Shown here: in pieces, positions 1 through 64,000 of the stretch | Layout of the letters: every line of letters starts with the position of its first letter | Position numbering within the stretch: the stretch's first letter is position 1 | NCBI GenBank assembly: GCA_034003325.1 | Contig: JAVEYW010000004.1 | Span: forward strand, 124,001-188,000 | DNA length: 64,000 nucleotides | Origin: Desulfobacterales bacterium | GTDB lineage: Bacteria > Desulfobacterota > Desulfobacteria > Desulfobacterales > JAFDDL01 | Direction of reading: 5' to 3' | The notes under the pieces: generated by a model | Database searches by the model: none | Told to the model about the DNA's origin: nothing | The model's input: only the letters and a program-made list of their open reading frames with translations | Translations under genes and position numbers: made by a program

Positions 1-1
1 G

Positions 2-1390
2 TTATAATTTTTTTTGAATGTTTCGCATCCATCGGATGGTTGTGTTGAGCAGTCGGCCGAATATCCGGCTTAGAATATCGGCATCACGCGCGAGTCTTGC
101 TATTTCCGCATGTGCTTTGATCAAACGCGCCCGCTGTCTATTTTCCAAGGCAATCGACCTGAAGTGATTCGTTATTTCGTCTATTCGAAGGATTCTCTTT
201 TTAATCCGTGCACCGATCGATTGATCGCTGAATAATGCCGTAATATCCTGGCGGGCCCGCTTCCCGATTTTTCTTGCCACGGAAGGGTTTTCATATACAA
301 AGGCCATCAGCTCCGCGCAATGCGCCACATCCGGTTTGGCCCATATATTCCCCTTTGTATAGGGACCTTCGGTTTCCCCCACTAGTTCAAGACTGAATCG
401 CACCGGAAAACTATTATTGACCGTCATAAACTCCATATTCGCGGAATAGCCGGTGGCGATAACCGGCTTCCCCAGAAACATGGCTTCCGCGATCGGCAAT
501 CCGAACCCTTCGGCCGCATGCAGGGAAACATAGCAATCAGCTCGCTGAAATAGGGCCACCAGCGCATCGCGATGCAAATAGTCATCCATTATATAAATAT
601 TTTCATGCCGCCCTGCCCTATCGTCCAGCATCTTTTTTTTAGTCAAATTCGCGTCCGAATTGGTATATTTAAGGACGAGCATGGCATCTTCGCGGTTTTC
701 GAAGGATGTTAAAAAAGCATCAATGACTTTATCCGGATTTTTCCTTTGAAAGGTGCTGCGAAAATCGAACACGCTCAGGAAAACGAATTTATCCTTCAAA
801 TCTTGCAGGAACATCGGGTGTATGGCCTTCGGTGTCAAGTGAATGGACAGCGGAACGCGCAACACGGGCCGATCGGTGGCGTAAGCAATGGCGTCCAGCG
901 AATAAAGGCTGCCGGTCCAGATTTCATCAAACAAGGCCATATATTTCTGCCATTCAACCGGAAAATCCCCCAATTCCCAAAACCAGAACGCGATATTATA
1001 CTTATTTTCGAAGTATGTGCTGCCGTATTCCAGTAAGAATGCGTCCAGCCCGTCCGGGTTGACCAGAATGAGATTGACGGGATACGGATTTTCCCGTGAA
1101 AATGTGGTGAAGGTGGTATCTTTCTTGCGATGCGGATTTGAGTCGAAGTTATTTAACAAATAGGGTATTCCTGCCGCATCGATCGAACGGATAACGGAGC
1201 GGGCCGCTTCGCCGAGCCCGAATTCACCGGTGATGTAGCCGCTCACGTTGATCGCCACGCCTTCCCGCATAAAGCGATGCCCCCCGCTATACTGATGTTG
1301 GAATTCAATATTGACGCTATACTGGGTATAGCGTATCCATTTGTTCAAGAATGCGGCAAAGGCTGTCTCGCCTCGCCGTTCTTCCTGCAC
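2..1390 (-). CDS. GT4-family glycosyltransferase
   Basis: A cytoplasmic glycosyltransferase that would transfer a sugar from a nucleotide-sugar donor, probably in cell-surface polysaccharide assembly. The C-terminal half carries the GT4 donor-site signature with the E-x7-E pair (E294 and E302, in AAEGFGLPIAEAM) followed by LGKPVIAT; the stretch FLSVFDFRS..RKNP at 204-219 is typical of mannosyltransferase-like GT4 proteins. The N-terminal acceptor domain has the glycine-rich NVSGYITGEFGLGE segment. The first codon used here is GTG at 1390; an in-frame ATG at 1270, just before MREGVAINVSG and preceded by a G-rich stretch, is an alternative start. It is divergent from the GT2 gene starting at 1420, leaving under 30 bp (or 150 bp with the later start) for promoters. 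The stop lies at the window edge. Acceptor and sugar are unknown. Confidence 0.85.
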   Translation of the reverse strand: MQEERRGETAFAAFLNKWIRYTQYSVNIEFQHQYSGGHRFMREGVAINVSGYITGEFGLGEAARSVIRSIDAAGIPYLLNNFDSNPHRKKDTTFTTFSRENPYPVNLILVNPDGLDAFLLEYGSTYFENKYNIAFWFWELGDFPVEWQKYMALFDEIWTGSLYSLDAIAYATDRPVLRVPLSIHLTPKAIHPMFLQDLKDKFVFLSVFDFRSTFQRKNPDKVIDAFLTSFENREDAMLVLKYTNSDANLTKKKMLDDRAGRHENIYIMDDYLHRDALVALFQRADCYVSLHAAEGFGLPIAEAMFLGKPVIATGYSANMEFMTVNNSFPVRFSLELVGETEGPYTKGNIWAKPDVAHCAELMAFVYENPSVARKIGKRARQDITALFSDQSIGARIKKRILRIDEITNHFRSIALENRQRARLIKAHAEIARLARDADILSRIFGRLLNTTIRWMRNIQKKL

Positions 1391-1419
1391 CGACTCAACC
1401 CGAAATATCAGGACGCATC

Positions 1420-2391
1420 ATGCAGGTTCCGTTGACCGTAACCGTCTTAATTATAAACTGGAACAGTGGTTCACAGCTCAGTCATTGTCTTCGGCACCTA
1501 GCAGCGCAGACCGTGCAACCAACCCGGATTCTGATAGTGGATAACGGAAGCTGCGACCACTCGATCGAGCAAATTTTTCTCCCCCCAAACGCAACGGTGA
1601 AAGCGCTGCGTAACAACCTGGGGTTTGCGGGCGGCAACAACTACGGCCTTAAAGCGTGCCGTACCGATCTTGTGGCACTGTTGAATCCGGATGCCTTCCC
1701 CGAGCCGGACTGGATGAAGCAATTGCTTGCGGCCGCACAGCAATATCCGGATGTGGCGGCATTTGGTTCATGTCAACGGTGCTGGTCGAATCCGGAGATT
1801 TTAGACGGGACTGGAGACCGCTACCATATGAGCGGTCTTGTCCGGCGTGAGGGATACGGCAGGCGGCCTGCAAAAAACGCGCTTCGGCCGCGTGAGATTT
1901 TTTCTCCCTGCGCGGCAGCCGCCTTATATCGCCGCAAGGCGCTGGCTGACATCGGCGGCTTTGACAACGACTTTTTTTGCTATGTGGAAGATGTGGACCT
2001 CGGCTTTCGTCTTCGCCTGGCCGGTCACACTGCCCGCTTTGTTCCCAAAGCAGTGGTTCATCATGTGGGATCCGCCAGCACGGGAGGAAGGCATAGCGAT
2101 TTTGCCCTGTACCACGGGCACCGTAATCTTGTATGGGCTTTTGTGAAAAACATGCCGGGGTTTCTATTCTGGGCTATGCTGCCGGTGCATGTCGCGATGA
2201 ATCTGGCGACCCTTCTGGTCTTCATGCTTCGCGGTCGGTACCGGGTGATCCTGCGGGCAAAACGGGACGCCCTGCGCCAGATTCCCCGGGAGTGGCGCAA
2301 ACGCCGAGCAATTCAATCCCTCAGAAAAGCCTCCATCCGTGCCATTTGGCGCATGATAGACAAGCACCCGATTCCCAAAAATCGAATTTAA
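1420..2391 (+). CDS. GT2-family glycosyltransferase (rhamnosyltransferase-like)
   Basis: An inverting GT-A glycosyltransferase. Residues 6-14 (TVTVLIINW) open the nucleotide-binding fold; VDNGS (40-44) and LLNPDAF (87-93) are the donor and metal-binding motifs, and YVEDVDLGFR (188-197) holds the catalytic acidic pair. This set is characteristic of the rhamnosyltransferase-like branch (WbbL/RfbN type) that builds O-antigen or capsule. Hydrophobic residues near 238-263 may anchor the protein at the inner membrane. The start is placed at ATG 1420 because the longer frame from 1351 runs into the divergent GT4 gene and because AGGA at 1409-1412 fits as a ribosome site. Divergent from the GT4 gene and convergent with the CAP-domain gene, 11 bp away. 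The exact sugar is not predictable. Confidence 0.85.
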   Translation: MQVPLTVTVLIINWNSGSQLSHCLRHLAAQTVQPTRILIVDNGSCDHSIEQIFLPPNATVKALRNNLGFAGGNNYGLKACRTDLVALLNPDAFPEPDWMKQLLAAAQQYPDVAAFGSCQRCWSNPEILDGTGDRYHMSGLVRREGYGRRPAKNALRPREIFSPCAAAALYRRKALADIGGFDNDFFCYVEDVDLGFRLRLAGHTARFVPKAVVHHVGSASTGGRHSDFALYHGHRNLVWAFVKNMPGFLFWAMLPVHVAMNLATLLVFMLRGRYRVILRAKRDALRQIPREWRKRRAIQSLRKASIRAIWRMIDKHPIPKNRI

Positions 2392-2402
2392 CCATTGCGA
2401 TC

Positions 2403-4379
2403 TTACCTTTCAAAAGCAAATGGCAGCAGGATGTTATTCTCGGAACCGATTTCTACCGTGCGGTTCATGACGGCCTTGCCATAGGTGGCTTCGACCTCAT
2501 AGGTGCCGGCGGGCAGCGGAACTGTCGCGTTCCCGGCGGCATCGGTATAAAACCGATACGCGGACTCTTGATTTCGCAGGGTAACGGGAACCGCCCCAAT
2601 CTCTTCGCCTCTCGTGTAATGACCGTCCCTGTTTAAATCCCGAAAAACAAGGCATACCAATGTGGCCACCGACGGCTCGGAAGGAGCAGCCACGTCGGCC
2701 ACCAACAGCAAAGAATGGATTTCTTGAAACATATTGGTTGGTTCTTCGGTTATAAGATCGGCTGCGTCCGGGGTTGTGTACAGAAACCGAATTCCGGCGG
2801 CCGTCATTTCGGAATTGAACAATCCCATCGGTGCTTCATCGGCATCCATCCGGTCGGCCAACACATTATCAAAAAGATATCTCGCCATCTTATCGGCATT
2901 AAACGGAACCGCCGCCGTAAACAATTCGAGGGTCTCTTCGACGCCAAGGGCCGAATACCCCGCATCCGCAAGCCGGGCCGTCACGTCCTTGGCGCCGTCA
3001 TCAGAATACGTATCGAAATACCCGAGCGTGATCATCTCCCGCGCATGCGCATCCGCGGCCGCATAAACCTGATGATCGGCTATCAGTGGGGGGGCCGGGT
3101 TCGACGCCGCCGGCGGCGTTTCACTGTTGATTTCCCCGGAAGGCTGCCTATAATTCCAACGCGCCTGATTTAAAAGGTTCAACGATTGTCTTTCCGGCAG
3201 CGTTCGATAGGCAAGACCGTAGGCAGTCGCAAGTGTATAAAAAGAATCGGTCGCATCGCCCGAAGTTACCCGACAATGGCCAAAAACCAATGCAAATTCC
3301 TTAATGGTCGGATTAAAAATCAAGAGCGCCGAGACATCGGCGGCTGTCAATTCCCTAAGCAACAGTTCTTTGAACATCCTTTGAATCATTTCGGCCTGTG
3401 GCAACGGCTCATTGGATTTATACCCCATCACGGTTTCACCGGTCAGCGCCGCGCAGCCATCCGCAGTATCGGTGCAATGGTCATAATGCGATAGTTTAAA
3501 GGAACTATCTTGCAGCTGCGCCTCAACAAGGGCCTGCTCATTGCGGCTATACGCGATAGCCCTCAATGAAGGGCTATACACCAAGGGCGGTGAAGAACCC
3601 GTCAAACTCGCCATCACATCCGGGGCCACATTATTCAAAAGGGCCAAATCAATGCCATAATCAAACAGGGTCTGAACCGGCGACAGGCGCGCCTGGTTGA
3701 TCAAATCCAGAAATAAAAACTCCACATCCAAATTGCTGAACCGAGCGACCAATGGCGACCCGAAGTCACAGGTCAGCAAATAGGCATTTGAAACCGTGTT
3801 GCCGACAAGGGTTACCCCCGCCATCAAGGCTATACCGACATCCTGTACCGACGGATTGAAAACAAGGCTGTTTCCACTATTCAGCCGGCGCAGATCCTGT
3901 TTTAAAAGTTGTTCAAACAAATTTTGAGCGGCTATTTCGGGCGGCATGAAATTGCTGAAAGTGATCATGCCCAGCATCTCGCCGCCCCCCGTTGCATCGT
4001 AACCGGCTTCTTTGATTCTCTCTTCGGCGGTTTGCCCCGATGGTGAAGCATAGCTGTAATAGCGGTTGGCCAGCATGTCCTGCGTGTGCTGCCGGGCTGT
4101 CCGCAGAAGGATCGAATTTAAGCGAAGTATCGGCAATCCGTCCGTCACGACGGCACGCCAGCTCGGGGAATCCGTGAGCAATTTATTCGGATCCTGGCCG
4201 ACGAGCGTCGCGGCTTCCATGGGATGGGTGCGGGCCCAATTGAGCTTCTCCAGCAAAAGCCCTTCGTAACGAAGAGATTCTTGCGCTGCAAGTTCACCTT
4301 GCGCCATCTCGGCCTGAGCGGTGGCAAAGGGTGCGGCGACCATCATCATACCGATTAATAAAAAATGCAGAAACCGCAT
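2403..4379 (-). CDS. Secreted protein with three CAP/SCP-like domains
   Basis: An exported protein: residues 1-23 form a signal peptide ending near AQA. Three helices of the form N-x-A-R (LNWARTHP near 46, INQARLSP near 235, LNQARWNY near 405) mark three consecutive divergent CAP (SCP/PR-1) domains of about 180 residues each. Bacterial CAP proteins are extracytoplasmic and mostly of unknown function; most have a single domain. The C-terminus (about 570-658) has VFRDLNRDGHYTRGEE, a calcium-binding loop typical of the SdrD B-like/carboxypeptidase-regulatory fold, followed by a short beta-sandwich. The canonical CAP catalytic His/Glu set is not obvious, so a binding rather than hydrolytic role is possible. 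It lies downstream of the TonB receptor gene on the same strand with a 224 bp gap, so it may be independently expressed. Confidence 0.75.
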   Translation of the reverse strand: MRFLHFLLIGMMMVAAPFATAQAEMAQGELAAQESLRYEGLLLEKLNWARTHPMEAATLVGQDPNKLLTDSPSWRAVVTDGLPILRLNSILLRTARQHTQDMLANRYYSYASPSGQTAEERIKEAGYDATGGGEMLGMITFSNFMPPEIAAQNLFEQLLKQDLRRLNSGNSLVFNPSVQDVGIALMAGVTLVGNTVSNAYLLTCDFGSPLVARFSNLDVEFLFLDLINQARLSPVQTLFDYGIDLALLNNVAPDVMASLTGSSPPLVYSPSLRAIAYSRNEQALVEAQLQDSSFKLSHYDHCTDTADGCAALTGETVMGYKSNEPLPQAEMIQRMFKELLLRELTAADVSALLIFNPTIKEFALVFGHCRVTSGDATDSFYTLATAYGLAYRTLPERQSLNLLNQARWNYRQPSGEINSETPPAASNPAPPLIADHQVYAAADAHAREMITLGYFDTYSDDGAKDVTARLADAGYSALGVEETLELFTAAVPFNADKMARYLFDNVLADRMDADEAPMGLFNSEMTAAGIRFLYTTPDAADLITEEPTNMFQEIHSLLLVADVAAPSEPSVATLVCLVFRDLNRDGHYTRGEEIGAVPVTLRNQESAYRFYTDAAGNATVPLPAGTYEVEATYGKAVMNRTVEIGSENNILLPFAFER

Positions 4380-4603
4380 GGGATTGATCCTTTCACGAGT
4401 ACGCGTAATCTATGACATTGCAAGATTCATACCTACTTATCATGATGGGATTCCGTTTCACCCCAGCGGAGACGATTAAGATATAATTTCAATTTGTTTT
4501 TGCCATTTTTGATTGTCATGAAATCAGCGGAGAACCAGCCGGCAGCGGTTAGAAATCACCGGGTGTGTTTATATATAGCCAACCTTCATCCACACAGATT
4601 GCC

Positions 4604-6718
4604 CTACCATTTCTTGGAAAAGCTTATTTCGGCCCGGAACGGCTCGCCTTTGATGACATAATAGGTGCCGGGCGTCTCATAATCTTCATCCATAATGTTT
4701 TTGAGCAGGATTCGCATATCGAATCCGGATGTCAGGATATCACGGCATAATAGGGAAGTATCGGCCAACCACACCCCGGAAATTTCCCGGCTCTGTCCTC
4801 CTCTCGGGAAAATGAGCGGCCGCGATGAAATGTGGTAGATTCTAAAGGACATGGACAGGCTGTCGGAAGGCCGCCATACCCCCATGAGATTGATTAAGGT
4901 ATCAGGCCCGGCATCGTAGGGGTAGGAAAGATCGACATAATGCTTTTCCACCGTGCCGTCGTCAGGATTGATCGTGCTGTAATCATTGTATTTGTAAATT
5001 TCATTTGGGCCGCTGTGATCCATAATCGTCATATTGCCGCGTAATTCAAGCGCCCGAAACGGATTCCACTGAATATCGAACTCCGCCCCTTGCGTTTCCT
5101 GTCTGTTCGGTAGGGACAACCCGGCAAATTGGTCCTGCATGATATGGTTTTCAATTTCATTATAAAACCCCGTCAATGAAAAGTTGAAATCATCCGAAGG
5201 ATGCCACCCGATTTGCGCCGTGAAACTTTTGATTTTTTCAAGCTTCGACGCTTCATCCGCAAGCAATTGATGGGAAAACGGCGTTCGATAGGCCGTACCA
5301 TACAGCAGCTTGAAAATGAGCGCCCGGGAAAAACGCCAGACCCCACCACCATTAAAACTGACATTGTCCTCATAGGCGTCGTGGTCATCATATCGGATGC
5401 CGCCCAGCAATTCCAACTTGTTTATTTTATGCGTATATTGGCCAAACACGGACCGCAACGACGACTCATAATCCGCCAGGGTCAATCCGGGAACGAAATA
5501 CTCATTCAACGGTCCAAGATAGTCATATAAATATCCATCCCATATCGGCGCATCCGTGACACGCTTCTCACGGTATGACACCCCGGTCGTCAACAACCCG
5601 ATGCCGTCGAAAAAACTTTGGTCATATAACAACTCTCCATAGACCGTATTTTCTTCCTGATTCAACGTTAGATCAATGATTTTCCAGTCGGGATTCAACC
5701 AGCTATAGCTTCCGAGAACCCGGATCGCTGCATTTCGGCTCGTCTCCTTCTTCCCTTCGACCTTCACATATCCCGAAGAAACGCGGCGTTCTTCAGGCCA
5801 AGTCATTTCACCGTCATCTCCCGTAAGGCTGTAAGGCGTTTCTGAAAGCGAGGCCTTTGCCGTTGCGGACAGGCAGTTCCCCAGGGAAACAGCCCCCAGC
5901 GCGTCAACATAATCCGCCGTATCGACCGTCCCAATCCCGAAACGATCCTCCGGCGGCACCGGCGTGTCACTATCCTGCCAGAAGTTAACGACATTATAAG
6001 GGCGATCCTCCCCTTCTTCGGAGCGGGCGCTAAGGCTCGCAAAGGCATCCCACGAACCCGAATCATGCCCCAGATTGACATAGCCGCCTTTTTGGCTTTG
6101 CGTCGTACCCATTGAAAGCCCTGTTTCAATTCCCTCAAAATCTTTACCGCTGAGCGGCACGACATTGACAATGCCGGCAAACGCATCCGGACCCCACAAC
6201 ACGGATCCAGGGCCCCGAATGATCTCGATGCGTTTGATAGCGGTCAGCGGCAGCTCATGGCCGATTGGGTTTAATGATTTATTGACATCCGATCCCATCG
6301 GGACGGTATCGTGTAAAAAGAGAACCGAATTCGGGATTCCCCGCATATAGGGCATAATGCCCCACTCCTTATCCGCCATATAAAATCCGGGAACCGTCGA
6401 AAGCGCCTCGGAAAGTGTCAACACCCCCCCTTCCCGAATCTGTTGCGCCGTAATCACCTTGGCGACCGCTGGTGCCTGCCAGGCGCTTTCCTCTCGCCGG
6501 GTAGCGATAGACAGCACATCCAATTCTTCCCCGACAAAGATCAGAAGCGTATCGTCGATACCGCCGGAGTCCCCGGCGACACCATCAGCAACGCAAACCA
6601 TCAGCCATACGCTCATACACAAGATGATAAGCGATAAGCGCACCGGCTGGTTGCGGTCCCGCAGGAGTAAACCGAATTTTCCGCCATGCCGGCTATCCGC
6701 AAGATTAGTCAATCGCAT
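4604..6718 (-). CDS. TonB-dependent outer-membrane receptor
   Basis: An outer-membrane gated barrel that imports a ligand using TonB energy. After a signal segment (about 27-48) comes a TonB-box-like region and LSIATRREES; the plug domain spans about 65-190 and holds the canonical run RGPGSVLWGPDAFAGIVNVV near 165-185. The rest is a beta-barrel rich in aromatic residues, ending in an aromatic-terminated strand (FSKKW), as expected for BAM insertion. Length 704 is usual for siderophore, cobalamin or vinca-type receptors. The start overlaps the end of the response regulator gene by 14 nt, so the receptor is translated as the last member of the binding protein-kinase-regulator operon. The ligand is unknown; the operon suggests it is the molecule sensed by the periplasmic binding protein and kinase. 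Confidence 0.9.
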   Translation of the reverse strand: MRLTNLADSRHGGKFGLLLRDRNQPVRLSLIILCMSVWLMVCVADGVAGDSGGIDDTLLIFVGEELDVLSIATRREESAWQAPAVAKVITAQQIREGGVLTLSEALSTVPGFYMADKEWGIMPYMRGIPNSVLFLHDTVPMGSDVNKSLNPIGHELPLTAIKRIEIIRGPGSVLWGPDAFAGIVNVVPLSGKDFEGIETGLSMGTTQSQKGGYVNLGHDSGSWDAFASLSARSEEGEDRPYNVVNFWQDSDTPVPPEDRFGIGTVDTADYVDALGAVSLGNCLSATAKASLSETPYSLTGDDGEMTWPEERRVSSGYVKVEGKKETSRNAAIRVLGSYSWLNPDWKIIDLTLNQEENTVYGELLYDQSFFDGIGLLTTGVSYREKRVTDAPIWDGYLYDYLGPLNEYFVPGLTLADYESSLRSVFGQYTHKINKLELLGGIRYDDHDAYEDNVSFNGGGVWRFSRALIFKLLYGTAYRTPFSHQLLADEASKLEKIKSFTAQIGWHPSDDFNFSLTGFYNEIENHIMQDQFAGLSLPNRQETQGAEFDIQWNPFRALELRGNMTIMDHSGPNEIYKYNDYSTINPDDGTVEKHYVDLSYPYDAGPDTLINLMGVWRPSDSLSMSFRIYHISSRPLIFPRGGQSREISGVWLADTSLLCRDILTSGFDMRILLKNIMDEDYETPGTYYVIKGEPFRAEISFSKKW

Positions 6719-8054
6719 GCTTCATTAAAATCCGAAATTTCGCCCGCGTAAGCCCCAACAACTGAGCGGCGTTGGACTGGTTATTCCCCGATATTTCAAG
6801 CGCCTGTCGCACGAGATTCTTTTGAACGGTTTCCAGGGAAATGCCACCCGGAGGGAGTTTAAATCCATTGCCGTTCCTGTTTTCCGACTGCCCGCCGGAT
6901 TTCAGAAAAGAAAGGGATTCCGCCGTCAATCCGCCCGGGTCCGGTGATAAAATCAAAGCACGTTCCATGGCGTTGGCCAGTTCTCTCACATTACCGGGCC
7001 AGGGGTAGTCGGTCAGAAGCCGCACGGCGCTATCGGATAAGCCGACCGACTTCATTCCGCTCAACCGTTCCAGAAAATGCCGGCAAAGGGGAATGATATC
7101 TTCCTTTCTTTCTCTCAGAGGGGGAGATTCCAACGGAAACACATTGATACGAAAGAGCAGGTCCTGCCGGAATTGCCCGGTTTCCACCAATTCATGCAGG
7201 TTGCGATTGCTGGCGCAAACCACCCTAACATTCACACCAAGCTCCTGATTTCCACCGACTCTTCGAATTTTCTTTTCCTGCAGGGCCCTCAGCAGTTTTG
7301 CCTGGGCATCCAAGGACAAATCCCCGATCTCGTCCAGAAACAACGTGCCGTTATTGGCGTACTCGAATTTACCTTCCGTCCGTTTATCCGCTCCGGAAAA
7401 GGCGCCTTTCTCATACCCGAATAATTCGGATTCCACAAGTTGCGGTGAAATCGCCGCGCAATTGATGGGGACGAACCGCCCGTTCTTTCGATTGCTCATA
7501 AAATGAATAAATCGGGCCAGCAGCTCTTTTCCCGTGCCGGACTCGCCGCTGATCAACACGGCCGAATCACTCTTGGCCACTTTTGAAGCGACGGCCAGCA
7601 TCTGCTTCATGGCTTTGGACGCACAGATAATTTTGTCATGGCCGGAGCTTTTAATCAGTTCCTTTCTCAATTCTTTATTTTCCGCCATGACCCGGGAAAT
7701 ATTGAGGGATCTTTCAATCGTCAATAAAATACGGTCTTCCTCGAAGGGCTTGGTGATATAATCGGCGGCGCCCAGCCGCATGATTTCCACCGCCGAGTCG
7801 ATTGTCGCATGCGCGGTAATGAAAATTACCGGGCATGCGAGCCCTGCGGATTTAATTTTTTTCAGCAATTCCATGCCGCTCATTTTCGGCATGCGAATGT
7901 CGGTGATAACAATGTCAAATGCCGCCTTTTCCAACATCTGCAGCGCTTCTATCCCATCACCGGCCTGAACGACCTGATGGCCGGCCCGCTCCAGCATAAT
8001 GGAAAGCAGGTGCCTTATTCTCTTCTCGTCATCGACAACCAAGATATTGGCCAT
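6705..8054 (-). CDS. NtrC-family sigma-54 response regulator
   Basis: A cytoplasmic transcription activator: receiver domain (1-120) with phospho-acceptor D52 in VITDIRMPK, AAA+ sigma-54 activation domain (about 140-375) with Walker A GESGTGKE, the sigma-54 contact loop at 217-222 reading GAFSGA (a conservative Thr-to-Ser change), Walker B FLDEIGD, and a C-terminal Fis-type helix-turn-helix ending at Asp449 (NAAQLLGLTRAKFRILMKHAID). GGAG precedes the ATG by about 8 nt. It follows the histidine kinase gene by 36 nt and overlaps the receptor gene, so it is the cognate partner of that kinase and may activate the receptor or a distant sigma-54 promoter. I saw no convincing sigma-54 promoter inside this operon. 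Confidence 0.93.
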   Translation of the reverse strand: MANILVVDDEKRIRHLLSIMLERAGHQVVQAGDGIEALQMLEKAAFDIVITDIRMPKMSGMELLKKIKSAGLACPVIFITAHATIDSAVEIMRLGAADYITKPFEEDRILLTIERSLNISRVMAENKELRKELIKSSGHDKIICASKAMKQMLAVASKVAKSDSAVLISGESGTGKELLARFIHFMSNRKNGRFVPINCAAISPQLVESELFGYEKGAFSGADKRTEGKFEYANNGTLFLDEIGDLSLDAQAKLLRALQEKKIRRVGGNQELGVNVRVVCASNRNLHELVETGQFRQDLLFRINVFPLESPPLRERKEDIIPLCRHFLERLSGMKSVGLSDSAVRLLTDYPWPGNVRELANAMERALILSPDPGGLTAESLSFLKSGGQSENRNGNGFKLPPGGISLETVQKNLVRQALEISGNNQSNAAQLLGLTRAKFRILMKHAID

Positions 8055-8090
8055 GTTCGGTACTCCAAAGCTTAGGGATGTCTGATGGAC

Positions 8091-9530
8091 CTATCCCACA
8101 TTCGCTGTTGATTCGCTTATCTCCCGCGCCGCTGCGAGTGGAATTTCCATTCTGAAAACAGCCCCCCCCGTTGCCGCGTTGTCGGCCATAACGATACCTC
8201 TATGGGCCGTCACCACCTGCCGGGTAAACGCGAGCCCCAAGCCCGTCCCGGTTGCCCGGTCCGTATAAAACGGTTCAAACACCTTATGAAGCTTATCCGG
8301 TGAAATTCCCTCGCCGCTATCTGAAATTTCAGCGACCCAAAAATCGCCGGTTGCCCAACACACAATCGACACTTCGCCGTTATCGCCCGCAGCTTCACAT
8401 GCATTTTTCAGAATATTCCCAAGCCCCCTGACAAGCAAATCACTGTCCGCCACGGCGATCACGGGCTCATTCGGAATCTCGGCCGAAAGCCTGATATCAC
8501 TTTCGCTCGTGAGCATCTCGAATCGTTCAATCAGGGATCTCGCCAGCGCATTTAAATCGACAGGGCGAAACGCCGGTTTCACCGGACGGGCGAACAGAAG
8601 AAAATCCTCGATCAACCGATTCAGCCGGCGGACCTCGTCCTCGATATACCCCACCATCGTATTTTGGCTGGTAAGCGCCATATCCTTTTTTAGAATATCC
8701 AGGGACCCTTTAATAATGCTGAGCGGGTTTTTAACCTCATGGGCAATCATCATCGAAAATTTACCCATTTCCGCCAGGGATTTTTGCTTGATCATTTCCC
8801 GGGAGACGCGATCGAGCGCCTCCTTGCTTTTATTCAGCGAGTCCAGCATGGTGTTGAAATCAATCGCCAGTGAGCGCGTTTCCGGAATTTTGCCGGGTCG
8901 AACCCGAAGCTCCAAATCCCCCCGGCCGACCTGGCGCGCGGCAAAGGCGAGCTGTTTGACTTCCTTCACCATCGGCCGGGAAATAATATAAAACACAAGC
9001 GCCGAAACAATGGATAGCCCGATTGAAAACCAGATATATTTCAATGTGATTTCTTTAATCAACTGCTCGATACCAAAGGTGCTGTAAGCAATTCGAACCT
9101 CACCGACGTTTTCCCCCACGTTGCGGCCGGCACGCCTTGAAAGCGATTTTCTATCCTGAAACAATACCGTTTCATCCCGGTCTATTTTGAGCAACACCGG
9201 CGCTTTCACGGCGGACAAGGGACCGGAAACCGTGTTCCTCTGATCAACCAATATCTCCCCTTGATTGTCCAGGATGGTTACCCGGGCAACATCTTCCTCC
9301 CCCAATAAATTTAATACCAGGGAATTTAATCGGTTGCGATCTCCCATCAGAATACTCACCTCGGAATTCAGCGCGAGGTATTTCGCGAGAAATTCAATCC
9401 GATCATTAAACCGCTTATACATAAAGTTGCGTGTGATATGAACGCCGACCACATCCAATATCAACGTCGTGACACAAATCAGTAAAAAAGCGGCAAGTAG
9501 GAGCCGGGGATGAAACCCGATGGTCCTCAT
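8091..9530 (-). CDS. Membrane sensor histidine kinase
   Basis: An inner-membrane kinase. A transmembrane helix at about 8-30 and another at about 170-192 flank a periplasmic sensor region of roughly 140 residues; a HAMP linker follows (about 193-245, RPMVKEVKQLAFAARQVGRGDLE). The dimerisation/phosphorylation helix carries H264 in IAHEVKNPLS, then the HATPase domain has the N box LKNACEAAG, G1 DSGEGIS and G2 TGTGLGLAFT. This is the NtrB/ZraS-like class that pairs with sigma-54 regulators. Its ATG overlaps the binding protein stop codon in an ATGA junction (9527-9530), showing tight translational coupling to that gene. The signal is probably delivered by the binding protein, an inference from the operon. 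Confidence 0.92.
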   Translation of the reverse strand: MRTIGFHPRLLLAAFLLICVTTLILDVVGVHITRNFMYKRFNDRIEFLAKYLALNSEVSILMGDRNRLNSLVLNLLGEEDVARVTILDNQGEILVDQRNTVSGPLSAVKAPVLLKIDRDETVLFQDRKSLSRRAGRNVGENVGEVRIAYSTFGIEQLIKEITLKYIWFSIGLSIVSALVFYIISRPMVKEVKQLAFAARQVGRGDLELRVRPGKIPETRSLAIDFNTMLDSLNKSKEALDRVSREMIKQKSLAEMGKFSMMIAHEVKNPLSIIKGSLDILKKDMALTSQNTMVGYIEDEVRRLNRLIEDFLLFARPVKPAFRPVDLNALARSLIERFEMLTSESDIRLSAEIPNEPVIAVADSDLLVRGLGNILKNACEAAGDNGEVSIVCWATGDFWVAEISDSGEGISPDKLHKVFEPFYTDRATGTGLGLAFTRQVVTAHRGIVMADNAATGGAVFRMEIPLAAAREISESTANVG

Positions 9531-10519
9531 GGCCCCTGCCCTATCGCCGCAGTCCCGATCGCATCGGCGTTATAATTCACCCCCAAGGCATTCATCACCT
9601 TGATATTGCACCAGACTTTAAATTCCGGGGGCTCATTGCCGCATGCCCCCCCTTTTAACCGTTCCAGCAAAAGGCGTCCCGTCTGTTTACCGATGCCCTT
9701 ATAATCGAACAAATAGCAAAGCGACGCCCCGTTTTCATAAAAAAACCGGTTGAAACCGATCACCGGAACCGCTTTGGCGATGGCCTCCTTGATAATAAAC
9801 GGCACCAGACTTTCGGAGATCACGGTCTGGTCCGGAATCATCCACAGGGCATCTATTTTTTCGCGGTTTCGCTGCAAGATCGTCGCAATATCTTTCCGGT
9901 CCGCCACTTCGAGCGGCATAATCGTGAGCCCTAACAACAGGCCCACCCGCCTTGCTTCGCCAGAGAATACGGCATTATATTCCGGGTTGTATATCAATCC
10001 GATGCGATGGGTTGAAGGCAGAACCTGTTTGATAATCCGAAGTTGACTTTCTATGGGAATATTCAGAGAAATACCACAATCGGTCTGCTGAAGCGGCAAG
10101 GCTTTTTCAGGATTCAGCACCATGGTGAATATTTTTTTCTCATCGGCGATTGAAAGGTCCTTCCAAAGCAGATGCGCCGCTTCCGGGCCGACCGCAATAA
10201 AAACCGTTGCATCGTCGGCTTCTGCCAGGCGTTTTGTCAGCATCTCCCTGCTTTTTCCCGATTCATTGTCGAGAAAAACAGGGATCGTCTGAATGCCCAT
10301 TTCCGCAGACAGGGTTTCCGCCAGCGCTTCCAGCGCTTCGACATAAGGTCTGATTCTAAGTGAAACAACGGCGATGGCCTTATCGATGGGTTTCTCGAAT
10401 CCGTAAGCAGCAAAAGCCCCCATAAACAATAGACAAACGCTAATTCCTATGGCTTTTAGCCGAAACACGCTATGGTTGCTTAAAAAATGCAAAAGCGGCA
10501 ATACGCCTCTCGGATTCAA
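9527..10519 (-). CDS. Periplasmic ABC-type substrate-binding protein (PF04392-like)
   Basis: A secreted two-lobed binding protein of the ABC_sub_bind/TrpX-like group (VVSLRIRPYVEALEAL, FIAVGPEAAHLLWKD, IGLIYNPEYNAVFSGEARR, VPVIGFNRFFYENGASLCYLFDY). Hydrophobic residues 24-42 are a signal peptide or anchor. The frame opens with TTG at 10519; a GTG at codon 18 would give a cleaner signal sequence, so the start is uncertain. No ABC permease or ATPase gene follows: instead the next genes are a histidine kinase, its regulator and a TonB receptor. In such an arrangement the protein most likely works as the ligand-binding partner of the kinase rather than as a transport component (inference). Confidence 0.85.
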   Translation of the reverse strand: MNPRGVLPLLHFLSNHSVFRLKAIGISVCLLFMGAFAAYGFEKPIDKAIAVVSLRIRPYVEALEALAETLSAEMGIQTIPVFLDNESGKSREMLTKRLAEADDATVFIAVGPEAAHLLWKDLSIADEKKIFTMVLNPEKALPLQQTDCGISLNIPIESQLRIIKQVLPSTHRIGLIYNPEYNAVFSGEARRVGLLLGLTIMPLEVADRKDIATILQRNREKIDALWMIPDQTVISESLVPFIIKEAIAKAVPVIGFNRFFYENGASLCYLFDYKGIGKQTGRLLLERLKGGACGNEPPEFKVWCNIKVMNALGVNYNADAIGTAAIGQGP

Positions 10520-10540
10520 GGACTGAGAATCTTCCCATCG

Positions 10541-10699
10541 TCATGAATCTATTTGAGTTACGAACCCTCTCATCAGGCTATGATTTTCAGAAAGACGGGA
10601 ACCGAACAGAAACACCATTACGGTCTCCTTATCAACAAGCGACAAAACAACGTCTTTTAATAAAGCGAGATATTTTTCATCGTATGAAGAAACCGGCAT
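10541..10699 (-). pseudogene. Truncated MNT-type nucleotidyltransferase remnant
   Basis: The first 36 or so residues (MPVSSYDEKYLALLKDVV... ending VFLFGSRLSENH) match the start of minimal nucleotidyltransferases (HEPN/MNT antitoxin class), including the GSR of the GSxxRG...DxD motif. The metal-binding DxD half and everything after it is gone, and the frame stops shortly afterwards. A palindrome CCGGCTTTGCCGG-type copy lies just upstream. It is probably a relic of a toxin-antitoxin module; no HEPN partner is visible nearby. Confidence 0.45.
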
Positions 10700-10801
10700 G
10701 AATCTTTTTCCTAATCCGGCAAAGCCGGAAGCTTGACGGCTGGGCGGCCAACGACCTTTTCCAACAATGCGCGTTGTGCATGGATCCAACCGATAAAACA
10801 T

Positions 10802-11346
10802 GCTGACATCACCGGGGATCGGTTAGCGTCCACGAGGCGGGCGGAGAGGTAACGTGAAGATAGCTCCGCATGGTGGGTTCCGGTCTGGACAAAAAAATAC
10901 CCAATGGAATCAACCCGCTGAACTATGCATTGCTGCCAACCCGAACGCTTGCTAAAAAGCCTGGGTGAGCTTTAACGGAAACCGAGTGATAACCATTCGG
11001 TTTTTATGGTAAATATTAATTAAACGTCGGAATTTCGGCTGAATACTATCGGAAATGCTATTGGGTGTCAAGGGCAATAAAATCGCAACATATTGTGTTA
11101 GCAGGGAATTAGACCCTTTACCAGAAACATGCACGCCTTTGCGTCTATATTCGTCGAAGGTGAAAGATGGTGTTTATGCATCCCAGCATTCCAGCATCCC
11201 AGCATCCGGCTTTGCCGGATTAGGTGCACGGCGCAGTTCAGTTACATCGTTCGTTGAAGGAACCACAAGCGAGATGGAAGATTTTCCGGAAAAAGGCCAC
11301 CCCTCTTTCCATCAAACCCCAATAAACGACCTATTCCCCGATGGGA
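10802..11346. other. Intergenic stretch without a recognisable gene
   Basis: About 550 bp between the nucleotidyltransferase relic and the ComEA-like gene. It holds tandem CCCAGCAT-type words (about 11178-11205) and one copy of the short palindrome ending in GCCGGATTAGG (about 11204-11223). Open frames here are short, lack ribosome sites and resemble nothing I recognise. Confidence 0.5.
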
Positions 11347-11658
11347 TCATTTCTTGGTGGGAAGAGAACCCACGGTAATCATTTCCTTGTTCTTTTCATA
11401 CATGGCATTGCCGATGCCCTTGACCTTCATGATATCGGCGGGCGTTTGAAACGGCCCGTTGGCGGTGCGATGGGCGACAATTTTTTCAGCAATCACTTTA
11501 CCGACACCGTTCAGGTAGGTAAGCTCCTCGGCGGATGCCGAGTTGATATCGATTTTCCCGTTTGAAGCGTTCGTGTCGGGTTCGGCAGCAACATTCATGG
11601 AAAGAAACATCACCATAGACAGCACCATGACAACAGACAGAGCGGTTTTTTTCATCAT
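11347..11658 (-). CDS. ComEA-like helix-hairpin-helix protein
   Basis: A small exported protein of 103 residues. Residues 1-25 are a signal peptide (MMKKTALSVVMVLSMVMFL... AAE); residues about 37-97 form two helix-hairpin-helix motifs (IDINSASAEELTYLNGVGKVIAEKIV and ADIMKVKGIGNAMYEKNK). This domain binds DNA non-specifically and is the C-terminal module of ComEA, the competence DNA receptor. Here it stands alone with a signal peptide instead of a membrane anchor, a form widespread in Proteobacteria. The start at 11658 is chosen because AAAGGAG lies 9-10 nt upstream and the signal peptide then begins correctly. No other competence gene is close, so a role in DNA uptake is only possible. Confidence 0.85.
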   Translation of the reverse strand: MMKKTALSVVMVLSMVMFLSMNVAAEPDTNASNGKIDINSASAEELTYLNGVGKVIAEKIVAHRTANGPFQTPADIMKVKGIGNAMYEKNKEMITVGSLPTKK

Positions 11659-12265
11659 GTTTAATTTCTCCTTTTTTTGAACAGCATAAGCTTCCACTAT
11701 CAGTAAGCACGAGGTGGCCTTTTCCAGCAGCAACACAATCATTTTCCTTGTGATTCTCAGTGGGGAAAGCAGCAAAATGAGACATTTTTGAAGCGTGCGG
11801 TGTGCGACGAGCCGTCACACGGATATTGCGGTAGCAGGGCCGTTCCGGACAACGAGGCCACAGGATCGAGGGATCGATGCCGTTTGTGCAAGCGATAAAA
11901 GTTTTTCTCGTTTATTAATCTCCTTATGAATTGTCAAGCCCTTTTTTTATTCGGAGAAACCGCGTTGATGATGTCTGCGCCAAAGGCGGTTCCCCTGATA
12001 TCCTTTCATCCCATCCTCGCTTTTTTATATCTTTTTTGTTATACTGCCCAAAATAAAAACTGCCATGCAAGCATTCAACACCGTGTCATTCAGGCGGGTT
12101 CATTTTTTACGGGCAAAGGCCATACCGAAAACGCCCTACTTGAGCGGTTTTTCACCCGCACATTCAGGAAAGCATGGCCGAAGCGCTTTGGCCCTTACCG
12201 CGCGTTTCGAGCGCTTGAAATCAATATGAGGGTCACTCGACCCGATCAGAGAAAGAGAGGGCAGC
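11659..12265. other. Non-coding stretch upstream of the enoyl-CoA hydratase gene
   Basis: About 600 bp with divergent orientation of the flanking genes (ComEA-like to the left, hydratase to the right), so both promoters should lie here. I see AT-rich runs near 11890-12060 but no motif that I can assign with confidence, and no frame with a good ribosome site. Confidence 0.4.
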
Positions 12266-13030
12266 ATGATCCATGAGTGCATTATCCTGGAAAAACATGC
12301 CGGGGTCGCCATCATTACCCTCAACCGGCCCGAGGTGCTAAACGCCATGAACCGGCAGATGTGGAAGGAGCTTGCATCCGCGTTGCCTGACGTTGAAGCC
12401 GACACCGGCATAAACGCCCTGGTCCTGACCGGCGCGGGCAGAGCCTTTTCCACAGGCGCCGATTTAAAGGAATCCAAAACAAGACGCCCGGAAGACTACA
12501 GAGCCTATCTTGAAACCTTGCAGGAAACCTCCCGAAAGCTGATTCGGTTCGAAAAACCGACCATTGCCGCCATAAACGGGTATGCCTTGGGCTCCGGGTA
12601 TGAGCTGGCGCTGGCATGCGATATTCGCCTGGCGGCACTGAACGCGCAGATCGGCTCACCGGAAGCCAAGGTAACCTCTTCGGTAACCGGCGGCGCCATG
12701 CGCCTGCTTCAGGAGTTGGTGGGCCCGGCGAAAGCACGGGAGTTGTTGTTTACCGCGGAAAATATCAGCGGCGAAGAGGCGGCCCGCATCGGCCTTGTCA
12801 ACAAGGCGGTGCCGCCGGAGAAATTACTGCCTGAATCCCTGGCGATGGCGGCAAAAATTGCCCAAAACTCGGCCTTTTCAATTAAAATGATTAAAAAAGG
12901 GTTGTTAATGGCGAGCGGCGAGGCAAGTCTGGAAACGCTCATGAATTTTGAAGTCGAGGCTTGCCTGGCATGTGTTTCCACGCAGGAGCGCGTCGCATCG
13001 CTCATCAGCTTCGAAGATAGAAAAAGATAA
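12266..13030 (+). CDS. Enoyl-CoA hydratase/isomerase family protein
   Basis: A crotonase-fold cytoplasmic enzyme of 254 residues, the usual length for hydration of 2-enoyl-CoA. The N-terminus VAIITLNRPEVLNAMN, the oxyanion segments FSTGADLKES and INGYALGSGYELALACDIR are canonical. Both acidic residues corresponding to the hydratase pair appear retained: Glu in IGSPEAKV and Glu in KARELLFT. An AGAGAGGG ribosome site precedes the ATG. It ends 16 nt before an ADP-forming acyl-CoA synthetase, so the pair forms an operon; together they suggest formation of a CoA thioester and a beta-oxidation type hydration, or conversely recovery of ATP from an acyl-CoA product. The acyl substrate is not predictable. 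Confidence 0.9.
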   Translation: MIHECIILEKHAGVAIITLNRPEVLNAMNRQMWKELASALPDVEADTGINALVLTGAGRAFSTGADLKESKTRRPEDYRAYLETLQETSRKLIRFEKPTIAAINGYALGSGYELALACDIRLAALNAQIGSPEAKVTSSVTGGAMRLLQELVGPAKARELLFTAENISGEEAARIGLVNKAVPPEKLLPESLAMAAKIAQNSAFSIKMIKKGLLMASGEASLETLMNFEVEACLACVSTQERVASLISFEDRKR

Positions 13031-13046
13031 CCGGACTGGAGGACAC

Positions 13047-15272
13047 ATGGATTTAAGAAGAATATTGAATGCTGAGTCCGTGGCGATTGTGGGCGCCTCT
13101 AAAGTGGTAACCAAACGCGGGTATCAGGCAATCAAAACCCTTCTTGATGAAAAGTATGAGGGAAGTATTTATCCGGTCAACCCAAAGGAAAAGCGCGTAT
13201 TGGGCCTTACCTGCTATCCGGATCTTGCCGCCATTCCGGGCGTTGTCGATATCGCATTGATTACCACACCGGCCCACACCGTTCCGGAGTTGCTAAAGGC
13301 CTGCGGCCAAAAAGGCATCGCCGGAGCCGTGATCATTGCGGGTGGATTCAGGGAGACGGGCGAAGAAGGGGTGCAGCTCGAAAATCAAATTATCGAGAGC
13401 GCGCGGCAGCACAAGGTGCGACTGATCGGCCCCAACACCTCCGGTATGATGAACTTAAAGACGAACCTCAATCTGGTGGGGCTCAAGGGTACCCGAAGCG
13501 GCGACATCGCGCTGCTGTCTCAAAGCGGGAATATGGCCTTGAGCCTAATCACAGAGGCCAAAATCAAAAGCCTGAAGGGGTATTCCTATTATGTCGGCGT
13601 CGGCAATGAGGCGGATATTCGATTTCATGAGTATCTGGAATTTTTCAGGCAGGATCCGGGCACCCGGGCCATCGTTATGTATGTTGAGGGGATGCACCAG
13701 GGCCGGGAGTTTTTGATCCAAGCCTATAAAACAACCATCGATAAGCCCATTATTTTACTCAAAAGCGGCCGGTCGTCCAAGGGAAAACAGTCCGCCGGAT
13801 CGCATACCGGCGCACTGGCCGGTATTTCGGAAGTTTCAAACACTGCTTTCAGGCGGGCCGGAATTGTGGTCATTGAAAATTCCGATGAACTCTTCCCGGC
13901 CGCGGAAACGCTTTCCAGCCTGCCGCCCATTCGCAACAACAGCGTCGCCATTCTGGCAGACGGCGGCGGACACGCCACGATTGCCGCCGATCTGTTAACC
14001 GATCTGGGCATGCACATTCCGGAATTAAATGAAAAAACACAAGCGAAGCTCAGAAAGATTCTTCCGGCCGGAGCCGCAGTGCGAAATCCGGTGGATGTGG
14101 CCGGCGGCACGGATGCGGAACCCGCCCTGATGGCCGAGTGCGCCAAAATCATCATGAAAGATCCCCAAGTGGGCGGCCTTTTAATTGCCGGTCTATTCGG
14201 CGGTTACGGCATTCGCTTTTCAGAAACCCTGTCTCTTCAGGAAGAAGATGCGGCGCACCAGATGGGAAAAATTGTTAAAAAACAGGAGAAGCCCATTATC
14301 GTCCATAGCCTGTATACCTTTGAAAAACCGCACTCGCTGCATTTACTTCGCTATTATAATATTCCGGTGTATGACTCTCTGGACATCGCCTGCAAATGCA
14401 TCGGCGTATTGGGCCAATACGGTGAATACCTGAGAAGCTATCATGCCAAAACCAATTTCATTCTGAATCCCGACGCCAAAAGAAAACCCCAGGGCGTCAG
14501 CCTGATTGAGGAAGCCAGGCAACGCGGCAACGGCCTGCTGCTGGAAATTGAGGGAAAACAGCTTTTGGCACTCCACGGCGCGCCCATAGCCCTGGATAAA
14601 AGCCTGACGCCAAACGGCCGAAACGCGAAGGCATCGCGTCATGCCGACAAGCTTCATTGCCGTTCCTTTCTGGCCAAAACCGCCGACGAAGCCGTGAATA
14701 TCGCAAAACACATAGACAGCGCTGTTGCCATGAAAATCATCTCGCCGGACATTTTGCACAAGAGCGACGCCAAAGGCGTTCGCCTGAATATACGGACGGA
14801 AAAAGAAATTCGGGATGCCTTTAAAAGCATCATGGAACATGCCCGGCAATACGCACCCCATGCGGATATTCGAGGCGTCTCCATCTCTCCCATGGCCAGC
14901 GCGGGACTGGAAGTGATTATCGGCACCAAAATCGATGACCAGTTCGGGCCTGTCATCATGTACGGCTTGGGCGGCATCATGGTGGAAATTCTGAAAGATG
15001 TTTCCTTTCGGGTCGTGCCGATTTCCAGAAGATCCGCCAAAAAAATGATCGAGGATACAAAATCTTTTCCCATTCTCAATGGCGCCCGCGGGCAGGCGCC
15101 CTATGACAAAAAGGCGCTGGAGGATTTGCTGTTGACCTGCTCCGAAGTCGTCGAAAGCTATCCGGAAATACAGGAAATGGATTTAAACCCCGTTATCCTG
15201 CATGAAAAGGGACTGAGTATTGTGGATGTGCGGATTATCTTGAAAAAAATAACCGGTTGGGAATGCCATTAA
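13047..15272 (+). CDS. ADP-forming acyl-CoA synthetase (fused alpha-beta)
   Basis: A 741-residue acetate-CoA ligase (ADP-forming) type enzyme: acyl-CoA + ADP + Pi to acid + ATP + CoA, reversible. Order: CoA-binding Rossmann domain (1-130, SVAIVGASKV at 11-20), succinyl-CoA ligase-like domain with the phosphohistidine H253 in AGSHTGALAG, and a C-terminal ATP-grasp domain (about 500-741; ISPMASAGLEVIIG, YGLGGIMVEILKDVSFR). The alpha and beta parts are fused as in many bacteria. The start at 13047 follows a GGAGG site at 13038-13042; the longer frame would overlap the hydratase gene. In anaerobes these enzymes conserve energy at the end of acyl-CoA degradation; here that role is supported by the adjacent hydratase but the acyl group is unknown. 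Confidence 0.92.
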   Translation: MDLRRILNAESVAIVGASKVVTKRGYQAIKTLLDEKYEGSIYPVNPKEKRVLGLTCYPDLAAIPGVVDIALITTPAHTVPELLKACGQKGIAGAVIIAGGFRETGEEGVQLENQIIESARQHKVRLIGPNTSGMMNLKTNLNLVGLKGTRSGDIALLSQSGNMALSLITEAKIKSLKGYSYYVGVGNEADIRFHEYLEFFRQDPGTRAIVMYVEGMHQGREFLIQAYKTTIDKPIILLKSGRSSKGKQSAGSHTGALAGISEVSNTAFRRAGIVVIENSDELFPAAETLSSLPPIRNNSVAILADGGGHATIAADLLTDLGMHIPELNEKTQAKLRKILPAGAAVRNPVDVAGGTDAEPALMAECAKIIMKDPQVGGLLIAGLFGGYGIRFSETLSLQEEDAAHQMGKIVKKQEKPIIVHSLYTFEKPHSLHLLRYYNIPVYDSLDIACKCIGVLGQYGEYLRSYHAKTNFILNPDAKRKPQGVSLIEEARQRGNGLLLEIEGKQLLALHGAPIALDKSLTPNGRNAKASRHADKLHCRSFLAKTADEAVNIAKHIDSAVAMKIISPDILHKSDAKGVRLNIRTEKEIRDAFKSIMEHARQYAPHADIRGVSISPMASAGLEVIIGTKIDDQFGPVIMYGLGGIMVEILKDVSFRVVPISRRSAKKMIEDTKSFPILNGARGQAPYDKKALEDLLLTCSEVVESYPEIQEMDLNPVILHEKGLSIVDVRIILKKITGWECH

Positions 15273-15334
15273 ACCGGCAGTCCCTCTAACGTGCATGGTT
15301 GAACCAAGAAGCGCCCCCTTAAGGTGCCTCAACG

Positions 15335-16432
15335 TTAATAATGAGTCTGTTTCATGCATGAACCTGAAGGCCCCTGCCCCAACGCCCTTTGCCGCAGCAA
15401 ATGATCCGCCAGCACCAGGCTGACCATGGCTTCACAGACGACGTTGATTCTGGGAATGGCCGAAATGTCGTGGCGGCCTTTGATACTCAGCGTTTTGGGG
15501 TGATTCGACCGGTCGATGGTATGTTGCTCTATTTGAATGGAGGGAATCGGTTTGACCGCCACCCGCGCGATGATGTCATCCCCATTGGAAATTCCCGCGA
15601 GAATGCCGCCGGCATGATTCGTGGCAAACCCCTCGGGCGTTATCGGGTCATTGTTTTCAGATCCCAGCATGCCAGCGGCGTTAAATCCGGCGCCGATCTC
15701 GACCCCTTTTACCGCGCCGATGCCCATTAAAGCGCCGGCCAAAGCCGCGTCCAATTTATCAAATACAGGTTCCCCTAAGCCGGACGGCATCCCCTTGACC
15801 CGAATCTCCACTACCCCGCCGATCGAATCCCCCTTTTTCTTCACGTCCGCAACCCGCTGGGCCATCTCGGGCACCACCGACCTATCCGGGCAGCCGAATT
15901 CGTTTTTATCCACCTCTTCCAAGTCCCGTCGCGCGGCCCGAATGCCGCCCAGCTCAATCGTACAGGCTGATACGGTGATGGTTTCTTGCGCCAGAAGCAC
16001 ATTGGAAACGGCTCCTGCCGCCACCCGGCCGACGGTCTCGCGGGCGGACGCCCGGCCGCCGCCCCGCCAGTCCCGAATGCCGTATTTCGCCTGGTAGGTA
16101 AAATCCCCGTGACCAGGCCGGTAAATATCGGCCATCTCTTCATAGGCACTGGATCTGGCGTCTTTGTTATGCACCATGATCAGAATGGGGGTGCCCGTGG
16201 TAACGCCGTTAAAAACACCGGACAGAATTATGGCCTGGTCGGGTTCTTTTCGAGGGGTGCTGGCGGCGGAGCGCCCGGGACGCCGCCGGTCCAGCATCCG
16301 TTGAATGGTCTCTTCGCTCAACGGCAGATGGGGCGGGCAGCCGTCCACCACAACGCCGACGGCTTTTCCGTGAGACTCCCCCCAGGTCGTTATTCTAAAC
16401 AGCGTGCCAAACGTGCTGCCGGCCATACTCAT
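15335..16432 (-). CDS. aroC: Chorismate synthase
   Basis: Converts 5-enolpyruvylshikimate 3-phosphate to chorismate with reduced FMN. The 365 residues are full length. Signatures: [18 protein letters not shown] at the N-terminus (first chorismate synthase motif, catalytic His), DRRRPGRS near 48-55, [19 protein letters not shown] near 124-142, and [16 protein letters not shown] near 281-296. It is the last gene of the minus-strand aromatic operon, about 135 bp after aroA. An ATG two codons later (16426) is slightly better spaced from the AAAGGA ribosome site and may be the true start. Confidence 0.97.
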
Positions 16433-16467
16433 TTCCTTTCACCCGCGATCGACGCGCGGGGTAACTC

Positions 16468-16520
16468 GTGTACGTAAACGTAAATGTGCGCGTGTACGTT
16501 TACGTGCACGAAGTACCGCA
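16468..16520. repeat. Inverted repeat between aroA and aroC
   Basis: A stretch of alternating TACG/GTGC words in which ACGTAAACG (near 16475) is matched by CGTTTACGT (near 16496) further on, allowing a hairpin in the aroA-aroC spacer. There is no U-run, so it is more likely an RNA processing or stability element than a terminator. Confidence 0.4.
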
Positions 16521-16566
16521 TCGTTGTTCTTTTCGTGCTCGAACCAGCGCGGACTGGGGGTGGGGG

Positions 16567-17832
16567 TTAACTTTTATAGAGAGTCTCAAGCACATCCCAG
16601 AAATCAGGAAAAGATTTTCCCACACACCCTTCGTTCTTGATTATGATCCCCGGCACTTTCAAGCCGGCCATGGCGAAACTCATCGCAATGCGGTGATCCT
16701 CATAAGTCTCTATTTCGGCGCCTTTCGGACTGCCACCCACGATGGTCATGCCCGAATCCGTGCAATCCGCATCAATGCCCATGCGATTGAGTTCCGTCAC
16801 AACGGCGCCGAGCCGGTCGCTTTCCTTTGCCTTTAAGTGCGCCACATTGCGAATCGTCGTGGTTCCTTTGGCAAAGGCGGCCACCACGGCAAGGGTCGGC
16901 ACGACATCCGGCATATCGGACATATCCACATCCACGCCGGTTAGATCATGGCCGGTGATGCAAATGCCGTCCGATTCTTCCAACACATGGCACCCCATGG
17001 CCGCCAGCACATCGATAAATCGCACATCCCCTTGCCGGGTACGCCGGCTCGTGCCGTTTACTTTTACGGATTTACCGCAAATCGCGGCAGCCCCCCAGAA
17101 ATAGCTCGCCTGCGAGCAGTCGGGTTCCACGGCATAGGTGCCGGATCGATAGGTCTGTCCGCCGGCCACTCGAAAGCGCGTATACCCGTCCCGGTCCACC
17201 GGGACACCCAGCTGCGTCATGACTTCCAGGGTCATGTCCACGTACGGCTTGGACACCGGGCCCTCAATAATGTGAATATTCAGCCCTTCGGCCGTGTACG
17301 GCGCGAGAAGCAGCATGGAAGATAAGAATTGACTGCTGATGCCGCATTTCAATTGAACCTCGCCGCCCTTGATCCGATCGCCTTTGACATAAACCGGCGG
17401 GCAGCCGTTTTTTTCAATCGAATGGGCCTGCACGCCGATCTGGGTCAGCCCGTCCACCAGATCCTGAATCGGGCGCTCGCGCATGCGCTGCGTGCCGTCC
17501 AGAACATAGGGGCCTTTTCCCAGGGCGCAAATACCGGTCAACAATCGAAGGGAGGTGCCGGAATTGCCTAAATGAATCGGGCCAGCGACAGGCTCGAGGT
17601 TTCCGGATCGGCCGTGGACGGTAATTTCATTCGGCGCAATGTCCATCCGTATGCCCATTTGCCGCAACCCGCTTAAGGTCAGCATAGTATCTTCGCTTTT
17701 CAGCGGGTTGTTCACCCGGCAGAGGCCGTCCGACAACGCCGATGCAATCAAAATGCGATGGGTAAAGCTTTTGGATCCCGGCACGCAAATGTCACTGTTT
17801 TCTCGTACCGGTTGGGTTTCAATAGATTTCAT
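16567..17832 (-). CDS. aroA: 3-phosphoshikimate 1-carboxyvinyltransferase (EPSP synthase)
   Basis: Transfers the enolpyruvyl group from PEP to shikimate 3-phosphate. Visible signatures: VPGSKSFTHRILIASALSDG at the N-terminus (PEP/shikimate-binding Lys-Ser), LGNSGTSLRLLTG near 91-103, QFLSSMLLLAPY, the second-half motif KESDRLGAVVTELNRMG and EDHRIAMSFAMAGL. Length 421 is normal. The frame extends upstream to a GTG at 17841, but ATG 17832 is preceded by GGTGAG at a good distance and is preferred. It lies 36 nt downstream of pheA on the same strand, so it is co-transcribed with it. Confidence 0.97.
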   Translation of the reverse strand: MKSIETQPVRENSDICVPGSKSFTHRILIASALSDGLCRVNNPLKSEDTMLTLSGLRQMGIRMDIAPNEITVHGRSGNLEPVAGPIHLGNSGTSLRLLTGICALGKGPYVLDGTQRMRERPIQDLVDGLTQIGVQAHSIEKNGCPPVYVKGDRIKGGEVQLKCGISSQFLSSMLLLAPYTAEGLNIHIIEGPVSKPYVDMTLEVMTQLGVPVDRDGYTRFRVAGGQTYRSGTYAVEPDCSQASYFWGAAAICGKSVKVNGTSRRTRQGDVRFIDVLAAMGCHVLEESDGICITGHDLTGVDVDMSDMPDVVPTLAVVAAFAKGTTTIRNVAHLKAKESDRLGAVVTELNRMGIDADCTDSGMTIVGGSPKGAEIETYEDHRIAMSFAMAGLKVPGIIIKNEGCVGKSFPDFWDVLETLYKS

Positions 17833-17868
17833 GGATCTCACCGGGGTTATGGGGTTTTTGGGGTCGGG

Positions 17869-19002
17869 TCAGTCCTTTTCCGCCGGCGCCTGCGGGTAGG
17901 AGCCCAGATATTTCATAAAAAGGCAGTGGTTGCGCATGATGTCTACGGTCTCTTTCACTTCGGCCGACTCCATATGACCCTCCACATCCAGAAAAAAGCA
18001 GTAGCTCCAGTTTTCGTGCGGACTTGGGCGGGATTCCAGTTTCACCATATTGAGACCGGCCTCGGCGATGGGGGTCAGCGCCTTATACAAGGCACCTGGG
18101 GCGTGGGCGGTTACAAACATCAGAGAGGTCTTGTCCTTTCCGGTCGGCCGCGCGCCGGTTTTGCCGATCAGCAAAAATCGCGTGATATTGCGCGAAAAAT
18201 CCTCGATTTTCGAGGCCATGACCTGAAGATTGTACAACTGGGCCGCCTCGCTGCTGGCAATGGCGGCCGCGCCCTTTTCGGAAAGCGCCTTTTGAGCGGC
18301 CTCGGCCGTGCTTCGGCATTCCTGCATGGTCACGCCGGGCAGATATTTTTGCAGCCATTTACGGCACTGGGCAAGGGCCTGGGGATGAGAGTAAATGACC
18401 GTGACCTTTTCCAATGATCCGGCCGCAGACAGTAGATCGTGAGAAATGGTCAGGTACTTTTCCGCACATATTTTCAGCTCCGACTCATAAAACAGATCCA
18501 GGGTATAATTGACTGCCCCTTCGATGGAGTTTTCCACGGGAACCACCCCGAAATGGCACTGTTCTTTTTCCACGGCCTCAAAGACGTCCCGAATGCTCGC
18601 TCGCGGCATAAAGGTTGCCGCACGGCCGAAAAACCGGCGGGCCGCCAGATGGGTGTAGGTTGCTTCAGGCCCCAGATAAGACACGATCTGGGGTTGCTGA
18701 ATTTCTCTCGAGGTGCCGAAAATTTCCGCAAAAATAAGTTGCAGCGCCTTATTGGGAATCGGCCCTTCGTTCAATTTGAAAAGCCGGTTGATAATTTCGC
18801 TTTCCCGGGCGCTGTCAAGGACTTGTCTATTGCGGCGGCCTTTTAACTCACCGATTCCCTTGGCAAGATTGAGCCGCTCGTTGATCAGGAAAAGGATTTT
18901 TTCATCAATGGCGTCAATTCGTTCACGAAGGCTGTGAATATCCGCCTCACCAGGACTGCCGGCCCGACTCGATGCTTCGGTGCTGTTGTCTTCGCTCATC
19001 AT
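17869..19002 (-). CDS. pheA: Bifunctional chorismate mutase/prephenate dehydratase
   Basis: The P-protein of phenylalanine synthesis: chorismate to prephenate to phenylpyruvate. Domains in order: AroQ-type chorismate mutase (about 20-105; LRERIDAIDEKILFLINERL), prephenate dehydratase (about 108-285; VSYLGPEATYTHLAARRFFG, VVPVENSIEGAVNYTLD, TRFLLIG) and a C-terminal ACT domain (about 295-370) with ESRPSPHENWSYCFFLD, where the ESRP motif binds phenylalanine for feedback inhibition. It starts 9 nt after the stop of the dehydroquinate synthase II gene. Feedback control at the enzyme and attenuation at the operon leader would act together. Confidence 0.96.
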   Translation of the reverse strand: MMSEDNSTEASSRAGSPGEADIHSLRERIDAIDEKILFLINERLNLAKGIGELKGRRNRQVLDSARESEIINRLFKLNEGPIPNKALQLIFAEIFGTSREIQQPQIVSYLGPEATYTHLAARRFFGRAATFMPRASIRDVFEAVEKEQCHFGVVPVENSIEGAVNYTLDLFYESELKICAEKYLTISHDLLSAAGSLEKVTVIYSHPQALAQCRKWLQKYLPGVTMQECRSTAEAAQKALSEKGAAAIASSEAAQLYNLQVMASKIEDFSRNITRFLLIGKTGARPTGKDKTSLMFVTAHAPGALYKALTPIAEAGLNMVKLESRPSPHENWSYCFFLDVEGHMESAEVKETVDIMRNHCLFMKYLGSYPQAPAEKD

Positions 19003-19011
19003 TAAAAATCT

Positions 19012-20004
19012 TTATTTTTCCGTGATGGTTTCATCGATTTTCATACCGAAGTGACGCCCGCAGGTCTCGGTCACCGCCAACACCTTGTCTCCCGGGGATA
19101 AACTGACGATGGAAACGGGGTTACCCTCGGGCGTGGTCAACCGGATGGTCTCCGCGTTTTGAAGAATGGTGGTAATTTCCTCATTCCCGATTTTGGCGCG
19201 AACCAGCATCAGCGGCCGCTTTTCTATCTTGAGACGACCCACGATACCGACGGTGGTTTTGCCCCGGTAATCGACCAACAGGACCTGGTCGCCGGCACAA
19301 AGTTCCGATAAATAGCGGGTCTTTCCTCCCGGCACCCGCGTATAGGCGTGCACCGGCCCCGCATTCACGCGAAACGGACGCGGCGCGACATACGGATTCG
19401 ACACACTCTCCGAATGAACCAGGAAAAGGGCGTTACTGGCATTTCCGACCAGCATGCCCTGCCCGACGGTCATGGCCGTGCAGGTATCGACGCATACGCG
19501 GTCCCCCATTCCCAGGGGCTTGATCTGCGTAATCTCGGCGATCTCCAGGCAGGTTTCTTCTTCGGTGGATTTGAGAACGGAAAGCGCCTTTTTTAGCGTG
19601 ATCGGGTCGGCCGGATGAATCATCACCTGGCTGACGCCTTTTTCCAGAATACCGAAGGCCGTTTGCGCTTCGGCCAGATCGCAGACCTCGGCAATCACCT
19701 GCGCCCCTTTGGCGATCAGGTTTTCAAGCGGAATAATCGTCCAATCCGTGCAGGTGAGCACCACTTTTGAATGCTGGCAGAGCTTGACGATTTCATCTTC
19801 GTCTTCTCCGCTGCGGATGGTGAAAAAAACAACGTCCTTTCCGATCTTCAGATCGCCGTCTTCGGCTATGGTCTCAATTTTCCCGAGTTGCTTGACCTGT
19901 TCCGAATACCCCAGCGGCAGCACAATGCCGTCTGCGCCGCCCTCCAGCGCCGTGGTGACCATGTCCTTATTCCACGGATCCACCTTCACCCATATCTTTT
20001 TCAT
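19012..20004 (-). CDS. 3-dehydroquinate synthase II (archaeal type)
   Basis: Performs the NAD-dependent deamination and cyclisation of 2-amino-3,7-dideoxy-D-threo-hept-6-ulosonate to 3-dehydroquinate, the second step of the DAHP-independent route known from Methanocaldococcus. The 330-residue protein begins MKKIWVKVDPWNKDMVTTALEGGADG and shows the conserved GDRVCVDTC, SNPYVAPRPFRVNAGPVHAY and PGGKTRYLSEL segments. The start at 20004 is chosen from this family start; the frame extends 70 codons further through the non-coding spacer. The gene lies 310 nt downstream of the ADTH synthase gene, a spacer that holds two long inverted repeats, and 9 nt upstream of pheA. It is not related to ordinary AroB. 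Confidence 0.93.
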   Translation of the reverse strand: MKKIWVKVDPWNKDMVTTALEGGADGIVLPLGYSEQVKQLGKIETIAEDGDLKIGKDVVFFTIRSGEDEDEIVKLCQHSKVVLTCTDWTIIPLENLIAKGAQVIAEVCDLAEAQTAFGILEKGVSQVMIHPADPITLKKALSVLKSTEEETCLEIAEITQIKPLGMGDRVCVDTCTAMTVGQGMLVGNASNALFLVHSESVSNPYVAPRPFRVNAGPVHAYTRVPGGKTRYLSELCAGDQVLLVDYRGKTTVGIVGRLKIEKRPLMLVRAKIGNEEITTILQNAETIRLTTPEGNPVSIVSLSPGDKVLAVTETCGRHFGMKIDETITEK

Positions 20005-20056
20005 GATAGGTTTTATCCTCTCCTGAGCCGGCTTCGCCGGACGATAGTGTATACTT

Positions 20057-20121
20057 ATCCGCAGATGACGCAGATTCCGCAGATCCATAATATATCCGGG
20101 TAATCTGCGGCATCTGCGGAT
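20057..20121. repeat. Long hairpin in the aromatic operon spacer
   Basis: Two 20-bp arms at 20057-20076 and 20102-20121 are reverse complements except for one base, around a 25-nt loop. The arms themselves repeat a (CC)GCAGAT(GA) word, giving the TCTGCGG look of dispersed Desulfobacterota intergenic repeats. It lies 53 nt upstream of the dehydroquinate synthase II start codon and would form in the operon transcript. Confidence 0.8.
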
Positions 20122-20158
20122 GAGACGCTTAATGGTCCTAAAGAATTTCAAATAGTTG

Positions 20159-20300
20159 GAGCCATTTTCAAAACGTTTCAGTTCGGTCGAGGTCAAGACG
20201 CGCGAAAATTTCAACCGGAGGAATACATTAAGTATTTTGAGGATTGAAATTTGAGCGCAACGCAGAGATCGGCCGAAATGGGGCGTTTTGAAACTGGCTC
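20159..20300. repeat. MITE-like element with 17-bp terminal inverted repeats
   Basis: A 142-bp segment bounded by inverted repeats 20159-20175 (GAGCCATTTTCAAAACG) and 20284-20300, matching at 16 of 17 positions. It contains no gene and lies between the ADTH synthase and dehydroquinate synthase II genes. The structure is that of a miniature inverted-repeat element or a folded intergenic repeat. A related 17-mer (14 of 17) occurs at 59917-59933 in another spacer. Confidence 0.6.
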
Positions 20301-20314
20301 GTTGGGGTTGAATT

Positions 20315-21112
20315 TCACCCCAGTATCTTCAGCGCCTCATCCACGCTCGCATTCCCATGCACCACCGCGGAGATCGCCATGACCATGCGCGTGGGATCCG
20401 AATGCTGGAAAATATTCCGGCCGATGGAAACCCCTGCGCCGCCGGCATCGATAGACCCTCGGACCATCTCGATAATTTCCCGGTCTGAATTCATTTTCGC
20501 GCCACCCGCAATGACAACCGGTATGGAGCAGCCCTCGACGACCTCCCGAAAAGACTCAGGGGATCCCGTGTAGGAAACCTTGACAATATCAGCCCCCATT
20601 TCATCGCCGACCCGCGCGGCATGTTTGATCACCGAAACGTCATATTCGTCCTTAATTTTCTCGCCCCGGGGGTATACCATGGCCAACAGCGGCATGCCCC
20701 AGATCCTTGCCTCCCGGCTGACCGTTCCGAAATCCCGGAGCATCTCCTTTTCATCCCCATTCCCGAGGTTCACATGAATGGAGACCGCATCCGCACCCAG
20801 CTTAATCGCTTCCTCCACCGTACAGACCAGTGTTTTGGCATTCGGGTACGGTGAGAGGCTGGTAGAAGCGGACATATGGATAATCAGGCCGATATCCTTG
20901 CCGGACATGCGATGCCCCTTGTCCACAAGCCCCTTGTGCTCCACAATCGCGTTCGCACCGCCATCGGCCACTTTGCCGATCGCCTCTTTCATGTTGATGA
21001 TTCCGGGAATCGGGCCTACCGTCGTCCCATGGTCCATGGGGACAATGACCGTTCTACGCGTGTTTCTGTTGAGAATCCGCTCTAATCTGACTTTTTTTCC
21101 AATGTTCGTCAT
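20315..21112 (-). CDS. 2-amino-3,7-dideoxy-D-threo-hept-6-ulosonate (ADTH) synthase, DhnA-type aldolase
   Basis: A class I aldolase of the DhnA/FbaB family (265 residues) that makes ADTH from aspartate semialdehyde and a ketose phosphate, the first step of the archaeal-type route to dehydroquinate. Signatures: [15 protein letters not shown] near 26-40, [15 protein letters not shown], the Schiff-base lysine in [31 protein letters not shown], and [13 protein letters not shown] with the phosphate-binding Gly-Arg. Assignment to ADTH synthase rather than fructose-bisphosphate aldolase rests on its being first in the operon with dehydroquinate synthase II. ATG 21112 follows AGGAGG at ideal spacing. 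Just upstream are an intrinsic-terminator hairpin and a leader peptide (see those entries), so it is the gene directly controlled by attenuation. Confidence 0.92.
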
Positions 21113-21137
21113 TCGGTGCCTCCTGTTGGCGTCCAGC

Positions 21138-21215
21138 AAAAAAGGCCGGGGAGCATTTTCTTCTCCGCGGCCTTTTAAAAAACTTAAAAGCCGCGGCGTT
21201 CGATCCGCCCGCGGC
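21138..21215 (-). promoter_or_regulatory. Transcription attenuator of the aromatic operon
   Basis: Read on the minus strand, hairpin 1 (21215-21190) pairs GCCGCGGGCG with CGCCGCGGC. Hairpin 2 (21172-21144) pairs GGCCGCGGAG with CTCCCCGGCC and is followed by a run of U from AAAAAA at 21138-21143: an intrinsic terminator only about 26 nt before the start codon. The 3' arm of hairpin 1 with its U tail (21187-21197) can instead pair with the 5' arm of hairpin 2 (21166-21176), CCGCGGCTTTT against AAAAGGCCGCGG, forming an antiterminator. Mutually exclusive structures next to an aromatic-rich leader peptide are the hallmark of trp/phe-type attenuation. Confidence 0.85.
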
Positions 21216-21238
21216 TTTTTTTGCTTATTTAAGTTACA

Positions 21239-21319
21239 TCAGCGCACCCCGGGCAAACCTCTACCGAAAAAATAAAAACACCAAAAATAAAAGTAAAAAT
21301 CGGCTGCCGGTCGGTGCAT
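21239..21319 (-). CDS. Aromatic-rich leader peptide of the aromatic operon
   Basis: A 26-residue frame beginning ATG CAC CGA and ending TGA, 24 nt before hairpin 1 of the attenuator. Residues 8-18 read FYFYFWCFYFF: six Phe, three Tyr and one Trp in eleven codons. This is the design of a control peptide whose translation stalls when charged tRNA-Phe, -Tyr or -Trp is scarce. An in-frame ATG three codons upstream (21328) is an alternative start; neither has a strong Shine-Dalgarno site. It is too short to be called by gene finders. The composition cannot be explained by poly-T alone, because UAC, UAU, UGG and UUC codons are interspersed in frame. Confidence 0.85.
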   Translation of the reverse strand: MHRPAADFYFYFWCFYFFGRGLPGVR

Positions 21320-21384
21320 GGGTATCATAATCTTATAAAATAGTTCTTTTTTTGAGCGATTGTTGAATCAGTGTCTGCTTTCCT

Positions 21385-21408
21385 ATAAAGTTGACTTATA
21401 ATTGTCAA
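21385..21408 (-). promoter_or_regulatory. Possible sigma-70 promoter of the aromatic operon
   Basis: TTGACA (complement of 21403-21408) lies upstream of TATAGG/TTTATA at about 21382-21390 with a shorter than ideal spacing (13-15 nt). The -35 box is part of a dyad TTGAC-TTATAATT-GTCAA (21391-21408) that could be an operator. Placement upstream of the leader peptide is right, but the box spacing makes this tentative. Confidence 0.35.
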
Positions 21409-21436
21409 GCACTTTTTTCCGGAGAGACTATTTTTA

Positions 21437-22642
21437 TCATGCCGTAGGTACCGTCGCCTTGTAGAGGGTCGCGTCGCCTTTCAGCGTATAGGCGAATACG
21501 GCAGCCGGCACAAGCAGCGCCATTCCTCTTTTGACGGTCAGGGATTCGTTTTTTCCGGCATTCGTCATGTGCGCCTGCCCTTCCGTACAAAAGAGAATCT
21601 CAACCCCTCTCGTTGATTCACTTTTATAATCAGCGCCACCGGAAAGGATGATGACGGAGAGCGCAAATTCCTCAGCCGGACACGGATAGCGGCGCTCACA
21701 GGGCCGAATTTCCTTCGGTGACAGAATATCGATCTCTCTTTCTTCAAAATTCAGCACCTGTAAGAGTTCCGGCACATTCACATGCTTGGGGGTTAATCCA
21801 CCCCGAAGCACATTGTCCGAGTTGGCCATCAGTTCCATTCCAAGCCCCTCCAGATAGGCGTGCAGCTCCCCCGCTTCCAGAAACATGGCCTCTCCGGGCT
21901 TCAGACACACCAGGTTCAACATCACGGGGGACAAGATACCGATATCCGACGAATAAGCCCGATGAAGTGTTATTATCCACTGATAACAGGGCGCCGTCGC
22001 ACCCAGCGGTTGCGCATTGAAAACCGCCTCGGAAATAACCCGCTGTTTTTTGGTTTCATTTAGTGTCATCAGCGTTTCAAAAAACCGCTTCAATCCCGCC
22101 GGATTTCGAGTCCGATCGAGCAGGGCCAAATCGGCGCCCAGCGTCTTTGGACATATCCGCCGCAAATGGAATAGCATATCGGCCATTCTGCGAAACCCTC
22201 TTAACGCCCAAAAGGGGGTTAACGCGCAAATGCATTCCGGTTTGTGGTTTGTGTCTCTGTAATTTCTCTCCGGCGCGGTTAGCGCAATGCCCATCCGGTT
22301 TTCCCTGTCAAAGCCGGAAATCGCCTGCGCCGCGTTGGGATGCGCCTGAATGGAAAGCGGCTCGGCCGCGGCAAGCACCTTGAATAGATAGGGCAGTTTT
22401 CCGTTAAATTTCGTTGCCGCGTAAGCGCCTAAAATCTCTACCGGATACCTGTCAATCAGGTCCGTGAGGGGGATTTTCCGTCCCTTATATGGAACCAGCG
22501 AGGGGGATTTTGAATGCGCGCCCATCCAAAGCTCTGCCTGAGGAGTTTGGGATGGCGATTTCCCCAACAAGTCCGCAATAGCCGTCCGGGAGCCCCAGGC
22601 ATATTCCTGAATCGGATTTTCAAGGATGCAAATCGAGTTCAT
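21437..22642 (-). CDS. manA: Mannose-6-phosphate isomerase, class I
   Basis: Zinc enzyme interconverting mannose 6-phosphate and fructose 6-phosphate, feeding GDP-mannose for surface sugars. The 401 residues begin ILENPIQEYAWGSRTAIADLLG, and show AELWMGAHSKSPS, the metal-binding LSIQAHPNAAQA and KPECICAL segments, and the C-terminal EAGELHAYLEGLGMELMANSDNVLRGGLTPKH motif region containing the catalytic arginine. Length is normal for class I. It lies on the same strand as the MFS and nitroreductase genes upstream (32 nt gap after the MFS gene) but probably ends its own transcript before the aromatic operon promoter. Confidence 0.95.
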   Translation of the reverse strand: MNSICILENPIQEYAWGSRTAIADLLGKSPSQTPQAELWMGAHSKSPSLVPYKGRKIPLTDLIDRYPVEILGAYAATKFNGKLPYLFKVLAAAEPLSIQAHPNAAQAISGFDRENRMGIALTAPERNYRDTNHKPECICALTPFWALRGFRRMADMLFHLRRICPKTLGADLALLDRTRNPAGLKRFFETLMTLNETKKQRVISEAVFNAQPLGATAPCYQWIITLHRAYSSDIGILSPVMLNLVCLKPGEAMFLEAGELHAYLEGLGMELMANSDNVLRGGLTPKHVNVPELLQVLNFEEREIDILSPKEIRPCERRYPCPAEEFALSVIILSGGADYKSESTRGVEILFCTEGQAHMTNAGKNESLTVKRGMALLVPAAVFAYTLKGDATLYKATVPTA

Positions 22643-22674
22643 GATAATCTCTTATCCCATCCGGCTTCGCCGGA

Positions 22675-24135
22675 TTATTCCCGCACCGTACTTTCAGGAC
22701 CGGATAAAAATGCCACCACCGCCCCCACGCCCGCCACAAACCCGCCGGCCACCATCGCCTGTCGAAAAGCGGCCATAAAAGGCGCCTGCAGATCCGGACC
22801 ATAGGCGGCCAGGGAGTGCCCCCCGCTTAACTTGCTGAAAACCGAATTAAAAATAAGACCAGCCAACGCTACGCCCATGACCATCCCCAAATTTCGCGCC
22901 GTTGCGATGGTACCGGATGCCACACCCCGCTGATCGGACCCGACGGCGCTCATGGCCATAGCGGAGTTCGGCGAAATAAATATGGCCGTACCGATTCCGG
23001 CCAGCGCCAATCGCCAGGCAATGGAAAAGGCGGATGCATCCGCCGCCAGTCCGGACAACAAAAATAAAGCTGCGGCGAGCACCATTATCCCGAACGTGCA
23101 CAACCACCTGGATCCGATGCGGTCGGACAACGCGCCGGAAATCGGGCTGATAAAAAAAAGAAAGACAAACGGCGTCATCATCATGTACCCGACCCGTTGA
23201 ATGGAAACCCCGGCCGGATGCACCAGATAAAACGGCATGAGAAACACCACCGTAAAAAGCGCCGCAAACAGAAACAACAAAGACAACACCGGAAAAATGA
23301 AAAGCCGCTCTCGTAACAGCTCCAACTGAAACACCGGGTTTTCCGCTCGCTGTGCCGTCCGCACCGCCAGCACGGCGCACAACACCGACAGACTCCCCGC
23401 CAAAAGGCTATTCCGGGAAAAGGCGCCCCATTGACCGCCATGCGTTACCAGCACTATAAAGGAACAAAAACCCGCGGCCAGCAACGCTGATCCCCGCCAG
23501 TCAAAAGCCTCCTTACGGCCCGAGTCCCCCGGCCCGCCTTTTAACAAGCGCGCGGCACGAATGACGGCAAACAGTCCGATGGGAATATTGATATAAAAAA
23601 TAACACGCCACGAAAAAAAGTTAAGAAGAATACCGCCGAGAGCCGGCCCGGAGGTAAGTCCAGCGGCAACGACCATTCCGACCAGCCCCAAGGCCCTGCC
23701 CCGCTCCCCTGCGGGAAAGGCATCCACCACCAGGGCCGGAGAACAGGCCATGAGCATGGCCGCGCCGATCGCCTGAATAATCCGCGCCGAAATAAGCCAG
23801 GCGGGCCCCGTTGCCAACCCGCAGCATATGGAACCGATCGTAAAGATAAAAAACCCCCGGCAATAGACCCAGCGCCGGCCTTTGATGTCGCTCAGTTTGC
23901 CGAAACTCAGCAATAACGATGATACCGTCAAGAGATAGGCCATTACCACCCATTGAATCGTCGGCAAAGGCGCTTTAAAATCCTTCATCACCACCGGCAG
24001 GGCAACATTGACAATGCTGCTGTCCAGTGTGGACATAAAAACGGCTGTAGCGACCAGGAAAAAAATGGTCCATTTTTTGTTGCGTCTTCCACCGCCGGCG
24101 GGAATGGAAGAAAATGCCTTATTCGTCATCATCAC
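22675..24135 (-). CDS. MFS drug transporter, DHA2 (EmrB/QacA) family
   Basis: An inner-membrane proton antiporter of 486 residues with about 14 hydrophobic segments. The first helix pair contains LDSSIVNVALPVV, the signature of the DHA2 group, followed by QWVVMAYLLTVSSLLLSFGKLSDIKGRRWVY (motif A) and the GPALGGILL motif C in helix 5. Such carriers export lipophilic toxicants; the natural substrate is unknown. The gene starts 9 nt after the ferredoxin-nitroreductase stop codon, so the two are expressed together, hinting at a detoxification pair in which the reductase alters and the pump exports a compound (inference). Confidence 0.92.
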   Translation of the reverse strand: MMMTNKAFSSIPAGGGRRNKKWTIFFLVATAVFMSTLDSSIVNVALPVVMKDFKAPLPTIQWVVMAYLLTVSSLLLSFGKLSDIKGRRWVYCRGFFIFTIGSICCGLATGPAWLISARIIQAIGAAMLMACSPALVVDAFPAGERGRALGLVGMVVAAGLTSGPALGGILLNFFSWRVIFYINIPIGLFAVIRAARLLKGGPGDSGRKEAFDWRGSALLAAGFCSFIVLVTHGGQWGAFSRNSLLAGSLSVLCAVLAVRTAQRAENPVFQLELLRERLFIFPVLSLLFLFAALFTVVFLMPFYLVHPAGVSIQRVGYMMMTPFVFLFFISPISGALSDRIGSRWLCTFGIMVLAAALFLLSGLAADASAFSIAWRLALAGIGTAIFISPNSAMAMSAVGSDQRGVASGTIATARNLGMVMGVALAGLIFNSVFSKLSGGHSLAAYGPDLQAPFMAAFRQAMVAGGFVAGVGAVVAFLSGPESTVRE

Positions 24136-24144
24136 ACAAGGGGA

Positions 24145-24975
24145 TCAGCTTTCATTCAACCAGGAAATAACAGGCGGATTGCGCAGCGGCAGCCGTTTAT
24201 AAGCAACCATCGGGTATCCCACCATCAATGCGCCGAAACACTGGTGACCCTCGGGAAGGCCAAGGGCTTTTGCCAAGGGCGCAAAGCCGAGAGACGCCGC
24301 CCAGAAATACCCGGCCCAGCAAGCGCCCAACCCCATGGACACGGCCGCCAGTTCCATATAAGATAAGGCAATCGTGCAAGCAGCCGGCGCCATCCGGTTC
24401 GTTTTATCAGCATGGGCCACGACCACCACGGGCGCACCGCGCAGAATCACATCGGTGCCGGCTTCCCAGCGGCGAATGACATGGGGTAACTGCATGTCCG
24501 CGGCCATCTGTGAATGTTTTTCAATGATTCCCCGCATCCAGTCGATAACCAGTTGCGCCAGCTTTTTATTTTGCGCCGGGCTGTCGATCACCCGCCACTG
24601 GGGGCATTGGGAATTATGTCCCGAGGGCGCATGACTTGCCATCTCAATAAGCCGCGTCATTTCATTTCGGGGCACCGGTTTGTCTTTGTACACCCGAATG
24701 GATCGCCGGCTCCGCAGAAAGTGCTCGCAATGCGTCGGCGTCAGCTTCAACTCGGGTTGAACGGGCGGGCACTGCTGCGCTGCCATCTTTCGATGGGACA
24801 TGCTGGCCGTGGGGCACACCGCCACGCAATGGCCGCAACCAATGCACAGGTCTTCGGCATCAACGGATGGTGACGGCAGCTCGCCCTGCGAAAACTCAAT
24901 GATGCCCATCGGGCATACCGCCGCACAAAGGCCGTCCTTATTGCAGGTCTTCTCATTTATGGTCAACAGCGCCAT
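24145..24975 (-). CDS. Nitroreductase with N-terminal 2[4Fe-4S] ferredoxin domain
   Basis: A fusion of 276 residues. The N-terminus has two [4Fe-4S] motifs, CNKDGLCAAVCPMG (8-21) and CIGCGHCVAVCPTA (about 43-56), that can deliver electrons from ferredoxin. Residues about 80-270 form an FMN nitroreductase domain (RRSIRVYKDKPVPRNEM, ASHAPSGHNSQCPQWRV, GLGACWAGYFWAA). Such fusions are common in strict anaerobes and reduce nitro or quinone-like groups; the substrate is not known. GGAGG lies before the ATG. It heads a unit with the MFS gene 9 nt downstream. Confidence 0.92.
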   Translation of the reverse strand: MALLTINEKTCNKDGLCAAVCPMGIIEFSQGELPSPSVDAEDLCIGCGHCVAVCPTASMSHRKMAAQQCPPVQPELKLTPTHCEHFLRSRRSIRVYKDKPVPRNEMTRLIEMASHAPSGHNSQCPQWRVIDSPAQNKKLAQLVIDWMRGIIEKHSQMAADMQLPHVIRRWEAGTDVILRGAPVVVVAHADKTNRMAPAACTIALSYMELAAVSMGLGACWAGYFWAASLGFAPLAKALGLPEGHQCFGALMVGYPMVAYKRLPLRNPPVISWLNES

Positions 24976-25079
24976 GTTTTTCCTCCAAAATACAATCGTC
25001 GTTATCGGGAAACTCTTTTCGAATCCGTGTTTCGACTATTTTCCCCTTGATGTCAATCAAAGCGTTCGCAGGTAGCGAA

Positions 25080-25895
25080 TCAAATCTCTTTTTGATTAAA
25101 TCGGCCCAACAATAACGCCATGATCAGAAGAATAAAAAAGAAAAGATTTAGCAGGGGATGAAAAGGCCCCATATTATGGAATTCGCTTTTGCTGATGAGG
25201 GCATCCGCATAGGCCTGCACCATAAACACCTTGGGGTATAACATCCGCCACACCCCGGGTTCCGAAGGGCTCAGCGATGGGGCAGCGGATCTTACGATAT
25301 CACTCGTGATAATCTGATACCCGCCATCTGAAATAAACCCGATGAACAAAATTGCCAACGTAAACAAGGCGCTGATAACGTCCGGCATAAAAAGAGACAA
25401 AAAACAGACGCAGGCAATCACGAAAAGAAGGTTGATCGAACAGACCAATGAAGCGATCAAGTATCCCGAAATAAGGGTCCCCGTTTTGGTCCATACCGTC
25501 AAATAGATCGTTAAGTGAAGAAGGAACATGAACGCCAGGCAAAGTGTCCAGGTGCCGGCAACCCGGCCAAGGACATATTGCCATCTATGAACCGGCCGGG
25601 AAAGAAATAACACCATACTGCCATCCTCCTGATCCCGGCTGAATATCTTCATGGAAAGCATGGCCGCCATCAGAAACATGCCAACGGCAATCAGATGAAA
25701 AACAATTTTTGAAACATGCCAGGCAACGGTCGCGTTATCCAGCATTTTTCCATTCACCGCATATCCGCCGTCATAACATCCACGGATCATCCATATGAAT
25801 AGAATGGAAAGCCCCAGAAGGACATATACGCTTTTATGCCGCATCTGGTCCCGCATGGTATAGCCGGTAATTTTGAGGACATTATTCATTTTCAT
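25080..25895 (-). CDS. ABC-2 type transporter permease
   Basis: An integral membrane protein of 271 residues with about six hydrophobic helices (starting at 26, 62, 110, 142, 168 and 245). The loop KIFSRDQEDGSMVLFLSRPVHRWQYVLGR near 88-116 is typical of ABC-2/NosY-like permeases. It overlaps the ATPase gene stop by 14 nt, so the two subunits are translated together and form an exporter. The transported molecule cannot be told; NosFY-like systems and antibiotic or lipid exporters share this layout. Confidence 0.88.
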   Translation of the reverse strand: MKMNNVLKITGYTMRDQMRHKSVYVLLGLSILFIWMIRGCYDGGYAVNGKMLDNATVAWHVSKIVFHLIAVGMFLMAAMLSMKIFSRDQEDGSMVLFLSRPVHRWQYVLGRVAGTWTLCLAFMFLLHLTIYLTVWTKTGTLISGYLIASLVCSINLLFVIACVCFLSLFMPDVISALFTLAILFIGFISDGGYQIITSDIVRSAAPSLSPSEPGVWRMLYPKVFMVQAYADALISKSEFHNMGPFHPLLNLFFFILLIMALLLGRFNQKEI

Positions 25896-26595
25896 GCTCT
25901 ACGAATCGAAAAAAAACATCCTCGAGTGTCTCGTGATCTTTCACGATGGCGTGAATGGTGTTTTTGACGAGGATTTTCCCTTTGTACATGATCGCCGCCG
26001 TTTCACATGTTTTTTCCACCTCCGAGAGCAAATGGGAATTTAACATCACCGTCATCCCTTTGTCGTGAAGGGTTTCAAGAATTTTTCGAAAATCGCGAAT
26101 GCCGATCGGATCGAGCCCGGAGATGGGCTCATCGAGTATCAGCAATTCCGGTTTCCCCAGCAGGGCGGCCCCCAAACCGATGCGCTGTTTCATGCCCCTC
26201 GAGTAGGCCGCGGCTTTTTTCTTTTCCTGCCCCTTCATGGAAATGATCTCGAGAACGCGCTCAACTTCCTTTCCGGCGTCTTGCCTGGAAAGCCCGATTA
26301 AAGACGCATGCCGCAAGAGATATTCAACGCCGGAAAGATATGGCGGCATCATGTGCTGTTCTGCGACATAGCCGATAGGTTTTCGGGATTCCGGGTCCAC
26401 TGCAGGACGTCCGTTGATGGTAATCCTGCCTGCGGAAGGGTTGATAAATCCGAGAAGCATTCGGACAATGGTTGTTTTTCCGGCACCGTTGGGCCCGAGC
26501 AGGGCGAAGGACTCTCCCTTTTTGACCGCATATGAAACATGATCGACTGCGGTAACGGCGCCAAATTTTTTTGTAACGGAATCAAGTAGGATCAT
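25882..26595 (-). CDS. ABC transporter ATP-binding protein
   Basis: The 237-residue nucleotide-binding subunit: Walker A GPNGAGKTT (36-44), Q-loop segment VAEQHMMPPYLSG, signature YSRGMKQRIGLGAAL, Walker B LLILDEPISGLDP and switch His in LNSHLLSEVEKT. Start placed at ATG 26595 because the ABC domain begins there (MILLDSVTKKFGAVTAVD); the frame extends 75 codons upstream without domain support. It pairs with the overlapping permease gene downstream. No further subunit is visible. Confidence 0.9.
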   Translation of the reverse strand: MILLDSVTKKFGAVTAVDHVSYAVKKGESFALLGPNGAGKTTIVRMLLGFINPSAGRITINGRPAVDPESRKPIGYVAEQHMMPPYLSGVEYLLRHASLIGLSRQDAGKEVERVLEIISMKGQEKKKAAAYSRGMKQRIGLGAALLGKPELLILDEPISGLDPIGIRDFRKILETLHDKGMTVMLNSHLLSEVEKTCETAAIMYKGKILVKNTIHAIVKDHETLEDVFFRFVEHENE

Positions 26596-27120
26596 ATGAG
26601 TTCGGCTATCAAATAGTTTCGGCCGCGCACCCGGCTTATCGCAACAAATACTTAAATGAAAAGATGTTTTCGGGTCAGCCTTTTGGCCACAGATATCATA
26701 TTTACAAGCGAAGGTGTTGGTTTTATTTTGACCAAACCGGCAATGGGCACCACCAGCGCTGACAGGCTGTTCTCCATGTCCCTTCAATACCGGATCGTCG
26801 GCATAGCGATGAATGGGCACTGGCGAACAGCCAAGAGATTTGTTATAAATGCCGACGGGACACGGTCGGCATGAAACCGGCCGGCTTCCGAAGCCGCCGA
26901 TAGTGTTTCCTTAATATTTAAACCCGTTATCAGAAACATGCCCGAAAAAGTGTGTATGATTGCAGAAGGTTGTTAGCTGCCAAGCATCCCAGCATGCATG
27001 GCGTCCAGCTTCCGGCTTTGCCGGGTTAGGATGGCAATGAATGACGGCGCTGCCCAACATAATCAACTATACCCCGGGAACGGAGCGTGTGTCCGGCCCG
27101 AATCCCCCCTTTGAGGCATT
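26596..27120. other. Intergenic stretch with one short palindrome
   Basis: About 520 bp between the divergent ABC and HesB-like genes. It includes CCCAGCAT words near 26985-26995 followed by the palindrome CCGGCTTTGCCGG near 27012-27025. No gene is recognisable. Confidence 0.5.
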
Positions 27121-27495
27121 ATGGTTACCATCACGGAAGAGGCTCAAAAGCAGGTTTTACGCTATTTTAAAGGAAAGAAAATAGAACCCGTTCGAATATC
27201 GCTAACCAATGCATGCAGCGGGCAACAACTGGCACTGGTCACCGATACCATCCGGCGTGATGATAGGGCATATCATTATGGAAAGTTAACCTTTGTCATC
27301 GAAAAATCATTACTGGACCTGGGGCAACCCCTTCATATCGATTTCACCCCCGGTGGGTTTACCATCGATTCCCGAATGCAGCTCAACTTAAACTGCAGTG
27401 GGTGCGGCAAGGCAATTTCATGTAAAAAAGAACCGGGGAAAACCTTTATTCGATCCGCCTTGCCGCACGATGCCGCACCCTCCCCTATCGACTGA
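27121..27495 (+). CDS. HesB/IscA-like protein
   Basis: A 124-residue member of the HesB/IscA (Fe-S biogenesis A-type) superfamily: VTITEEAQKQVLRYF at the start, then ISLTNACSGQQLALV and LHIDFTPGGFTIDS. In the IscA family a Cys near residue 35 and a C-terminal Cys-x-Cys bind iron or a cluster; here there is C37 in NACSGQ and a different C-terminal set, NCSGCGKAISC (about 95-105). It resembles the Desulfobacterota HesB-like group, in which selenocysteine occurs in some members at the first position; here it is Cys. A role in cluster assembly is not proven. It is convergent with the FAD oxidoreductase gene, 16 nt apart. Confidence 0.75.
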   Translation: MVTITEEAQKQVLRYFKGKKIEPVRISLTNACSGQQLALVTDTIRRDDRAYHYGKLTFVIEKSLLDLGQPLHIDFTPGGFTIDSRMQLNLNCSGCGKAISCKKEPGKTFIRSALPHDAAPSPID

Positions 27496-27511
27496 AGCGG
27501 ATAAGCAGCGG

Positions 27512-28813
27512 CTACAACGCATCCATCAGCCGGTTGGCGGCTCGCTCACCGCTCAAAACGGCGGCTTCAACACCGGCGTGAGCGAAATAATCGCCGGCCA
27601 GGGCAATGCCCTTGGGCATTTCCTTGTGCAGGGAGTTCAGCGTACCGTAATGGCCCGGCCCTGCAATGGAAAGGCCGCGTTTATAGTGGAACAACTCCAC
27701 GAAGCTTGGCGGCGGCGCAGCGCCAAAGACTTCCGTCACCGCCATCAGCGCCTCATTCTTGATGTCTTCGTCAGTCATGCGCGCCAAAGGTGGCGTGTAA
27801 AAGTAAACGCCGACCGCTTCCCCCCCCTTGGGAACCGAACCGGGGTTGCGACGGCTTCCCAGCACACAGGCGCCCCAATTGCGCAGGTCATTTGCAGGCA
27901 ACGCGATATCGACGGGAAAATCGGGCCAGGGGTTTTTCTCGTAACACACCTGTACGTGGGCGTATTCGGAATAGCGGCACTCCCGAAGTTTTTTGATAGA
28001 TTCAGCGGGAATCAAGTCCTGGAGTACATCCGCCGCCACACCGGGTTCCGGCGCCACAACCACGCCGTCGGCATCATAGGACTCTCCCTTGGCGATTACC
28101 GTAAATCCCTTGTCGTTACGCGTAACCTTTTCCGCAGGGGTTGAAAGATAAAGCTGAAGGCCTGGGGTTCCCTCGACCATCCAGTCGCACACCTGACCGA
28201 TACCGCCCGGCGGCACCGACAGCGCCATTTTATAAAACTGCAGAATGATCGCATGCAACAAAGGAGTTGAAAGCCACGCCATCGGCACCGCATACAAAAA
28301 ACCCATATACGGAACCGTAATGTAGTTATGCCCCTTTTCGCCGAGAATTCGTCGCGACCAGCTTTCCAGATTCTCGTTTCTGTCAAACTTCGCCAGTTCA
28401 GCACCGTCAAAGCCGCCTTTTGGCCCGGGGGAAAGAAAGAGCCCCGCTACCTTCATGACAATATGCAGCTTGTCGCGAAGGGAAAACGTCGGCAGATTGA
28501 GAAAACTCCCGATCTTGTCGAAACCAACCGTGTAGCGCTGCTTGTCCCGATCGACAAGGTGGGTCTTTCCCTTCCAGGGAACAAGATCATCATAGTGGCC
28601 CAGTTCCTTGAGGATCGCATTGGTACGGGGATAGATGCCCCCCATCAGAAAGAGCGCGCCCGTGCCGAGGCTGAAGCCATTCTTTTTGAGCTGACTCGTT
28701 CGACCACCAACATGATCCTGGGCTTCGAAAAGGCGGACCTCGTGACCGCGTTTTCTTAGCGTATAGGCCGCAGCACATCCTGCAGGGCCACCACCAATCA
28801 CAGCTGTCTTCAT
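27512..28813 (-). CDS. FAD-dependent oxidoreductase (phytoene desaturase/amine oxidase-like)
   Basis: A 433-residue flavoprotein. The N-terminus has the dinucleotide fold VIGGGPAGCAAAYTLRKRGHEVRLFEA followed by HVGGRTSQ, the amine oxidase/phytoene desaturase GG doublet; the C-terminus has IALAGDYFAHAGVEAAVLSGERAA, the second FAD contact. It probably oxidises or reduces a hydrophobic substrate, but the family does not fix it. The start at 28813 has AAGGAG 8 nt upstream. Divergent from the EthD-like gene at 29118. A second, longer FAD protein of the same broad family lies at 52251-53657, and a decayed fragment of a third at 50507-50684. Confidence 0.88.
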   Translation of the reverse strand: MKTAVIGGGPAGCAAAYTLRKRGHEVRLFEAQDHVGGRTSQLKKNGFSLGTGALFLMGGIYPRTNAILKELGHYDDLVPWKGKTHLVDRDKQRYTVGFDKIGSFLNLPTFSLRDKLHIVMKVAGLFLSPGPKGGFDGAELAKFDRNENLESWSRRILGEKGHNYITVPYMGFLYAVPMAWLSTPLLHAIILQFYKMALSVPPGGIGQVCDWMVEGTPGLQLYLSTPAEKVTRNDKGFTVIAKGESYDADGVVVAPEPGVAADVLQDLIPAESIKKLRECRYSEYAHVQVCYEKNPWPDFPVDIALPANDLRNWGACVLGSRRNPGSVPKGGEAVGVYFYTPPLARMTDEDIKNEALMAVTEVFGAAPPPSFVELFHYKRGLSIAGPGHYGTLNSLHKEMPKGIALAGDYFAHAGVEAAVLSGERAANRLMDAL

Positions 28814-29117
28814 AAGCGTCTCCTTTGAATTATTGTCTGCGATTTTTGTCGCATTGTACGCTCTGTCCGCCCAATTTGCAACCAACTCCATGGTCTTTTA
28901 ACCGTAATTTTTTTAAACTGGCCTTCATCAGCGGTGTGCACGGCCAATCCATGGGACAAGGCGTTGTTGCAATATCCCTGAATTTCCCAAACGGGTCATG
29001 TTTTCGTTCTTGACAGTTTGTGCCATAACAAGCCAAAACCAGTATGTCTTGATGTACCGAAAAAGCAACACCGCAAGCACCGGTTCAATAACCAAAACCA
29101 GAAAGGTGAAAACGTAA

Positions 29118-29429
29118 ATGATCAAGGTCAGCGTGTTTTATCCGAACGAAGAAGGCAAAAAATTTGATATGGACTATTACTGCCATAAGCATATTCCCAT
29201 GGTCCAACAAAAGCTGGGCGCTGCATGTAAACGCGTTGAAATAGAACAGGGCCTGGGAGGCGCAGCGCCCGGATCACGCCCAATGTATTGCGCCATGGGT
29301 CATCTCTATTTTGATTCAGTAGCGGCGTATCAGAGCGCCTTTGAACCCCATGCCGAAGCGATGATGGCGGATATTCCCAACTATACCGACATTCAACCCG
29401 TGATTCAGATCAGTGAAATCAAAAAATAG
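29118..29429 (+). CDS. EthD-family protein
   Basis: A 103-residue dimeric alpha/beta-barrel protein: MIKVSVFYPNEEGKKFDMDYYCHKHIPMVQ is the characteristic start, where the YxxxHIP histidine is conserved, and AYQSAFEPHAEAMMADIPNYTDIQPVIQ the end. EthD was named from an ether-degradation cluster and its relatives occur beside oxidoreductases in degradation loci; biochemical function is unclear. It is divergent from the FAD oxidoreductase gene (304 bp apart). Its last 21 codons reappear as a relic at 50320-50391, again next to remains of an FAD oxidoreductase gene, so the two families travel together. Confidence 0.88.
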   Translation: MIKVSVFYPNEEGKKFDMDYYCHKHIPMVQQKLGAACKRVEIEQGLGGAAPGSRPMYCAMGHLYFDSVAAYQSAFEPHAEAMMADIPNYTDIQPVIQISEIKK

Positions 29430-29533
29430 AAAAGGCACAGGGGGCGATAGCCCTTAACCCCCGGTACCAAAGTAGGTGGCGCCTTCAATTATTACAAGAA
29501 TTTTCTAAATGGTGCTCTCTGCCTGTCTTAAGT

Positions 29534-29880
29534 TCAGAACTCCTGACATGGCGCAATTCCAGATACAACAGCCATAGCGTCAAAGATAATTTTTAGCCGG
29601 GTCTGGGGAAACAGAAATTCTTCTTGATTCATAATCTCGCACAGTTTGTTTAGTGTCCCATTAAACCGCGGATTGGCCATCGGATAAAAATTGACCGACA
29701 ATATTCCGGCCGTCTTACCGGGCAGGATGTCCGCGGGCATCCATATACCTTCTTCGCTCCTTCCAGCAGACCCAACTGACAAAGAACCGGAAGCGCCAGC
29801 AAAACGCCGGCATAGCGCACCGATTCATTAGCGCTGAAAGCCGGCATCGCCTCATGCATCTCCCCCCACGGCTAAAATCT
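29534..29880 (-). pseudogene. Frameshifted transposase remnant
   Basis: Two frames on the minus strand together give a plausible transposase C-terminal part: one (to about 29859) reads ANESVRYAGVLLALPVL...LLEGAKKVYG, the other (to 29534) reads NFYPMANPRFNGTLNKLCEIMNQ...FPQTRLKII. Both pieces resemble the regulatory and terminal segments of large IS transposases of Desulfobacterota that begin with a hydrophobic ESVRYAGVLLALP stretch and end with FPGT-like words. The reading frame is broken and both ends are missing. Family assignment is from memory of such sequences and is tentative. Confidence 0.45.
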
Positions 29881-30090
29881 CCATTTTTGTTGCATCACAA
29901 TTTGCGCCATATTTTACCACCTGTCAAATAAGATCAGTAATTTAAATAGGCCATGTCAGAAGTTCTGAAGTGAGTGATCACCATTAAGGAATTAGGGTCA
30001 ATTAACCAGCGGTTATCCAGTTTATTGCCTAAGTCAACGCCATTTTGGTTGAAAATAGGTAGTAGAGCCCAAAAAACATCGGCGCCAATG

Positions 30091-30633
30091 TTAATGTTCT
30101 GCTCCGATCAGGCTCTCAACCGGCGGAATTTTCGTTGGATCAACTTCCCATCCCTGCATGATCAACCAGGATCTTTCACGCAATAGTTGTTCTTTGGCAT
30201 TGGAAAGAATATTTTCCCGCGCCACCATTTTGCTTTCTTCTTCACCGTCTGTAAATACTGCCTGAATTACGACTCCAACAACGTCCCTTAACAATAGAAC
30301 TGCATTGACAAGCTCCGTAGGCTCAGCAAGGGCACGACCCAGCACATCGTTAGCTACCGATTCAACAGATGCCAATTCTTCCAGCGCTTCTTTCGTTTTT
30401 AGCCCACCCTTAATTTTTTTTTTTAGCAATTCAGATAACCCAAGAATCCGTTCGAGCTCATCTCGGGTGTAACGAAAATGCAAACTGTTTCGCTGTTCCA
30501 TAATGCCAAGCATGCCCATTACCAGATTCGCTTGCTCTATCGCAAGTTTGTTATTCTGATTTATTGCAGGAATAATGGTATCTTTTAGCGATTTTATCAT
30601 GACAGTCATTTGAAAATCGGGCTGCATTTGCAT
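30091..30633 (-). CDS. Small protein coupled to APH-type kinase (possible LvaB analogue)
   Basis: A 180-residue, mostly helical soluble protein without signal peptide (MTVMIKSLKDTIIPAINQNNKLAIEQANLVMGML). Its ATG at 30633 follows the kinase stop codon directly (TGATATG) with AAGGAG inside the end of the kinase gene, so translation is coupled. In the Pseudomonas levulinate pathway LvaA, an APH-like kinase, needs the small partner LvaB to phosphorylate 4-hydroxyacyl-CoA; a small protein directly behind the kinase gene here suggests the same kind of complex. I cannot confirm homology to LvaB by eye. Confidence 0.6.
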   Translation of the reverse strand: MQMQPDFQMTVMIKSLKDTIIPAINQNNKLAIEQANLVMGMLGIMEQRNSLHFRYTRDELERILGLSELLKKKIKGGLKTKEALEELASVESVANDVLGRALAEPTELVNAVLLLRDVVGVVIQAVFTDGEEESKMVARENILSNAKEQLLRERSWLIMQGWEVDPTKIPPVESLIGAEH

Positions 30634-30634
30634 A

Positions 30635-31831
30635 TCATTCTCCTTTTTCGAGTAGTTCTGAAAGATCAGCCAGCAATACAGGAGCCACGCCCATAAGCCA
30701 CGCGACAAGGACATCTTGATGGGTTTTTCCCATTTTAGCGATTCGATACCCTGTTCCAAGCGTTATCACAATGCTCTTGTAAAGCGCCTGAATGCGGTAA
30801 AAATAGAGCGTTTTCGGGTTAACCTTTGTTCCGCTGGCTTTCTCATAAGCATCTATAAACTCTTTTTCAGGCAGCAATCCGCCTACCAGGAATTTTTTTC
30901 CATCTTCGTCCATATGCCCGAAAGCAGAAAGCATGGCCCATCCCAAATCCTCATGCCGGTCACCAATATGGGCAAGTTCCCAATCAAGCCAGGCCGTTAT
31001 TTTTCCATCTTCCTCCCTGAAAAGCCAATTCCCGGTGCGAAAATCTCCATGAACAATTGATAACCGATCGGTTATCGGCAGGTTGTCCCTCAGCCAGGCG
31101 GCAGTGTACCGCAATAAAGGCACATCTTCGCCCGCGTCTTCCTCCCAGACTCTCTCCCACCAATTCACGGCCCACAAGGCGGCTTCTGTAGTGCCGACTC
31201 TGGGGCAATCAAAATTTTTCAGCTCGAATTCCTTAAAATCGCATGTGTGTATTATTGAAAGATGCCCAATGAATTGCGGTGTCAGAATCTTTCTTAATCG
31301 GGTGCCAACATTCAACCCCACACCCGTGACGTTTCTAACAGCGTTTTTGGGTTTTGTAACACCCTCAACAAATCCGTAGATAAGCGCAGGAAGTGGCATA
31401 TAATCTTTTTGTTCATCTACCCAGTAAACGGGAGGAACCGGCACAGTTCCTTCAAACGCCTTAATAATTTGAAACTCCCGTGAGCGGCTGGATTCACAAA
31501 TCGATTCCTCAGGCTCCATTCGCAACACCATGGGCGTATGAACCTTATCGCCCGGGGGCCCCCACTCTAGAATAAACCCTACCTGCAACTTCGAGGCCCC
31601 CCCCGGCAACCAATCCACATCGGAAATTTTGAAAGGTTGATCGTATTTACTTCGAATAAACTGCTCTAAATTCTTGGACAACGATTCGAGAGTCAACGGC
31701 GAAAACATTTTCCCGGGTCTTCTATTCATTTTGCTGGTCAATATGCGATCGATTTCACTTTCTATTGGAAACCGTCGACGGATCGTTTCTATAAACTCCT
31801 TGCTCGGATTGTTTTTGTCAACTTTTATCAT
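30635..31831 (-). CDS. APH-family phosphotransferase (ACAD10/LvaA-like kinase)
   Basis: A 398-residue kinase-fold enzyme. The catalytic loop HGDFRTGNWLF and the metal-binding ITAWLDWELAHIGDRHEDLGW near 240-280 are the APH motifs; the N-lobe contains LQVGFILEW and VLRMEP. Relatives (ACAD10/11 N-terminal domain, bacterial LvaA) phosphorylate the hydroxyl of hydroxyacyl-CoA so that it can be eliminated, and they sit in catabolic clusters rather than in resistance cassettes. AAGGAGAG lies before the ATG. The small gene downstream is coupled to it. Resistance to aminoglycosides is unlikely given length and context. Confidence 0.82.
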   Translation of the reverse strand: MIKVDKNNPSKEFIETIRRRFPIESEIDRILTSKMNRRPGKMFSPLTLESLSKNLEQFIRSKYDQPFKISDVDWLPGGASKLQVGFILEWGPPGDKVHTPMVLRMEPEESICESSRSREFQIIKAFEGTVPVPPVYWVDEQKDYMPLPALIYGFVEGVTKPKNAVRNVTGVGLNVGTRLRKILTPQFIGHLSIIHTCDFKEFELKNFDCPRVGTTEAALWAVNWWERVWEEDAGEDVPLLRYTAAWLRDNLPITDRLSIVHGDFRTGNWLFREEDGKITAWLDWELAHIGDRHEDLGWAMLSAFGHMDEDGKKFLVGGLLPEKEFIDAYEKASGTKVNPKTLYFYRIQALYKSIVITLGTGYRIAKMGKTHQDVLVAWLMGVAPVLLADLSELLEKGE

Positions 31832-32380
31832 TATGTTCTCTCCTTACTGCCAAAAAATACTACATAACAGCCAAATATTTGAATTTTCAATTTTTATTAC
31901 ATCTACCCATTTGGGACTTTTATTAGCCGGTATATTTTTGTTGTTTTCATCTATAATGATCCTGTCATTTCAGGAATTATTTTTAAAATAACCATTGGAA
32001 AGCACGAATGGGGGTTGCACATACCCACAGCAAGGCCAGTTCCCCGCGCTGTCAATGGCCTCAAAAAGATTTTCCACTTCCTTTGTGCGAAATCTTTGAG
32101 TTTAATTGCGCCTTGTTATCTGGCCTGCTTCGAGGTTGTCACGTAGGGTCTAATTTCAAATAATGAAGTTGATGCTGCGTGATCCTTACGGGTATTAAAT
32201 CGCTCACCATAAAAGGCCCTATCCGCAAACGGATAGCTTCCAGAAAACTGTTTCAAGGGTGAATTTGTAATCAACCTGATACACACGCAATAACAGTGAT
32301 TCAAATTCAATACCTTCCTTGTTGCTCATAGAGGCGCTTTTATTGAAAGCATCACGCCTCTAAATCCATCAGCAATATCT
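31832..32380. other. Intergenic stretch with a possible element relic
   Basis: About 550 bp. The minus strand from 32310 to 32116 encodes a 64-residue frame (SYPFADRAFYGERFNTRKDHAAST...) that looks like the tail of a longer protein, perhaps an element-encoded one, with no start site or domain. The remainder is AT-rich and holds the presumed promoter of the kinase gene. No confident gene. Confidence 0.35.
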
Positions 32381-32824
32381 TTATTTGACAACAACTTTTC
32401 CCATTCCAGACATTTTTCCATCTTCGGACAACAACTTGTATTCGAATGTCCCGGACTGCGGAAACTGAAGCGAGGTTGTGGAGGCGTAATCCATAAAACT
32501 GGTTGAATAACACCCTTTGGAATCAAGAAAAAACCCAGCGATCCGCATATTCGGATTTAACACGACATCCTGGCATGTTTTCCCGTCTTCAAAAATTAAC
32601 TTGACTTCTCTCATTGAGACTGCGTTCATCCAGACAACAATGGCGTTTTTATTTACATTGACGGTTTCCGGTGACGGGATTAATTTATCCCCGCCTTCAG
32701 AAGAATTAATTTTTACCAATACCGTTTCCGGTTCATTAGTTGCGAACGCAGTTGATATGTTTGTCAACATCGCGCAAAAAAATATCACCAAAACTACGCC
32801 GACGGACAAATATTGTTTTTTCAT
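32381..32824 (-). CDS. Exported cupredoxin-like small protein
   Basis: A 147-residue protein with a signal peptide (1-26, MKKQYLSVGVVLVIFFCAML...AFA). The mature part is all-beta in appearance (VLVKINSSEG, VNVNKNAIVVWMNA, GTFEYKLLSEDGKMSGMGKVVVK), resembling the cupredoxin-like fold in which a beta-sandwich begins with a metal-site strand and ends GTFxY. The usual His-Cys-His-Met copper ligands are not in place; two Cys (GKTCQD, SKGCYS) may form a disulfide. Start chosen from AAGGAA upstream of ATG 32824. It follows the DUF1302 gene by 112 nt, with a hairpin between. Confidence 0.65.
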   Translation of the reverse strand: MKKQYLSVGVVLVIFFCAMLTNISTAFATNEPETVLVKINSSEGGDKLIPSPETVNVNKNAIVVWMNAVSMREVKLIFEDGKTCQDVVLNPNMRIAGFFLDSKGCYSTSFMDYASTTSLQFPQSGTFEYKLLSEDGKMSGMGKVVVK

Positions 32825-32893
32825 ATTCACATTCCTTTTAATAATATGAGTAAATTTCAATTCAGTGAACATGCCATTTCGGATCAGGTTTTC

Positions 32894-32917
32894 AGACCGC
32901 CCGTATTCGGGCGGTCT
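32894..32917. terminator. Strong hairpin downstream of the DUF1302 gene
   Basis: Perfect 10-bp arms AGACCGCCCG and CGGGCGGTCT around a 4-nt loop (TATT). It follows the DUF1302 stop codon by 20 nt on the minus strand. No U-run follows on either strand, so it may stabilise the 3' end of the upstream message rather than terminate fully. Confidence 0.6.
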
Positions 32918-32936
32918 TGACCCTTTTAGTCCCTAA

Positions 32937-34412
32937 TTACCATCTCCAACCCACCTTAAAGTTCAACTCGCTTGCGGTTTCGATGTACGGCATCCATGGA
33001 GAAGCATTGTTCGTATCCCCCCAAATGCTCATTGACGTAACGCCCATGTACCAATGGTCATCAATGGTGTAATTGAGACTGAGATTGCACAAGGCAACAC
33101 CTTCAAAATCGTATAGCAAAAACAGCGACGGCGTAATTCTGCCATTCCAGAAATTTGTCTGAAGCACCAGGGTGGCTCGCCAATTATCCGGTACCGCTAC
33201 GGGGTATATCGACAGATCATCTTCAATACCGGAAATATGACTGTAGTATATTTGTAAATTGGTTACCAATGCTGAATCCGTGCCCGGCACCACCTGGGAA
33301 AAGTCCTTATCAAACCCCAATAACGCTTGATAGTGGTCATGCTCTGACCGGAGATTGGGCGATGACAGATCAAACGTCGCGGCTCCCTTTGTCAAGGACC
33401 CTTCCCCGCGGAAAACAAAGCCGCCATGATCAATGAAGGTGGCAAAAGAATATCCGTAGGTTTGTGCCCTGGGATGCGCCAGCGTCATGTATCCGTCCGT
33501 CGCAATGGATGTGGGGTCTAAAAGCAATCTTCCCCAAATCCCCTCATGCTGCCACCCGTCGAAATAGTATAAATAAATATTCGTATCGGCAATGACGGTG
33601 CCCAGCCGGACTCCCCCCTCCATATTCTCCACACCGCTGCTTCGCACCTGATCCTGCCTTACCTCAATCCCTATCTCTTCAAACCAAATCCCGTAAGGAG
33701 CCGCATCAGTGGGCACCATGGGCGCCCAAATATTGGGTCGGATATCCGGAATTGCGAGCAACTGCAGGTTAAATTCCTTGAAGGTACCGCCACCGCCGGT
33801 TTTCATATCCAACCTTCCCATCCACAAGGGGGCAAGAAGATCTTCAGGGTTTGCAAAAAACAATTGTCTTCGGTAGTCATTCGGGTTGACCACATTGATC
33901 AGGTTGAAACCGTCCGACTCGCCCCATTGCACGATCTGACGGCCCAATCGCAAGTTGGATCTGAACTGTGAGCCCGAAGGTTCCGCCACCATGTCGATAA
34001 AGATCTCCCGCATATCATTCTCAAACTTGAGATCATCCTTATCCAAATCAAATCTGCTATATCCACTGTCTCTGACACCCTTATATTCTTCCTGCCGAAG
34101 ATCAAAAATTGCATCATAGGCACCGCGATACCGAAAAAATATCTTCTCAATTCTATAATCGGGTTTTAGCCCGACATAATTGGGACTTACCGCAAGGTCA
34201 AGCAGCAACTCCTGCAAGGCTTGAACCCCTTCTGTTTGGTCCAGAAAACCATACTGCATTCCGGTGGTGTCCCGAAGCGTAAAGCTGGACTGCAAATGCC
34301 CGTGGAATTCCGTATCAAACCCACTGATCCTTGCCAACGCGGCGTTACCCATTTGAAAAAGGAACAAGCTTACAGCGAATGCTGCAACCACGACACTAAT
34401 TTTTTGACGCAT
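32937..34412 (-). CDS. DUF1302-family outer-membrane protein
   Basis: A 491-residue protein with a signal peptide (1-27) and a long series of amphipathic, aromatic-rich strands (FRYRGAYDAIFDLRQEEY, LRLGRQIVQWGESDGFNLINVVNPNDYRR) ending in FKVGWRW, a beta-barrel signature. DUF1302 proteins are porin-like and occur with DUF1329, MMPL and YCF48 genes in bacteria growing on hydrophobic compounds (steroids, terpenes, hydrocarbons, fatty acids), where they are thought to help such compounds cross the outer membrane. GAGGAGGGG precedes the ATG. It lies 135 nt downstream of the MMPL gene on the same strand. Confidence 0.85.
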   Translation of the reverse strand: MRQKISVVVAAFAVSLFLFQMGNAALARISGFDTEFHGHLQSSFTLRDTTGMQYGFLDQTEGVQALQELLLDLAVSPNYVGLKPDYRIEKIFFRYRGAYDAIFDLRQEEYKGVRDSGYSRFDLDKDDLKFENDMREIFIDMVAEPSGSQFRSNLRLGRQIVQWGESDGFNLINVVNPNDYRRQLFFANPEDLLAPLWMGRLDMKTGGGGTFKEFNLQLLAIPDIRPNIWAPMVPTDAAPYGIWFEEIGIEVRQDQVRSSGVENMEGGVRLGTVIADTNIYLYYFDGWQHEGIWGRLLLDPTSIATDGYMTLAHPRAQTYGYSFATFIDHGGFVFRGEGSLTKGAATFDLSSPNLRSEHDHYQALLGFDKDFSQVVPGTDSALVTNLQIYYSHISGIEDDLSIYPVAVPDNWRATLVLQTNFWNGRITPSLFLLYDFEGVALCNLSLNYTIDDHWYMGVTSMSIWGDTNNASPWMPYIETASELNFKVGWRW

Positions 34413-34547
34413 AACTCTCCCCTCCTCTTTTTATGTGATTCCTCATTCACGTTCACTGCCAAGCCTCTTTTGCTTATTCTTTTCTTTTCTATTTACCCTA
34501 TGAATCCTATCGGCTTTCAGGTCGCTATTAATTCATAGACGCATGGG

Positions 34548-36983
34548 CTATCCAACTGCAATTGCAGTTTTATTTATAGGTTCCGTCGTCCCCATTCGCT
34601 TGACAAAATTGGGTTTAAAAACCGCCGTCAGGGCCGGCAAAAATACAATGGCACCGATCATATTGAACACCATCAAGACAAGGATCAATATCCCCATCTC
34701 CGCTTGAAACTTGATGGATGAAAAGAGCCAGGGAATCAGCGCGAGCATCAGCGTAATCGCAGTGAACATGATGGTTTTTCCGGTGGTAGTCAGCGCCATT
34801 AGTTTGGCCAGTTCAAAATCGTTTGTTTTGGCGCACTCCTCTTTTAGTCGGCTCATCAAATATATGCCATAGTCGATTCCAACACCAACGCCGACAGAAG
34901 CCACCGGTAAGCTGTCAATGTTCAGATCAATATGATTCAACATCATAAACATCTCACAGACCACCTGGGAAACGTAAACCGGGAGTATCAGGATCAGCGC
35001 CGCTTTCCATGAGCGGTAGGTAATAGCACATAAAAGAAAAATACTAGTGAAAATGACGATAAAAATCGCCCAGTAGGACCATTCCACTTCCTCATTTACG
35101 GCAGCTAAAATCCCTAAAATACCACCGGCCAACTTGATATCTACTTTTGAATTGGGATCCGCATTGACCGTTTGCGCAAATTCCGATGTTTTTTCAATTG
35201 CCTGTTTGATGGTTGCATGGTTGTAATTTCTGAAATACGCCGTGACATTGGAGTCGGTGTAATCCGGCATGCTGACCTTCATGTCCATCTCGCCCGGCGC
35301 CATGCCACCTGCAAGCATAAAGTAGATCTGCCCCAGGGTTTTGCTGTCTTGCGGCACCATCTCCCATTTGGGAACCCCGTCATGATACATTCGGTTGATA
35401 TTCCGAACCATGTCGGCAAGGCTGGCGGTTCCGCCGACATTGGGGATATTGTTCTGCATGAAGTCCCCGAGCTTTTCCATTGTGTTCAGGGTCTGTTGAT
35501 CCTTGATGGCACCTTTCTCCCTGCCCTTCAGCACCACCACCAGTTTGGAGTCACCCAGGAAGCCTTCGTTCATGGTCTTGGCGGCCACATTATAAGGATG
35601 GTCCGAATATAAAATGGCCCCGCCGGCACTCGAATCCCCGATTTTCAGATGCATGGCCGTGTAAAACCCGCCGGACACCAAAACAATAATGACACCCAAG
35701 GTCACCCATTTCATTCTTGGTCCGGACAACCCCAGGATAAAGTCCATGATTTTCTGATAAACAATACTCCAAACCGAAAATTTTCTTTTCCCCAGCCAGT
35801 TTCTGACTTTAACCTTTTCCTCTATCGGCGGCGCCGGCAGAAAGGAAAGTATAATCGGATTCAGGATGGTAACGCACATCAGAATGCTGATTACCCAGAA
35901 ACTGGCGACATAAGCCAGCTTTTGCATCAGCGGGATGGTGGCGATACAGATGGTCAGACACCCAAGCCCGTCCGTAAACCCGCCGACGAGGCATGGTGCG
36001 AAAACCGCCGAATACGCTTTTACAATGGCTTTGTTTTTGTCTCCTATGACGGCGAACTCCTGGTGAAATCGATCCATGCACTGGCAGGAGTGCGACAGGG
36101 CTCTTGCGGAAAGCAACACCGGAACGACCAGCAGCAATGGATCGATATTATATCCCATCACGCCTGCAAAGCCCAATCCCCAAATGCCACTCAGGATGCC
36201 AGAAACAACCGGAATCACAAGCCCTCTAAGACTTCTAAAATACACGATCAGCGTGACCATCATCAGCAGCATGGTTACCAGCAATACAAGCATCAATTGG
36301 AGTTTGTAGTGCGCCATCCATGCATAGAGCATGGGATACCCGCTGACCTGGCATTCATGGGCTTCATCCGACACACTTGCGGTCAGTTCATTGACGGTGG
36401 TAAAAAGATAATCGAAGTCCAGGCCTTCCTCCCAGAAGGCTGCATACACGGCCGCGGATTTATCGTCGAGGGAGATGAAAAACCCGCGAATACCGTCTTG
36501 CCCGTAGACCGTTTTCCTGAAAATGTCGCACTCTTCTTCGTTTGAAGGATATCCCTTTACCGCCGGATAGGTTAACGGCTGAACATCCACGCCGAGCTGC
36601 CCGATCATGATCTGTTTGACCTTGGGATGGGTGGCGGAGGTAACCTGAAGCGGATTGACGCCTTTTATTTTAAGGACGCCTTGCGTCAATTCGTCCAACT
36701 TACGCATGGTGACCGGATTGTAGATGTCCTTGCCGTCCGTTCTTTTTAGAACGATGGTCATCTCGTTGGCGGATCCGAACATCTTTCGAAACTCTTTATA
36801 CAACTGGATATATTGATGTTTCGGTGGATAAAGTTCAAAAAAGTTCGTCTCAATCTTGAGTTTGAAAAATATCTCCTGGGCAAAAAACAAGGTTAATACA
36901 ATCATTCCGGCCATGACCCAGTATCGATACTTCAACTGCCGTTCAACGATGCTGGCCCAGAATTTTCCGCCGCTCTCCTCCAT
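34548..36983 (-). CDS. RND/MMPL-family transporter
   Basis: An 811-residue inner-membrane protein with two repeats, each a transmembrane helix, a periplasmic loop of about 180-200 residues and a bundle of five further helices (first bundle about 230-400, second about 650-790). Motifs include VIYFRSLRGLVIPVVSG and GVGVGIDYGIYLMSRL, the MMPL/HpnN/SSD-like core. Relatives move lipids and hydrophobic molecules, usually out of the cell or across the envelope. Start follows AAGGAG. In this neighbourhood it is likely to act with DUF1302, DUF1329 and YCF48 proteins in trans-envelope traffic of the growth substrate. Confidence 0.92.
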   Translation of the reverse strand: MEESGGKFWASIVERQLKYRYWVMAGMIVLTLFFAQEIFFKLKIETNFFELYPPKHQYIQLYKEFRKMFGSANEMTIVLKRTDGKDIYNPVTMRKLDELTQGVLKIKGVNPLQVTSATHPKVKQIMIGQLGVDVQPLTYPAVKGYPSNEEECDIFRKTVYGQDGIRGFFISLDDKSAAVYAAFWEEGLDFDYLFTTVNELTASVSDEAHECQVSGYPMLYAWMAHYKLQLMLVLLVTMLLMMVTLIVYFRSLRGLVIPVVSGILSGIWGLGFAGVMGYNIDPLLLVVPVLLSARALSHSCQCMDRFHQEFAVIGDKNKAIVKAYSAVFAPCLVGGFTDGLGCLTICIATIPLMQKLAYVASFWVISILMCVTILNPIILSFLPAPPIEEKVKVRNWLGKRKFSVWSIVYQKIMDFILGLSGPRMKWVTLGVIIVLVSGGFYTAMHLKIGDSSAGGAILYSDHPYNVAAKTMNEGFLGDSKLVVVLKGREKGAIKDQQTLNTMEKLGDFMQNNIPNVGGTASLADMVRNINRMYHDGVPKWEMVPQDSKTLGQIYFMLAGGMAPGEMDMKVSMPDYTDSNVTAYFRNYNHATIKQAIEKTSEFAQTVNADPNSKVDIKLAGGILGILAAVNEEVEWSYWAIFIVIFTSIFLLCAITYRSWKAALILILPVYVSQVVCEMFMMLNHIDLNIDSLPVASVGVGVGIDYGIYLMSRLKEECAKTNDFELAKLMALTTTGKTIMFTAITLMLALIPWLFSSIKFQAEMGILILVLMVFNMIGAIVFLPALTAVFKPNFVKRMGTTEPINKTAIAVG

Positions 36984-37111
36984 CGGTTGACTCCTTAAAA
37001 TTTATTTACTTAGGACCCAATATGCCGGCAGTGAACCGCCGTTTCATATTAGGATATTCTCGGGAATACCCGGTGATGATGTGATGACCACTATACAGCG
37101 CTTTAGCGCAT

Positions 37112-38125
37112 TTATTCGCCGGCCCCGGGCCAAATCAATGTTGTGCCGTGAACATAGGAAATAGATCCCCGCGCACCGCCGATTATAAACTGCTGCGGGC
37201 CTTTGAGTTCAATGCATTGCAACCAGTTCGCCCGAAGCTCGACCGGCACCTTAATGGGTTTCCAATTGTCCCCGATCCAGACGCCCCCTATCGGGCATTC
37301 CTTTTTCGGCTCCGGGACCTGATAAAAAATGGTGCCGGCATCTCCAACGATGAGCGCTATTCGATCATTGAACCTTATATTATAAAGGGACTCTTTCGTG
37401 ATGGTGCTGCTCTCCCAGGTTTTCCCCCCATCGGTGGTTCGAAGGACAAGTCCCTCAATTCCAACGGCCACTCCGTTACCACAGTTATCAAAGTCGATCG
37501 CGGTTAATGTGCCGTATGCCAGTGCCTGTTTATCCCAGGTCTTTCCGCCATCCGTGGTGTGGTATATTCTCCCCATTTCAGTGGCCATCCAGGCCTCTTC
37601 GGGACCTGTCAGTTTAATGCAGTACAGCAGGATATCCTCTTCCAGGGACACGTTTCGCCATGTCTTTCCGCCATCATTTGTGGCAATAATCTTCCCCCAG
37701 TCTCCGGCGGCCATGCCGTGCCGATCATCATAAAAGTCCAGGGTCAGGAGCGCTTGATCCGCAGGGGTATTCACTTTTTCCCACGTCTTTCCCGCATCGT
37801 CCGTCGCCATTACCAGCCCCTCTTGCCCGACGATGATGCCGCGGGTCTCGCTCAGAAAAACGACGCCGAAAAGGGACTGGTCGGCACCAATACGCATCCG
37901 CTCCCATGTCAGGCCGGCGTCTTGCGTCCGATAAAGTAACCCGGACTTTCCGCACACCCAGAAGTTCTGGTCATCAACGCGGCAGATATCATAAAAATTA
38001 TAACTCAACGATTTGGCGGGGATTCTTCCCGGTTTGGCATCGGCAAGATCCCAATGTGAATTCATCCCCACGAAACACCACAACACCCAAACAAGAAGTA
38101 TACTTTTCCCATTAAACGATCTCAT
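37112..38125 (-). CDS. YCF48/BNR-repeat secreted protein
   Basis: A 337-residue exported beta-propeller. After a signal peptide (about 1-30) there are at least five repeats of the type TxDGGKTWE (TQDAGLTWER, TDDAGKTWEK, TNDGGKTWRN, TTDGGKTWDK, TTDGGKTWES), the Asp-box/YCF48 motif of plant HCF136, a photosystem II assembly factor. Bacterial versions lie beside DUF1302, DUF1329 and MMPL genes. The start is ATG 38125 with AAGGAA 9 nt upstream; the frame extends to a TTG 6 codons earlier. Function is probably assembly or scaffolding in the periplasm (inference). Confidence 0.87.
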   Translation of the reverse strand: MRSFNGKSILLVWVLWCFVGMNSHWDLADAKPGRIPAKSLSYNFYDICRVDDQNFWVCGKSGLLYRTQDAGLTWERMRIGADQSLFGVVFLSETRGIIVGQEGLVMATDDAGKTWEKVNTPADQALLTLDFYDDRHGMAAGDWGKIIATNDGGKTWRNVSLEEDILLYCIKLTGPEEAWMATEMGRIYHTTDGGKTWDKQALAYGTLTAIDFDNCGNGVAVGIEGLVLRTTDGGKTWESSTITKESLYNIRFNDRIALIVGDAGTIFYQVPEPKKECPIGGVWIGDNWKPIKVPVELRANWLQCIELKGPQQFIIGGARGSISYVHGTTLIWPGAGE

Positions 38126-38159
38126 CACGACATTCCTTCTCAATTTCGTCTTGCCATGC

Positions 38160-38630
38160 TTACGGTTTTTTGTTTTGACACGTTGAAAAGCTTTGAAAGC
38201 ACGCTTCGTTTCTTGACATATAGGAATCGCTCAGCCGATGGGGATTCACCGTCAATACGGGCGCCGAAGACTTGCTGATGACATCTTTGGCGACACTGCC
38301 AAAAAGAATATCTTTCAACCCTTGCCTTCCATGCGTGCCGATGATCACCATGTCAATTTGATGGTTGTCGACATATTTGATGATTTCAGCCGCCGGATCA
38401 CCTGCTACAAAATCGGACCGCGCAATGGTGCAATTTGCCAGGTTTTGCGTGATAAATTCTTCAAGCCACTCGCCCGCTTCCTTAAGCCGCATCTCAATGT
38501 ACTGATCGATCGCCGGCTCTACCCTTAATACGAAAACCTTGGAGTCGCATAATCTGGAATAATATTCCACGAAAGGCGCGACTTTTTCCGACACATCGCT
38601 GAAACGTACTACAGGGAAAAGTATATTCAT
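38160..38630 (-). CDS. Universal stress protein (UspA family)
   Basis: A 156-residue cytoplasmic nucleotide-binding protein. The C-terminal GTHGRQGLKDILFGSVAKDVISKS matches the ATP-binding signature G-x2-G-x9-G-(S/T), so it should bind ATP and dimerise. VDNHQIDMVIIG precedes it. Usp proteins modulate stress survival or act as small nucleotide-dependent regulators. It is placed within the DUF1329-YCF48-MMPL-DUF1302 series, 35 nt upstream of the YCF48 gene, which is unusual for a general stress protein. Confidence 0.92.
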   Translation of the reverse strand: MNILFPVVRFSDVSEKVAPFVEYYSRLCDSKVFVLRVEPAIDQYIEMRLKEAGEWLEEFITQNLANCTIARSDFVAGDPAAEIIKYVDNHQIDMVIIGTHGRQGLKDILFGSVAKDVISKSSAPVLTVNPHRLSDSYMSRNEACFQSFSTCQNKKP

Positions 38631-38751
38631 TTGATATCCCTCTGTTCACCCAACAAAATTATCTCTTTATTGAATACATTATAATTTTATTTATCGAATC
38701 AACGCTGCCCCCTTATTAAAGAATGAGGCAGCGTTGATCCACTGTTTCACA

Positions 38752-40131
38752 TTACCGGCTCTTGGTTCCCATCATCGACTCGGAGAAATTGCCTTGTCTG
38801 ACGTTTGGATCACCGTAAGTATGCCGGTATTCATTTCCGTCCAAATTACGCGCATAATGAGTGGTACAGGCATGCTGGGTTTTATCATCCACGATCAGGA
38901 AGAAGCTTCGGGAGCAGAAAGTCCGGTAGGCCTTGCCGTCATCACCGCCCCACACCGCGGGAACCGGCACGGTCACCAGGGTTTTCCAGTAAGTAAGGGC
39001 CTTATCGTAGGCAATTTTGTAAACACCGCCGACAGTGGTATCCTCATACATGATCTGTCTGCCGTAATTGTAGTACTTATCATGCGGCATTCCTTCGATG
39101 ACAAACATGTCTCTGGGAACCCACACCACGTTGGTCGGCATCCAGGCCAGTTCCTTGTTACCCGGCACCTCCCAAGCCGCTTTAACGGACTTGCGACGCA
39201 TATCCATTGCCCAGGCCCCGCTTTCATTTTGAAACCCCTTTATCGGCTCATCCAGCGTATTTTCCTGCAGCGGCATCAGAATTATTTTGCGGTCAAGCAC
39301 TTTCCACGTCATGGACTCGTTCTTCCCTTCCCATCCGTTGGAATCATCCAGAACAAAATCGGAACCTGCGAATGGATCGGAGCGGGCGGCCCCGGAGAGC
39401 TTTTTCACCCTTCTGATGGAAGGAACATAGGCAAAATAGTCATCGGTTTGGAATTCAAGATATCGTTTTGACAATGTCATCATGCCGTTCAAATCCGGCG
39501 GTTGACTGATAAAATACAGCTCCAAATAACTATAATCGTTTGGGTTTTGCTGTTGTCCGTCGGGTCGGTTCCAGAAAAAGTAACGACTAAAATTTCCCGC
39601 CAACCCGCGCTCCATCTTTTCTGAATTGACCCAGTTAATATCAAAATCAACAACCGTTGCACCCGATCTGGAAACATCCAGAAAGACATTGTGCATGATT
39701 TTGATCCCCGCGTCCGGGTCATTCTTCCATTCTTCATAGATGGTCGGAAACGGACGCCCCTCAATGTACTTGGGAATTTCTCCGCTACGTTTGTCAATAA
39801 CGGACTTATTTTCATTCAACGCATATTTGCCCGCATTTGCCGCACATCGTTTTTTATATGCGTCATCAGCGGAAAATTCGTATTGAATTTCCCCGATTTT
39901 CATTTCAAGCTTACCGTCCTTGACCCATTCAACCATGGATGGCGGCAGTAAATCTTTCACCGATTGCCAGTTCGAAGCATTGACGGTATCCCCCGGTTTG
40001 ACGGGTATCTGTTCGAACAGCTTTGCCTGCACCTCTTGATAATTGCTCCCTGCATACAGCGAACTGAAATAACCGGACACCACCAGTAGCAAAATTGCGA
40101 TCAACAATCTTGCAAAGCCCTTGACTCTCAT
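38752..40131 (-). CDS. DUF1329-family exported protein
   Basis: A 459-residue protein with a signal peptide (1-27, FARLLIAILLLVVSG...). DUF1329 members have a half-open beta-barrel like LolA/LppX and are thought to bind hydrophobic ligands in the periplasm. Features include IMHNVFLDVSRSGATVVDFDINW, VRRVKKLSGAARSDPFAGSDF-type residues near 255-275 and DRKIILMPLQENTLDEPIKG. It is the first gene of the minus-strand envelope series. The start is set at ATG 40131 behind AGGGGGG; the frame extends 13 codons upstream. Confidence 0.87.
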   Translation of the reverse strand: MRVKGFARLLIAILLLVVSGYFSSLYAGSNYQEVQAKLFEQIPVKPGDTVNASNWQSVKDLLPPSMVEWVKDGKLEMKIGEIQYEFSADDAYKKRCAANAGKYALNENKSVIDKRSGEIPKYIEGRPFPTIYEEWKNDPDAGIKIMHNVFLDVSRSGATVVDFDINWVNSEKMERGLAGNFSRYFFWNRPDGQQQNPNDYSYLELYFISQPPDLNGMMTLSKRYLEFQTDDYFAYVPSIRRVKKLSGAARSDPFAGSDFVLDDSNGWEGKNESMTWKVLDRKIILMPLQENTLDEPIKGFQNESGAWAMDMRRKSVKAAWEVPGNKELAWMPTNVVWVPRDMFVIEGMPHDKYYNYGRQIMYEDTTVGGVYKIAYDKALTYWKTLVTVPVPAVWGGDDGKAYRTFCSRSFFLIVDDKTQHACTTHYARNLDGNEYRHTYGDPNVRQGNFSESMMGTKSR

Positions 40132-41436
40132 AGCTTGCCCCCCCTTTTGGTTTAAGATTAACATGACCACTCTTCTCCTTTCCCTGTATACCTAACTATC
40201 AACTGAATGATTATTTTCGATATTTATCGCATTTTCAAATGGTTTTGCCCTGTTATCTTCTTTGTATTTGCCATCTGCTTGTTTGCCAAATTGACGTGGT
40301 GATAATGAATTAGGTTGTAACTGACCAGTATCCAGGAGACAGAATTCAGAATAAATACAACTGAAGGCAGCCGGATTCATACAGTTGCATGAAGATATTG
40401 GTGCTTTGTGTTTCATTCTGAATTCTGGCTCCTGAATTCTGAATACCTAAGTAGTTACAATAGGTTTTTTTTAAGTCATCGCTCTACTGAGCATATTTTT
40501 TTGCACTTCGATAACCCACCAGCAGATAGCTATCGCATTGCTTATTCGTGTGCCATCAGATTCGGCAGCGAGAGAATGTATTTTTTATAAAATGGGGATT
40601 TTTTATTTGTGACTGTTATTGTTGATTAGCACGAATTATGCCATAAGCTTTAATTCATTCGCGCCCATACATCGTATGGGTTGTATATACTGAAATCCTG
40701 TGAGATTTACACAGAACCTCGTGCTTCTCGGGTGGTAACATTCATCATGCTTTTGAAAATGCCAGCTCGGCTGTGATTTTGCAAAATAGAAAGGGTGTTT
40801 TGAATTCAACACATTGTATTTATTACTGATAAATATGCATTATGAATATGCAACCCATATGTACGCTACTAAAAAGGCTTATAATACCCATGTGCGCGAA
40901 TCGCACATAAAGCGCTTTTCTCGCACATCACGCGCTTACTAATTTTCATTGTAACGCCAATTTTGACGATTTCGTAAAAAGCCCAATATCCGCGTTGCGC
41001 TGCATCCCTCATCATTGCGGCGGACCATAAGTACGCCTCATTCTTCTGGATTTTGCGCGCCTTGATCTTGAGCTATTTACAAAGTCGTCTGAAATCCGAA
41101 TTTTTTCGAGTCCTTCAATTTTCCCTACCTTATTTAAATAGCCTTCGCGGCATCCATCTATCGGCTGCCAAATGAATTTCTACATTAATTTTTTTGAACG
41201 ATCTTATTGCAACAACAACGTTGTATTAATTTGACCGGCTGCTATGTCTCACAAATCTTTTATATGAATTGTCATCGACACATGCGCTTACTCAAATTGC
41301 CGGCCTGCTTTTTTTTTAACACCCAAGGAGACACCTAACTCTCTAAAATCATACTTTCTATCCGCTTAACGGCCACAAAGGAGGCAGTGGCGTATCATTT
41401 CCATTTTTCTGATGCCGCAGCCTGTCGAAGATATTT
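40132..41436. other. Long AT-rich spacer between divergent units
   Basis: About 1.3 kb without a supported gene between the DUF1329 operon and the dikinase-like gene. It contains a perfect CCCATAC-ATC-GTATGGG hairpin near 40664-40681, a pair of GCGCGAATCGCACA/CTCGCACATCACGCGC words near 40890-40930 and the palindrome ACAACGTTGT at 41215-41224. Promoters of both divergent units should lie here. Confidence 0.45.
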
Positions 41437-41452
41437 TGGCACTAACATTGCA
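41437..41452 (+). promoter_or_regulatory. Sigma-54 promoter of the dikinase-like gene
   Basis: TGGCAC-TAACA-TTGCA: the -24 GG and -12 GC doublets are spaced exactly ten bases apart and both boxes match consensus at every key position. Transcription would start near 41463, leaving a leader of about 390 nt before the ATG at 41853. Two sigma-54 activators are encoded in the same region (48887 and 60520). Confidence 0.8.
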
Positions 41453-41852
41453 TTTCAATTGTAAAATGTAGAGGCTATCTAAAACTTCAAAAAACGGGTT
41501 TCGGGTTCATATGGTGAGATATCGGACACTGTTTCATTCAACGCTGTTCCGGACCGTTCAAACCGCGTTGTGCGCTCAGATTCCTCTGGTTGCTAACGAT
41601 TTTGTCCTGGTTTTGCTCTTGGCGATCCGACACCAATGCCTTAAAATAGTTTGCTAAAGTGGATGCCGACATACGCTTTATATCTGCGATGGTTTCACGG
41701 AGCCGAGGGTATACATCATGGCTGTCATCCAAATCAAATTCTAACCCGGGTATCATGATCGAAACAATACCGATTTTGCGGATAAATCAGATTAGCAACA
41801 CTTAGTTGCTATCATAACCACGAAAAATAAGGAATTAGAGAGGAGTAAAACG

Positions 41853-44762
41853 ATGGAATCGCATGTTCTTTGGTTTTCCGACCCTGAATCTACAGATTTG
41901 GCTAAAGTCGGTGGTAAAGGCGCCAACCTGGGGCGACTCACGCAAAAAGGGTTTGTTGTGCCCCCGGGCTTCGTTATCGGTACAACCGCCTATTCCGCGC
42001 ATATTGTTGAAAACAAAGGATTGAAAGAGCATATTGCCGATTCTTTGAGCAAGGTTATATATGAGGTGCCGCATCAACTGGAGAGCTGCGTTTCGGATAT
42101 CCGACATCGCATTATGGCGGAAAATATTCCGGCCCATGTCGCCGCAACGATTGAAGAGGGCTATAAAAAGCTGGGCGGCGACATTTATGTAGCCGTCCGA
42201 TCATCCGGCACGGCAGAAGACCTGGAAGGCGCTTCTTTTGCCGGGCTTCATGATACCTATCTCGACATTAAAGGGGTTGAAAACCTTCTCGACGCCGTGA
42301 AACGGTGTTGGGCTTCCATGTGGACGGCCAGAGCGGTATCCTACCGTAAAAGTCAGGGATTCGACCACTTCAAGACATCCATCGCCGTCGTGGTCCAGAC
42401 GATGGTGGAATCCGAAGTCGCCGGCGTTTTATTTACCGCCAACCCGATCAACACGGCAACCGACGAAATGCTCATCAATGCGAGCTGGGGCTTGGGTGAA
42501 TCGGTGGTTTCCGGCGCCGTTACACCGGACGAATATATCGTTAAAAACCCCGTTAACGCCTACAAACCTTACCTCGATTACGACAAAACCAAACACGCTA
42601 ATTTTCAGCCCAAAAAGATAACGACCGACTCCGGATATGTTTACACATCCAACCCCACCTGGCTTTTTAGCCCGGACCAGCCGCGCCCGTCACTAAGAAC
42701 CCATCGGCTGAAAGTGCTGGAGCGAACTATTGGAAGTAAAGAGACAAAAATCATCCGTGACCCTAAAACGGGCAATGGAACGCTTCATTTGGACGTTCCA
42801 AAAGCGGAACGGGAAAAACCAACCCTTACCGATGACCAGGTAATACAACTTTGCGAAATAGGCCGCACTATTATGGAAGCTTATGATGGCTTTCCGCAGG
42901 ATATCGAGTGGGCATTTCAGGACGGTCAATTTTATATTCTTCAGGCCCGGCCAGTTACCGGCGTTGACTTCTCATGGGATGCGGAAGTAACCGCCTCTGT
43001 TCAAGGAAATGATGATGCGACCGACGAATACCAGATATGGTCTCGAAACTTTCCGGAGGAAATGTGGAGCGGTGGCATCTCGCCTCTATTTTTCTCAACG
43101 CGCTGCTGGGGCCTTTGCACTTGCCACAGTGTCGGCGTGCAATTGGACGGCTATCCGGAACTCGATTACGATTACAGGCGCCTTTGGGTTTATCATAAGG
43201 GGCTGTCCTATCACAACTGCAGCACCGACAATGAAATGATCAAGCTGGCCATTCCTCCGAAGTTCAGAGCCGGTTTTCTCCCCAAACTGCCGGCCTCCTG
43301 GCACGAAGATGCGACGAACGCGACGTTCGACTGGTTTAGATACATTACCATGTTTTACCGGATCGAAAAAATTGCGCCGCATATGGGGTGGAACTGGTGG
43401 CGGTCTATCAGAGACGACTACATTCTCAACAAAGAACGAAACGATGAACTTACCCGTTATACGCCGGAGCAATTGAAATCCCTTTCCATCGAGCAATTAA
43501 AGGAGCGGCTCTGGTCGTTGGTTATTGAGGATTCCGCCTCCTTCGATCCTCCGTGGCACGGCCTGTTATGGCCCATGCGGGAAGCGATCAACTGGTTGGG
43601 CTGGATGGTTGCCAACTGGTACGACGGCGGCAGGCCGGGCATCATGATGGATCTGATGACCGGATCACGCACGACCACCATTACCGTACAGGATAACATC
43701 GACGTCTGGGATATGGCGAATTTGATCCACACGTCAAAAGAGCTGTCCGCGCTTTTTGAAAAACACCCGGATGCCGGTTTTCTTGAAAAATGCAAAAATT
43801 CCGCGGAGGGCCGCGAGTTTCTGGATAAGTATAATAAAATGGTCGAAGAAAAGGGCCACAGAGGCCATGCCGATAGGGACATGATTTTTACGCGGCGCAT
43901 TGAGGATCCGATGGTGGATATTCGACTCTGGAAGGCTTTGAAAGGAACGGCGAATCCGAGAAGTCAGGAAGAAAAGGTGCGCAAAAAGCTTGAAGAGACG
44001 ATAGAGCACGTAACCGAAAACTTGCGCAAAAAATCCTTTGGTGCCCTGAAATCCGAGGCATTCACACTGCTGATTAACTTTGTTCATCACAGCTTGGACT
44101 ATCGGGACAATGAGCGTGATTTCATGGATCGCCAAACAATGGCTCAGAAATATGTGCTAAAGGAGCTCAATCGTCGAATGATGGAGAAAGGCCTCTTTGA
44201 TACCGACCGAGACTTTTATTTCCTGACATTGAGTGAGCTTTATGATCTCTTCGACGGAAAGGGCAGTTTGGCTCTGGCCAAAGCAAAGATTGCCGCCCGG
44301 ATGCGTAACTTTGACAAAGTCGACAAGAAAACCATCAATCCTCCCTATTATTTACAGCGGGGAAGGGAGTGGAAAGATCCGGAGGATATGGCCGCGCTGG
44401 AGGGTGAAGGGGTTTACTACGGGAAAACGACAAGCCTGGGCAAGGTAACCGGGACGGCTCGTGTCGTACGCGAACTCTCAGGCATCGGTGATGTTAAGCG
44501 AGGGGAGATATTGATCGTTCATTCCACCGATCCGGGCTGGACGCCGGTATTTATGTATATCTCGGGCATCGTCCTCGAAACGGGCGGACTCATCTCACAC
44601 GCGGCCCTGCTCTCAAGGGAATATGGATTGCCGTGTGTGCAGCTTACCGGTGCGTTAAATCTTATTCCTGATGGCGCCACCATCACGGTAGATGGGGATG
44701 CCGGCATGGTGATCGTTCATGACAACAAAGATGAGCCGGATGAGTTGGCAAAGAGTGCTTAA
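41853..44762 (+). CDS. PEP-synthase-like ATP-dependent dikinase with substituted central domain
   Basis: A 969-residue enzyme. The N-terminal ATP-grasp domain (about 1-350) resembles PEP synthase and PPDK (VGGKGANLGRL at 19-29, VAVRSSGTAEDLEGASFAG near 111-129, LINASWGLGESVVSG, YILQARPVTG). The C-terminal swivelling domain has phosphohistidine H916 in TGGLISHAALLSREYG. Between them are about 500 residues unlike PEP/pyruvate barrels, and no PEP-binding domain follows. This order (ATP domain, unique acceptor domain, His domain) is that of rifampicin phosphotransferase, and functionally of phenylphosphate synthase, which is split. It probably phosphorylates an alcohol or phenol using ATP to AMP. 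GAGGAG precedes the ATG; a sigma-54 promoter lies upstream. Confidence 0.85.
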   Translation: MESHVLWFSDPESTDLAKVGGKGANLGRLTQKGFVVPPGFVIGTTAYSAHIVENKGLKEHIADSLSKVIYEVPHQLESCVSDIRHRIMAENIPAHVAATIEEGYKKLGGDIYVAVRSSGTAEDLEGASFAGLHDTYLDIKGVENLLDAVKRCWASMWTARAVSYRKSQGFDHFKTSIAVVVQTMVESEVAGVLFTANPINTATDEMLINASWGLGESVVSGAVTPDEYIVKNPVNAYKPYLDYDKTKHANFQPKKITTDSGYVYTSNPTWLFSPDQPRPSLRTHRLKVLERTIGSKETKIIRDPKTGNGTLHLDVPKAEREKPTLTDDQVIQLCEIGRTIMEAYDGFPQDIEWAFQDGQFYILQARPVTGVDFSWDAEVTASVQGNDDATDEYQIWSRNFPEEMWSGGISPLFFSTRCWGLCTCHSVGVQLDGYPELDYDYRRLWVYHKGLSYHNCSTDNEMIKLAIPPKFRAGFLPKLPASWHEDATNATFDWFRYITMFYRIEKIAPHMGWNWWRSIRDDYILNKERNDELTRYTPEQLKSLSIEQLKERLWSLVIEDSASFDPPWHGLLWPMREAINWLGWMVANWYDGGRPGIMMDLMTGSRTTTITVQDNIDVWDMANLIHTSKELSALFEKHPDAGFLEKCKNSAEGREFLDKYNKMVEEKGHRGHADRDMIFTRRIEDPMVDIRLWKALKGTANPRSQEEKVRKKLEETIEHVTENLRKKSFGALKSEAFTLLINFVHHSLDYRDNERDFMDRQTMAQKYVLKELNRRMMEKGLFDTDRDFYFLTLSELYDLFDGKGSLALAKAKIAARMRNFDKVDKKTINPPYYLQRGREWKDPEDMAALEGEGVYYGKTTSLGKVTGTARVVRELSGIGDVKRGEILIVHSTDPGWTPVFMYISGIVLETGGLISHAALLSREYGLPCVQLTGALNLIPDGATITVDGDAGMVIVHDNKDEPDELAKSA

Positions 44763-44779
44763 GCGATGACCCTTTCTTT

Positions 44780-44820
44780 GCCGCCTGACTGTCGCCGTAA
44801 TGTTAGCGAAGTCAGGCGGC
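44780..44820. repeat. Hairpin between dikinase-like and MFS genes
   Basis: Perfect 10-bp arms GCCGCCTGAC (44780-44789) and GTCAGGCGGC (44811-44820) around a 21-nt loop, 19 nt after the stop codon. No U-run follows, so it may be a processing or partial termination site inside the operon. Confidence 0.6.
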
Positions 44821-44925
44821 AACCCTTAAAGACTGAGTTCACCGGTTAACAGGCCAACCATTTTAGCAACAACTGAAATTGTATAACTTGATCCTGCATG
44901 TTCGCCCGTTAGGAATTCCAGCGCC

Positions 44926-46101
44926 ATGAAATCAAGAAATGTTGTCGCCAAACGTCACCAGAGCTACGTATTTATCATCATAATTGGTATCGTTGGCGCA
45001 CACACGAACGCCGTCATGCCCGCGATAATCAGCACCCTGGCCAGAGCAGGCCATTTCGGAGTCTCGGGGGCGGGGGTTATTGCCTCCCTCGAATTGTTAG
45101 GGTTGACCCTTTCCATCGTGCTCCTTTCTGCTTTCGTAACGAAAGTGCCCATTAGAATGGCCGCGCAATGGGGAAGCTTTCTTTTAGTGGCCATCAATCT
45201 ATTTTCTATTTTCATCACCAGCTATTTTTATATTTGTATTTTTCGCTTCTTTTCAGGAGCCGGCGCCGGCCTGCTTCTCGGTCTTTCGTCGAATAGAATC
45301 AGCACCTCGACCTCACCCCAAAAGATGTTCGGCATATTCTATTTGTTTAACTCTGTCCTATCTTTTATTGCATTTCAGATATGGCATGATTTGGAAAATT
45401 TTCAGGGCGGCAGCAGCCCCTTTGTTTGGCTGTCCGCCATTTCGCTCTTAGGCGTGCTGGCAAGCTTTCAATTGCTCGATAACGCTATTGGTGATGCGCG
45501 GAAAAAGACACCCTCAAAACATCCTGCCGATATTTCTTTATGTCGGTGTATTATTTCTTTGATCAGCATCTTTCTGTTTTACCTTTCCAACAATTGCCTA
45601 TGGAGCCATATTATCATCTTAGGAACCCATAAGGGAATTCGTCCCGATGGTATCCACCAGATCTTATCCTATGCGATCCTATCTCAAATGGGTGCCATGA
45701 GCTTGGCAGCCTGGATCGGATCAAAATTCGGGGCTATCGCACCGCTTCTTTGGGGAAGTGCAATACTCTATGCCGCGATGCTATCGATAATAAATAGCCA
45801 TACGCATTTCGTTTTTTTTGCAGCGGTATTCTTCTTTATATTTTCCTGGTCTTTTATAACTCCGTTTGTGATGGGAAGTTTATCCTTCCTGGACCCTAAA
45901 GGAAGGCTCACAACACTGAGTATCGCGGCCTTATATGGTGGGTTGGCTGTCGCCCCTTCTGTTGTTGGCACTCTGTTAAAATTTTCAAGTGGTGAATTCA
46001 GGCATGTTTTCGGGCTATCGATTGTTTTGTTTCCATTAAGTTTGCTGTCATTGGCGCTTTCATTGAAGCGCTCTCGTCCCCCCTTATCTTTAACATATTG
46101 A
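44926..46101 (+). CDS. MFS transporter
   Basis: An inner-membrane carrier of 391 residues with about 12 hydrophobic helices (first at 15-33, then 47-70, 80-98, 101-122). FRFFSGAGAGLLLGLS in helix 4 has the charged RxxxGxGxG pattern of MFS motif B. Short intracellular loops and the compact size suggest import or export of a small metabolite. It follows the dikinase-like gene by 163 nt in the same direction, so it may bring in the substrate or remove the product of that enzyme. No closer family assignment is possible by eye. Confidence 0.82.
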   Translation: MKSRNVVAKRHQSYVFIIIIGIVGAHTNAVMPAIISTLARAGHFGVSGAGVIASLELLGLTLSIVLLSAFVTKVPIRMAAQWGSFLLVAINLFSIFITSYFYICIFRFFSGAGAGLLLGLSSNRISTSTSPQKMFGIFYLFNSVLSFIAFQIWHDLENFQGGSSPFVWLSAISLLGVLASFQLLDNAIGDARKKTPSKHPADISLCRCIISLISIFLFYLSNNCLWSHIIILGTHKGIRPDGIHQILSYAILSQMGAMSLAAWIGSKFGAIAPLLWGSAILYAAMLSIINSHTHFVFFAAVFFFIFSWSFITPFVMGSLSFLDPKGRLTTLSIAALYGGLAVAPSVVGTLLKFSSGEFRHVFGLSIVLFPLSLLSLALSLKRSRPPLSLTY

Positions 46102-46263
46102 TAGGTTAAGCCATATTTAAGATGCGACTATTTTCCATGGCCCGTTATTCAATGATTTTTTCGGCTTGACATTGCAAATCACCCTAACATAAGGCTATCC
46201 ATAATGGGCGATAGGGGGTGTGTACCCCCGGATTATCGCTAATGCGGGAAAGGATGCTGCCCA

Positions 46264-48495
46264 GTGCGTCTTTACAATAGTTTTAAAAAAGTTTTCATCA
46301 CCAAAAACGATCTGCGTGAGGCGCTCAAAAACCGTCATTACAGCGCTATTCCGCCGGGTGAATACGCTTTCTTAGAGCACTACTGTGATGATAAAGATTG
46401 TGATTGTCGGCGTGTCATCATTTCCGCGCTTGGACTTACTGAATGCAAAGTGCTTGCTACCATCAATATGGGACTAGACCCCGGCATTAAAGGGGTTTCC
46501 CCTTTTCTTGATCCCTTAGGCATCCAGTCGGAATATTCAAGCAATATTCTTACCCTTTTCCTCCACTTGATCAACACGGACACAAAGTACCTTTTTGACT
46601 TACAACAGCACTATATTGCGATAAAGGAAACTGTCAGCGGGGAGGCATACAGCAGCAACCCATTTGAAATGTTATTAAAAAATCGCGTAAAGGCCATACA
46701 AAATGATCTCACCAAAATCAAAATGCCTGAAAGTATGAATACAGTTAAAAAGGAAGATGAAGAAAAAGCGACACATGATACCGCTTCAGGTCAATTTAAC
46801 AGCAAAGAATTCCTTGAGGATGCCAAAATTCTGGTGAGATCGATTGTAGGCCAATTACAGCACAAGAATGATCAAGGTTCGGATCAGTACGTCTATAAAC
46901 ATATTAAAAAAAACCCGCTCATTGCATTTTCTCTTCTAAAATTACTACTTGATGATTATGCTCCGGACGGCACCGCCCGAGATATGAGCCAAAGTTACCA
47001 AGCTTGCCTATCATTGCTTGTGGATGCAATGACAGAACTTCGATATTCGGCCGAAGAGAATCGGCAGTGGGCGGTTGATGCAACTGAGCAGTTACAGCAT
47101 GAAATGGCCTCCCGCGCCTTTAAGCTTGAAGTTGATACGCGCGTTCAGGCTGATTTAGTGCAGGCCTTATACAAGGCAAAACTGGAACTCCATCCGGAAA
47201 TCAAGACTGAAAGCGAAAAGATTGCCGAATATTACGGTCGATTTGTGATTCACAAAAGGCCGGCGGATTTGGATAACCTTTTTGAGGAAATCGCCGCTCA
47301 GGCGCATAACAACCCTTTTTCATTAATGGAACAGGTTTTGCCCGAAATAAACCTGCTACCCGTTGAAGGGCAGGTGCAAGCTGTTACCGATATGGCCGGA
47401 GCACGCAACCCGCTCATTCGTGAGCTTTCCGCACTCATGCTGCTTCATCCGAATTATGAGGTAAGGCAACATGTACCGTCTGTTTTCGAAGACCCATCGA
47501 TTATTAAAAACATTAGCCCGGTCACCCTGCGTCGAATGATCGGCATTCGTAACTGGTTACCAAAGCAGGAGCGTCCCGCCTTGGATGGTCTCATTAAAAA
47601 ACTGCGCATGACCCATTTGGAATGTGCACCCCTTCCGAAAATTAACGGCATCAAAGTATATGCATCTCCGTTTGATGGCGCGGGCGCACAAGGCATATTG
47701 AATGTTATTGGACAAAATCAAAAAAGCCAGCTTTCATCTGTCTTGATAAAGCAGGGGCTGGGAATCCGCAGTGTCTCAGGGGTAGATCCTCTTAACGATA
47801 TGAATGTGGAGTCCATCCTGATTGATATGAATCAAACCGCCATGCTGGAAATGATCGACTCTTCCTTTGAAGATCGCGCTATTTCCTATTTTATATGGGT
47901 GGGTCAACAGCAAGGGATGCCCCCGCCAGCGGGATTATTACATATTGCCGAATCGATAGGCAGTGAGTATTGGATTCCGGAGCCTGTAAATTTAGATAGA
48001 GAAATCGATTTACTTGAAGAGGGCATCAAGCTCATCAATCGCCGCGTCCTGTCAAATGAAAACCTCGTGAGGGTATTAAAACAGAGCAGAGCCTGGCCGG
48101 CCAAACAACCCTTTGCCAATTCTTGGTTTGAAGATGATCCCCGTGTGGATGAACTATTGCTCGGCATTCCGGGTATTTCCTCTCGACTTGGCAGCGGAAT
48201 GCTTCGAGAAGCCACTGAACTCATCGTTTCGGAAATTATCGAGGCGAAATACGATGTATGGGCGGAGAGACTGCTTTGGGTAACGCTGTGGGCCAAGGCT
48301 TGCAAAAGTTTAAGTCCTCTTCCATGGGAAGATTTCTTCATTGTGGCAAGGCAATTTAGACAGGGCTTACCGGCCAAAAGAATCCCCGTTCTTGTAGCTG
48401 CCGCTGAAAGGTCCGTCTCATCGGGCATACAGCGTTTGCGAGCAAGACCATTGACTTTGGCTCGATCCGTCGCCCGATCATTTTCTTTTTGTTAA
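46264..48495 (+). CDS. Uncharacterised 743-residue protein
   Basis: I do not recognise a family with certainty. The start is GTG at 46264 with AAAGGA about 10 nt upstream. Residues 35-52 contain EHYCDDKDCDCRRV, a Cys/His cluster (HxxC...CxC) found at the N-terminus of various uncharacterised bacterial proteins and likely to bind a metal. Residues about 140-330 are charged and helical; about 340-460 look like HEAT-type helical repeats (SALMLLHPNYEVRQHV). The rest is mixed alpha/beta without transmembrane segments or a signal peptide, ending in an arginine-rich tail. It lies between an MFS gene and a response regulator gene in one direction. A cytoplasmic scaffold or accessory factor is possible, nothing more. 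Confidence 0.6.
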   Translation: MRLYNSFKKVFITKNDLREALKNRHYSAIPPGEYAFLEHYCDDKDCDCRRVIISALGLTECKVLATINMGLDPGIKGVSPFLDPLGIQSEYSSNILTLFLHLINTDTKYLFDLQQHYIAIKETVSGEAYSSNPFEMLLKNRVKAIQNDLTKIKMPESMNTVKKEDEEKATHDTASGQFNSKEFLEDAKILVRSIVGQLQHKNDQGSDQYVYKHIKKNPLIAFSLLKLLLDDYAPDGTARDMSQSYQACLSLLVDAMTELRYSAEENRQWAVDATEQLQHEMASRAFKLEVDTRVQADLVQALYKAKLELHPEIKTESEKIAEYYGRFVIHKRPADLDNLFEEIAAQAHNNPFSLMEQVLPEINLLPVEGQVQAVTDMAGARNPLIRELSALMLLHPNYEVRQHVPSVFEDPSIIKNISPVTLRRMIGIRNWLPKQERPALDGLIKKLRMTHLECAPLPKINGIKVYASPFDGAGAQGILNVIGQNQKSQLSSVLIKQGLGIRSVSGVDPLNDMNVESILIDMNQTAMLEMIDSSFEDRAISYFIWVGQQQGMPPPAGLLHIAESIGSEYWIPEPVNLDREIDLLEEGIKLINRRVLSNENLVRVLKQSRAWPAKQPFANSWFEDDPRVDELLLGIPGISSRLGSGMLREATELIVSEIIEAKYDVWAERLLWVTLWAKACKSLSPLPWEDFFIVARQFRQGLPAKRIPVLVAAAERSVSSGIQRLRARPLTLARSVARSFSFC

Positions 48496-48886
48496 TCAAG
48501 GACAAATGGGGCCTGAGCCGTTGCTCAGTAAAACAATTCGATAAAAGGGGCTGCGCCAGTCATGTTTTTTTAACGGTTAAGCAGACTTTTTAATTGAATG
48601 ACATTCACAAAAAGGTTGATTATTTAACCCGACTGTATTAAGGCATAATCGGTATGCATTCATTTGAGAATCGGCCCTTAATGCTCTTTCCACACATATC
48701 GCATGATCCGAAGCCCAAACCTCCAACAATGGTTACCGTCCGGAGCTGATTGCCGAGTCGCCGTTAATTGAGTGCATCCAAAAAAATAATATTGATCCAA
48801 TTATTCGGTATATTGAATCCATCCTAATTTTAAGGGTGTATCTTTTTGTCGGATTAGCACCTACTGACATCTTAAATGGGGGCGTT
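48496..48886. other. Spacer upstream of the response regulator
   Basis: About 390 bp, AT-rich, with no supported gene. A promoter for the regulator is expected here but I find neither a convincing sigma-70 nor a sigma-54 site. Confidence 0.4.
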
Positions 48887-50296
48887 ATGATTTCTACTCT
48901 CGCCATAGTAGAGGATAGACAAACCTATAGGGTAGTTTCCGACGTGTTGTCAAACCTGTGCACTGATCACAATGTCTGTTTTAAAACTGAAGATTATGTC
49001 AACACCATAAAAGCGGGGGAATATAATCTTCTTTTGCTGGACCTCGATATTTTCACAATAAATGAAATAGAAAATATTAAACGGGATCGCCCCGACCTTA
49101 CCTATAGTTTCATACTTTCCACGTCAAACATAAAGAAATTGACTGAATATGAAGACACTTTTAATGAAAAAATATTGTATACATTCAAACCAATCAAGGC
49201 CGATCCTCTCGCCAAAAAAATAAAATGCGCCTTCCCTACGAACATTGCCACCGACCGGGACGGTAGTTATTTTTCCGATGTTTATATTGGAGAACATCCG
49301 TCAATCGTAGCGTTTAACCGTAGGATAGATTTTCTTGAGAAGACAACGCTGCCCATCGATTCTATACTTATCTTGGGAGAGACGGGCGTTGGAAAGGAAA
49401 TCTATGCCAGATACATACACCAAAAATTACGGCCGGATAAGCGGTTTTTTGCTGTTAATTGCGGTGCTATCACGCCGAACTTATTAGAAGAAGAACTTTT
49501 TGGACATGAAAAAGGCGTGTTCACGAGTGCACACGAGGTGAGAAAAGGTATTCTTGAAGAGTACAGCGATGGGACTGTTTTTTTTGACGAATTTGCGGAA
49601 CTCGATATGCAGCTTCAAAGCAAGTTCCTGCGAATTCTTGAAGATAGACTCATTCGGCGAATCGGAAGCAACAAATTTATCAAGTGTAATTCCTTATTCG
49701 TTTTTGCCACCAACAGGGACCTTGAAGAAGATATTTCCCAAAAAAAATTCCGGCTTGATTTGTTCCACAGAATAAATAGAATTACCTTCAGAATACCTGC
49801 GCTGCGAGAAAGGAAAATGGATATTGCGTCATTGGCAAACTTCTTAATCGCCAACGCAAATAAAAAATACAATCGCCATCTTCAACTGGATGATCATGTG
49901 ATTGAATTTTTTGAGTCTTGCATCTGGAAGGGCAATATTCGAGAGATGAAAAATATTCTGGAAAATCTAGTTTGCTTTGCCGATTCGGACGCGACCATCA
50001 TTCAAATGGACGATTTGCCAACCTCCTTCTTTCGACAGCAGGAAATAAAGAATAGCGATGATAATTCTGAATCTGAAAGAGTTTTTATGCTCGATAATAT
50101 GGAAGGGCGGACCCTTGATGATCTAACCGTAGATTTTCAACGAATCGTTATTGAAAGAGTGATGCGGGGGGCAGAAAATCGAAAAGGTTTGGCTGCTAAA
50201 AAGTTGGGGCTTTCCAGGTTTCAGTTATACAGATATCTGAAACAACTTAACCTGGAGAGTGGCACCCAGGAGCTTATGGATACCGGTCATTCGTGA
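48887..50296 (+). CDS. Sigma-54-type response regulator with degenerate GAFTGA loop
   Basis: A 469-residue NtrC-like protein. The receiver domain (1-120) retains an Asp in LLLLDLDIF and the Lys in YTFKPI. The AAA+ domain has Walker A GETGVGKE (about 164-171), Walker B GTVFFDEFAEL and the arginine-finger region DLFHRINRITFRIPALRERK. The sigma-54 contact loop at 210-215 reads GVFTSA instead of GAFTGA: the second and fifth positions differ. A Fis-type helix-turn-helix (GLAAKKLGLSRFQLYRYLKQL) ends the protein. The changed loop may weaken or abolish coupling to sigma-54, so it could act with sigma-70 or as a repressor. No kinase gene is adjacent. Start set at ATG 48887 after GGGGGCG. Confidence 0.87.
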   Translation: MISTLAIVEDRQTYRVVSDVLSNLCTDHNVCFKTEDYVNTIKAGEYNLLLLDLDIFTINEIENIKRDRPDLTYSFILSTSNIKKLTEYEDTFNEKILYTFKPIKADPLAKKIKCAFPTNIATDRDGSYFSDVYIGEHPSIVAFNRRIDFLEKTTLPIDSILILGETGVGKEIYARYIHQKLRPDKRFFAVNCGAITPNLLEEELFGHEKGVFTSAHEVRKGILEEYSDGTVFFDEFAELDMQLQSKFLRILEDRLIRRIGSNKFIKCNSLFVFATNRDLEEDISQKKFRLDLFHRINRITFRIPALRERKMDIASLANFLIANANKKYNRHLQLDDHVIEFFESCIWKGNIREMKNILENLVCFADSDATIIQMDDLPTSFFRQQEIKNSDDNSESERVFMLDNMEGRTLDDLTVDFQRIVIERVMRGAENRKGLAAKKLGLSRFQLYRYLKQLNLESGTQELMDTGHS

Positions 50297-50319
50297 GCAA
50301 TTGGCGTGATTCTCCCTGA

Positions 50320-50391
50320 ATGGCGGATATTCCGAACGATACCGACATTCAACCCGTGATTCAAATCAGTGAAGCCAAAAAAAATAGAAAA
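50320..50391 (+). pseudogene. EthD C-terminal gene relic
   Basis: ATGGCGGATATTCCGAACGA onward encodes MADIPNDTDIQPVIQISEAKK, nearly identical at DNA and protein level to the last 21 codons of the EthD gene at 29118-29429. The rest of the gene is missing, replaced upstream by the response regulator gene that ends at 50296. Confidence 0.75.
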
Positions 50392-50414
50392 ATCACTGGA
50401 AATAACGGCAAAAC

Positions 50415-50473
50415 AAACAGGCTCTTTTATCTTTTTTCCCACTATGGGAAGCTTTTGATAAAAGAGCCTGTTT
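50415..50473. terminator. Bidirectional terminator (duplicate copy A)
   Basis: 17-bp perfect arms at 50415-50431 (AAACAGGCTCTTTTATC) and 50457-50473, with A-rich sequence before and T-rich sequence after, so it can terminate from both sides. An almost identical hairpin lies at 52165-52222 beside the intact oxidoreductase gene. Confidence 0.85.
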
Positions 50474-50506
50474 TTATGTTACCGAAACAGCAATGCGGTA
50501 TTAAAA

Positions 50507-50684
50507 CTATTCCAGGTCGATCAACTTGGTTTTGAGGATCTTCTGGGTGCAAAGGATTGCCGACGATACTGCGGTATCCATGGCGATGCCCCAGCCGCGT
50601 ACGGTATCGCCAACGTTGTAGAGGCCAGGCCACATTCAGCGCCCTGACGTCCAGCCGTTGCTTCCAGGCGTTGCCCGGAAAGGC
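50507..50684 (-). pseudogene. Decayed 3' fragment of an FAD oxidoreductase gene
   Basis: About 90 percent identical by eye to 52257-52432, the C-terminal coding part of the oxidoreductase at 52251-53657. It has an early TAG in place of the codon two before the true stop and a small insertion (GAGGCCAGGCC against GAGTCCGGCC) that breaks the frame. The homology stops abruptly at 50684, where transposase-like sequence begins. Confidence 0.85.
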
Positions 50685-50945
50685 GATAATACCATCGATT
50701 TGGAAGATGCAGCCAGCGGCTACAAAGTCTTGATGGTCATCGAGCGATGCTTCCGGTCTCTTAAACGGACCCAGATCAAGATGATGCCGATGTATCATCG
50801 GGCCTCGCGGCGCATTGAGGCGCATGTGAAAATTTGCGTGCTGGCAGCTGATGATTGAAAGGGTGGCCGAACTGGAATGCGGCACAAAATCAATCGCAGA
50901 TTTTGGGTATGGTGTCCGCGGAATTCCTTTTTCGGTGATGCCGCC
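50685..50945 (+). mobile_element. IS1634/IS4-like transposase relic
   Basis: The plus strand encodes SGYKVLMVIERCFRSLKRTQ and MMPMYHRASRRIEAHVKIC, the YxxxxxIExxFRxLK and PVYHxxxxRIxxHxxIC signatures surrounding the catalytic Glu of IS4-superfamily DDE transposases (IS1634 type). A frameshift near 50857 separates it from the continuation LMIERVAELECGTKS. Only the C-terminal catalytic part remains; no terminal repeats were identified. It starts exactly where the duplicated oxidoreductase fragment ends. Confidence 0.75.
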
Positions 50946-50955
50946 GGGATCAAGA

Positions 50956-52038
50956 TTATGACTTTTTCACTTGCGCTTCGAGTTCCCGGGAAGATCGGAC
51001 AAAAGCGGAGACTTCCGCTGGCACCTGAATCTTGTCATCTGCTTTTCGCACCAGACGCAATGCCTCAACCGGGCATTCCCTCACGCAAAGCCCGCAACCG
51101 ATGCAGCGGTCAACGTGGATTTCTGCAACATCATCTCCTGACAGGGCAATGGCATCCATAGGGCATCGTTCAACGCAGTTTCCGCAGCCGCTGCAAAGCT
51201 CGGTATCAACCATTGAAAAATAATTGGAGGATACCACCAAACCGGGAGAGGGCATTTTTTTTAAAGCGATTAAGGCGTCGCAACAATTTGGGCAGCAGTT
51301 GCAGATAAATTCCGGGTCCTCAGTATTGGAAGCCTGGGGAACCAGACCCGCTTCCTCGACCATATCAAGCAAGCGCATTGCCTCTTCTTTGCTGATAAAC
51401 CTTCCCATGCCTGTTTCCACATAATAATCGGCATAAAAGTCAAACATCAGACAGACCTCTTTCGGCTGGTCGCATTTGCCTCCGTTTGTTGTCCTTAATT
51501 TGTTGCATATACAATCGGCAACCGATATGCGATCCTTGCGTTGGATAACCTTCCGGATATCGTCATAAGGAGCCACTGCAACGGTGGATTTTAAGGCGGA
51601 GTGTATCGGTATGTTTCTTATGGGAAACGGAAGATCAACCTTGGTGATATACAAATTCGGACGGCTATGGTACTCTTCCACCAATTCCGCCCACTCCTTG
51701 TCTACACGCAGGAGTTGATTTTCCTCGATACCCAAACACCAGGGAGCCGCGAGATAATAAGGTGGCTCTCCTTCCTTTTTGGGGAATCTGGCATAAATTT
51801 GACCTTTTTTAAGCATGTGTTGTAAGGTTTCTTCAACTTCCGCCGAATCCCGGTTTATTTTTAAAGCGACCTCTTCCGCTGTTTGTAGGTCTCGGGAGAG
51901 ATGAAGGAACATGGCTGCTTCTTCTTCGGTGAACAGCTTTTTGAGCAACTTGATCTCAACGCCGGATTCAGTACGGGCAAAACCATAGGAATACTCGTTC
52001 AGCTTGTCTGCCACTTTGTCATAAATAGTGCTTGTCAT
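50956..52038 (-). CDS. Multi-cluster 4Fe-4S protein with N-terminal winged-helix-like region
   Basis: A 360-residue cytoplasmic iron-sulfur protein. Residues about 30-85 look like a winged helix (EEEAAMFLHLSRDLQTAEEVALKINRD...MLKKGQIYARF). Further Cys sets are VADCICNKLR...C...C near 180-205, FICNCCPNCCDAL near 255-267, and two classical ferredoxin motifs CSGCGNCVERCP and CIGCGLCVRECP near 290-335. It probably carries electrons for a neighbouring oxidoreductase; similar proteins are frequent in anaerobic aromatic degraders. Start at ATG 52038 behind AAAGGAG. A terminator hairpin separates it from the FAD gene upstream on the same strand, so it may be expressed separately. Confidence 0.85.
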   Translation of the reverse strand: MTSTIYDKVADKLNEYSYGFARTESGVEIKLLKKLFTEEEAAMFLHLSRDLQTAEEVALKINRDSAEVEETLQHMLKKGQIYARFPKKEGEPPYYLAAPWCLGIEENQLLRVDKEWAELVEEYHSRPNLYITKVDLPFPIRNIPIHSALKSTVAVAPYDDIRKVIQRKDRISVADCICNKLRTTNGGKCDQPKEVCLMFDFYADYYVETGMGRFISKEEAMRLLDMVEEAGLVPQASNTEDPEFICNCCPNCCDALIALKKMPSPGLVVSSNYFSMVDTELCSGCGNCVERCPMDAIALSGDDVAEIHVDRCIGCGLCVRECPVEALRLVRKADDKIQVPAEVSAFVRSSRELEAQVKKS

Positions 52039-52164
52039 TTTTTTTATCTCCTTTAAAAGATTACTCTTGTCCAAAAACGGTATTAAACTGGAGTATTCCA
52101 TTAAGATCTTGAAAAAAAGCCTCCTTGTAAAGCATGGTTTAGCTGCTAAGATAAACCGTAAAAC

Positions 52165-52222
52165 AAACAGGCCCTTTTATCTTTTTTCCGTTACGGGAAG
52201 CTTTTGATAAAAGAGCCTGTTT
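52165..52222. terminator. Terminator downstream of the FAD oxidoreductase (copy B)
   Basis: Arms 52165-52181 and 52206-52222 pair with one mismatch in 17 positions and are flanked by A and T runs. It lies between the FAD oxidoreductase stop and the 4Fe-4S gene start, both read on the minus strand. The same hairpin is present as copy A at 50415-50473. Confidence 0.8.
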
Positions 52223-52250
52223 TATGTGTTATCGAAACCGCAATGCGGTT

Positions 52251-53657
52251 TTAAAACTCTTCCAGGTCGATCAACTTGGTTTTGAGGATCTTCTGCGCGC
52301 AAAGGACTGCCGACGATACCGCGGTATCCATGGCGACGCCCCAGCCGCGTACGGTGTCGCCCACGTTGTAGAGTCCGGCCACATTCGGCGCCCTGACGTC
52401 CAGCCGTTGCTTCCAGGCGTTGCCCGGAAAGGCCATGCTCGTGTCCGTCGCCAGAATCACGCCGTCCCCTTTCCAGATGATGTCCTCATCCTTGAAATCG
52501 GGGAACATGGTCTTGATCTCCCGCCAGAAGCTTCGAATCTCCTTATCGTAGATGGATTTTCGCTCTCGAAGCAAATCCACGTACCAGCGCGGCCATACCG
52601 GGCCGTACTGAAAGAGGTGCTGCCCCTGGGGTGCAATGCTCGGCACCCAGTTGGTGGGTTCGCTGAGCCATCTCACGTAGCTGGCGCCCGTGCTGTTGAC
52701 CTCTTCCATGCAGGGGACCAGCACCGCTGTCTTATAGGACATCAGCGGTTTCTTGCTGATGCAGGTGATGCCGGCGCTGGCGCGTGCCGCCAACTGGCTG
52801 TGCTCTTCCAGAAAACGCGCCTTGTCTACAAACCATCTGGGGAAAAAATCCCGTGGAATCAGCCGGAAAATATCCCACACCGGCATGTTGCTGATGACGA
52901 TGGGCGCTTCAAGCTTCAAGACGCCGTCTTTGCTCTCTGCGATCACACCGGTCACGGCTTCGCTGCGCACCGTTATTTCACGGGCCACGGTGTTCAGCAA
53001 CACCTCGCCGCCACCGGCGGTAACCGCCTTGGCAAAGGCCTCGTTGATCAGGTTCAAGGGACCGTCCTTCGGATACACGGACCATGCCTTTTCCTTCAGG
53101 GCCAGCTTTAAGCACCGGAGCACCTCGCCGGCGGAGAGGTTGGAGTTAAATTCTTCGGTGATATAAATATTGCCCATCTGCGCGATGAAGTCCTGCACAT
53201 CCAGGCTGCTGGTATGATCTTTCAGCCAGTCGCCAAAACCGATATAATCCCACTCCTCCATCTCGTCAAAGCTCATCTTTTCCACCAGATGCAAGGTGTC
53301 GATCAGCTCCGGCCGATCCCCCGCCGGAATGTAGTCCCAGGTGGCAAAATCATCGATCTCTCCTGGCACTTCATGGAACTTCTTGTTCCGAAAGAGAACG
53401 AAATTGGGGTCGAGCGTCTGCAAGGGAATACTCTGTCCGACCAGGTCCAGCAATTTCACCGCATGGCCGCCCGCGGACAGGCCGTGAAATCCGTATTCGG
53501 TTAAAATCCCTTTCAGCGGAAAAGAAGTAGCCCTGCCGCCGACAATCGGCGCCTTTTCAAGAACCGTTACGTTTTTCCCCCTTGAAGCCAATGCCGCTGC
53601 CACTGCAAGCCCGCCGATACCAGCCCCGATAACGATCACATCACTTTTTTTCGCCAT
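52251..53657 (-). CDS. FAD-dependent oxidoreductase (phytoene desaturase-like)
   Basis: A 468-residue flavoprotein: VIVIGAGIGGLAVAAALASRGKNVTVLEK and VGGRATSF at the N-terminus form the FAD site; GLYNVGDTVRGWGVAMDTAVSSA near the C-terminus is the second FAD contact. It belongs to the broad phytoene desaturase/NAD(P)-binding amine oxidase group, which acts on long hydrophobic molecules. AAGGAG precedes the ATG. It lies 220 nt downstream of the bssB-like gene on the same strand and may be transcribed with the glycyl-radical enzyme genes. It is intact, whereas a copy of its 3' end at 50507-50684 is decayed. No chemistry can be assigned. Confidence 0.88.
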   Translation of the reverse strand: MAKKSDVIVIGAGIGGLAVAAALASRGKNVTVLEKAPIVGGRATSFPLKGILTEYGFHGLSAGGHAVKLLDLVGQSIPLQTLDPNFVLFRNKKFHEVPGEIDDFATWDYIPAGDRPELIDTLHLVEKMSFDEMEEWDYIGFGDWLKDHTSSLDVQDFIAQMGNIYITEEFNSNLSAGEVLRCLKLALKEKAWSVYPKDGPLNLINEAFAKAVTAGGGEVLLNTVAREITVRSEAVTGVIAESKDGVLKLEAPIVISNMPVWDIFRLIPRDFFPRWFVDKARFLEEHSQLAARASAGITCISKKPLMSYKTAVLVPCMEEVNSTGASYVRWLSEPTNWVPSIAPQGQHLFQYGPVWPRWYVDLLRERKSIYDKEIRSFWREIKTMFPDFKDEDIIWKGDGVILATDTSMAFPGNAWKQRLDVRAPNVAGLYNVGDTVRGWGVAMDTAVSSAVLCAQKILKTKLIDLEEF

Positions 53658-53877
53658 TTACTTACTCCTTAAAGATTGGGCCAAAGATAGTACAACCATC
53701 GTCTCTTCAGCGCGAAATAAAACATGAATACACCCATGAAAAAAGCCAACATTACAACCTGCAACCGTGTTTATTCTTCAGCAGGAGAATTGATTTTTCA
53801 TAGCGTGGCTCAAAAGTTTTCACGGTATGTCAACGCAACCATCAAACTCAATGCCTGCGGTCACCAACGAAAACGGC

Positions 53878-54105
53878 TTATATGTTTTCCCTGAAACTCA
53901 GCGTGCCTTTTTCAAACCGGCTGCAAGAAGTATCATAAATATTGGGAATCAATCTCAACCAAATCGCGCCGGATGACGCTCTATTGGCGGTGCATCGGCC
54001 CTGAGTGGGATTGGTCACATCGCCGGTCATCCATCGGCAGGCCCTGCAAGGCTTGCTCGTGCCGACTTCGTTTATCATGGTGATGGGTGATTTGGGAAAC
54101 TCCAT
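53878..54105 (-). CDS. Fumarate-adding enzyme beta subunit (BssB-like)
   Basis: A 75-residue small Fe-S subunit, read from ATG 54105 with GGAGG upstream. Four cysteines, C20 and C23 in CRACRW, C38 in GRCTANR and C61 in DTSCSRFEKG, have the spacing (C-x2-C-x14-C-x22-C) of a high-potential-type [4Fe-4S] site; the ending FEKGTLSFRE is typical of BssB. In benzylsuccinate synthase BssB wraps the alpha subunit and controls access to the radical site. It directly follows the alpha gene (85 nt). The presence of a BssB-type subunit separates this enzyme from pyruvate formate-lyase relatives and supports the aryl/alkylsuccinate synthase group. Confidence 0.88.
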   Translation of the reverse strand: MEFPKSPITMINEVGTSKPCRACRWMTGDVTNPTQGRCTANRASSGAIWLRLIPNIYDTSCSRFEKGTLSFRENI

Positions 54106-54190
54106 ATGCAAAAACCTCCATTCGAGTTGGGCCGCCACGCATGGCGACTTGGGGGAGCGCTTCGTCAGCACCCCCCCCTTTTTTTCAGTA

Positions 54191-56770
54191 TTATTTTTCT
54201 TCCAGTTCAATATCCAGATCATCAAATTGCGCCGCGCCGAAACTCTGGTCGGTTCTGGCAATAATCGTATTCTGGCCGTAAGTCGATACATCCACGAACC
54301 GCGCGCTATAACCCGCTACTCTCACCAGAAGATCTTCATGCTTTTCCGGCTCCACCTGGGCGGCTCGCATCTCATCCGAACTGACGCAGTTAAACTGCAC
54401 ATGGTCGATCTTCATGTCATGCCAGGTCTTCATGTACGCATGCCAGATATCAAACCCGTGCTTGCTGCGCATCAGCGGCAGATTCAGCCGCTGGTTCAGC
54501 AAATTGAACTTGAATTTGGAGGAATCGATCTTGGCCAGGGATCTTAGCACCGCCGTCGGCCCCAGTTTGTCCGTGCCGGCCATAGGCGATACGCCGCCGT
54601 CATCGCAAGCCTCGCCGCCGAATCGCCCGTCCGGGGTCGGTCCTGAAATCGAACCGATCACCATGTACATGGCCACGGCCTGAGAACCTCCCAAGGGGTG
54701 TTTTCCGGAATAGGTGGTAATTTGATTCAGTTTCGCCGCCATAATATCTTCATAAAAGGCTTTTACGACCGCATCCGCATAATCATCATCATTGCCCCAC
54801 TTGGGCGCATTGGCGAAATCCAGCCGCATCTCTTCATAGCCTTCCCAATTGGCATGAAGCGCCTGAATCAATTGATCCATCGTATACTTCTTGTCGTCAT
54901 AAATCAGCTTCTTCATGGCAATCATGGAGTTACACGCCACAATGGCCGTATGCACCTGCACCCACGGGTTCGGCAATTCGGTTATGCTGCACGCATCAAT
55001 CCCCAGCTCCACGCAGCCGTCATCAAGGCTTGAAAGAAAGGGAAGTTGCATGTATTGCGCCTGAAGCACTCTCGACACATCCTTGCTGCGCCAGAAAAGA
55101 TCAAAGCAATAATCATTTTGAGCTTTAAAAGCATTCCACAACTCTTCAAAGGTTTTGAAATTTCGTGGATCACCGGTTTTAGGCCCCATCTGACGGTTGG
55201 AATAGGACCAGTCAAAACCGTCACTCAGGGTCAGCTCCAGAATCTTGGTCGGAAAGGTGCCACCGCCGCCTTCGGTCCTCACCTTGGGGGCTTTTCGCCG
55301 GCCGACATGCCCCGGACTCATGCACAATACCAGCGCCCAGTCTCTGGCTTCCTCCAGCGTGGCACCGAAATTATTAACCAACTGCTCCGTGTTCAGTTCA
55401 TCGTTTTTGATGGACGGATAGCCCAGACCGTCCCGAATGCACTCGAATACCAGGCGCTTCGTTTTTTCCCGGCCGATGGCGTTCCACCTGAAACCGATCG
55501 ACGGCTCGGTGGTTCGAATATTCTTGGCCGCCTGCAAAATGGCATCGGTCATGTCATTGCACCCATCCGTTCCGTCCGCATTCAGCCCGCCGATGGACAA
55601 GATGAACAAATCGTTTGATCCGGCAAATGCCGCGCGGTGCTGCCTGCCCTTGCCGCACCCGTGCTCGGAAATCTTCAGCCGCTCGCATTCCACCAGCTCC
55701 ACGACATCGGCATGCGTCATGGGCTGAAAGGACTTTTCAATGACGCTCTTCTGATAATAAGGCCAGAGAACCTTGTCCTCCTTGTGGGCATACCCGCTGG
55801 CATACCCCTCAAGGGCATGGCACATCAGATAGGTAAACCATTTGGCCTGCATCGCATCCCGAAGCCCCTTGGCCGGCTCGGCCGGTATTCGATGGCAGAT
55901 GTTGGCAATATCGAGCAACTCGGCCTTTCGCTTGGGGTCCGTCTCAAAATTTTCCGCAACGATTTTGCACAACCGGCCATGGCGCTGCGCCCAGTGAATC
56001 ACCGCCTTGTCGACAAGAATCATTGCTTCCCAGTTGTTGATCTTTTCCATCAGCGGCAACCGCTCCGGACCGTTCCAGTTGGGGGCTTGCAACTCTTTCA
56101 TGGCCCTTTTGATGTTCTCTTCGCACATCGCGATGCGCTTGAGCAGCCCATCCTCATTCACCGTCTCATAGGGCGGCACCGTGCTGTTATACGCATTGGC
56201 AAAGTTCGGCGACTCCATGGTCGAGAACTGATACATCTGGTCCAGCTCTTCCCGCGTAAAAAATTTCTCCCCCTGATGCACCAGGCTGTGCTTTTCCCAA
56301 TAAGAGAGAATCTCCCGCGCTTCCTCCACTTCTTCAGGGCAATAGGGGCTGTTCACCAAATCCATGACCGTCAGATAGGATGACTCCGGATATAGTGGAA
56401 TCTTTTCCGGATGCTCGGCATTAAAACCTACAATCAGCTCATCTTCCTGAAGCACAAGCGTGCATTTATTTAACAGCGCGGCCGTACTCATCGCCCTTCT
56501 GATCACCTGCGGTTGGCCCGATGATTCTTTGTACCCCTCCGTAAAATAGCGCATTCGTTCAATACCGCATTTCAGGTTCGGATTAACAAACTCTCCGGCG
56601 GCGGTATGTTTAAACCGGCATCTGGCTTTCAGCCGTTTGGTTCTCTCCGTACTCGGATGCGCGAGCGTTCCCGTTAACATCTCATCGGGAATATTTGCCT
56701 CTTCCGGGTTATCTAGTGGAAATTCAATTTTCCGTCCTTTGTACTCGACGGGATCGGCGACTCTTGTCAT
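54191..56770 (-). CDS. Glycyl-radical fumarate-adding enzyme, alpha subunit (BssA-like)
   Basis: The 859-residue catalytic subunit of an X-succinate synthase, which adds a methyl or methylene carbon of a hydrocarbon to fumarate. Active-site C483 lies in VLCMSPGHVGRRK, the fumarate-binding Arg corresponds to R498 in KVRTEGGG, and the glycyl radical is G820 in RVAGYSARFVD. Regions such as GFDIWHAYMKTWHD and PSTERTKRLKARCR agree closely with benzylsuccinate synthase, and length is the same as BssA (about 860). Alkylsuccinate synthases are more divergent, so an aromatic substrate (toluene, xylene, cresol, cymene or methylnaphthalene) is more likely, but which one cannot be told. AGGAGG precedes the ATG; the BssC-like gene lies 35 nt upstream. 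Confidence 0.93.
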   Translation of the reverse strand: MTRVADPVEYKGRKIEFPLDNPEEANIPDEMLTGTLAHPSTERTKRLKARCRFKHTAAGEFVNPNLKCGIERMRYFTEGYKESSGQPQVIRRAMSTAALLNKCTLVLQEDELIVGFNAEHPEKIPLYPESSYLTVMDLVNSPYCPEEVEEAREILSYWEKHSLVHQGEKFFTREELDQMYQFSTMESPNFANAYNSTVPPYETVNEDGLLKRIAMCEENIKRAMKELQAPNWNGPERLPLMEKINNWEAMILVDKAVIHWAQRHGRLCKIVAENFETDPKRKAELLDIANICHRIPAEPAKGLRDAMQAKWFTYLMCHALEGYASGYAHKEDKVLWPYYQKSVIEKSFQPMTHADVVELVECERLKISEHGCGKGRQHRAAFAGSNDLFILSIGGLNADGTDGCNDMTDAILQAAKNIRTTEPSIGFRWNAIGREKTKRLVFECIRDGLGYPSIKNDELNTEQLVNNFGATLEEARDWALVLCMSPGHVGRRKAPKVRTEGGGGTFPTKILELTLSDGFDWSYSNRQMGPKTGDPRNFKTFEELWNAFKAQNDYCFDLFWRSKDVSRVLQAQYMQLPFLSSLDDGCVELGIDACSITELPNPWVQVHTAIVACNSMIAMKKLIYDDKKYTMDQLIQALHANWEGYEEMRLDFANAPKWGNDDDYADAVVKAFYEDIMAAKLNQITTYSGKHPLGGSQAVAMYMVIGSISGPTPDGRFGGEACDDGGVSPMAGTDKLGPTAVLRSLAKIDSSKFKFNLLNQRLNLPLMRSKHGFDIWHAYMKTWHDMKIDHVQFNCVSSDEMRAAQVEPEKHEDLLVRVAGYSARFVDVSTYGQNTIIARTDQSFGAAQFDDLDIELEEK

Positions 56771-56805
56771 AACATACCTCCTGTTGGATCGCTATCAATC
56801 GGGGT

Positions 56806-56979
56806 TTAATTCTTGCTGAAGCGCTGACAGGCTTCGTCCCCCTCAAAAACCGGTTTGGACTGCCAAAATTTGCCTTTTTCATCCTTGTGCTCCGTGACAC
56901 AGTCTCCCTTGCCTTCCTCATAATCCCCGGCATCCTTTGGAATCCTGTAAAAAAAAGCACACTCCGCACACGTTGCCAT
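56806..56979 (-). CDS. Fumarate-adding enzyme gamma subunit (BssC-like)
   Basis: A 57-residue protein, below the size normally called, starting MATCAECAFFYR. Cysteines C4, C7, C27 and C51 (C-x2-C-x19-C-x23-C) would hold one [4Fe-4S] cluster; GKGDCVTE, FWQSKPVF and CQRFSKN match the BssC pattern. BssC stabilises the alpha subunit. ATG 56979 is placed 5 nt after AGGAGG; a second ATG immediately upstream (56982) is possible. It lies 35 nt upstream of the alpha gene, giving the order D-C-A-B of known bss operons. Confidence 0.88.
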   Translation of the reverse strand: MATCAECAFFYRIPKDAGDYEEGKGDCVTEHKDEKGKFWQSKPVFEGDEACQRFSKN

Positions 56980-57511
56980 CATTGCCTCCTTATGCTGTTA
57001 AAAAGTTTGTTGCACCATCATTATGTTACTAAACGGCGATATCTATTGCCGGAAAACCAAAAATTAAGTCTAATAAATCAAACAACTGCATTTCTTATAA
57101 CTCCAGACAAAGCAATCGTAAGCCACCCAAGGACTATCCGGCAACACCTTCTTTTTCTCTGACTTTACTCTTAAAAAAGGCTTCCGTTCACGACTGTGCA
57201 CAACCGTCATGTGTTACACTTTTTTCAGGAAAGAGGCGTGGATAAAGCCGACATTTTGTTATTCTGTATCATGACGCTTTTTTCAATGTGCATTCAGTTC
57301 GACTTTATATTGACAGCATGAAAAATAGGGGCTATCTCTCACAAGCTTAACTTACAATTAATACATTGTTTTTTAATATAATTTATAGTGAATCAGCAGG
57401 AAATATTCTTCTCCAATCGTCTCCGATCGATACAGCTTCCATTCTGTTAACATTAATTACTTTTTTTCTTCTCCTTTTTCTTAAAACTCCTTCAGCGCAT
57501 CGCGCCTTGAT
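56980..57511. other. AT-rich spacer between activase and bssC-like genes
   Basis: About 530 bp, far longer than the spacing in known bssDC operons. It is rich in A+T (especially 57300-57480), with no frame of length or ribosome site. A weak GG-N10-GC match near 57236-57250 (minus strand) is not a convincing sigma-54 site. It may hold a separate promoter or RNA processing site for the CAB genes. Confidence 0.45.
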
Positions 57512-58507
57512 TTACCCGCAGCTTTCTTTTTGCGCCTCTGAACACGCCGGTTCTATTTCCCCGACGCCAACCATACCGCCGATGGTCAGACTTTTGATGC
57601 CGGCTTTTTTCAACTCTCGTGCAAGCGGCAACACTTTTTCCCGCGGAAGGTCTTCGCTATCCTTATAGCGATAACGATCGCTACGGCCTAACAGTGTGTA
57701 TTTATTTTCGCCGTAAATATGAAAGGGCAGAATATCCACACCGTTCAGTTGATCCGCAAAACGGCCCAGATATTCTGCATATAACTGATAATCCTCATCA
57801 GAATCATTGAAATTCGGAATAATGGGAAGATGAATTCTAACCGTTGCCCCTCTCAAGAGGAGTTTTTCTATGTTTGAAAGCACCAGATGAAGCGACCCGC
57901 CGATTGCCTCCCGGTACTTATCCGCATTGAGCGTTTTTATATCCACGAGGAACAGATCAACGAATTCCAAAAGCGGTTCAATCTTATCGAATTTTTGCAC
58001 GCAGCTGGTTTCGACAGCCACATGAACCGCTTCCTTTTTGATCCCTTTGGCCAATTCAAGCGTAAGTTCAGGAAAAAACAGGGGCTCCCCACCGCTGATG
58101 GTAACGCCACCCCCACTATTCTTAAAGAACAATTTGTCCGCAACAGCCATTTTGATCAGTTGATCAAGGCTGTATTTAGTCCCCACACCGGTTCTTGCCT
58201 TTGCCGGACAAGCCTCAACGCATTTCAGGCATCCAATACATTTTTCCCGGTCCATCTTGATGATAGGCTCATCACTGCCCGGCAAAATCTCCATGGTGGT
58301 GGCGCCCGTCGGACATACCTCGGCACATTTGCCGCAACGGGTGCATTTGTTTTCATAAACATATATTTCGGCCATGGGGTTTTGCGTTTCAGGATTATGG
58401 CACCAGGGGCAATGCAGCGGACACCCTTTGATAAAAAGGGTTGTCCGAATACCGGGCCCGTCCTGTAAACTATATCTCTGAATTTCGGTTATTAGACAAT
58501 CAGACAC
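57512..58507 (-). CDS. Glycyl-radical enzyme activase (BssD-like, radical SAM)
   Basis: A 331-residue radical SAM enzyme that installs the glycyl radical. C29, C33 and C36 in KGCPLHCPWCHNPE form the CxxxCxxC SAM cluster site; two further ferredoxin motifs, CTRCGKCAEVCP (about 55-66) and CIGCLKCVEACP (about 90-101), are the insert present in BssD but absent from short PFL activases. GGGVTISGGEPLFFP is the SAM/glycine-rich motif. The start is GTG 58507 with GAGGA six bases upstream. A sigma-54 promoter lies 140-155 bp upstream. It is the first gene of the D-C-A-B series. Confidence 0.93.
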   Translation of the reverse strand: MSDCLITEIQRYSLQDGPGIRTTLFIKGCPLHCPWCHNPETQNPMAEIYVYENKCTRCGKCAEVCPTGATTMEILPGSDEPIIKMDREKCIGCLKCVEACPAKARTGVGTKYSLDQLIKMAVADKLFFKNSGGGVTISGGEPLFFPELTLELAKGIKKEAVHVAVETSCVQKFDKIEPLLEFVDLFLVDIKTLNADKYREAIGGSLHLVLSNIEKLLLRGATVRIHLPIIPNFNDSDEDYQLYAEYLGRFADQLNGVDILPFHIYGENKYTLLGRSDRYRYKDSEDLPREKVLPLARELKKAGIKSLTIGGMVGVGEIEPACSEAQKESCG

Positions 58508-58644
58508 ATCAAATCCTCATATCAACCGAGGTGCTCACCACCTCTCTTAAGAGACGAATCAAAAAAACGCGAAACGAGCCGATCGATATTCAAAATCATA
58601 CAATTTGCGCTCTTGAAGCGATCCGTTCTCTATACAAGTCTATA

Positions 58645-58660
58645 TGCAAACCGCATGCCA
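58645..58660 (-). promoter_or_regulatory. Sigma-54 promoter of the bssD-like gene
   Basis: On the minus strand TGGCAT-GCGGT-TTGCA: GG and GC doublets are exactly ten bases apart, with one non-consensus base (T for C in the -24 box). Transcription would start near 58634, 125 nt before the activase start codon. Two palindromes lie 140-175 bp upstream (see regulatory entry at 58797). Confidence 0.75.
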
Positions 58661-58796
58661 TCAACAAAATCAAAGGAAACCGCTTTCTTCAACACCGATT
58701 TAACGGCCTCTTGTTTCAAATCTGGCCTGCTCCCCGACGGAAACGCCGACAACCAAAGTTATCTTTAGCCCGCCATCTACTGCATATTATAGTAAG

Positions 58797-58834
58797 TCCA
58801 TTATATTGGATGATTTTGAGTCCATTATATTGGA
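58797..58834. promoter_or_regulatory. Paired palindromes, candidate activator sites
   Basis: TCCATTATATTGGA occurs twice, at 58797-58810 and 58821-58834, as parts of 16-bp direct repeats with centres 24 bp apart. Each is an almost perfect palindrome (TCCAwTATAwTGGA). They lie about 140-175 bp upstream of the sigma-54 promoter, the usual place for the enhancer sites of sigma-54 activators, and just past the end of the short-chain dehydrogenase gene. Confidence 0.7.
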
Positions 58835-58905
58835 CAGAGACCGGAACGCCAAACCCGAGTTCAATCTATTTCACGATCGACTCGATTCGCAACCACTGCC
58901 TGCCG

Positions 58906-59826
58906 CTATGCCTTGGGTGCGGGATTCGTATAAATTCCCGATAGCATCTGAGGAATGAATCTATCCAGTTCCGCCTGTGTATAATACCCGCCTTCCTTAA
59001 TATCCTTATAAACGACTCTTGCCTGGACAGGTTCAGAGTAATAGCCGATTTTCCCCCCCTCCAAATGAAAAACCTGTCCATTGATATTCGCTGCTTTCTC
59101 AGAAGCCAGATATACCAACATGGGCGCAACGGCCTCAGGCGGCGGCATATTTACGGCATCCTCATATTGCTGTCGGGTGATCAGTCCGGAGTCAAACCTT
59201 TTTTTAAGACCCGCCTTCACCGCTTCGTTATCCGTCATTCGGGTTGCCGCCATCGGTGTAAACGCATTGCAGGTGACACCAAACCGGCCCATTTCGCGCG
59301 CAATCGCTCGGGTAAGCCCCACGATCCCTGCCTTGGCGGCGCCGTAATTCACATGTCCAACCGTACCGAGCCATGCCGTGGAGGTGTTCATGATAATCCT
59401 GCCCCAATTCTGCTCTTTCATGGCCGCGCATGCAAATCGGGAGCAATTAAACGCGCCTTTCAGCGTGGCGTTCAAACACTTGTCCCAATCCACCTCCTCC
59501 ATCTTCCAGACCATCTTGGGAGAATCAACCCCGGCATTGTTCACCAGAATATCAATTCTGCCGAATTTATCGATAGCCGTCTGAATCAGTTTTCCCGCAT
59601 CGCTGAAACTCGAAACATCCCCAAAAACCGCCTCGGCCTGTCCACCCGCACCCCGAATCTGTTCAGCCGTCGTGCCGGCATCGCCGCCCTCTGTGCCTGG
59701 CTTGCGGCTGTTGGTGATCACTTTCGCCCCAGCCTCGGCAAACGCTACGGCAAAGGCTCTTCCCAAACCCTGCCCCGACCCGGTGACCACTGCAACCTTA
59801 TCCTTTAATTCTTTTCCATCCGACAT
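58906..59826 (-). CDS. Short-chain dehydrogenase/reductase (3-hydroxyacyl-CoA dehydrogenase-like)
   Basis: A 306-residue NAD(P)-dependent alcohol dehydrogenase of the SDR family. TGSGQGLG (15-22) is the cofactor motif, NNAG (96-99) the structural motif, and S149, Y161 and K165 (NYGAAKAG) the catalytic set. The tail beyond residue 250 (HLEGGKIGYYSEPVQ...) resembles that of the peroxisomal multifunctional type 2 3-hydroxyacyl-CoA dehydrogenases rather than short FabG. AAGGAGG precedes ATG 59826; an earlier ATG at 59844 is less well spaced. It lies between the sigma-54 activator (divergent) and the glycyl-radical genes, so a role in oxidising a hydroxylated intermediate of their pathway is plausible. 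Confidence 0.88.
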   Translation of the reverse strand: MSDGKELKDKVAVVTGSGQGLGRAFAVAFAEAGAKVITNSRKPGTEGGDAGTTAEQIRGAGGQAEAVFGDVSSFSDAGKLIQTAIDKFGRIDILVNNAGVDSPKMVWKMEEVDWDKCLNATLKGAFNCSRFACAAMKEQNWGRIIMNTSTAWLGTVGHVNYGAAKAGIVGLTRAIAREMGRFGVTCNAFTPMAATRMTDNEAVKAGLKKRFDSGLITRQQYEDAVNMPPPEAVAPMLVYLASEKAANINGQVFHLEGGKIGYYSEPVQARVVYKDIKEGGYYTQAELDRFIPQMLSGIYTNPAPKA

Positions 59827-60519
59827 GTATCTTGCCTCCTTCATTTTTTTCTTCTGTAATAATTGCGCGCCATCAATAACCTCGCAAAGGGGCCGTCAAT
59901 AAACCTTCGACCGTAGGAGCCGGTTTTAAAACGTCCCTTTTGAATCAATCCCCCCGTTGGGCGAACGTTTCAACCCGCGAAATACGCCCATGCATTTCGA
60001 CGGTTGATTCCGCCATAGCAGGACCGGCCAGATGGCCCCAAACCCAGTTGAAACGCTTCAAAATTGAAGCGTTTCTTTATACAAATTATATACGATACTG
60101 GCAAACAAAACTTTAACCACGCTATCATGTTTGAAATATTCATATTCATCCTGTCTTGAGTGGGAAGGAATTCACTATTTTCAATTATTTTTCATGTAGC
60201 GAGCGGTACAGCCCCGGCCGTTTCTTAATATTTTATATATTTTTTTCAAAGCGTTATCGCTTTTATGACGTTTCGGCGGCCATTATCATTCGCGTCATCC
60301 CCACTATTTTGGGTGACGCCTAATATTCTGGAGTTTTTTTTTCGGAAACTTTGTGTTAGATTTCGGGGTCTATTTGGTATCAAACGTTTTCAGTTCATTT
60401 TTGCAGACGGTGGTCACTGTGTATGTATTATCGTTCGGCTACCACATTGCGCCGCATGGGGCGATCAGCATCGTTTCCTCCGACACCGCCGGCCACTTAA
60501 TAACCATTGAGCATGATTC
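59827..60519. other. Regulatory spacer between dehydrogenase and activator genes
   Basis: About 690 bp between divergent genes. It holds the perfect 12-bp inverted repeat GAAACGCTTCAA/TTGAAGCGTTTC at 60050-60075 (loop of two), a 17-mer at 59917-59933 related to the end of the MITE-like element at 20159, and GCGTCATCCCC...GGGTGACGC near 60292-60318. No sigma-54 promoter was found on either strand. Confidence 0.5.
60050..60075. repeat. Perfect 12-bp inverted repeat
   Basis: GAAACGCTTCAA and TTGAAGCGTTTC separated by two bases, followed on the plus strand by TTTAT. As DNA it is a 26-bp palindrome suited to a dimeric regulator; as RNA it is a hairpin. It lies upstream of both divergent genes. 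Confidence 0.65.
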
Positions 60520-63500
60520 ATGGATGATAACAACCTTGACCTTTTTATAGAGGCCCTTCACGAGCAAGAGATGGATGCGCTGCAACTTGCCGTGCTTTTG
60601 GGCGATAATTTTTCGCTGGATATTATCCTGGACATGATTGACATCAGTCCGTCAAAGCTTTTGGACCTGATAGATAAATTATTCATCAACTTCTTGATTA
60701 AAAACAAACCCGACGGCATCAAAGGCTCCTACGTCTTCACGCCTTCCCAACTCCCCGCACGCGTCATCGCGTCGATGCCGAACGACAAAAAAAAGCTCTA
60801 CATTTCCAACATCATCAATTACTTCGAGCGTCAATTCCCGCAAACCAACGAAAAAGCCAAGGTTTTAGTTGGCCTTATTCTGCGATTCAAACAAGAATTG
60901 GACAACTTACAATACTTAAAAAAAGCAGCCGATATCCTTGTTTCCGATCACCAAACCGAACAAGCCCTCAACCTCTACAGGGAAGTCATTGACAGCCTGC
61001 TGGGAAAAAACCGGGAACCCATGGAAGACGTTCTTTTTATTGACACTGTCATCGCCTATGCGCCCATTGCCACCAATATCTATCGGCCGGATGATATTTT
61101 CCCCGTTCTCGAAAAAGCCTTGAATCTTTCCACCAACCTTCAAAACAAACGGGCGGAGGCCATGGTGGAATTTTGTTTGGGGCGGCTTTTTCAGCGGCAG
61201 GGAAAAAGCGCCAAGGCCGCTATCCATTATGACAGGGGATGGTCTCTATCGCAAAACATGAACGATGAGGGACTTAAAAAACTCGCCGCAAAGCTTTATG
61301 CGCTCGCGCTATTTTGGCAGGGCCGCATCACCGAAGCAACCCGCGTTTACGAGGAAACACTGTCGAACATCGAGGATATCTCTTCGGATTTACGGGATGT
61401 TTGGTCCTACCTGCTCCTTGCCTTGTGCTACGGCATTGCCGGCAGAACCGGGCGAGGGATTGGTCTAGCCGAAGCCTTGATGAGCAGAGCCGTCTCCAAG
61501 GGATATAAAAAAACAATCGCCTTTTCACACACCATTATCGCCATGCTCCTTTTGGATATCCGCAAGTTTGAGGAAGCTGAACCCCATATTAATAAGGCCA
61601 TTGAACTAGGCGAAAAAATCAAAAGCGATTTTGCGCTCTTCCTGGCAAAGCTTTGCAAAGGATTCATTGAATACAACAAAGGCAATATCCCAAAATGCAA
61701 AGAATTACTGGAAGCCGGGCTCGACCACCTTGCGGACAAATCAACCTTTCACTATTCCAGCCCGTGGCTGATAGAAGTTCTGTTGGGGTTCCATCAAGCC
61801 AATTTAGAGCCCCCCAAAGGGTATTCCTTTACTTCGGAATTAAATCGACTACTGGCATGGCCGGATATTTACATGAGAGGGGCTGCGTTGCGATACAGCG
61901 CGTTATCAAAGGATCTTAATAAAGGCCCCTTTCATAAAATCGAAAGCCTTCTGTTTGAAAGCGCAGAGCTCCTTCAAAAAGCAGGCGCTTCAATCGAGTT
62001 GGGAAAGACCTATGCCGAAATTGCAAAATTATATATTAAAAAGAATGACTTGACCAAAGCAACCGAATTCGCGGAAATCGCCTATCGCAACCTATCCGAA
62101 ATCGACAATACCCTTTTTCCTCCGCAACTATCGTTTTTGATTACGAAAAAAACCATTGAACACCACAAGGAAGAGGGCATCAGAGCCCTTGAAAATGCGA
62201 TTGACTGTCTACCGGATTTCGAAAAATACATCGGTCAGGTGGTAACCATTCTGACCGATATGTTCGGTGCGGAACGGACCGCCATTCTCCTGGCAAAAAG
62301 AGACATGCCGAAATCCCTAAGCGTTGTGGCAACCCGCAATTTCACGGCGGAAGAAGTCGAGCGGCTCGGAATGGACGAGTTGCAATCCCTCTTTTTATCA
62401 CTGGTTCAAAACGGTCCCGTCGTCATCATCGACCAGCAAAAGACAACCAAATTTACTCAATTGGCGCAACACCATATCACCTCCAAATCCATCGCCTTAA
62501 CCCCCATCACCTCGAATCGAACGGTAATCGGATTGATATACATCGACAACCGGCTGCTGAAAGGCATCTTTACCAAAAGAGACAAAATAACGCTCAAAGC
62601 CATTTCCGGTCAAATTTCATTGGCATTAAAAACCAGTGATCTTTATGATAAATTCGGGAATCTGCATTTCGACATTTCAGACGAGAATCAGAAAATCGCC
62701 CTTTTTGAAGAGACCGAATCCGCATTCCCCACCATAATCGGAAAAAGCAAAATACTTAAAGACTTGCTTTTAAAGGTTAAAAAGGTTGGCAGATCCGACA
62801 CGACCGTTCTCATATATGGAGAAACCGGGGTTGGAAAGGAATTGATCGCCAAGGCCATTCACCAATACAGCGACCGATCCGACAAGCCGCTCATTTATTT
62901 TAATATATCCGCTCTTTCCGACAACTTGATCGCAGCCGAACTTTTCGGCTACGAAAAAGGTGCCTATACGGGCGCAGTTTCTTCCAAACCCGGGCGGTTC
63001 GAACTGGCCAATGGCGGCACTATCTTTCTGGATGAGATAGGGGAGCTTTCCATGGACTCCCAGGTCAAGCTGCTTCGCGTCTTGCAGGAGGGTAAATTTG
63101 AGCGGGTCGGCAGCAACCAACCCATCTATTCCGATTTCAGAATCATAGCCGCTACAAACAAAGATCTGAATCAAATGATACAAAAAGGGCTGTTCCGCTC
63201 CGACCTGTATTACCGCATCAGCAGCTTCCCTTTGGAAATCCCGCCGTTGCGAGAGAGAAAAGAAGATATTCCCTATCTCATCACTTATTTTATGAAAAAA
63301 TACGCGCTCAAAAATAAAAAGAGCATCAAAAAAATATTTACGCATGACATGGAAAAACTTCAGGCTTATGCCTGGCCCGGCAATATTCGGGAATTGGAGC
63401 ACCTGATTGAGCGGGCCGTCATCATCTCTACCGGCGAGTATCTGATCATACCGGATTTTCTGCCCGATTATGGCGGGGACAACTCGCTTCCAAATGAAAA

Positions 63501-63663
63501 CCGGGAGGGTTTTCTGCCCCTGGAAGACATTCAGCGGCGGCATATTCTCAGAGTATTAGAACATACAAAAGGAAAAATCAGGGGTGAGGACGGCGCCGCC
63601 AAAATCCTCGGATTGAAACCAACGACGCTTGAATTCCGCATTAAACAGTTAAATATCAAATAA
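60520..63663 (+). CDS. Sigma-54 activator with TPR and GAF sensor domains
   Basis: A 1047-residue bacterial enhancer-binding protein without receiver domain. Residues 1-90 form a helical, winged-helix-like start; about 110-530 are tetratricopeptide-type repeats as in MalT/LuxR-like sensors; a GAF domain follows (about 566-710, [15 protein letters not shown]); the AAA+ domain has Walker A GETGVGKE (767-774), a GAYTGA loop (814-819) and [10 protein letters not shown]; the C-terminal Fis-type helix-turn-helix ends at KQLNIK. So it should activate sigma-54 promoters in response to a small molecule bound by GAF or a protein bound by TPR. Divergent from the dehydrogenase gene; the nearest sigma-54 promoter is that of the bssD-like gene, 1.9 kb away. 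Confidence 0.92.
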
Positions 63664-63692
63664 TGATGAACTTGAAAACAATCTGAATCTCT

Positions 63693-63769
63693 CGCAAAGC
63701 CGCTAAAACCGCAAAGTGAAACACGAATACATTCATAGTGTTTCTCTTGGCGTTCTTGGCGGCTTCGCG
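63693..63769. repeat. Imperfect inverted repeat in convergent spacer
   Basis: CGCAAAGCCGCTAAAACCGC (63693 on) pairs imperfectly, about 18 of 24, with the arm at 63746-63769 (GGCGTTCTTGGCGGCTTCGCG region). This GCAAAGCCGCnAA word is a known style of dispersed repeat in many bacterial intergenic regions. It may terminate or protect both convergent transcripts. Confidence 0.6.
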
Positions 63770-63814
63770 TGAAAAATCAGGTGTTACAAACCGGTCGGCA
63801 TTGAATCAACCCGT

Positions 63815-64000
63815 TTATTTTCCGGTGAAGTTGGGTTTTCGCCGCTCAACAAAGGCAGAGAGCCCTTCCCAGGCGTCATCCGTGGCCGCAACCCGCGTCA
63901 GCCCCAGCGACTCGTCTTCAAGCTGACTTTCGACCGAGTTTCGATACGCCGTCATCATCAGTTTTTTAAGTTGCCCATAAGCGCGAGTCGGCCCCTGGGC
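63815..64000 (-). CDS. Enoyl-CoA hydratase/isomerase family protein, C-terminal part
   Basis: The last 61 residues of a crotonase-family enzyme; the start lies beyond the window. AYGQLKKLMMTAYRNSVESQLEDES is the typical C-terminal helix, and LSAFVERRKPNFTGK is the near-universal ending of enoyl-CoA hydratases. It is convergent with the sigma-54 activator gene. Together with the dehydrogenase at 58906 it points to a beta-oxidation-like set around the fumarate-adding enzyme genes. Only the tail is visible, so hydratase and isomerase cannot be told apart. Confidence 0.85.
   Translation of the reverse strand, partial: AQGPTRAYGQLKKLMMTAYRNSVESQLEDESLGLTRVAATDDAWEGLSAFVERRKPNFTGK

Follow-up and report, generated by a model that had tools for sequence, protein, structure and literature searches.

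Comparative evidence for a ribosome-mediated attenuator with two coupled terminators before the archaeal-type shikimate operon of Desulfobacterota

How a bacterium of the sulfate-reducer type might adjust an archaeal-type entry into the shikimate pathway to its supply of aromatic amino acids is the question raised by a short region in a stretch of 64,000 nucleotides of Desulfobacterales contig JAVEYW010000004.1, referred to here as the window. Below this region, on the minus strand, is an operon of five genes, all of which score above their NCBIfam cut-offs.

20315–21112, minus strand: ADTH synthase (2-amino-3,7-dideoxy-D-threo-hept-6-ulosonate synthase; ADTHS), first structural gene (TIGR01949, 368.6 bits, cut-off 299.45; NF005556, 409.6)
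19012–20145, minus strand: 3-dehydroquinate (DHQ) synthase II, DHQS II (NF002627, 489.8 bits, cut-off 392)
17869–19002, minus strand: chorismate mutase/prephenate dehydratase, PheA (NF008865, 280.4 bits, cut-off 219)
16567–17841, minus strand: EPSP synthase, AroA (TIGR01356, 439 bits, cut-off 287.25)
15335–16432, minus strand: chorismate synthase, AroC (TIGR00033, 425.9 bits, cut-off 212.2)

The entry is of the archaeal type: ADTHS and DHQ synthase II are adjacent, and no DAHP synthase above cut-off was found in the genome (97.6% complete), so that ADTHS is its only visible entry into the pathway. Among relatives, DHQS II lies downstream of ADTHS at 35 of the 36 loci with enough sequence, PheA at 31 and AroA at 27. 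Elsewhere in the same genome (G000) is a second ADTHS-like gene (contig C17:39199–39987, L151; 58.7% identity), which carries no leader of the kind described below and beside which no aro neighbours were recognised.

Upstream of ADTHS, on the same strand, are a candidate promoter and a short leader frame.

21382–21408, minus strand: candidate promoter, sequence motif TTGACA (21408–21403), 15-nt spacer and TATAGG (21387–21382)
21239–21319, minus strand: leader peptide ORF MHRPAADFYFYFWCFYFFGRGLPGVR, 26 codons, ATG at 21319 and TGA at 21241–21239
21266–21298, minus strand: predicted regulatory codons, from the sequence, Phe Tyr Phe Tyr Phe Trp Cys Phe Tyr Phe Phe

The 26-codon frame and its FYFYFWCFYFF core, on which the initial annotation had built a proposal of attenuation, are borne out, ten codons of the tract being aromatic. 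Initiation at a second in-frame ATG (21328) would lengthen this very hydrophobic peptide by three codons, to 29 residues. The leader start in the window is without a clear Shine-Dalgarno sequence; a purine-rich, Shine-Dalgarno-like 4-mer precedes 70 of 87 leaders. Chance is a poor source of such a frame, as none of 3000 dinucleotide shuffles of the 550 nt upstream in the window produced a comparable ORF. In 79 of 85 relatives the 120 nt before the leader start contain an exact TTGACA, compared with a mean of 3.35 and a maximum of 9 in shuffles, which points to a promoter ahead of the leader. A palindrome over the −35 element (TTGAC-N8-GTCAA, 21391–21408) was considered as an operator and set aside, its count in the window being near chance.

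Folding of the leader transcript can be described by six segments, each with one or two predicted partners.

21296–21317, minus strand: segment A, 5′ part of the leader ORF, partner of B when no ribosome is present
21250–21259, minus strand: segment B, GGUUUGCCCG, codons GLPG, end of the leader ORF, partner A or C
21206–21219, minus strand: segment C, 5′ arm of hairpin 1 (candidate terminator 1), overlapping the B-pairing site 21211–21203
21177–21198, minus strand: segment D, 3′ arm of hairpin 1 (21198–21186) and a U-rich stretch, partner C or E
21163–21176, minus strand: segment E, 5′ arm of candidate terminator 2, partner F or D
21138–21153, minus strand: segment F, 3′ arm of candidate terminator 2 and its U-run (−19.4 kcal/mol)

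Both GC-rich hairpins of the initial annotation are present, hairpin 1 (21219–21186) at −22.0 kcal/mol and hairpin 2 (21176–21140) at −19.4 kcal/mol, and the second is followed, as had been noted, by a U-run (U6) just before the ADTHS start, with 25 nt between the last terminator U (21138) and the ATG (21112). Their inner arms (21196–21186 and 21175–21165) are indeed able to pair, at −18.1 kcal/mol, and this D:E pairing covaries among relatives. Hairpin 1 itself ends in a U-run and is thus a candidate terminator, coupled through D:E to the second. This U-run, the pairing of the leader end with hairpin 1 and the promoter motif at 21408–21382 extend the original description. The 96-nt hairpin region is stabler than 200 of 200 dinucleotide shuffles (z −3.6). 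The fold from A to B reaches −17.5 kcal/mol in the window, in a register that differs from the consensus CAGGCAG:CUGCCUG, and A:B is imperfect here. A scan of the window for consensus promoters and terminators listed neither this promoter nor the two terminators.

Two competing structures were counted in an alignment of 51 leaders of relatives (A1). The terminator fold, made up of A:B, C:D and E:F, has 91.1% of its cells paired and double changes in 16 of 25 pairs; 0 of 500 shuffles did as well, and slid controls gave 36–48%. For the alternative fold (B:C and D:E) the figures are 93.3% paired and double changes in 9 of 17 pairs; no more than 2 of 500 shuffles equalled it, and slid controls gave 36–42%. 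Every helix of the resulting chain, which is of the his type, is at least 88% paired: A:B, formed by CAGGCAG near the start of the ORF and CUGCCUG near its end, at 88% (double changes in 4 of 7 pairs); B:C, formed by GGUCUGCCUG and a partner within hairpin 1, at 92% (6 of 10); C:D at 94% (6 of 9); D:E at 94.7% (3 of 7); and E:F at 90% (6 of 9). RNAalifold returned C:D and E:F only, and the alternative helices were tested by naming them. At least five U per 8 nt come after segment D in 51 of 51 relatives, and after segment F in 40 of 44. Some relatives (L045, L050, L061 and L006), like the Syntrophales-type variant described below, have a weak or altered terminator 2.

A further helix, B′:C′, joins the last codon and stop codon with the linker and covaries in many relatives (for example, GCUCU:AGAGC and UUGCU:AGCAA). 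Placed by alignment column it fails, with 62% paired, because the length of the linker varies; a per-sequence search recovers it, with a score of 10.26 against 7.68 for swapped partners (maximum 9.05 in 500). It is weak in the window, at three pairs.

Segment B lies inside the leader ORF, which therefore overlaps a pairing segment. In 49 of 53 leaders its start lies 6 nt past the final aromatic codon, and in 34 of 53 it comes 18 nt ahead of the stop codon. With the usual ribosomal footprint, this spacing would leave B largely free when a ribosome is stalled in the tract, and covered when one stands at the stop codon.

We give a probability of roughly 0.93 to the reading that transcription of ADTHS–DHQS II–pheA–aroA–aroC is controlled here by a ribosome-mediated, his-type attenuator in which two terminators are coupled. 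Sequence and covariation show the leader and its conserved spacing, two sets of helices, U-runs, and a promoter motif ahead of the operon; from these we infer leader translation, stalling, termination and the response to amino acids. Transcription would start just below 21382. With no ribosome loaded, A would pair with B, leaving C:D and E:F to form and both to terminate. When charged Phe- and Tyr-tRNA (here also Trp-tRNA) are plentiful, the ribosome would clear the tract, reach the stop codon and cover B, and C:D and E:F would again form, ending transcription ahead of ADTHS. When aromatic charged tRNA is short, the ribosome would stall in the tract, covering A and leaving B free; B would pair with C as C emerges, spoiling terminator 1 and freeing D, and D would pair with E, spoiling terminator 2, so that the operon is transcribed. 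Masking a stalled ribosome in the window still leaves the terminator fold ahead in energy (B:C about −19.9 against −22.0 kcal/mol for C:D; D:E −18.1 against −19.4 kcal/mol for E:F). The antiterminator is thus not the lowest-energy fold, and antitermination would have to rest on the order in which the segments emerge, as it does in the trp leader of Escherichia coli.

In arrangement the element follows the attenuator of the enterobacterial his operon (RF00514, His_leader), in which five sequential alternative helices, A:B to E:F, follow one another, the leader ORF overlaps A and B, and lack of translation leads to termination. The five-helix chain and the position of the ORF over A and B are shared; the codons here are Phe, Tyr and Trp, and C:D here also has a U-run and is a candidate terminator. 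The RF00514 model scores 20.4 bits, on the opposite strand, against a cut-off of 49.

To follow the leader beyond the window, orthologues were taken from relatives of the same order and from named genomes. At 62 of 67 named loci, the region upstream of ADTHS contains an ORF that reaches a threshold of seven aromatics in ten residues; among control tiles cut from these loci, 7 of 3283 reach it. Frames of about 20–30 codons, dense in F, Y and W, precede nearly all Desulfobacterota orthologues, the one in the culturable Desulfonema magnum 4be13 (L042) included, and most of the peptides end in a motif of the GLPGVR or GLPVVR kind. An alignment across the phylum, which the initial annotation had named as its check, thus finds the aromatic leader kept and the helices covarying, and its own counter-case of leader codons that are not conserved falls away; ribosome-mediated attenuation of an archaeal-type (ADTHS and DHQ synthase II) shikimate operon is the interpretation that this comparison supports. 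Its claim that all three aromatic amino acids are sensed holds in part: Phe and Tyr codons occur in 87 of 87 leaders and Trp codons in 63 of 87, which makes Phe/Tyr the conserved signal and Trp a variable one.

Loci labelled Aquificales, Lentisphaerae or archaeal (L105–L111) have no such leader. Among three further loci at which no leader was called, L046 has a frame interrupted early and a retained RNA element (80.8 bits; 4160–4350), which may reflect an assembly error or a recent loss of control; at L102, a leader, MKRISLSNRSGWGFYFYFDRGGLPMG, was found upstream of a shikimate-kinase-like gene that heads the operon; and L062 is the only one with none. At L052, labelled Candidatus Falkowbacteria, ADTHS is 78% identical and the RNA element is absent from its usual place; the label or the binning may be wrong.

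A variant of Syntrophales type (L071, L074–L076, L081, L082, L085, L086, L088, L089, L091, L092, L095, L096, L098 and L099) has leaders resembling YYYFSYYYF, many with a CASTFKRP end, and CUUUUAAAAG repeats able to pair across the leader end and the linker. Hairpin 1 of this variant has a clear U-run, and hairpin 2 lies near the ribosome-binding site.

Could the element act more through translation, by hiding the ribosome-binding site of ADTHS, than through termination? The Syntrophales-type hairpin 2, which by eye adjoins that site and is without a clear U-run, would suit such a mode; in the window, however, the AGGAGG ribosome-binding site near 21125 is outside both hairpins and both hairpins have U-runs, and we consider a mainly translational mechanism very improbable. 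Similarly slight are the prospects of an explanation from the gene upstream, manA, likewise a minus-strand gene, with its end at 21437: tandem GC-rich hairpins with U-runs resemble an ordinary double terminator, and the T-rich ORF between manA and its terminators might then be a chance one. Yet the upstream gene is not conserved: only 13 of 54 relatives have ManA in the 3 kb ahead of the element, whereas nearly all keep leader and hairpins. Moreover, the promoter motif separates manA from the leader, hairpin 1 covaries with the last part of the leader ORF, and the leader codons fit the downstream pathway.

Whether the RNA scaffold occurs apart from ADTHS was addressed with a covariance model (R1) of segments B to F, built from ADTHS leaders only and with the aromatic codon tract left out. 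R1 matches 196 of 395 genomes of the phylum at an E-value of 0.001 or better. Its second-best match in the genome of the window precedes a trpE-headed operon (contig C10:153422–153547; L113, L152), where a second attenuator on the same scaffold has a leader, MMQFNRQWWWQAHIPGLAYGT, of WWW type. Leader and next gene were read for 90 high-scoring matches, which are the top matches and not a random sample. Phe/Tyr-rich leaders (57 of the 90) precede ADTHS in 25 cases, an AroFGH-type DAHP synthase in 11, a Bacillus subtilis-type DAHP synthase in 14, a shikimate kinase in 1, an ABC-transporter binding protein in 3 and an unclassed gene in 3, one of the latter being an aminotransferase by Pfam. Trp-run leaders (28) precede trpE in 15 cases, trpD in 3, a TrpB-like gene in 5 and a B. 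subtilis-type DAHP synthase in 5; the remaining 5 leaders are of other or unclear type. None of the trp genes among these 90 matches lies behind a Phe/Tyr leader, and no gene for ADTHS or an AroFGH-type DAHP synthase lies behind a Trp-run leader. As R1 holds no codon tract, this agreement between codons and genes is independent evidence.

The same agreement bears on the possibility that the RNA is a riboswitch or a protein-binding leader and its ORF incidental. A pair of mutually exclusive folds is a hallmark of riboswitches too, but no Rfam family (release 15), riboswitches included, and no T-box covariance model matched the window or 12 related loci at the gathering threshold. What is conserved is the coding tract as a class of amino acids, with F and Y interchanging, together with the helices, and there is no aptamer-like unpaired core; a Trp-codon version of the scaffold, moreover, stands before trp genes. 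We hold this possibility to be remote. Matches to Rfam at relaxed E-values were rejected, as they look like chance fits to the hairpins. Least likely is a gene for a functional hydrophobic small protein, such as a membrane peptide or type I toxin, placed by chance before the operon, for although the peptide is strongly hydrophobic and its ORF widespread, its sequence and length vary while aromatic identity, the distance to B and the stop codon, and the RNA helices are kept, and the leader codons track the downstream pathway.

Some occurrences of the scaffold stand before other genes. AroFGH-type synthases stand behind Phe/Tyr leaders at L129, L130–L134, L141, L145, L173, L191 and L195; the leader at L129 has an ADTHS-like end, RLPEVR (scaffold match of 93.5 bits), as has MNPYAGSVYYFWFYFYGTARLPGVR at L132, RLPGVR (scaffold match of 87.8 bits), in a genome of the same order (G010) in which no ADTHS match was found. 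Trp-run leaders before a B. subtilis-type DAHP synthase (L143, L162, L164, L175 and L197) suggest a Trp-controlled entry isozyme under attenuation. Phe/Tyr-rich leaders also stand before genes for ABC-transporter substrate-binding proteins (L180, L194 and L196), which may belong to importers of aromatic amino acids. Two weaker matches from the group of five with other or unclear leaders have an IlvB-like gene (L190, leader containing VLVVVV) and a LeuA-like gene (L215) behind them, and the scaffold may thus extend to branched-chain amino acids.

Among described systems, the pheA and trp leaders of E. coli (RF01859, Phe_leader; RF00513, Trp_leader) likewise combine cognate codons, a terminator and an antiterminator ahead of an amino acid operon; they differ from the present element in answering to a single amino acid and having one terminator. 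The Phe_leader model matches weakly, at 16.7 bits against a cut-off of 55. The Leu/phe leader of Lactococcus (RF01743), listed in PMC2864571, resembles the element in a name that cites more than one amino acid, and comes from a different lineage. A further described system is the AroR-aroF attenuator of the actinobacterium Corynebacterium glutamicum (Neshat et al. 2014), which, according to PMC11802643, has a Phe-Tyr-Phe leader peptide before the DAHP synthase gene aroF, where ribosome stalling raises transcription in response to Phe and not to Tyr. As described there, it shares a leader before the enzyme that opens the shikimate pathway; the enzyme here is ADTHS instead, with ten aromatic codons and tandem coupled terminators. 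In Acholeplasma, the uORFC-13-1 motif upstream of aroF (24 sequences; PMC8632094) comprises a predicted uORF that contains one or more Phe codons and is followed by a terminator and a DAHP synthase gene, as here in outline, although it is a prediction only and belongs to another phylum and structure.

The initial annotation had regarded attenuation of this gene set as undescribed. Shikimate-entry precedents exist in AroR-aroF and, as a prediction, in the Acholeplasma motif, and the claim narrows to the ADTHS route and to Desulfobacterota: for these no account of attenuation, and for the ADTHS route no described regulation, was found in the open-access literature, so that 'undescribed' is provisional. 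The mechanism is classical; its setting, the tandem design and its reuse across entry enzymes appear to be undescribed in that literature.

We lean slightly towards the view that one inherited attenuator scaffold outlived its enzyme, the entry enzyme having been replaced behind it (ADTHS, AroFGH-type or B. subtilis-type) and retuned Trp-run copies having come to control trp genes. R1 provides a covariance model for a family missing from Rfam release 15. With one RNA scaffold joined to varied codon tracts and enzymes, the family amounts to a natural experiment in which codon specificity and the survival of a regulator through enzyme replacement are testable. On the comparative evidence, ribosome-mediated attenuation would be a phylum-wide control of aromatic amino acid synthesis in Desulfobacterota, the ADTHS route included.

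Follow-up and report, generated by a model that had tools for sequence, protein, structure and literature searches.

The gene pair described here raises the question of which substrate is phosphorylated by a kinase that is encoded together with a small protein without a name. Both genes are located on the minus strand of a stretch of 64,000 nucleotides of a Desulfobacterales contig (in the following called the window). The kinase gene (30635-31831, ATG start, 398 amino acids) is followed by the partner gene (30091-30633, ATG start, 180 amino acids), and the junction CTCGAAAAAGGAGAATGATATGCAA contains the kinase stop codon TGA, a single T, and then the ATG of the partner. An AAGGAG is present within the kinase frame and ends six bases upstream of this ATG; the ribosome-binding site AAAGGAG in the kinase end and the TGA-T spacer that precede the partner ATG have the approximate bounds 30634-30648 (minus strand). 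It was thus verified that stop and start codons abut (TGATATG, with the exact join TGA-T-ATG) and that the ribosome site lies inside the kinase gene, as had been stated in the original prediction. In the paralogous loci L005 and L007 the genes are likewise joined as TGATATG, and the end of the kinase gene contains a purine-rich ribosome site. A longer partner frame with a TTG start and 222 amino acids, which appeared in the list of open reading frames, was rejected, because the aligned relatives favour the ATG of the 180-residue form.

The kinase matched the Pfam family APH (PF01636) with an E-value of 9.8e-19, above the gathering score, and the alignment revealed that the catalytic motifs HGDxxxxN and LDWE are intact. 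The match and the junction together bear out that an APH-like kinase is translationally coupled to a small partner, in a layout like that of lvaA-lvaB. In the PDB, ACAD11 (E 2e-10) and the steroid kinase 25-HSK of Sterolibacterium denitrificans (9fsg, E 2.5e-8) were matched. The window kinase is 22-24% identical to three LvaA-like proteins and 22.8% (about 23%) identical to 25-HSK, and its segments D[FY]RTGN and LDWE...EDLGW are more like those of the LvaA-like kinases than like those of 25-HSK. An additional N-terminal segment of about 50 residues (DKxxPS...RRRFPxExEID...LTxKMxRR...) is common to the closest relatives of the window kinase and is missing in LvaA-like kinases, in 25-HSK and in the 340-residue kinases of the same genome. 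In a kinase tree, which was a quick one with flagged long branches, the partner-type kinases (25 entries) formed one side of a branch with an SH-aLRT support of 97, and the five LvaA-like kinases formed a separate group with a support of 100; 25-HSK and the 340-residue kinases were likewise apart from the partner type. Therefore, the window kinase does not group with LvaA, and the low identity and the separate position argue against orthology with 25-HSK.

The partner occurs four times in the window genome: besides the window protein there are three paralogues, which are 42-54% identical to it. Three of the four copies follow a kinase of the 398-residue type with the TGATATG junction; at the fourth, locus L006, 3,980 nt separate the partner from the closest kinase. 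The distribution of the partner is patchy, as it was absent from 95 relatives of the same order and from 290 other genomes of the class that were examined. When 84,980 named genomes were scanned for the pattern, 11 further loci emerged, which belong to a Sterolibacteriaceae MAG (two loci), Gemmatimonadetes, Aromatoleum toluclasticum, Pseudomonas borbori, Rhodoferax, a Burkholderiales MAG, Aquabacterium, two Nevskia MAGs and a Proteobacteria MAG, and plasmid searches added partners in Rhodococcus, Novosphingobium, Sphingopyxis and Sphingomonas. The highest copy numbers were eight in the Sterolibacteriaceae MAG, which is the only one of 62 genomes of its family to contain the partner, and seven on a Novosphingobium plasmid. 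One partner copy in the A. toluclasticum genome (locus L042) carries an in-frame TGA, which may stem from a sequencing error or from decay. On the Rhodococcus opacus plasmid pRho-VOC14-L the cassette is present at both linear ends (L023 and L025) in opposite orientation and with identical scores, as expected of terminal inverted repeats.

The 37 partner genes considered come from 17 genomes or plasmids, and for 35 of them a kinase of the same family was found at a distance of at most 44 nt, on the same strand and in either order. Of these 35 gaps, which were measured between BLAST alignment ends and not annotated gene ends, 29 do not exceed 15 nt. The two exceptions are the L006 copy and L080, a partial match at which no kinase was found. 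The count does not include repeated records of one location, the second, mirrored copy on the Rhodococcus plasmid, two further Novosphingobium plasmid matches without a retrieved locus, or a second Sphingopyxis strain. In a Gemmatimonadetes MAG (locus L012) partner and kinase are naturally fused, with no stop codon between them. A second fusion at the Nevskia locus L018, suggested by the length of the reading frame, was ruled out, because the two genes overlap at TAATG in different frames. Furthermore, the pairwise distances of kinases and partners were correlated (r 0.835 for 20 pairs, and r 0.590 for the 17 pairs that remain without three Novosphingobium pairs), and neither value was reached in any of 5,000 permutations. 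All five within-genome partner swaps that were tried lowered r. Shared ancestry adds to such a correlation, so that it is support and not proof that the two proteins belong together. Kinase and partner are a real, conserved and hitherto unnamed two-gene unit.

The partner itself was not matched by any Pfam or NCBIfam model above cut-off, and its best E-value against PDB sequences was no lower than 0.11. An AlphaFold2 model (mean pLDDT 88.9) predicted five long helices. Comparison of the model with solved structures retrieved generic helical bundles only (best Z 9.2 over 77 residues) and is uninformative for folds of this kind.

A precedent for the chemistry exists in S. denitrificans. According to the available parts of two publications, 25-HSK attaches a phosphate to the tertiary hydroxyl at C25 of steroids, and this phosphate is then eliminated by a distinct lyase to yield an alkene (PMC8449060, PMC11061730); in the available part of the 2021 paper the lyase gene was called unknown (PMC8449060). 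The 25-HSK gene was located via a published primer, and its product is identical to PDB chain 9fsg over all 379 residues. Like the window kinase, 25-HSK is of the APH type and its gene adjoins DUF1302, RND and YCF48-like genes, yet no partner was found next to it or anywhere in the S. denitrificans genome. Therefore, the window pair was read as a kinase of this kind with two components.

A protein of about 320 amino acids with DUF7064/DUF7065 is encoded within 1.5 kb of 21 of the 37 partners and in the same retrieved stretch as 26 of the 37, and both counts are lower bounds, because many stretches are only 1.5 kb wide. Of 13 genomes or plasmids that carry the partner, 12 contained DUF7064, but none of 42 genomes of one family that lack the partner did (Fisher p 3e-11); this zero covers the DUF7064 subfamily only, because the model PF23212 found no match in S. 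denitrificans, for which PDB entries name a 25-phosphosteroid lyase (25-PSL), and thus misses some members. The thirteenth genome, the Gemmatimonadetes MAG, has a longer relative with a weak DUF7065 match directly downstream of the pair. The window genome contains four DUF7064 genes, all on the three contigs of the other three pairs, and two of them directly adjoin a kinase. In the 64-kb window itself no DUF7064/5 gene was detected (best match E 0.36, not above noise), so that the window pair differs from these cassettes in having no adjoining lyase gene. A literature search retrieved no paper on DUF7064 or DUF7065.

A motif that presumably points to AttH/CrtC had led to the expectation of such a likeness for the DUF7064/5 protein. 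The profile score against CrtC was 39.2, compared to at most 18.0 in 60 shuffles, and the predicted structure (pLDDT 86.4) has a two-domain lipocalin-like fold, with AttH (2ich) matched at Z 26.5, rmsd 3.0 and 280 aligned residues. It was followed by 25-PSL (9g2i, Z 25.6; 9g4c, Z 25.4; by VIA Z 25 over 276 residues; a further entry is 9fzn), then by Diels-Alderases and kievitone hydratase (Z 23-25), and thereafter the values dropped to Z 9. As the fold is also like that of AttH, Diels-Alderases and kievitone hydratase, it does not prove lyase chemistry. Foldseek ranked 25-PSL first (E 1e-14). On the sequence level, a profile of 14 DUF7064/5 members matched 25-PSL with an E-value of 3.8e-21, and a profile of the nine short members, without the longer L012/L014-type, L016, L020a and L036, also ranked it first, albeit more weakly (E 0.001; next match 0.61); a single member of the window genome retrieved nothing from the PDB sequences. 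Two longer members directly follow a kinase-partner pair, and one of these two, the 355-residue P. borbori protein, aligned with 25-PSL from end to end (residues 3-353, E 1.3e-33). The invariant RDxSxGxR aligns with RDRSWGVR of 25-PSL. Judged from full-length sequence, the longer members in the related cassettes are homologues of 25-PSL, and the short members, according to the model, share its fold and the RDxSxGxR segment. Genes for Y_phosphatase3 (tyrosine-phosphatase-like) proteins are present near pairs in seven stretches (L010, L013, L015, L020, L022, L073, L074); their products would perhaps hydrolyse misphosphorylated alcohols.

The neighbourhood of the window pair is characterized by genes for envelope proteins. 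Upstream of the kinase gene, and also on the minus strand, genes for the following proteins are located: a 163-residue protein without a Pfam match, the link of which to the pair is uncertain (32381-32872), a DUF1302 protein (AmeA-type outer-membrane protein, 32937-34412), which recurs beside related pairs, an RND/MMPL transporter (AmeD-type, 34548-36983), a YCF48-like beta-propeller protein that is putatively AmeC-type by position and fold class (37112-38143), a universal stress protein in the same gene run (38160-38630), and a periplasmic LolA-like DUF1329 protein (AmeB-type, 38752-40170). The region 32937-40170 thus resembles AmeABCD of Castellaniella defragrans, which likewise comprises DUF1302, DUF1329, COG4447-type propeller and HAE3 RND proteins. 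In the available part of the respective paper AmeABCD is described to act in monoterpene metabolism and a kinase-partner pair is not mentioned (PMC6394551), so that the likeness concerns the neighbours of the pair only. At a larger distance, the window encodes the alpha subunit of benzylsuccinate synthase (BssA/TutD, 54191-56770, 1,226 bits to TutD) and a BssD-like activase (57512-58507), and the organism probably degrades toluene anaerobically. The predicted setting of anaerobic hydrocarbon degradation was thereby found, but bssA is about 22 kb away and nothing was seen that links it to the pair. A long sigma-54-type regulator of about 1,050 residues (60520-63663) has a counterpart of similar size in locus L005 (L005:8471-11629), and one of the two adjoins kinase-partner genes.

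Taken together, the window pair is, with a probability of roughly 60%, an alcohol kinase of two components that belongs to a cassette for ATP-dependent dehydration and acts on hydrophobic alcohols and not on hydroxyacyl-CoA, with both the complex and the substrate being putative. Relatives of kinase and partner recur in unrelated bacteria beside relatives of the steroid-dephosphorylating enzyme, which probably indicates an ATP-driven removal of hydroxyls from oily molecules. A hydrophobic substrate is suggested by the AmeABCD-like neighbours, the steroid precedent, and the catabolic neighbours of plasmid relatives, including P450, alcohol dehydrogenase and alkane monooxygenase genes. The alcohol, presumably isoprenoid- or steroid-like, would depend on the AmeABCD-like envelope proteins for its uptake or movement. 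The APH-type subunit, which carries the predicted ATP-binding and catalytic residues, would phosphorylate its hydroxyl, while the 180-residue helical subunit would bind the kinase and probably help to present or shield the hydrophobic substrate. A DUF7064/7065 lyase would then eliminate the phosphate and leave an alkene, at the expense of one ATP per dehydration; for the window pair this role would fall to one of the four DUF7064/7065 proteins whose genes lie outside the window. The helical partner is a new part of this proposed cassette. The chemistry of phosphorylation followed by elimination, which had been predicted, is considered to be supported, with the reaction itself being putative.

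The originally predicted substrate fared differently. If the pair acted like LvaA-LvaB, it would phosphorylate a hydroxyacyl-CoA, and an acyl-CoA dehydrogenase-type enzyme would later carry out the elimination. The 4-hydroxyvaleryl-CoA kinase LvaA-LvaB shares with the window pair the gene layout of a small partner directly after an APH-type kinase, and LvaB bound LvaA in a pulldown (available part of PMC6692424, citing Rand et al. 2017). The two kinase segments mentioned above are nearer to LvaA-like kinases than to 25-HSK, ACAD11 was matched in the PDB, and in Aromatoleum an acyl-CoA dehydrogenase gene (L013:13217-14416) is located at a distance of about 2.7 kb from the pair. However, the partner, with 180 residues versus 118 of LvaB, has no detectable relation to LvaB. 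LvaB was recognized as DUF6285 (PF19802) via lva-type operons of Pseudomonas genomes and plasmid records naming lvaB under the match. DUF6285 was found in none of 28 partners at E-values up to 10, a search in which the HMMER filters drop most weak matches, and had no match in the window genome. The profile comparison of partner and LvaB with hhalign gave a score of 17.0 (P 0.062), whereas up to 22.0 was reached among 60 column-shuffled controls. No convincing signal was thus obtained from Pfam, from reciprocal HMM searches or from hhalign when judged against shuffled profiles, and LvaB had no match among PDB sequences. A match of the divergent Novosphingobium partner L024 to the LvaB profile (E 4.2e-4 among about 2,200 reading frames searched) was discounted, because it is alanine-rich and shifted relative to the N-terminal motif that is shared. 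A descent of the partner from LvaB is thus not supported, and any homology would be remote. The separate branch of the partner-type kinases also speaks against an LvaAB-like function, as does the neighbourhood: a Pfam scan of the 19 neighbouring window proteins (21 including the pair; 21.4-46.1 kb) detected no LvaC-like acyl-CoA dehydrogenase, neither LvaC nor LvaE was found beside the window pair, and the recurrent neighbours of related pairs are DUF7064/5 proteins and not LvaC. The kinase domains of ACAD10/ACAD11, the substrate of which is 4-hydroxyacyl-CoA according to the available part of PMC12440821, belong to the same superfamily, but the window kinase has no fused or adjoining acyl-CoA dehydrogenase domain. 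Because no acyl-CoA dehydrogenase was found among the window neighbours scanned and relatives of the 25-phosphosteroid lyase recur beside the pair elsewhere, hydroxyacyl-CoA is an unlikely substrate.

Two other readings retain an alcohol as the substrate. The DUF7064/5 protein could be a hydratase, cyclase or carrier, and the phosphate could later be hydrolysed, e.g., by Y_phosphatase3. The equal nearness of its fold to AttH and kievitone hydratase, the weak profile relation to CrtC, and the Y_phosphatase3 relatives in seven stretches agree with this, but the closest solved relatives, both by sequence and by Foldseek E-value, are the 25-phosphosteroid lyases, which makes it rather improbable. 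Alternatively, the pair, linked to the AmeABCD-like exporter, could serve detoxification or tolerance: a toxic hydrophobic alcohol would be phosphorylated so that it can be exported or stored, and no dehydration would take place. This would fit the occurrence of DUF1302, DUF1329, RND and YCF48-like genes next to the pair in the window and next to several related pairs, as well as the role of AmeABCD in monoterpene metabolism. It would leave the lyase-type third gene unexplained, and several relatives are located among catabolic genes, so that detoxification appears quite improbable.

It is tempting to speculate, although the odds are slightly against it, that a widespread and hitherto undescribed class of two-component alcohol kinases exists in at least three named phyla, each with a helical subunit of its own and usually a 25-PSL-type lyase. 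Such systems would enable the dehydration of unreactive hydrophobic alcohols at the cost of one ATP, with or without oxygen, and the four to eight copies in some genomes would serve to remove several different hydroxyls of one polycyclic or isoprenoid substrate. ATP-dependent alcohol dehydration has so far been described in one steroid pathway. If the proposal is true, the strategy would occur much more widely, its kinase would depend on a helical subunit of its own, and its lyase relatives would be proteins that now bear DUF numbers only; moreover, an ATP-driven dehydration route would be added to the catabolism of hydrophobic compounds of the bss-carrying window organism. DUF7064/DUF7065 and the nameless 180-residue family would then have a testable function. 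The combination of kinase, partner and DUF7064/5 also provides a search handle for catabolic islands for hard-to-degrade compounds, several of which are on plasmids.

Some further genes near related pairs were recorded. The Rhodococcus ruber cassette is followed by the gene of another kinase, which has an ecdysteroid kinase-like (EcKL) domain (L071:14652-15737). At locus L006 a flavocytochrome c/ketosteroid-dehydrogenase-like FAD protein (L006:8421-9935), with an adjoining small multihaem-like protein, is encoded next to a kinase gene and a DUF7064/5 gene. On contig C31 of the window genome two 340-residue APH kinases flank a 174-residue protein (L005:13520-16167), an arrangement that was absent from 240 other genomes of the class that were searched and from plasmids. 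The 174-residue protein matched the partner profile with an E-value of 2.3e-4 and ranked next behind the true partners, and it is possible that these three genes are a second, divergent kinase-partner module.
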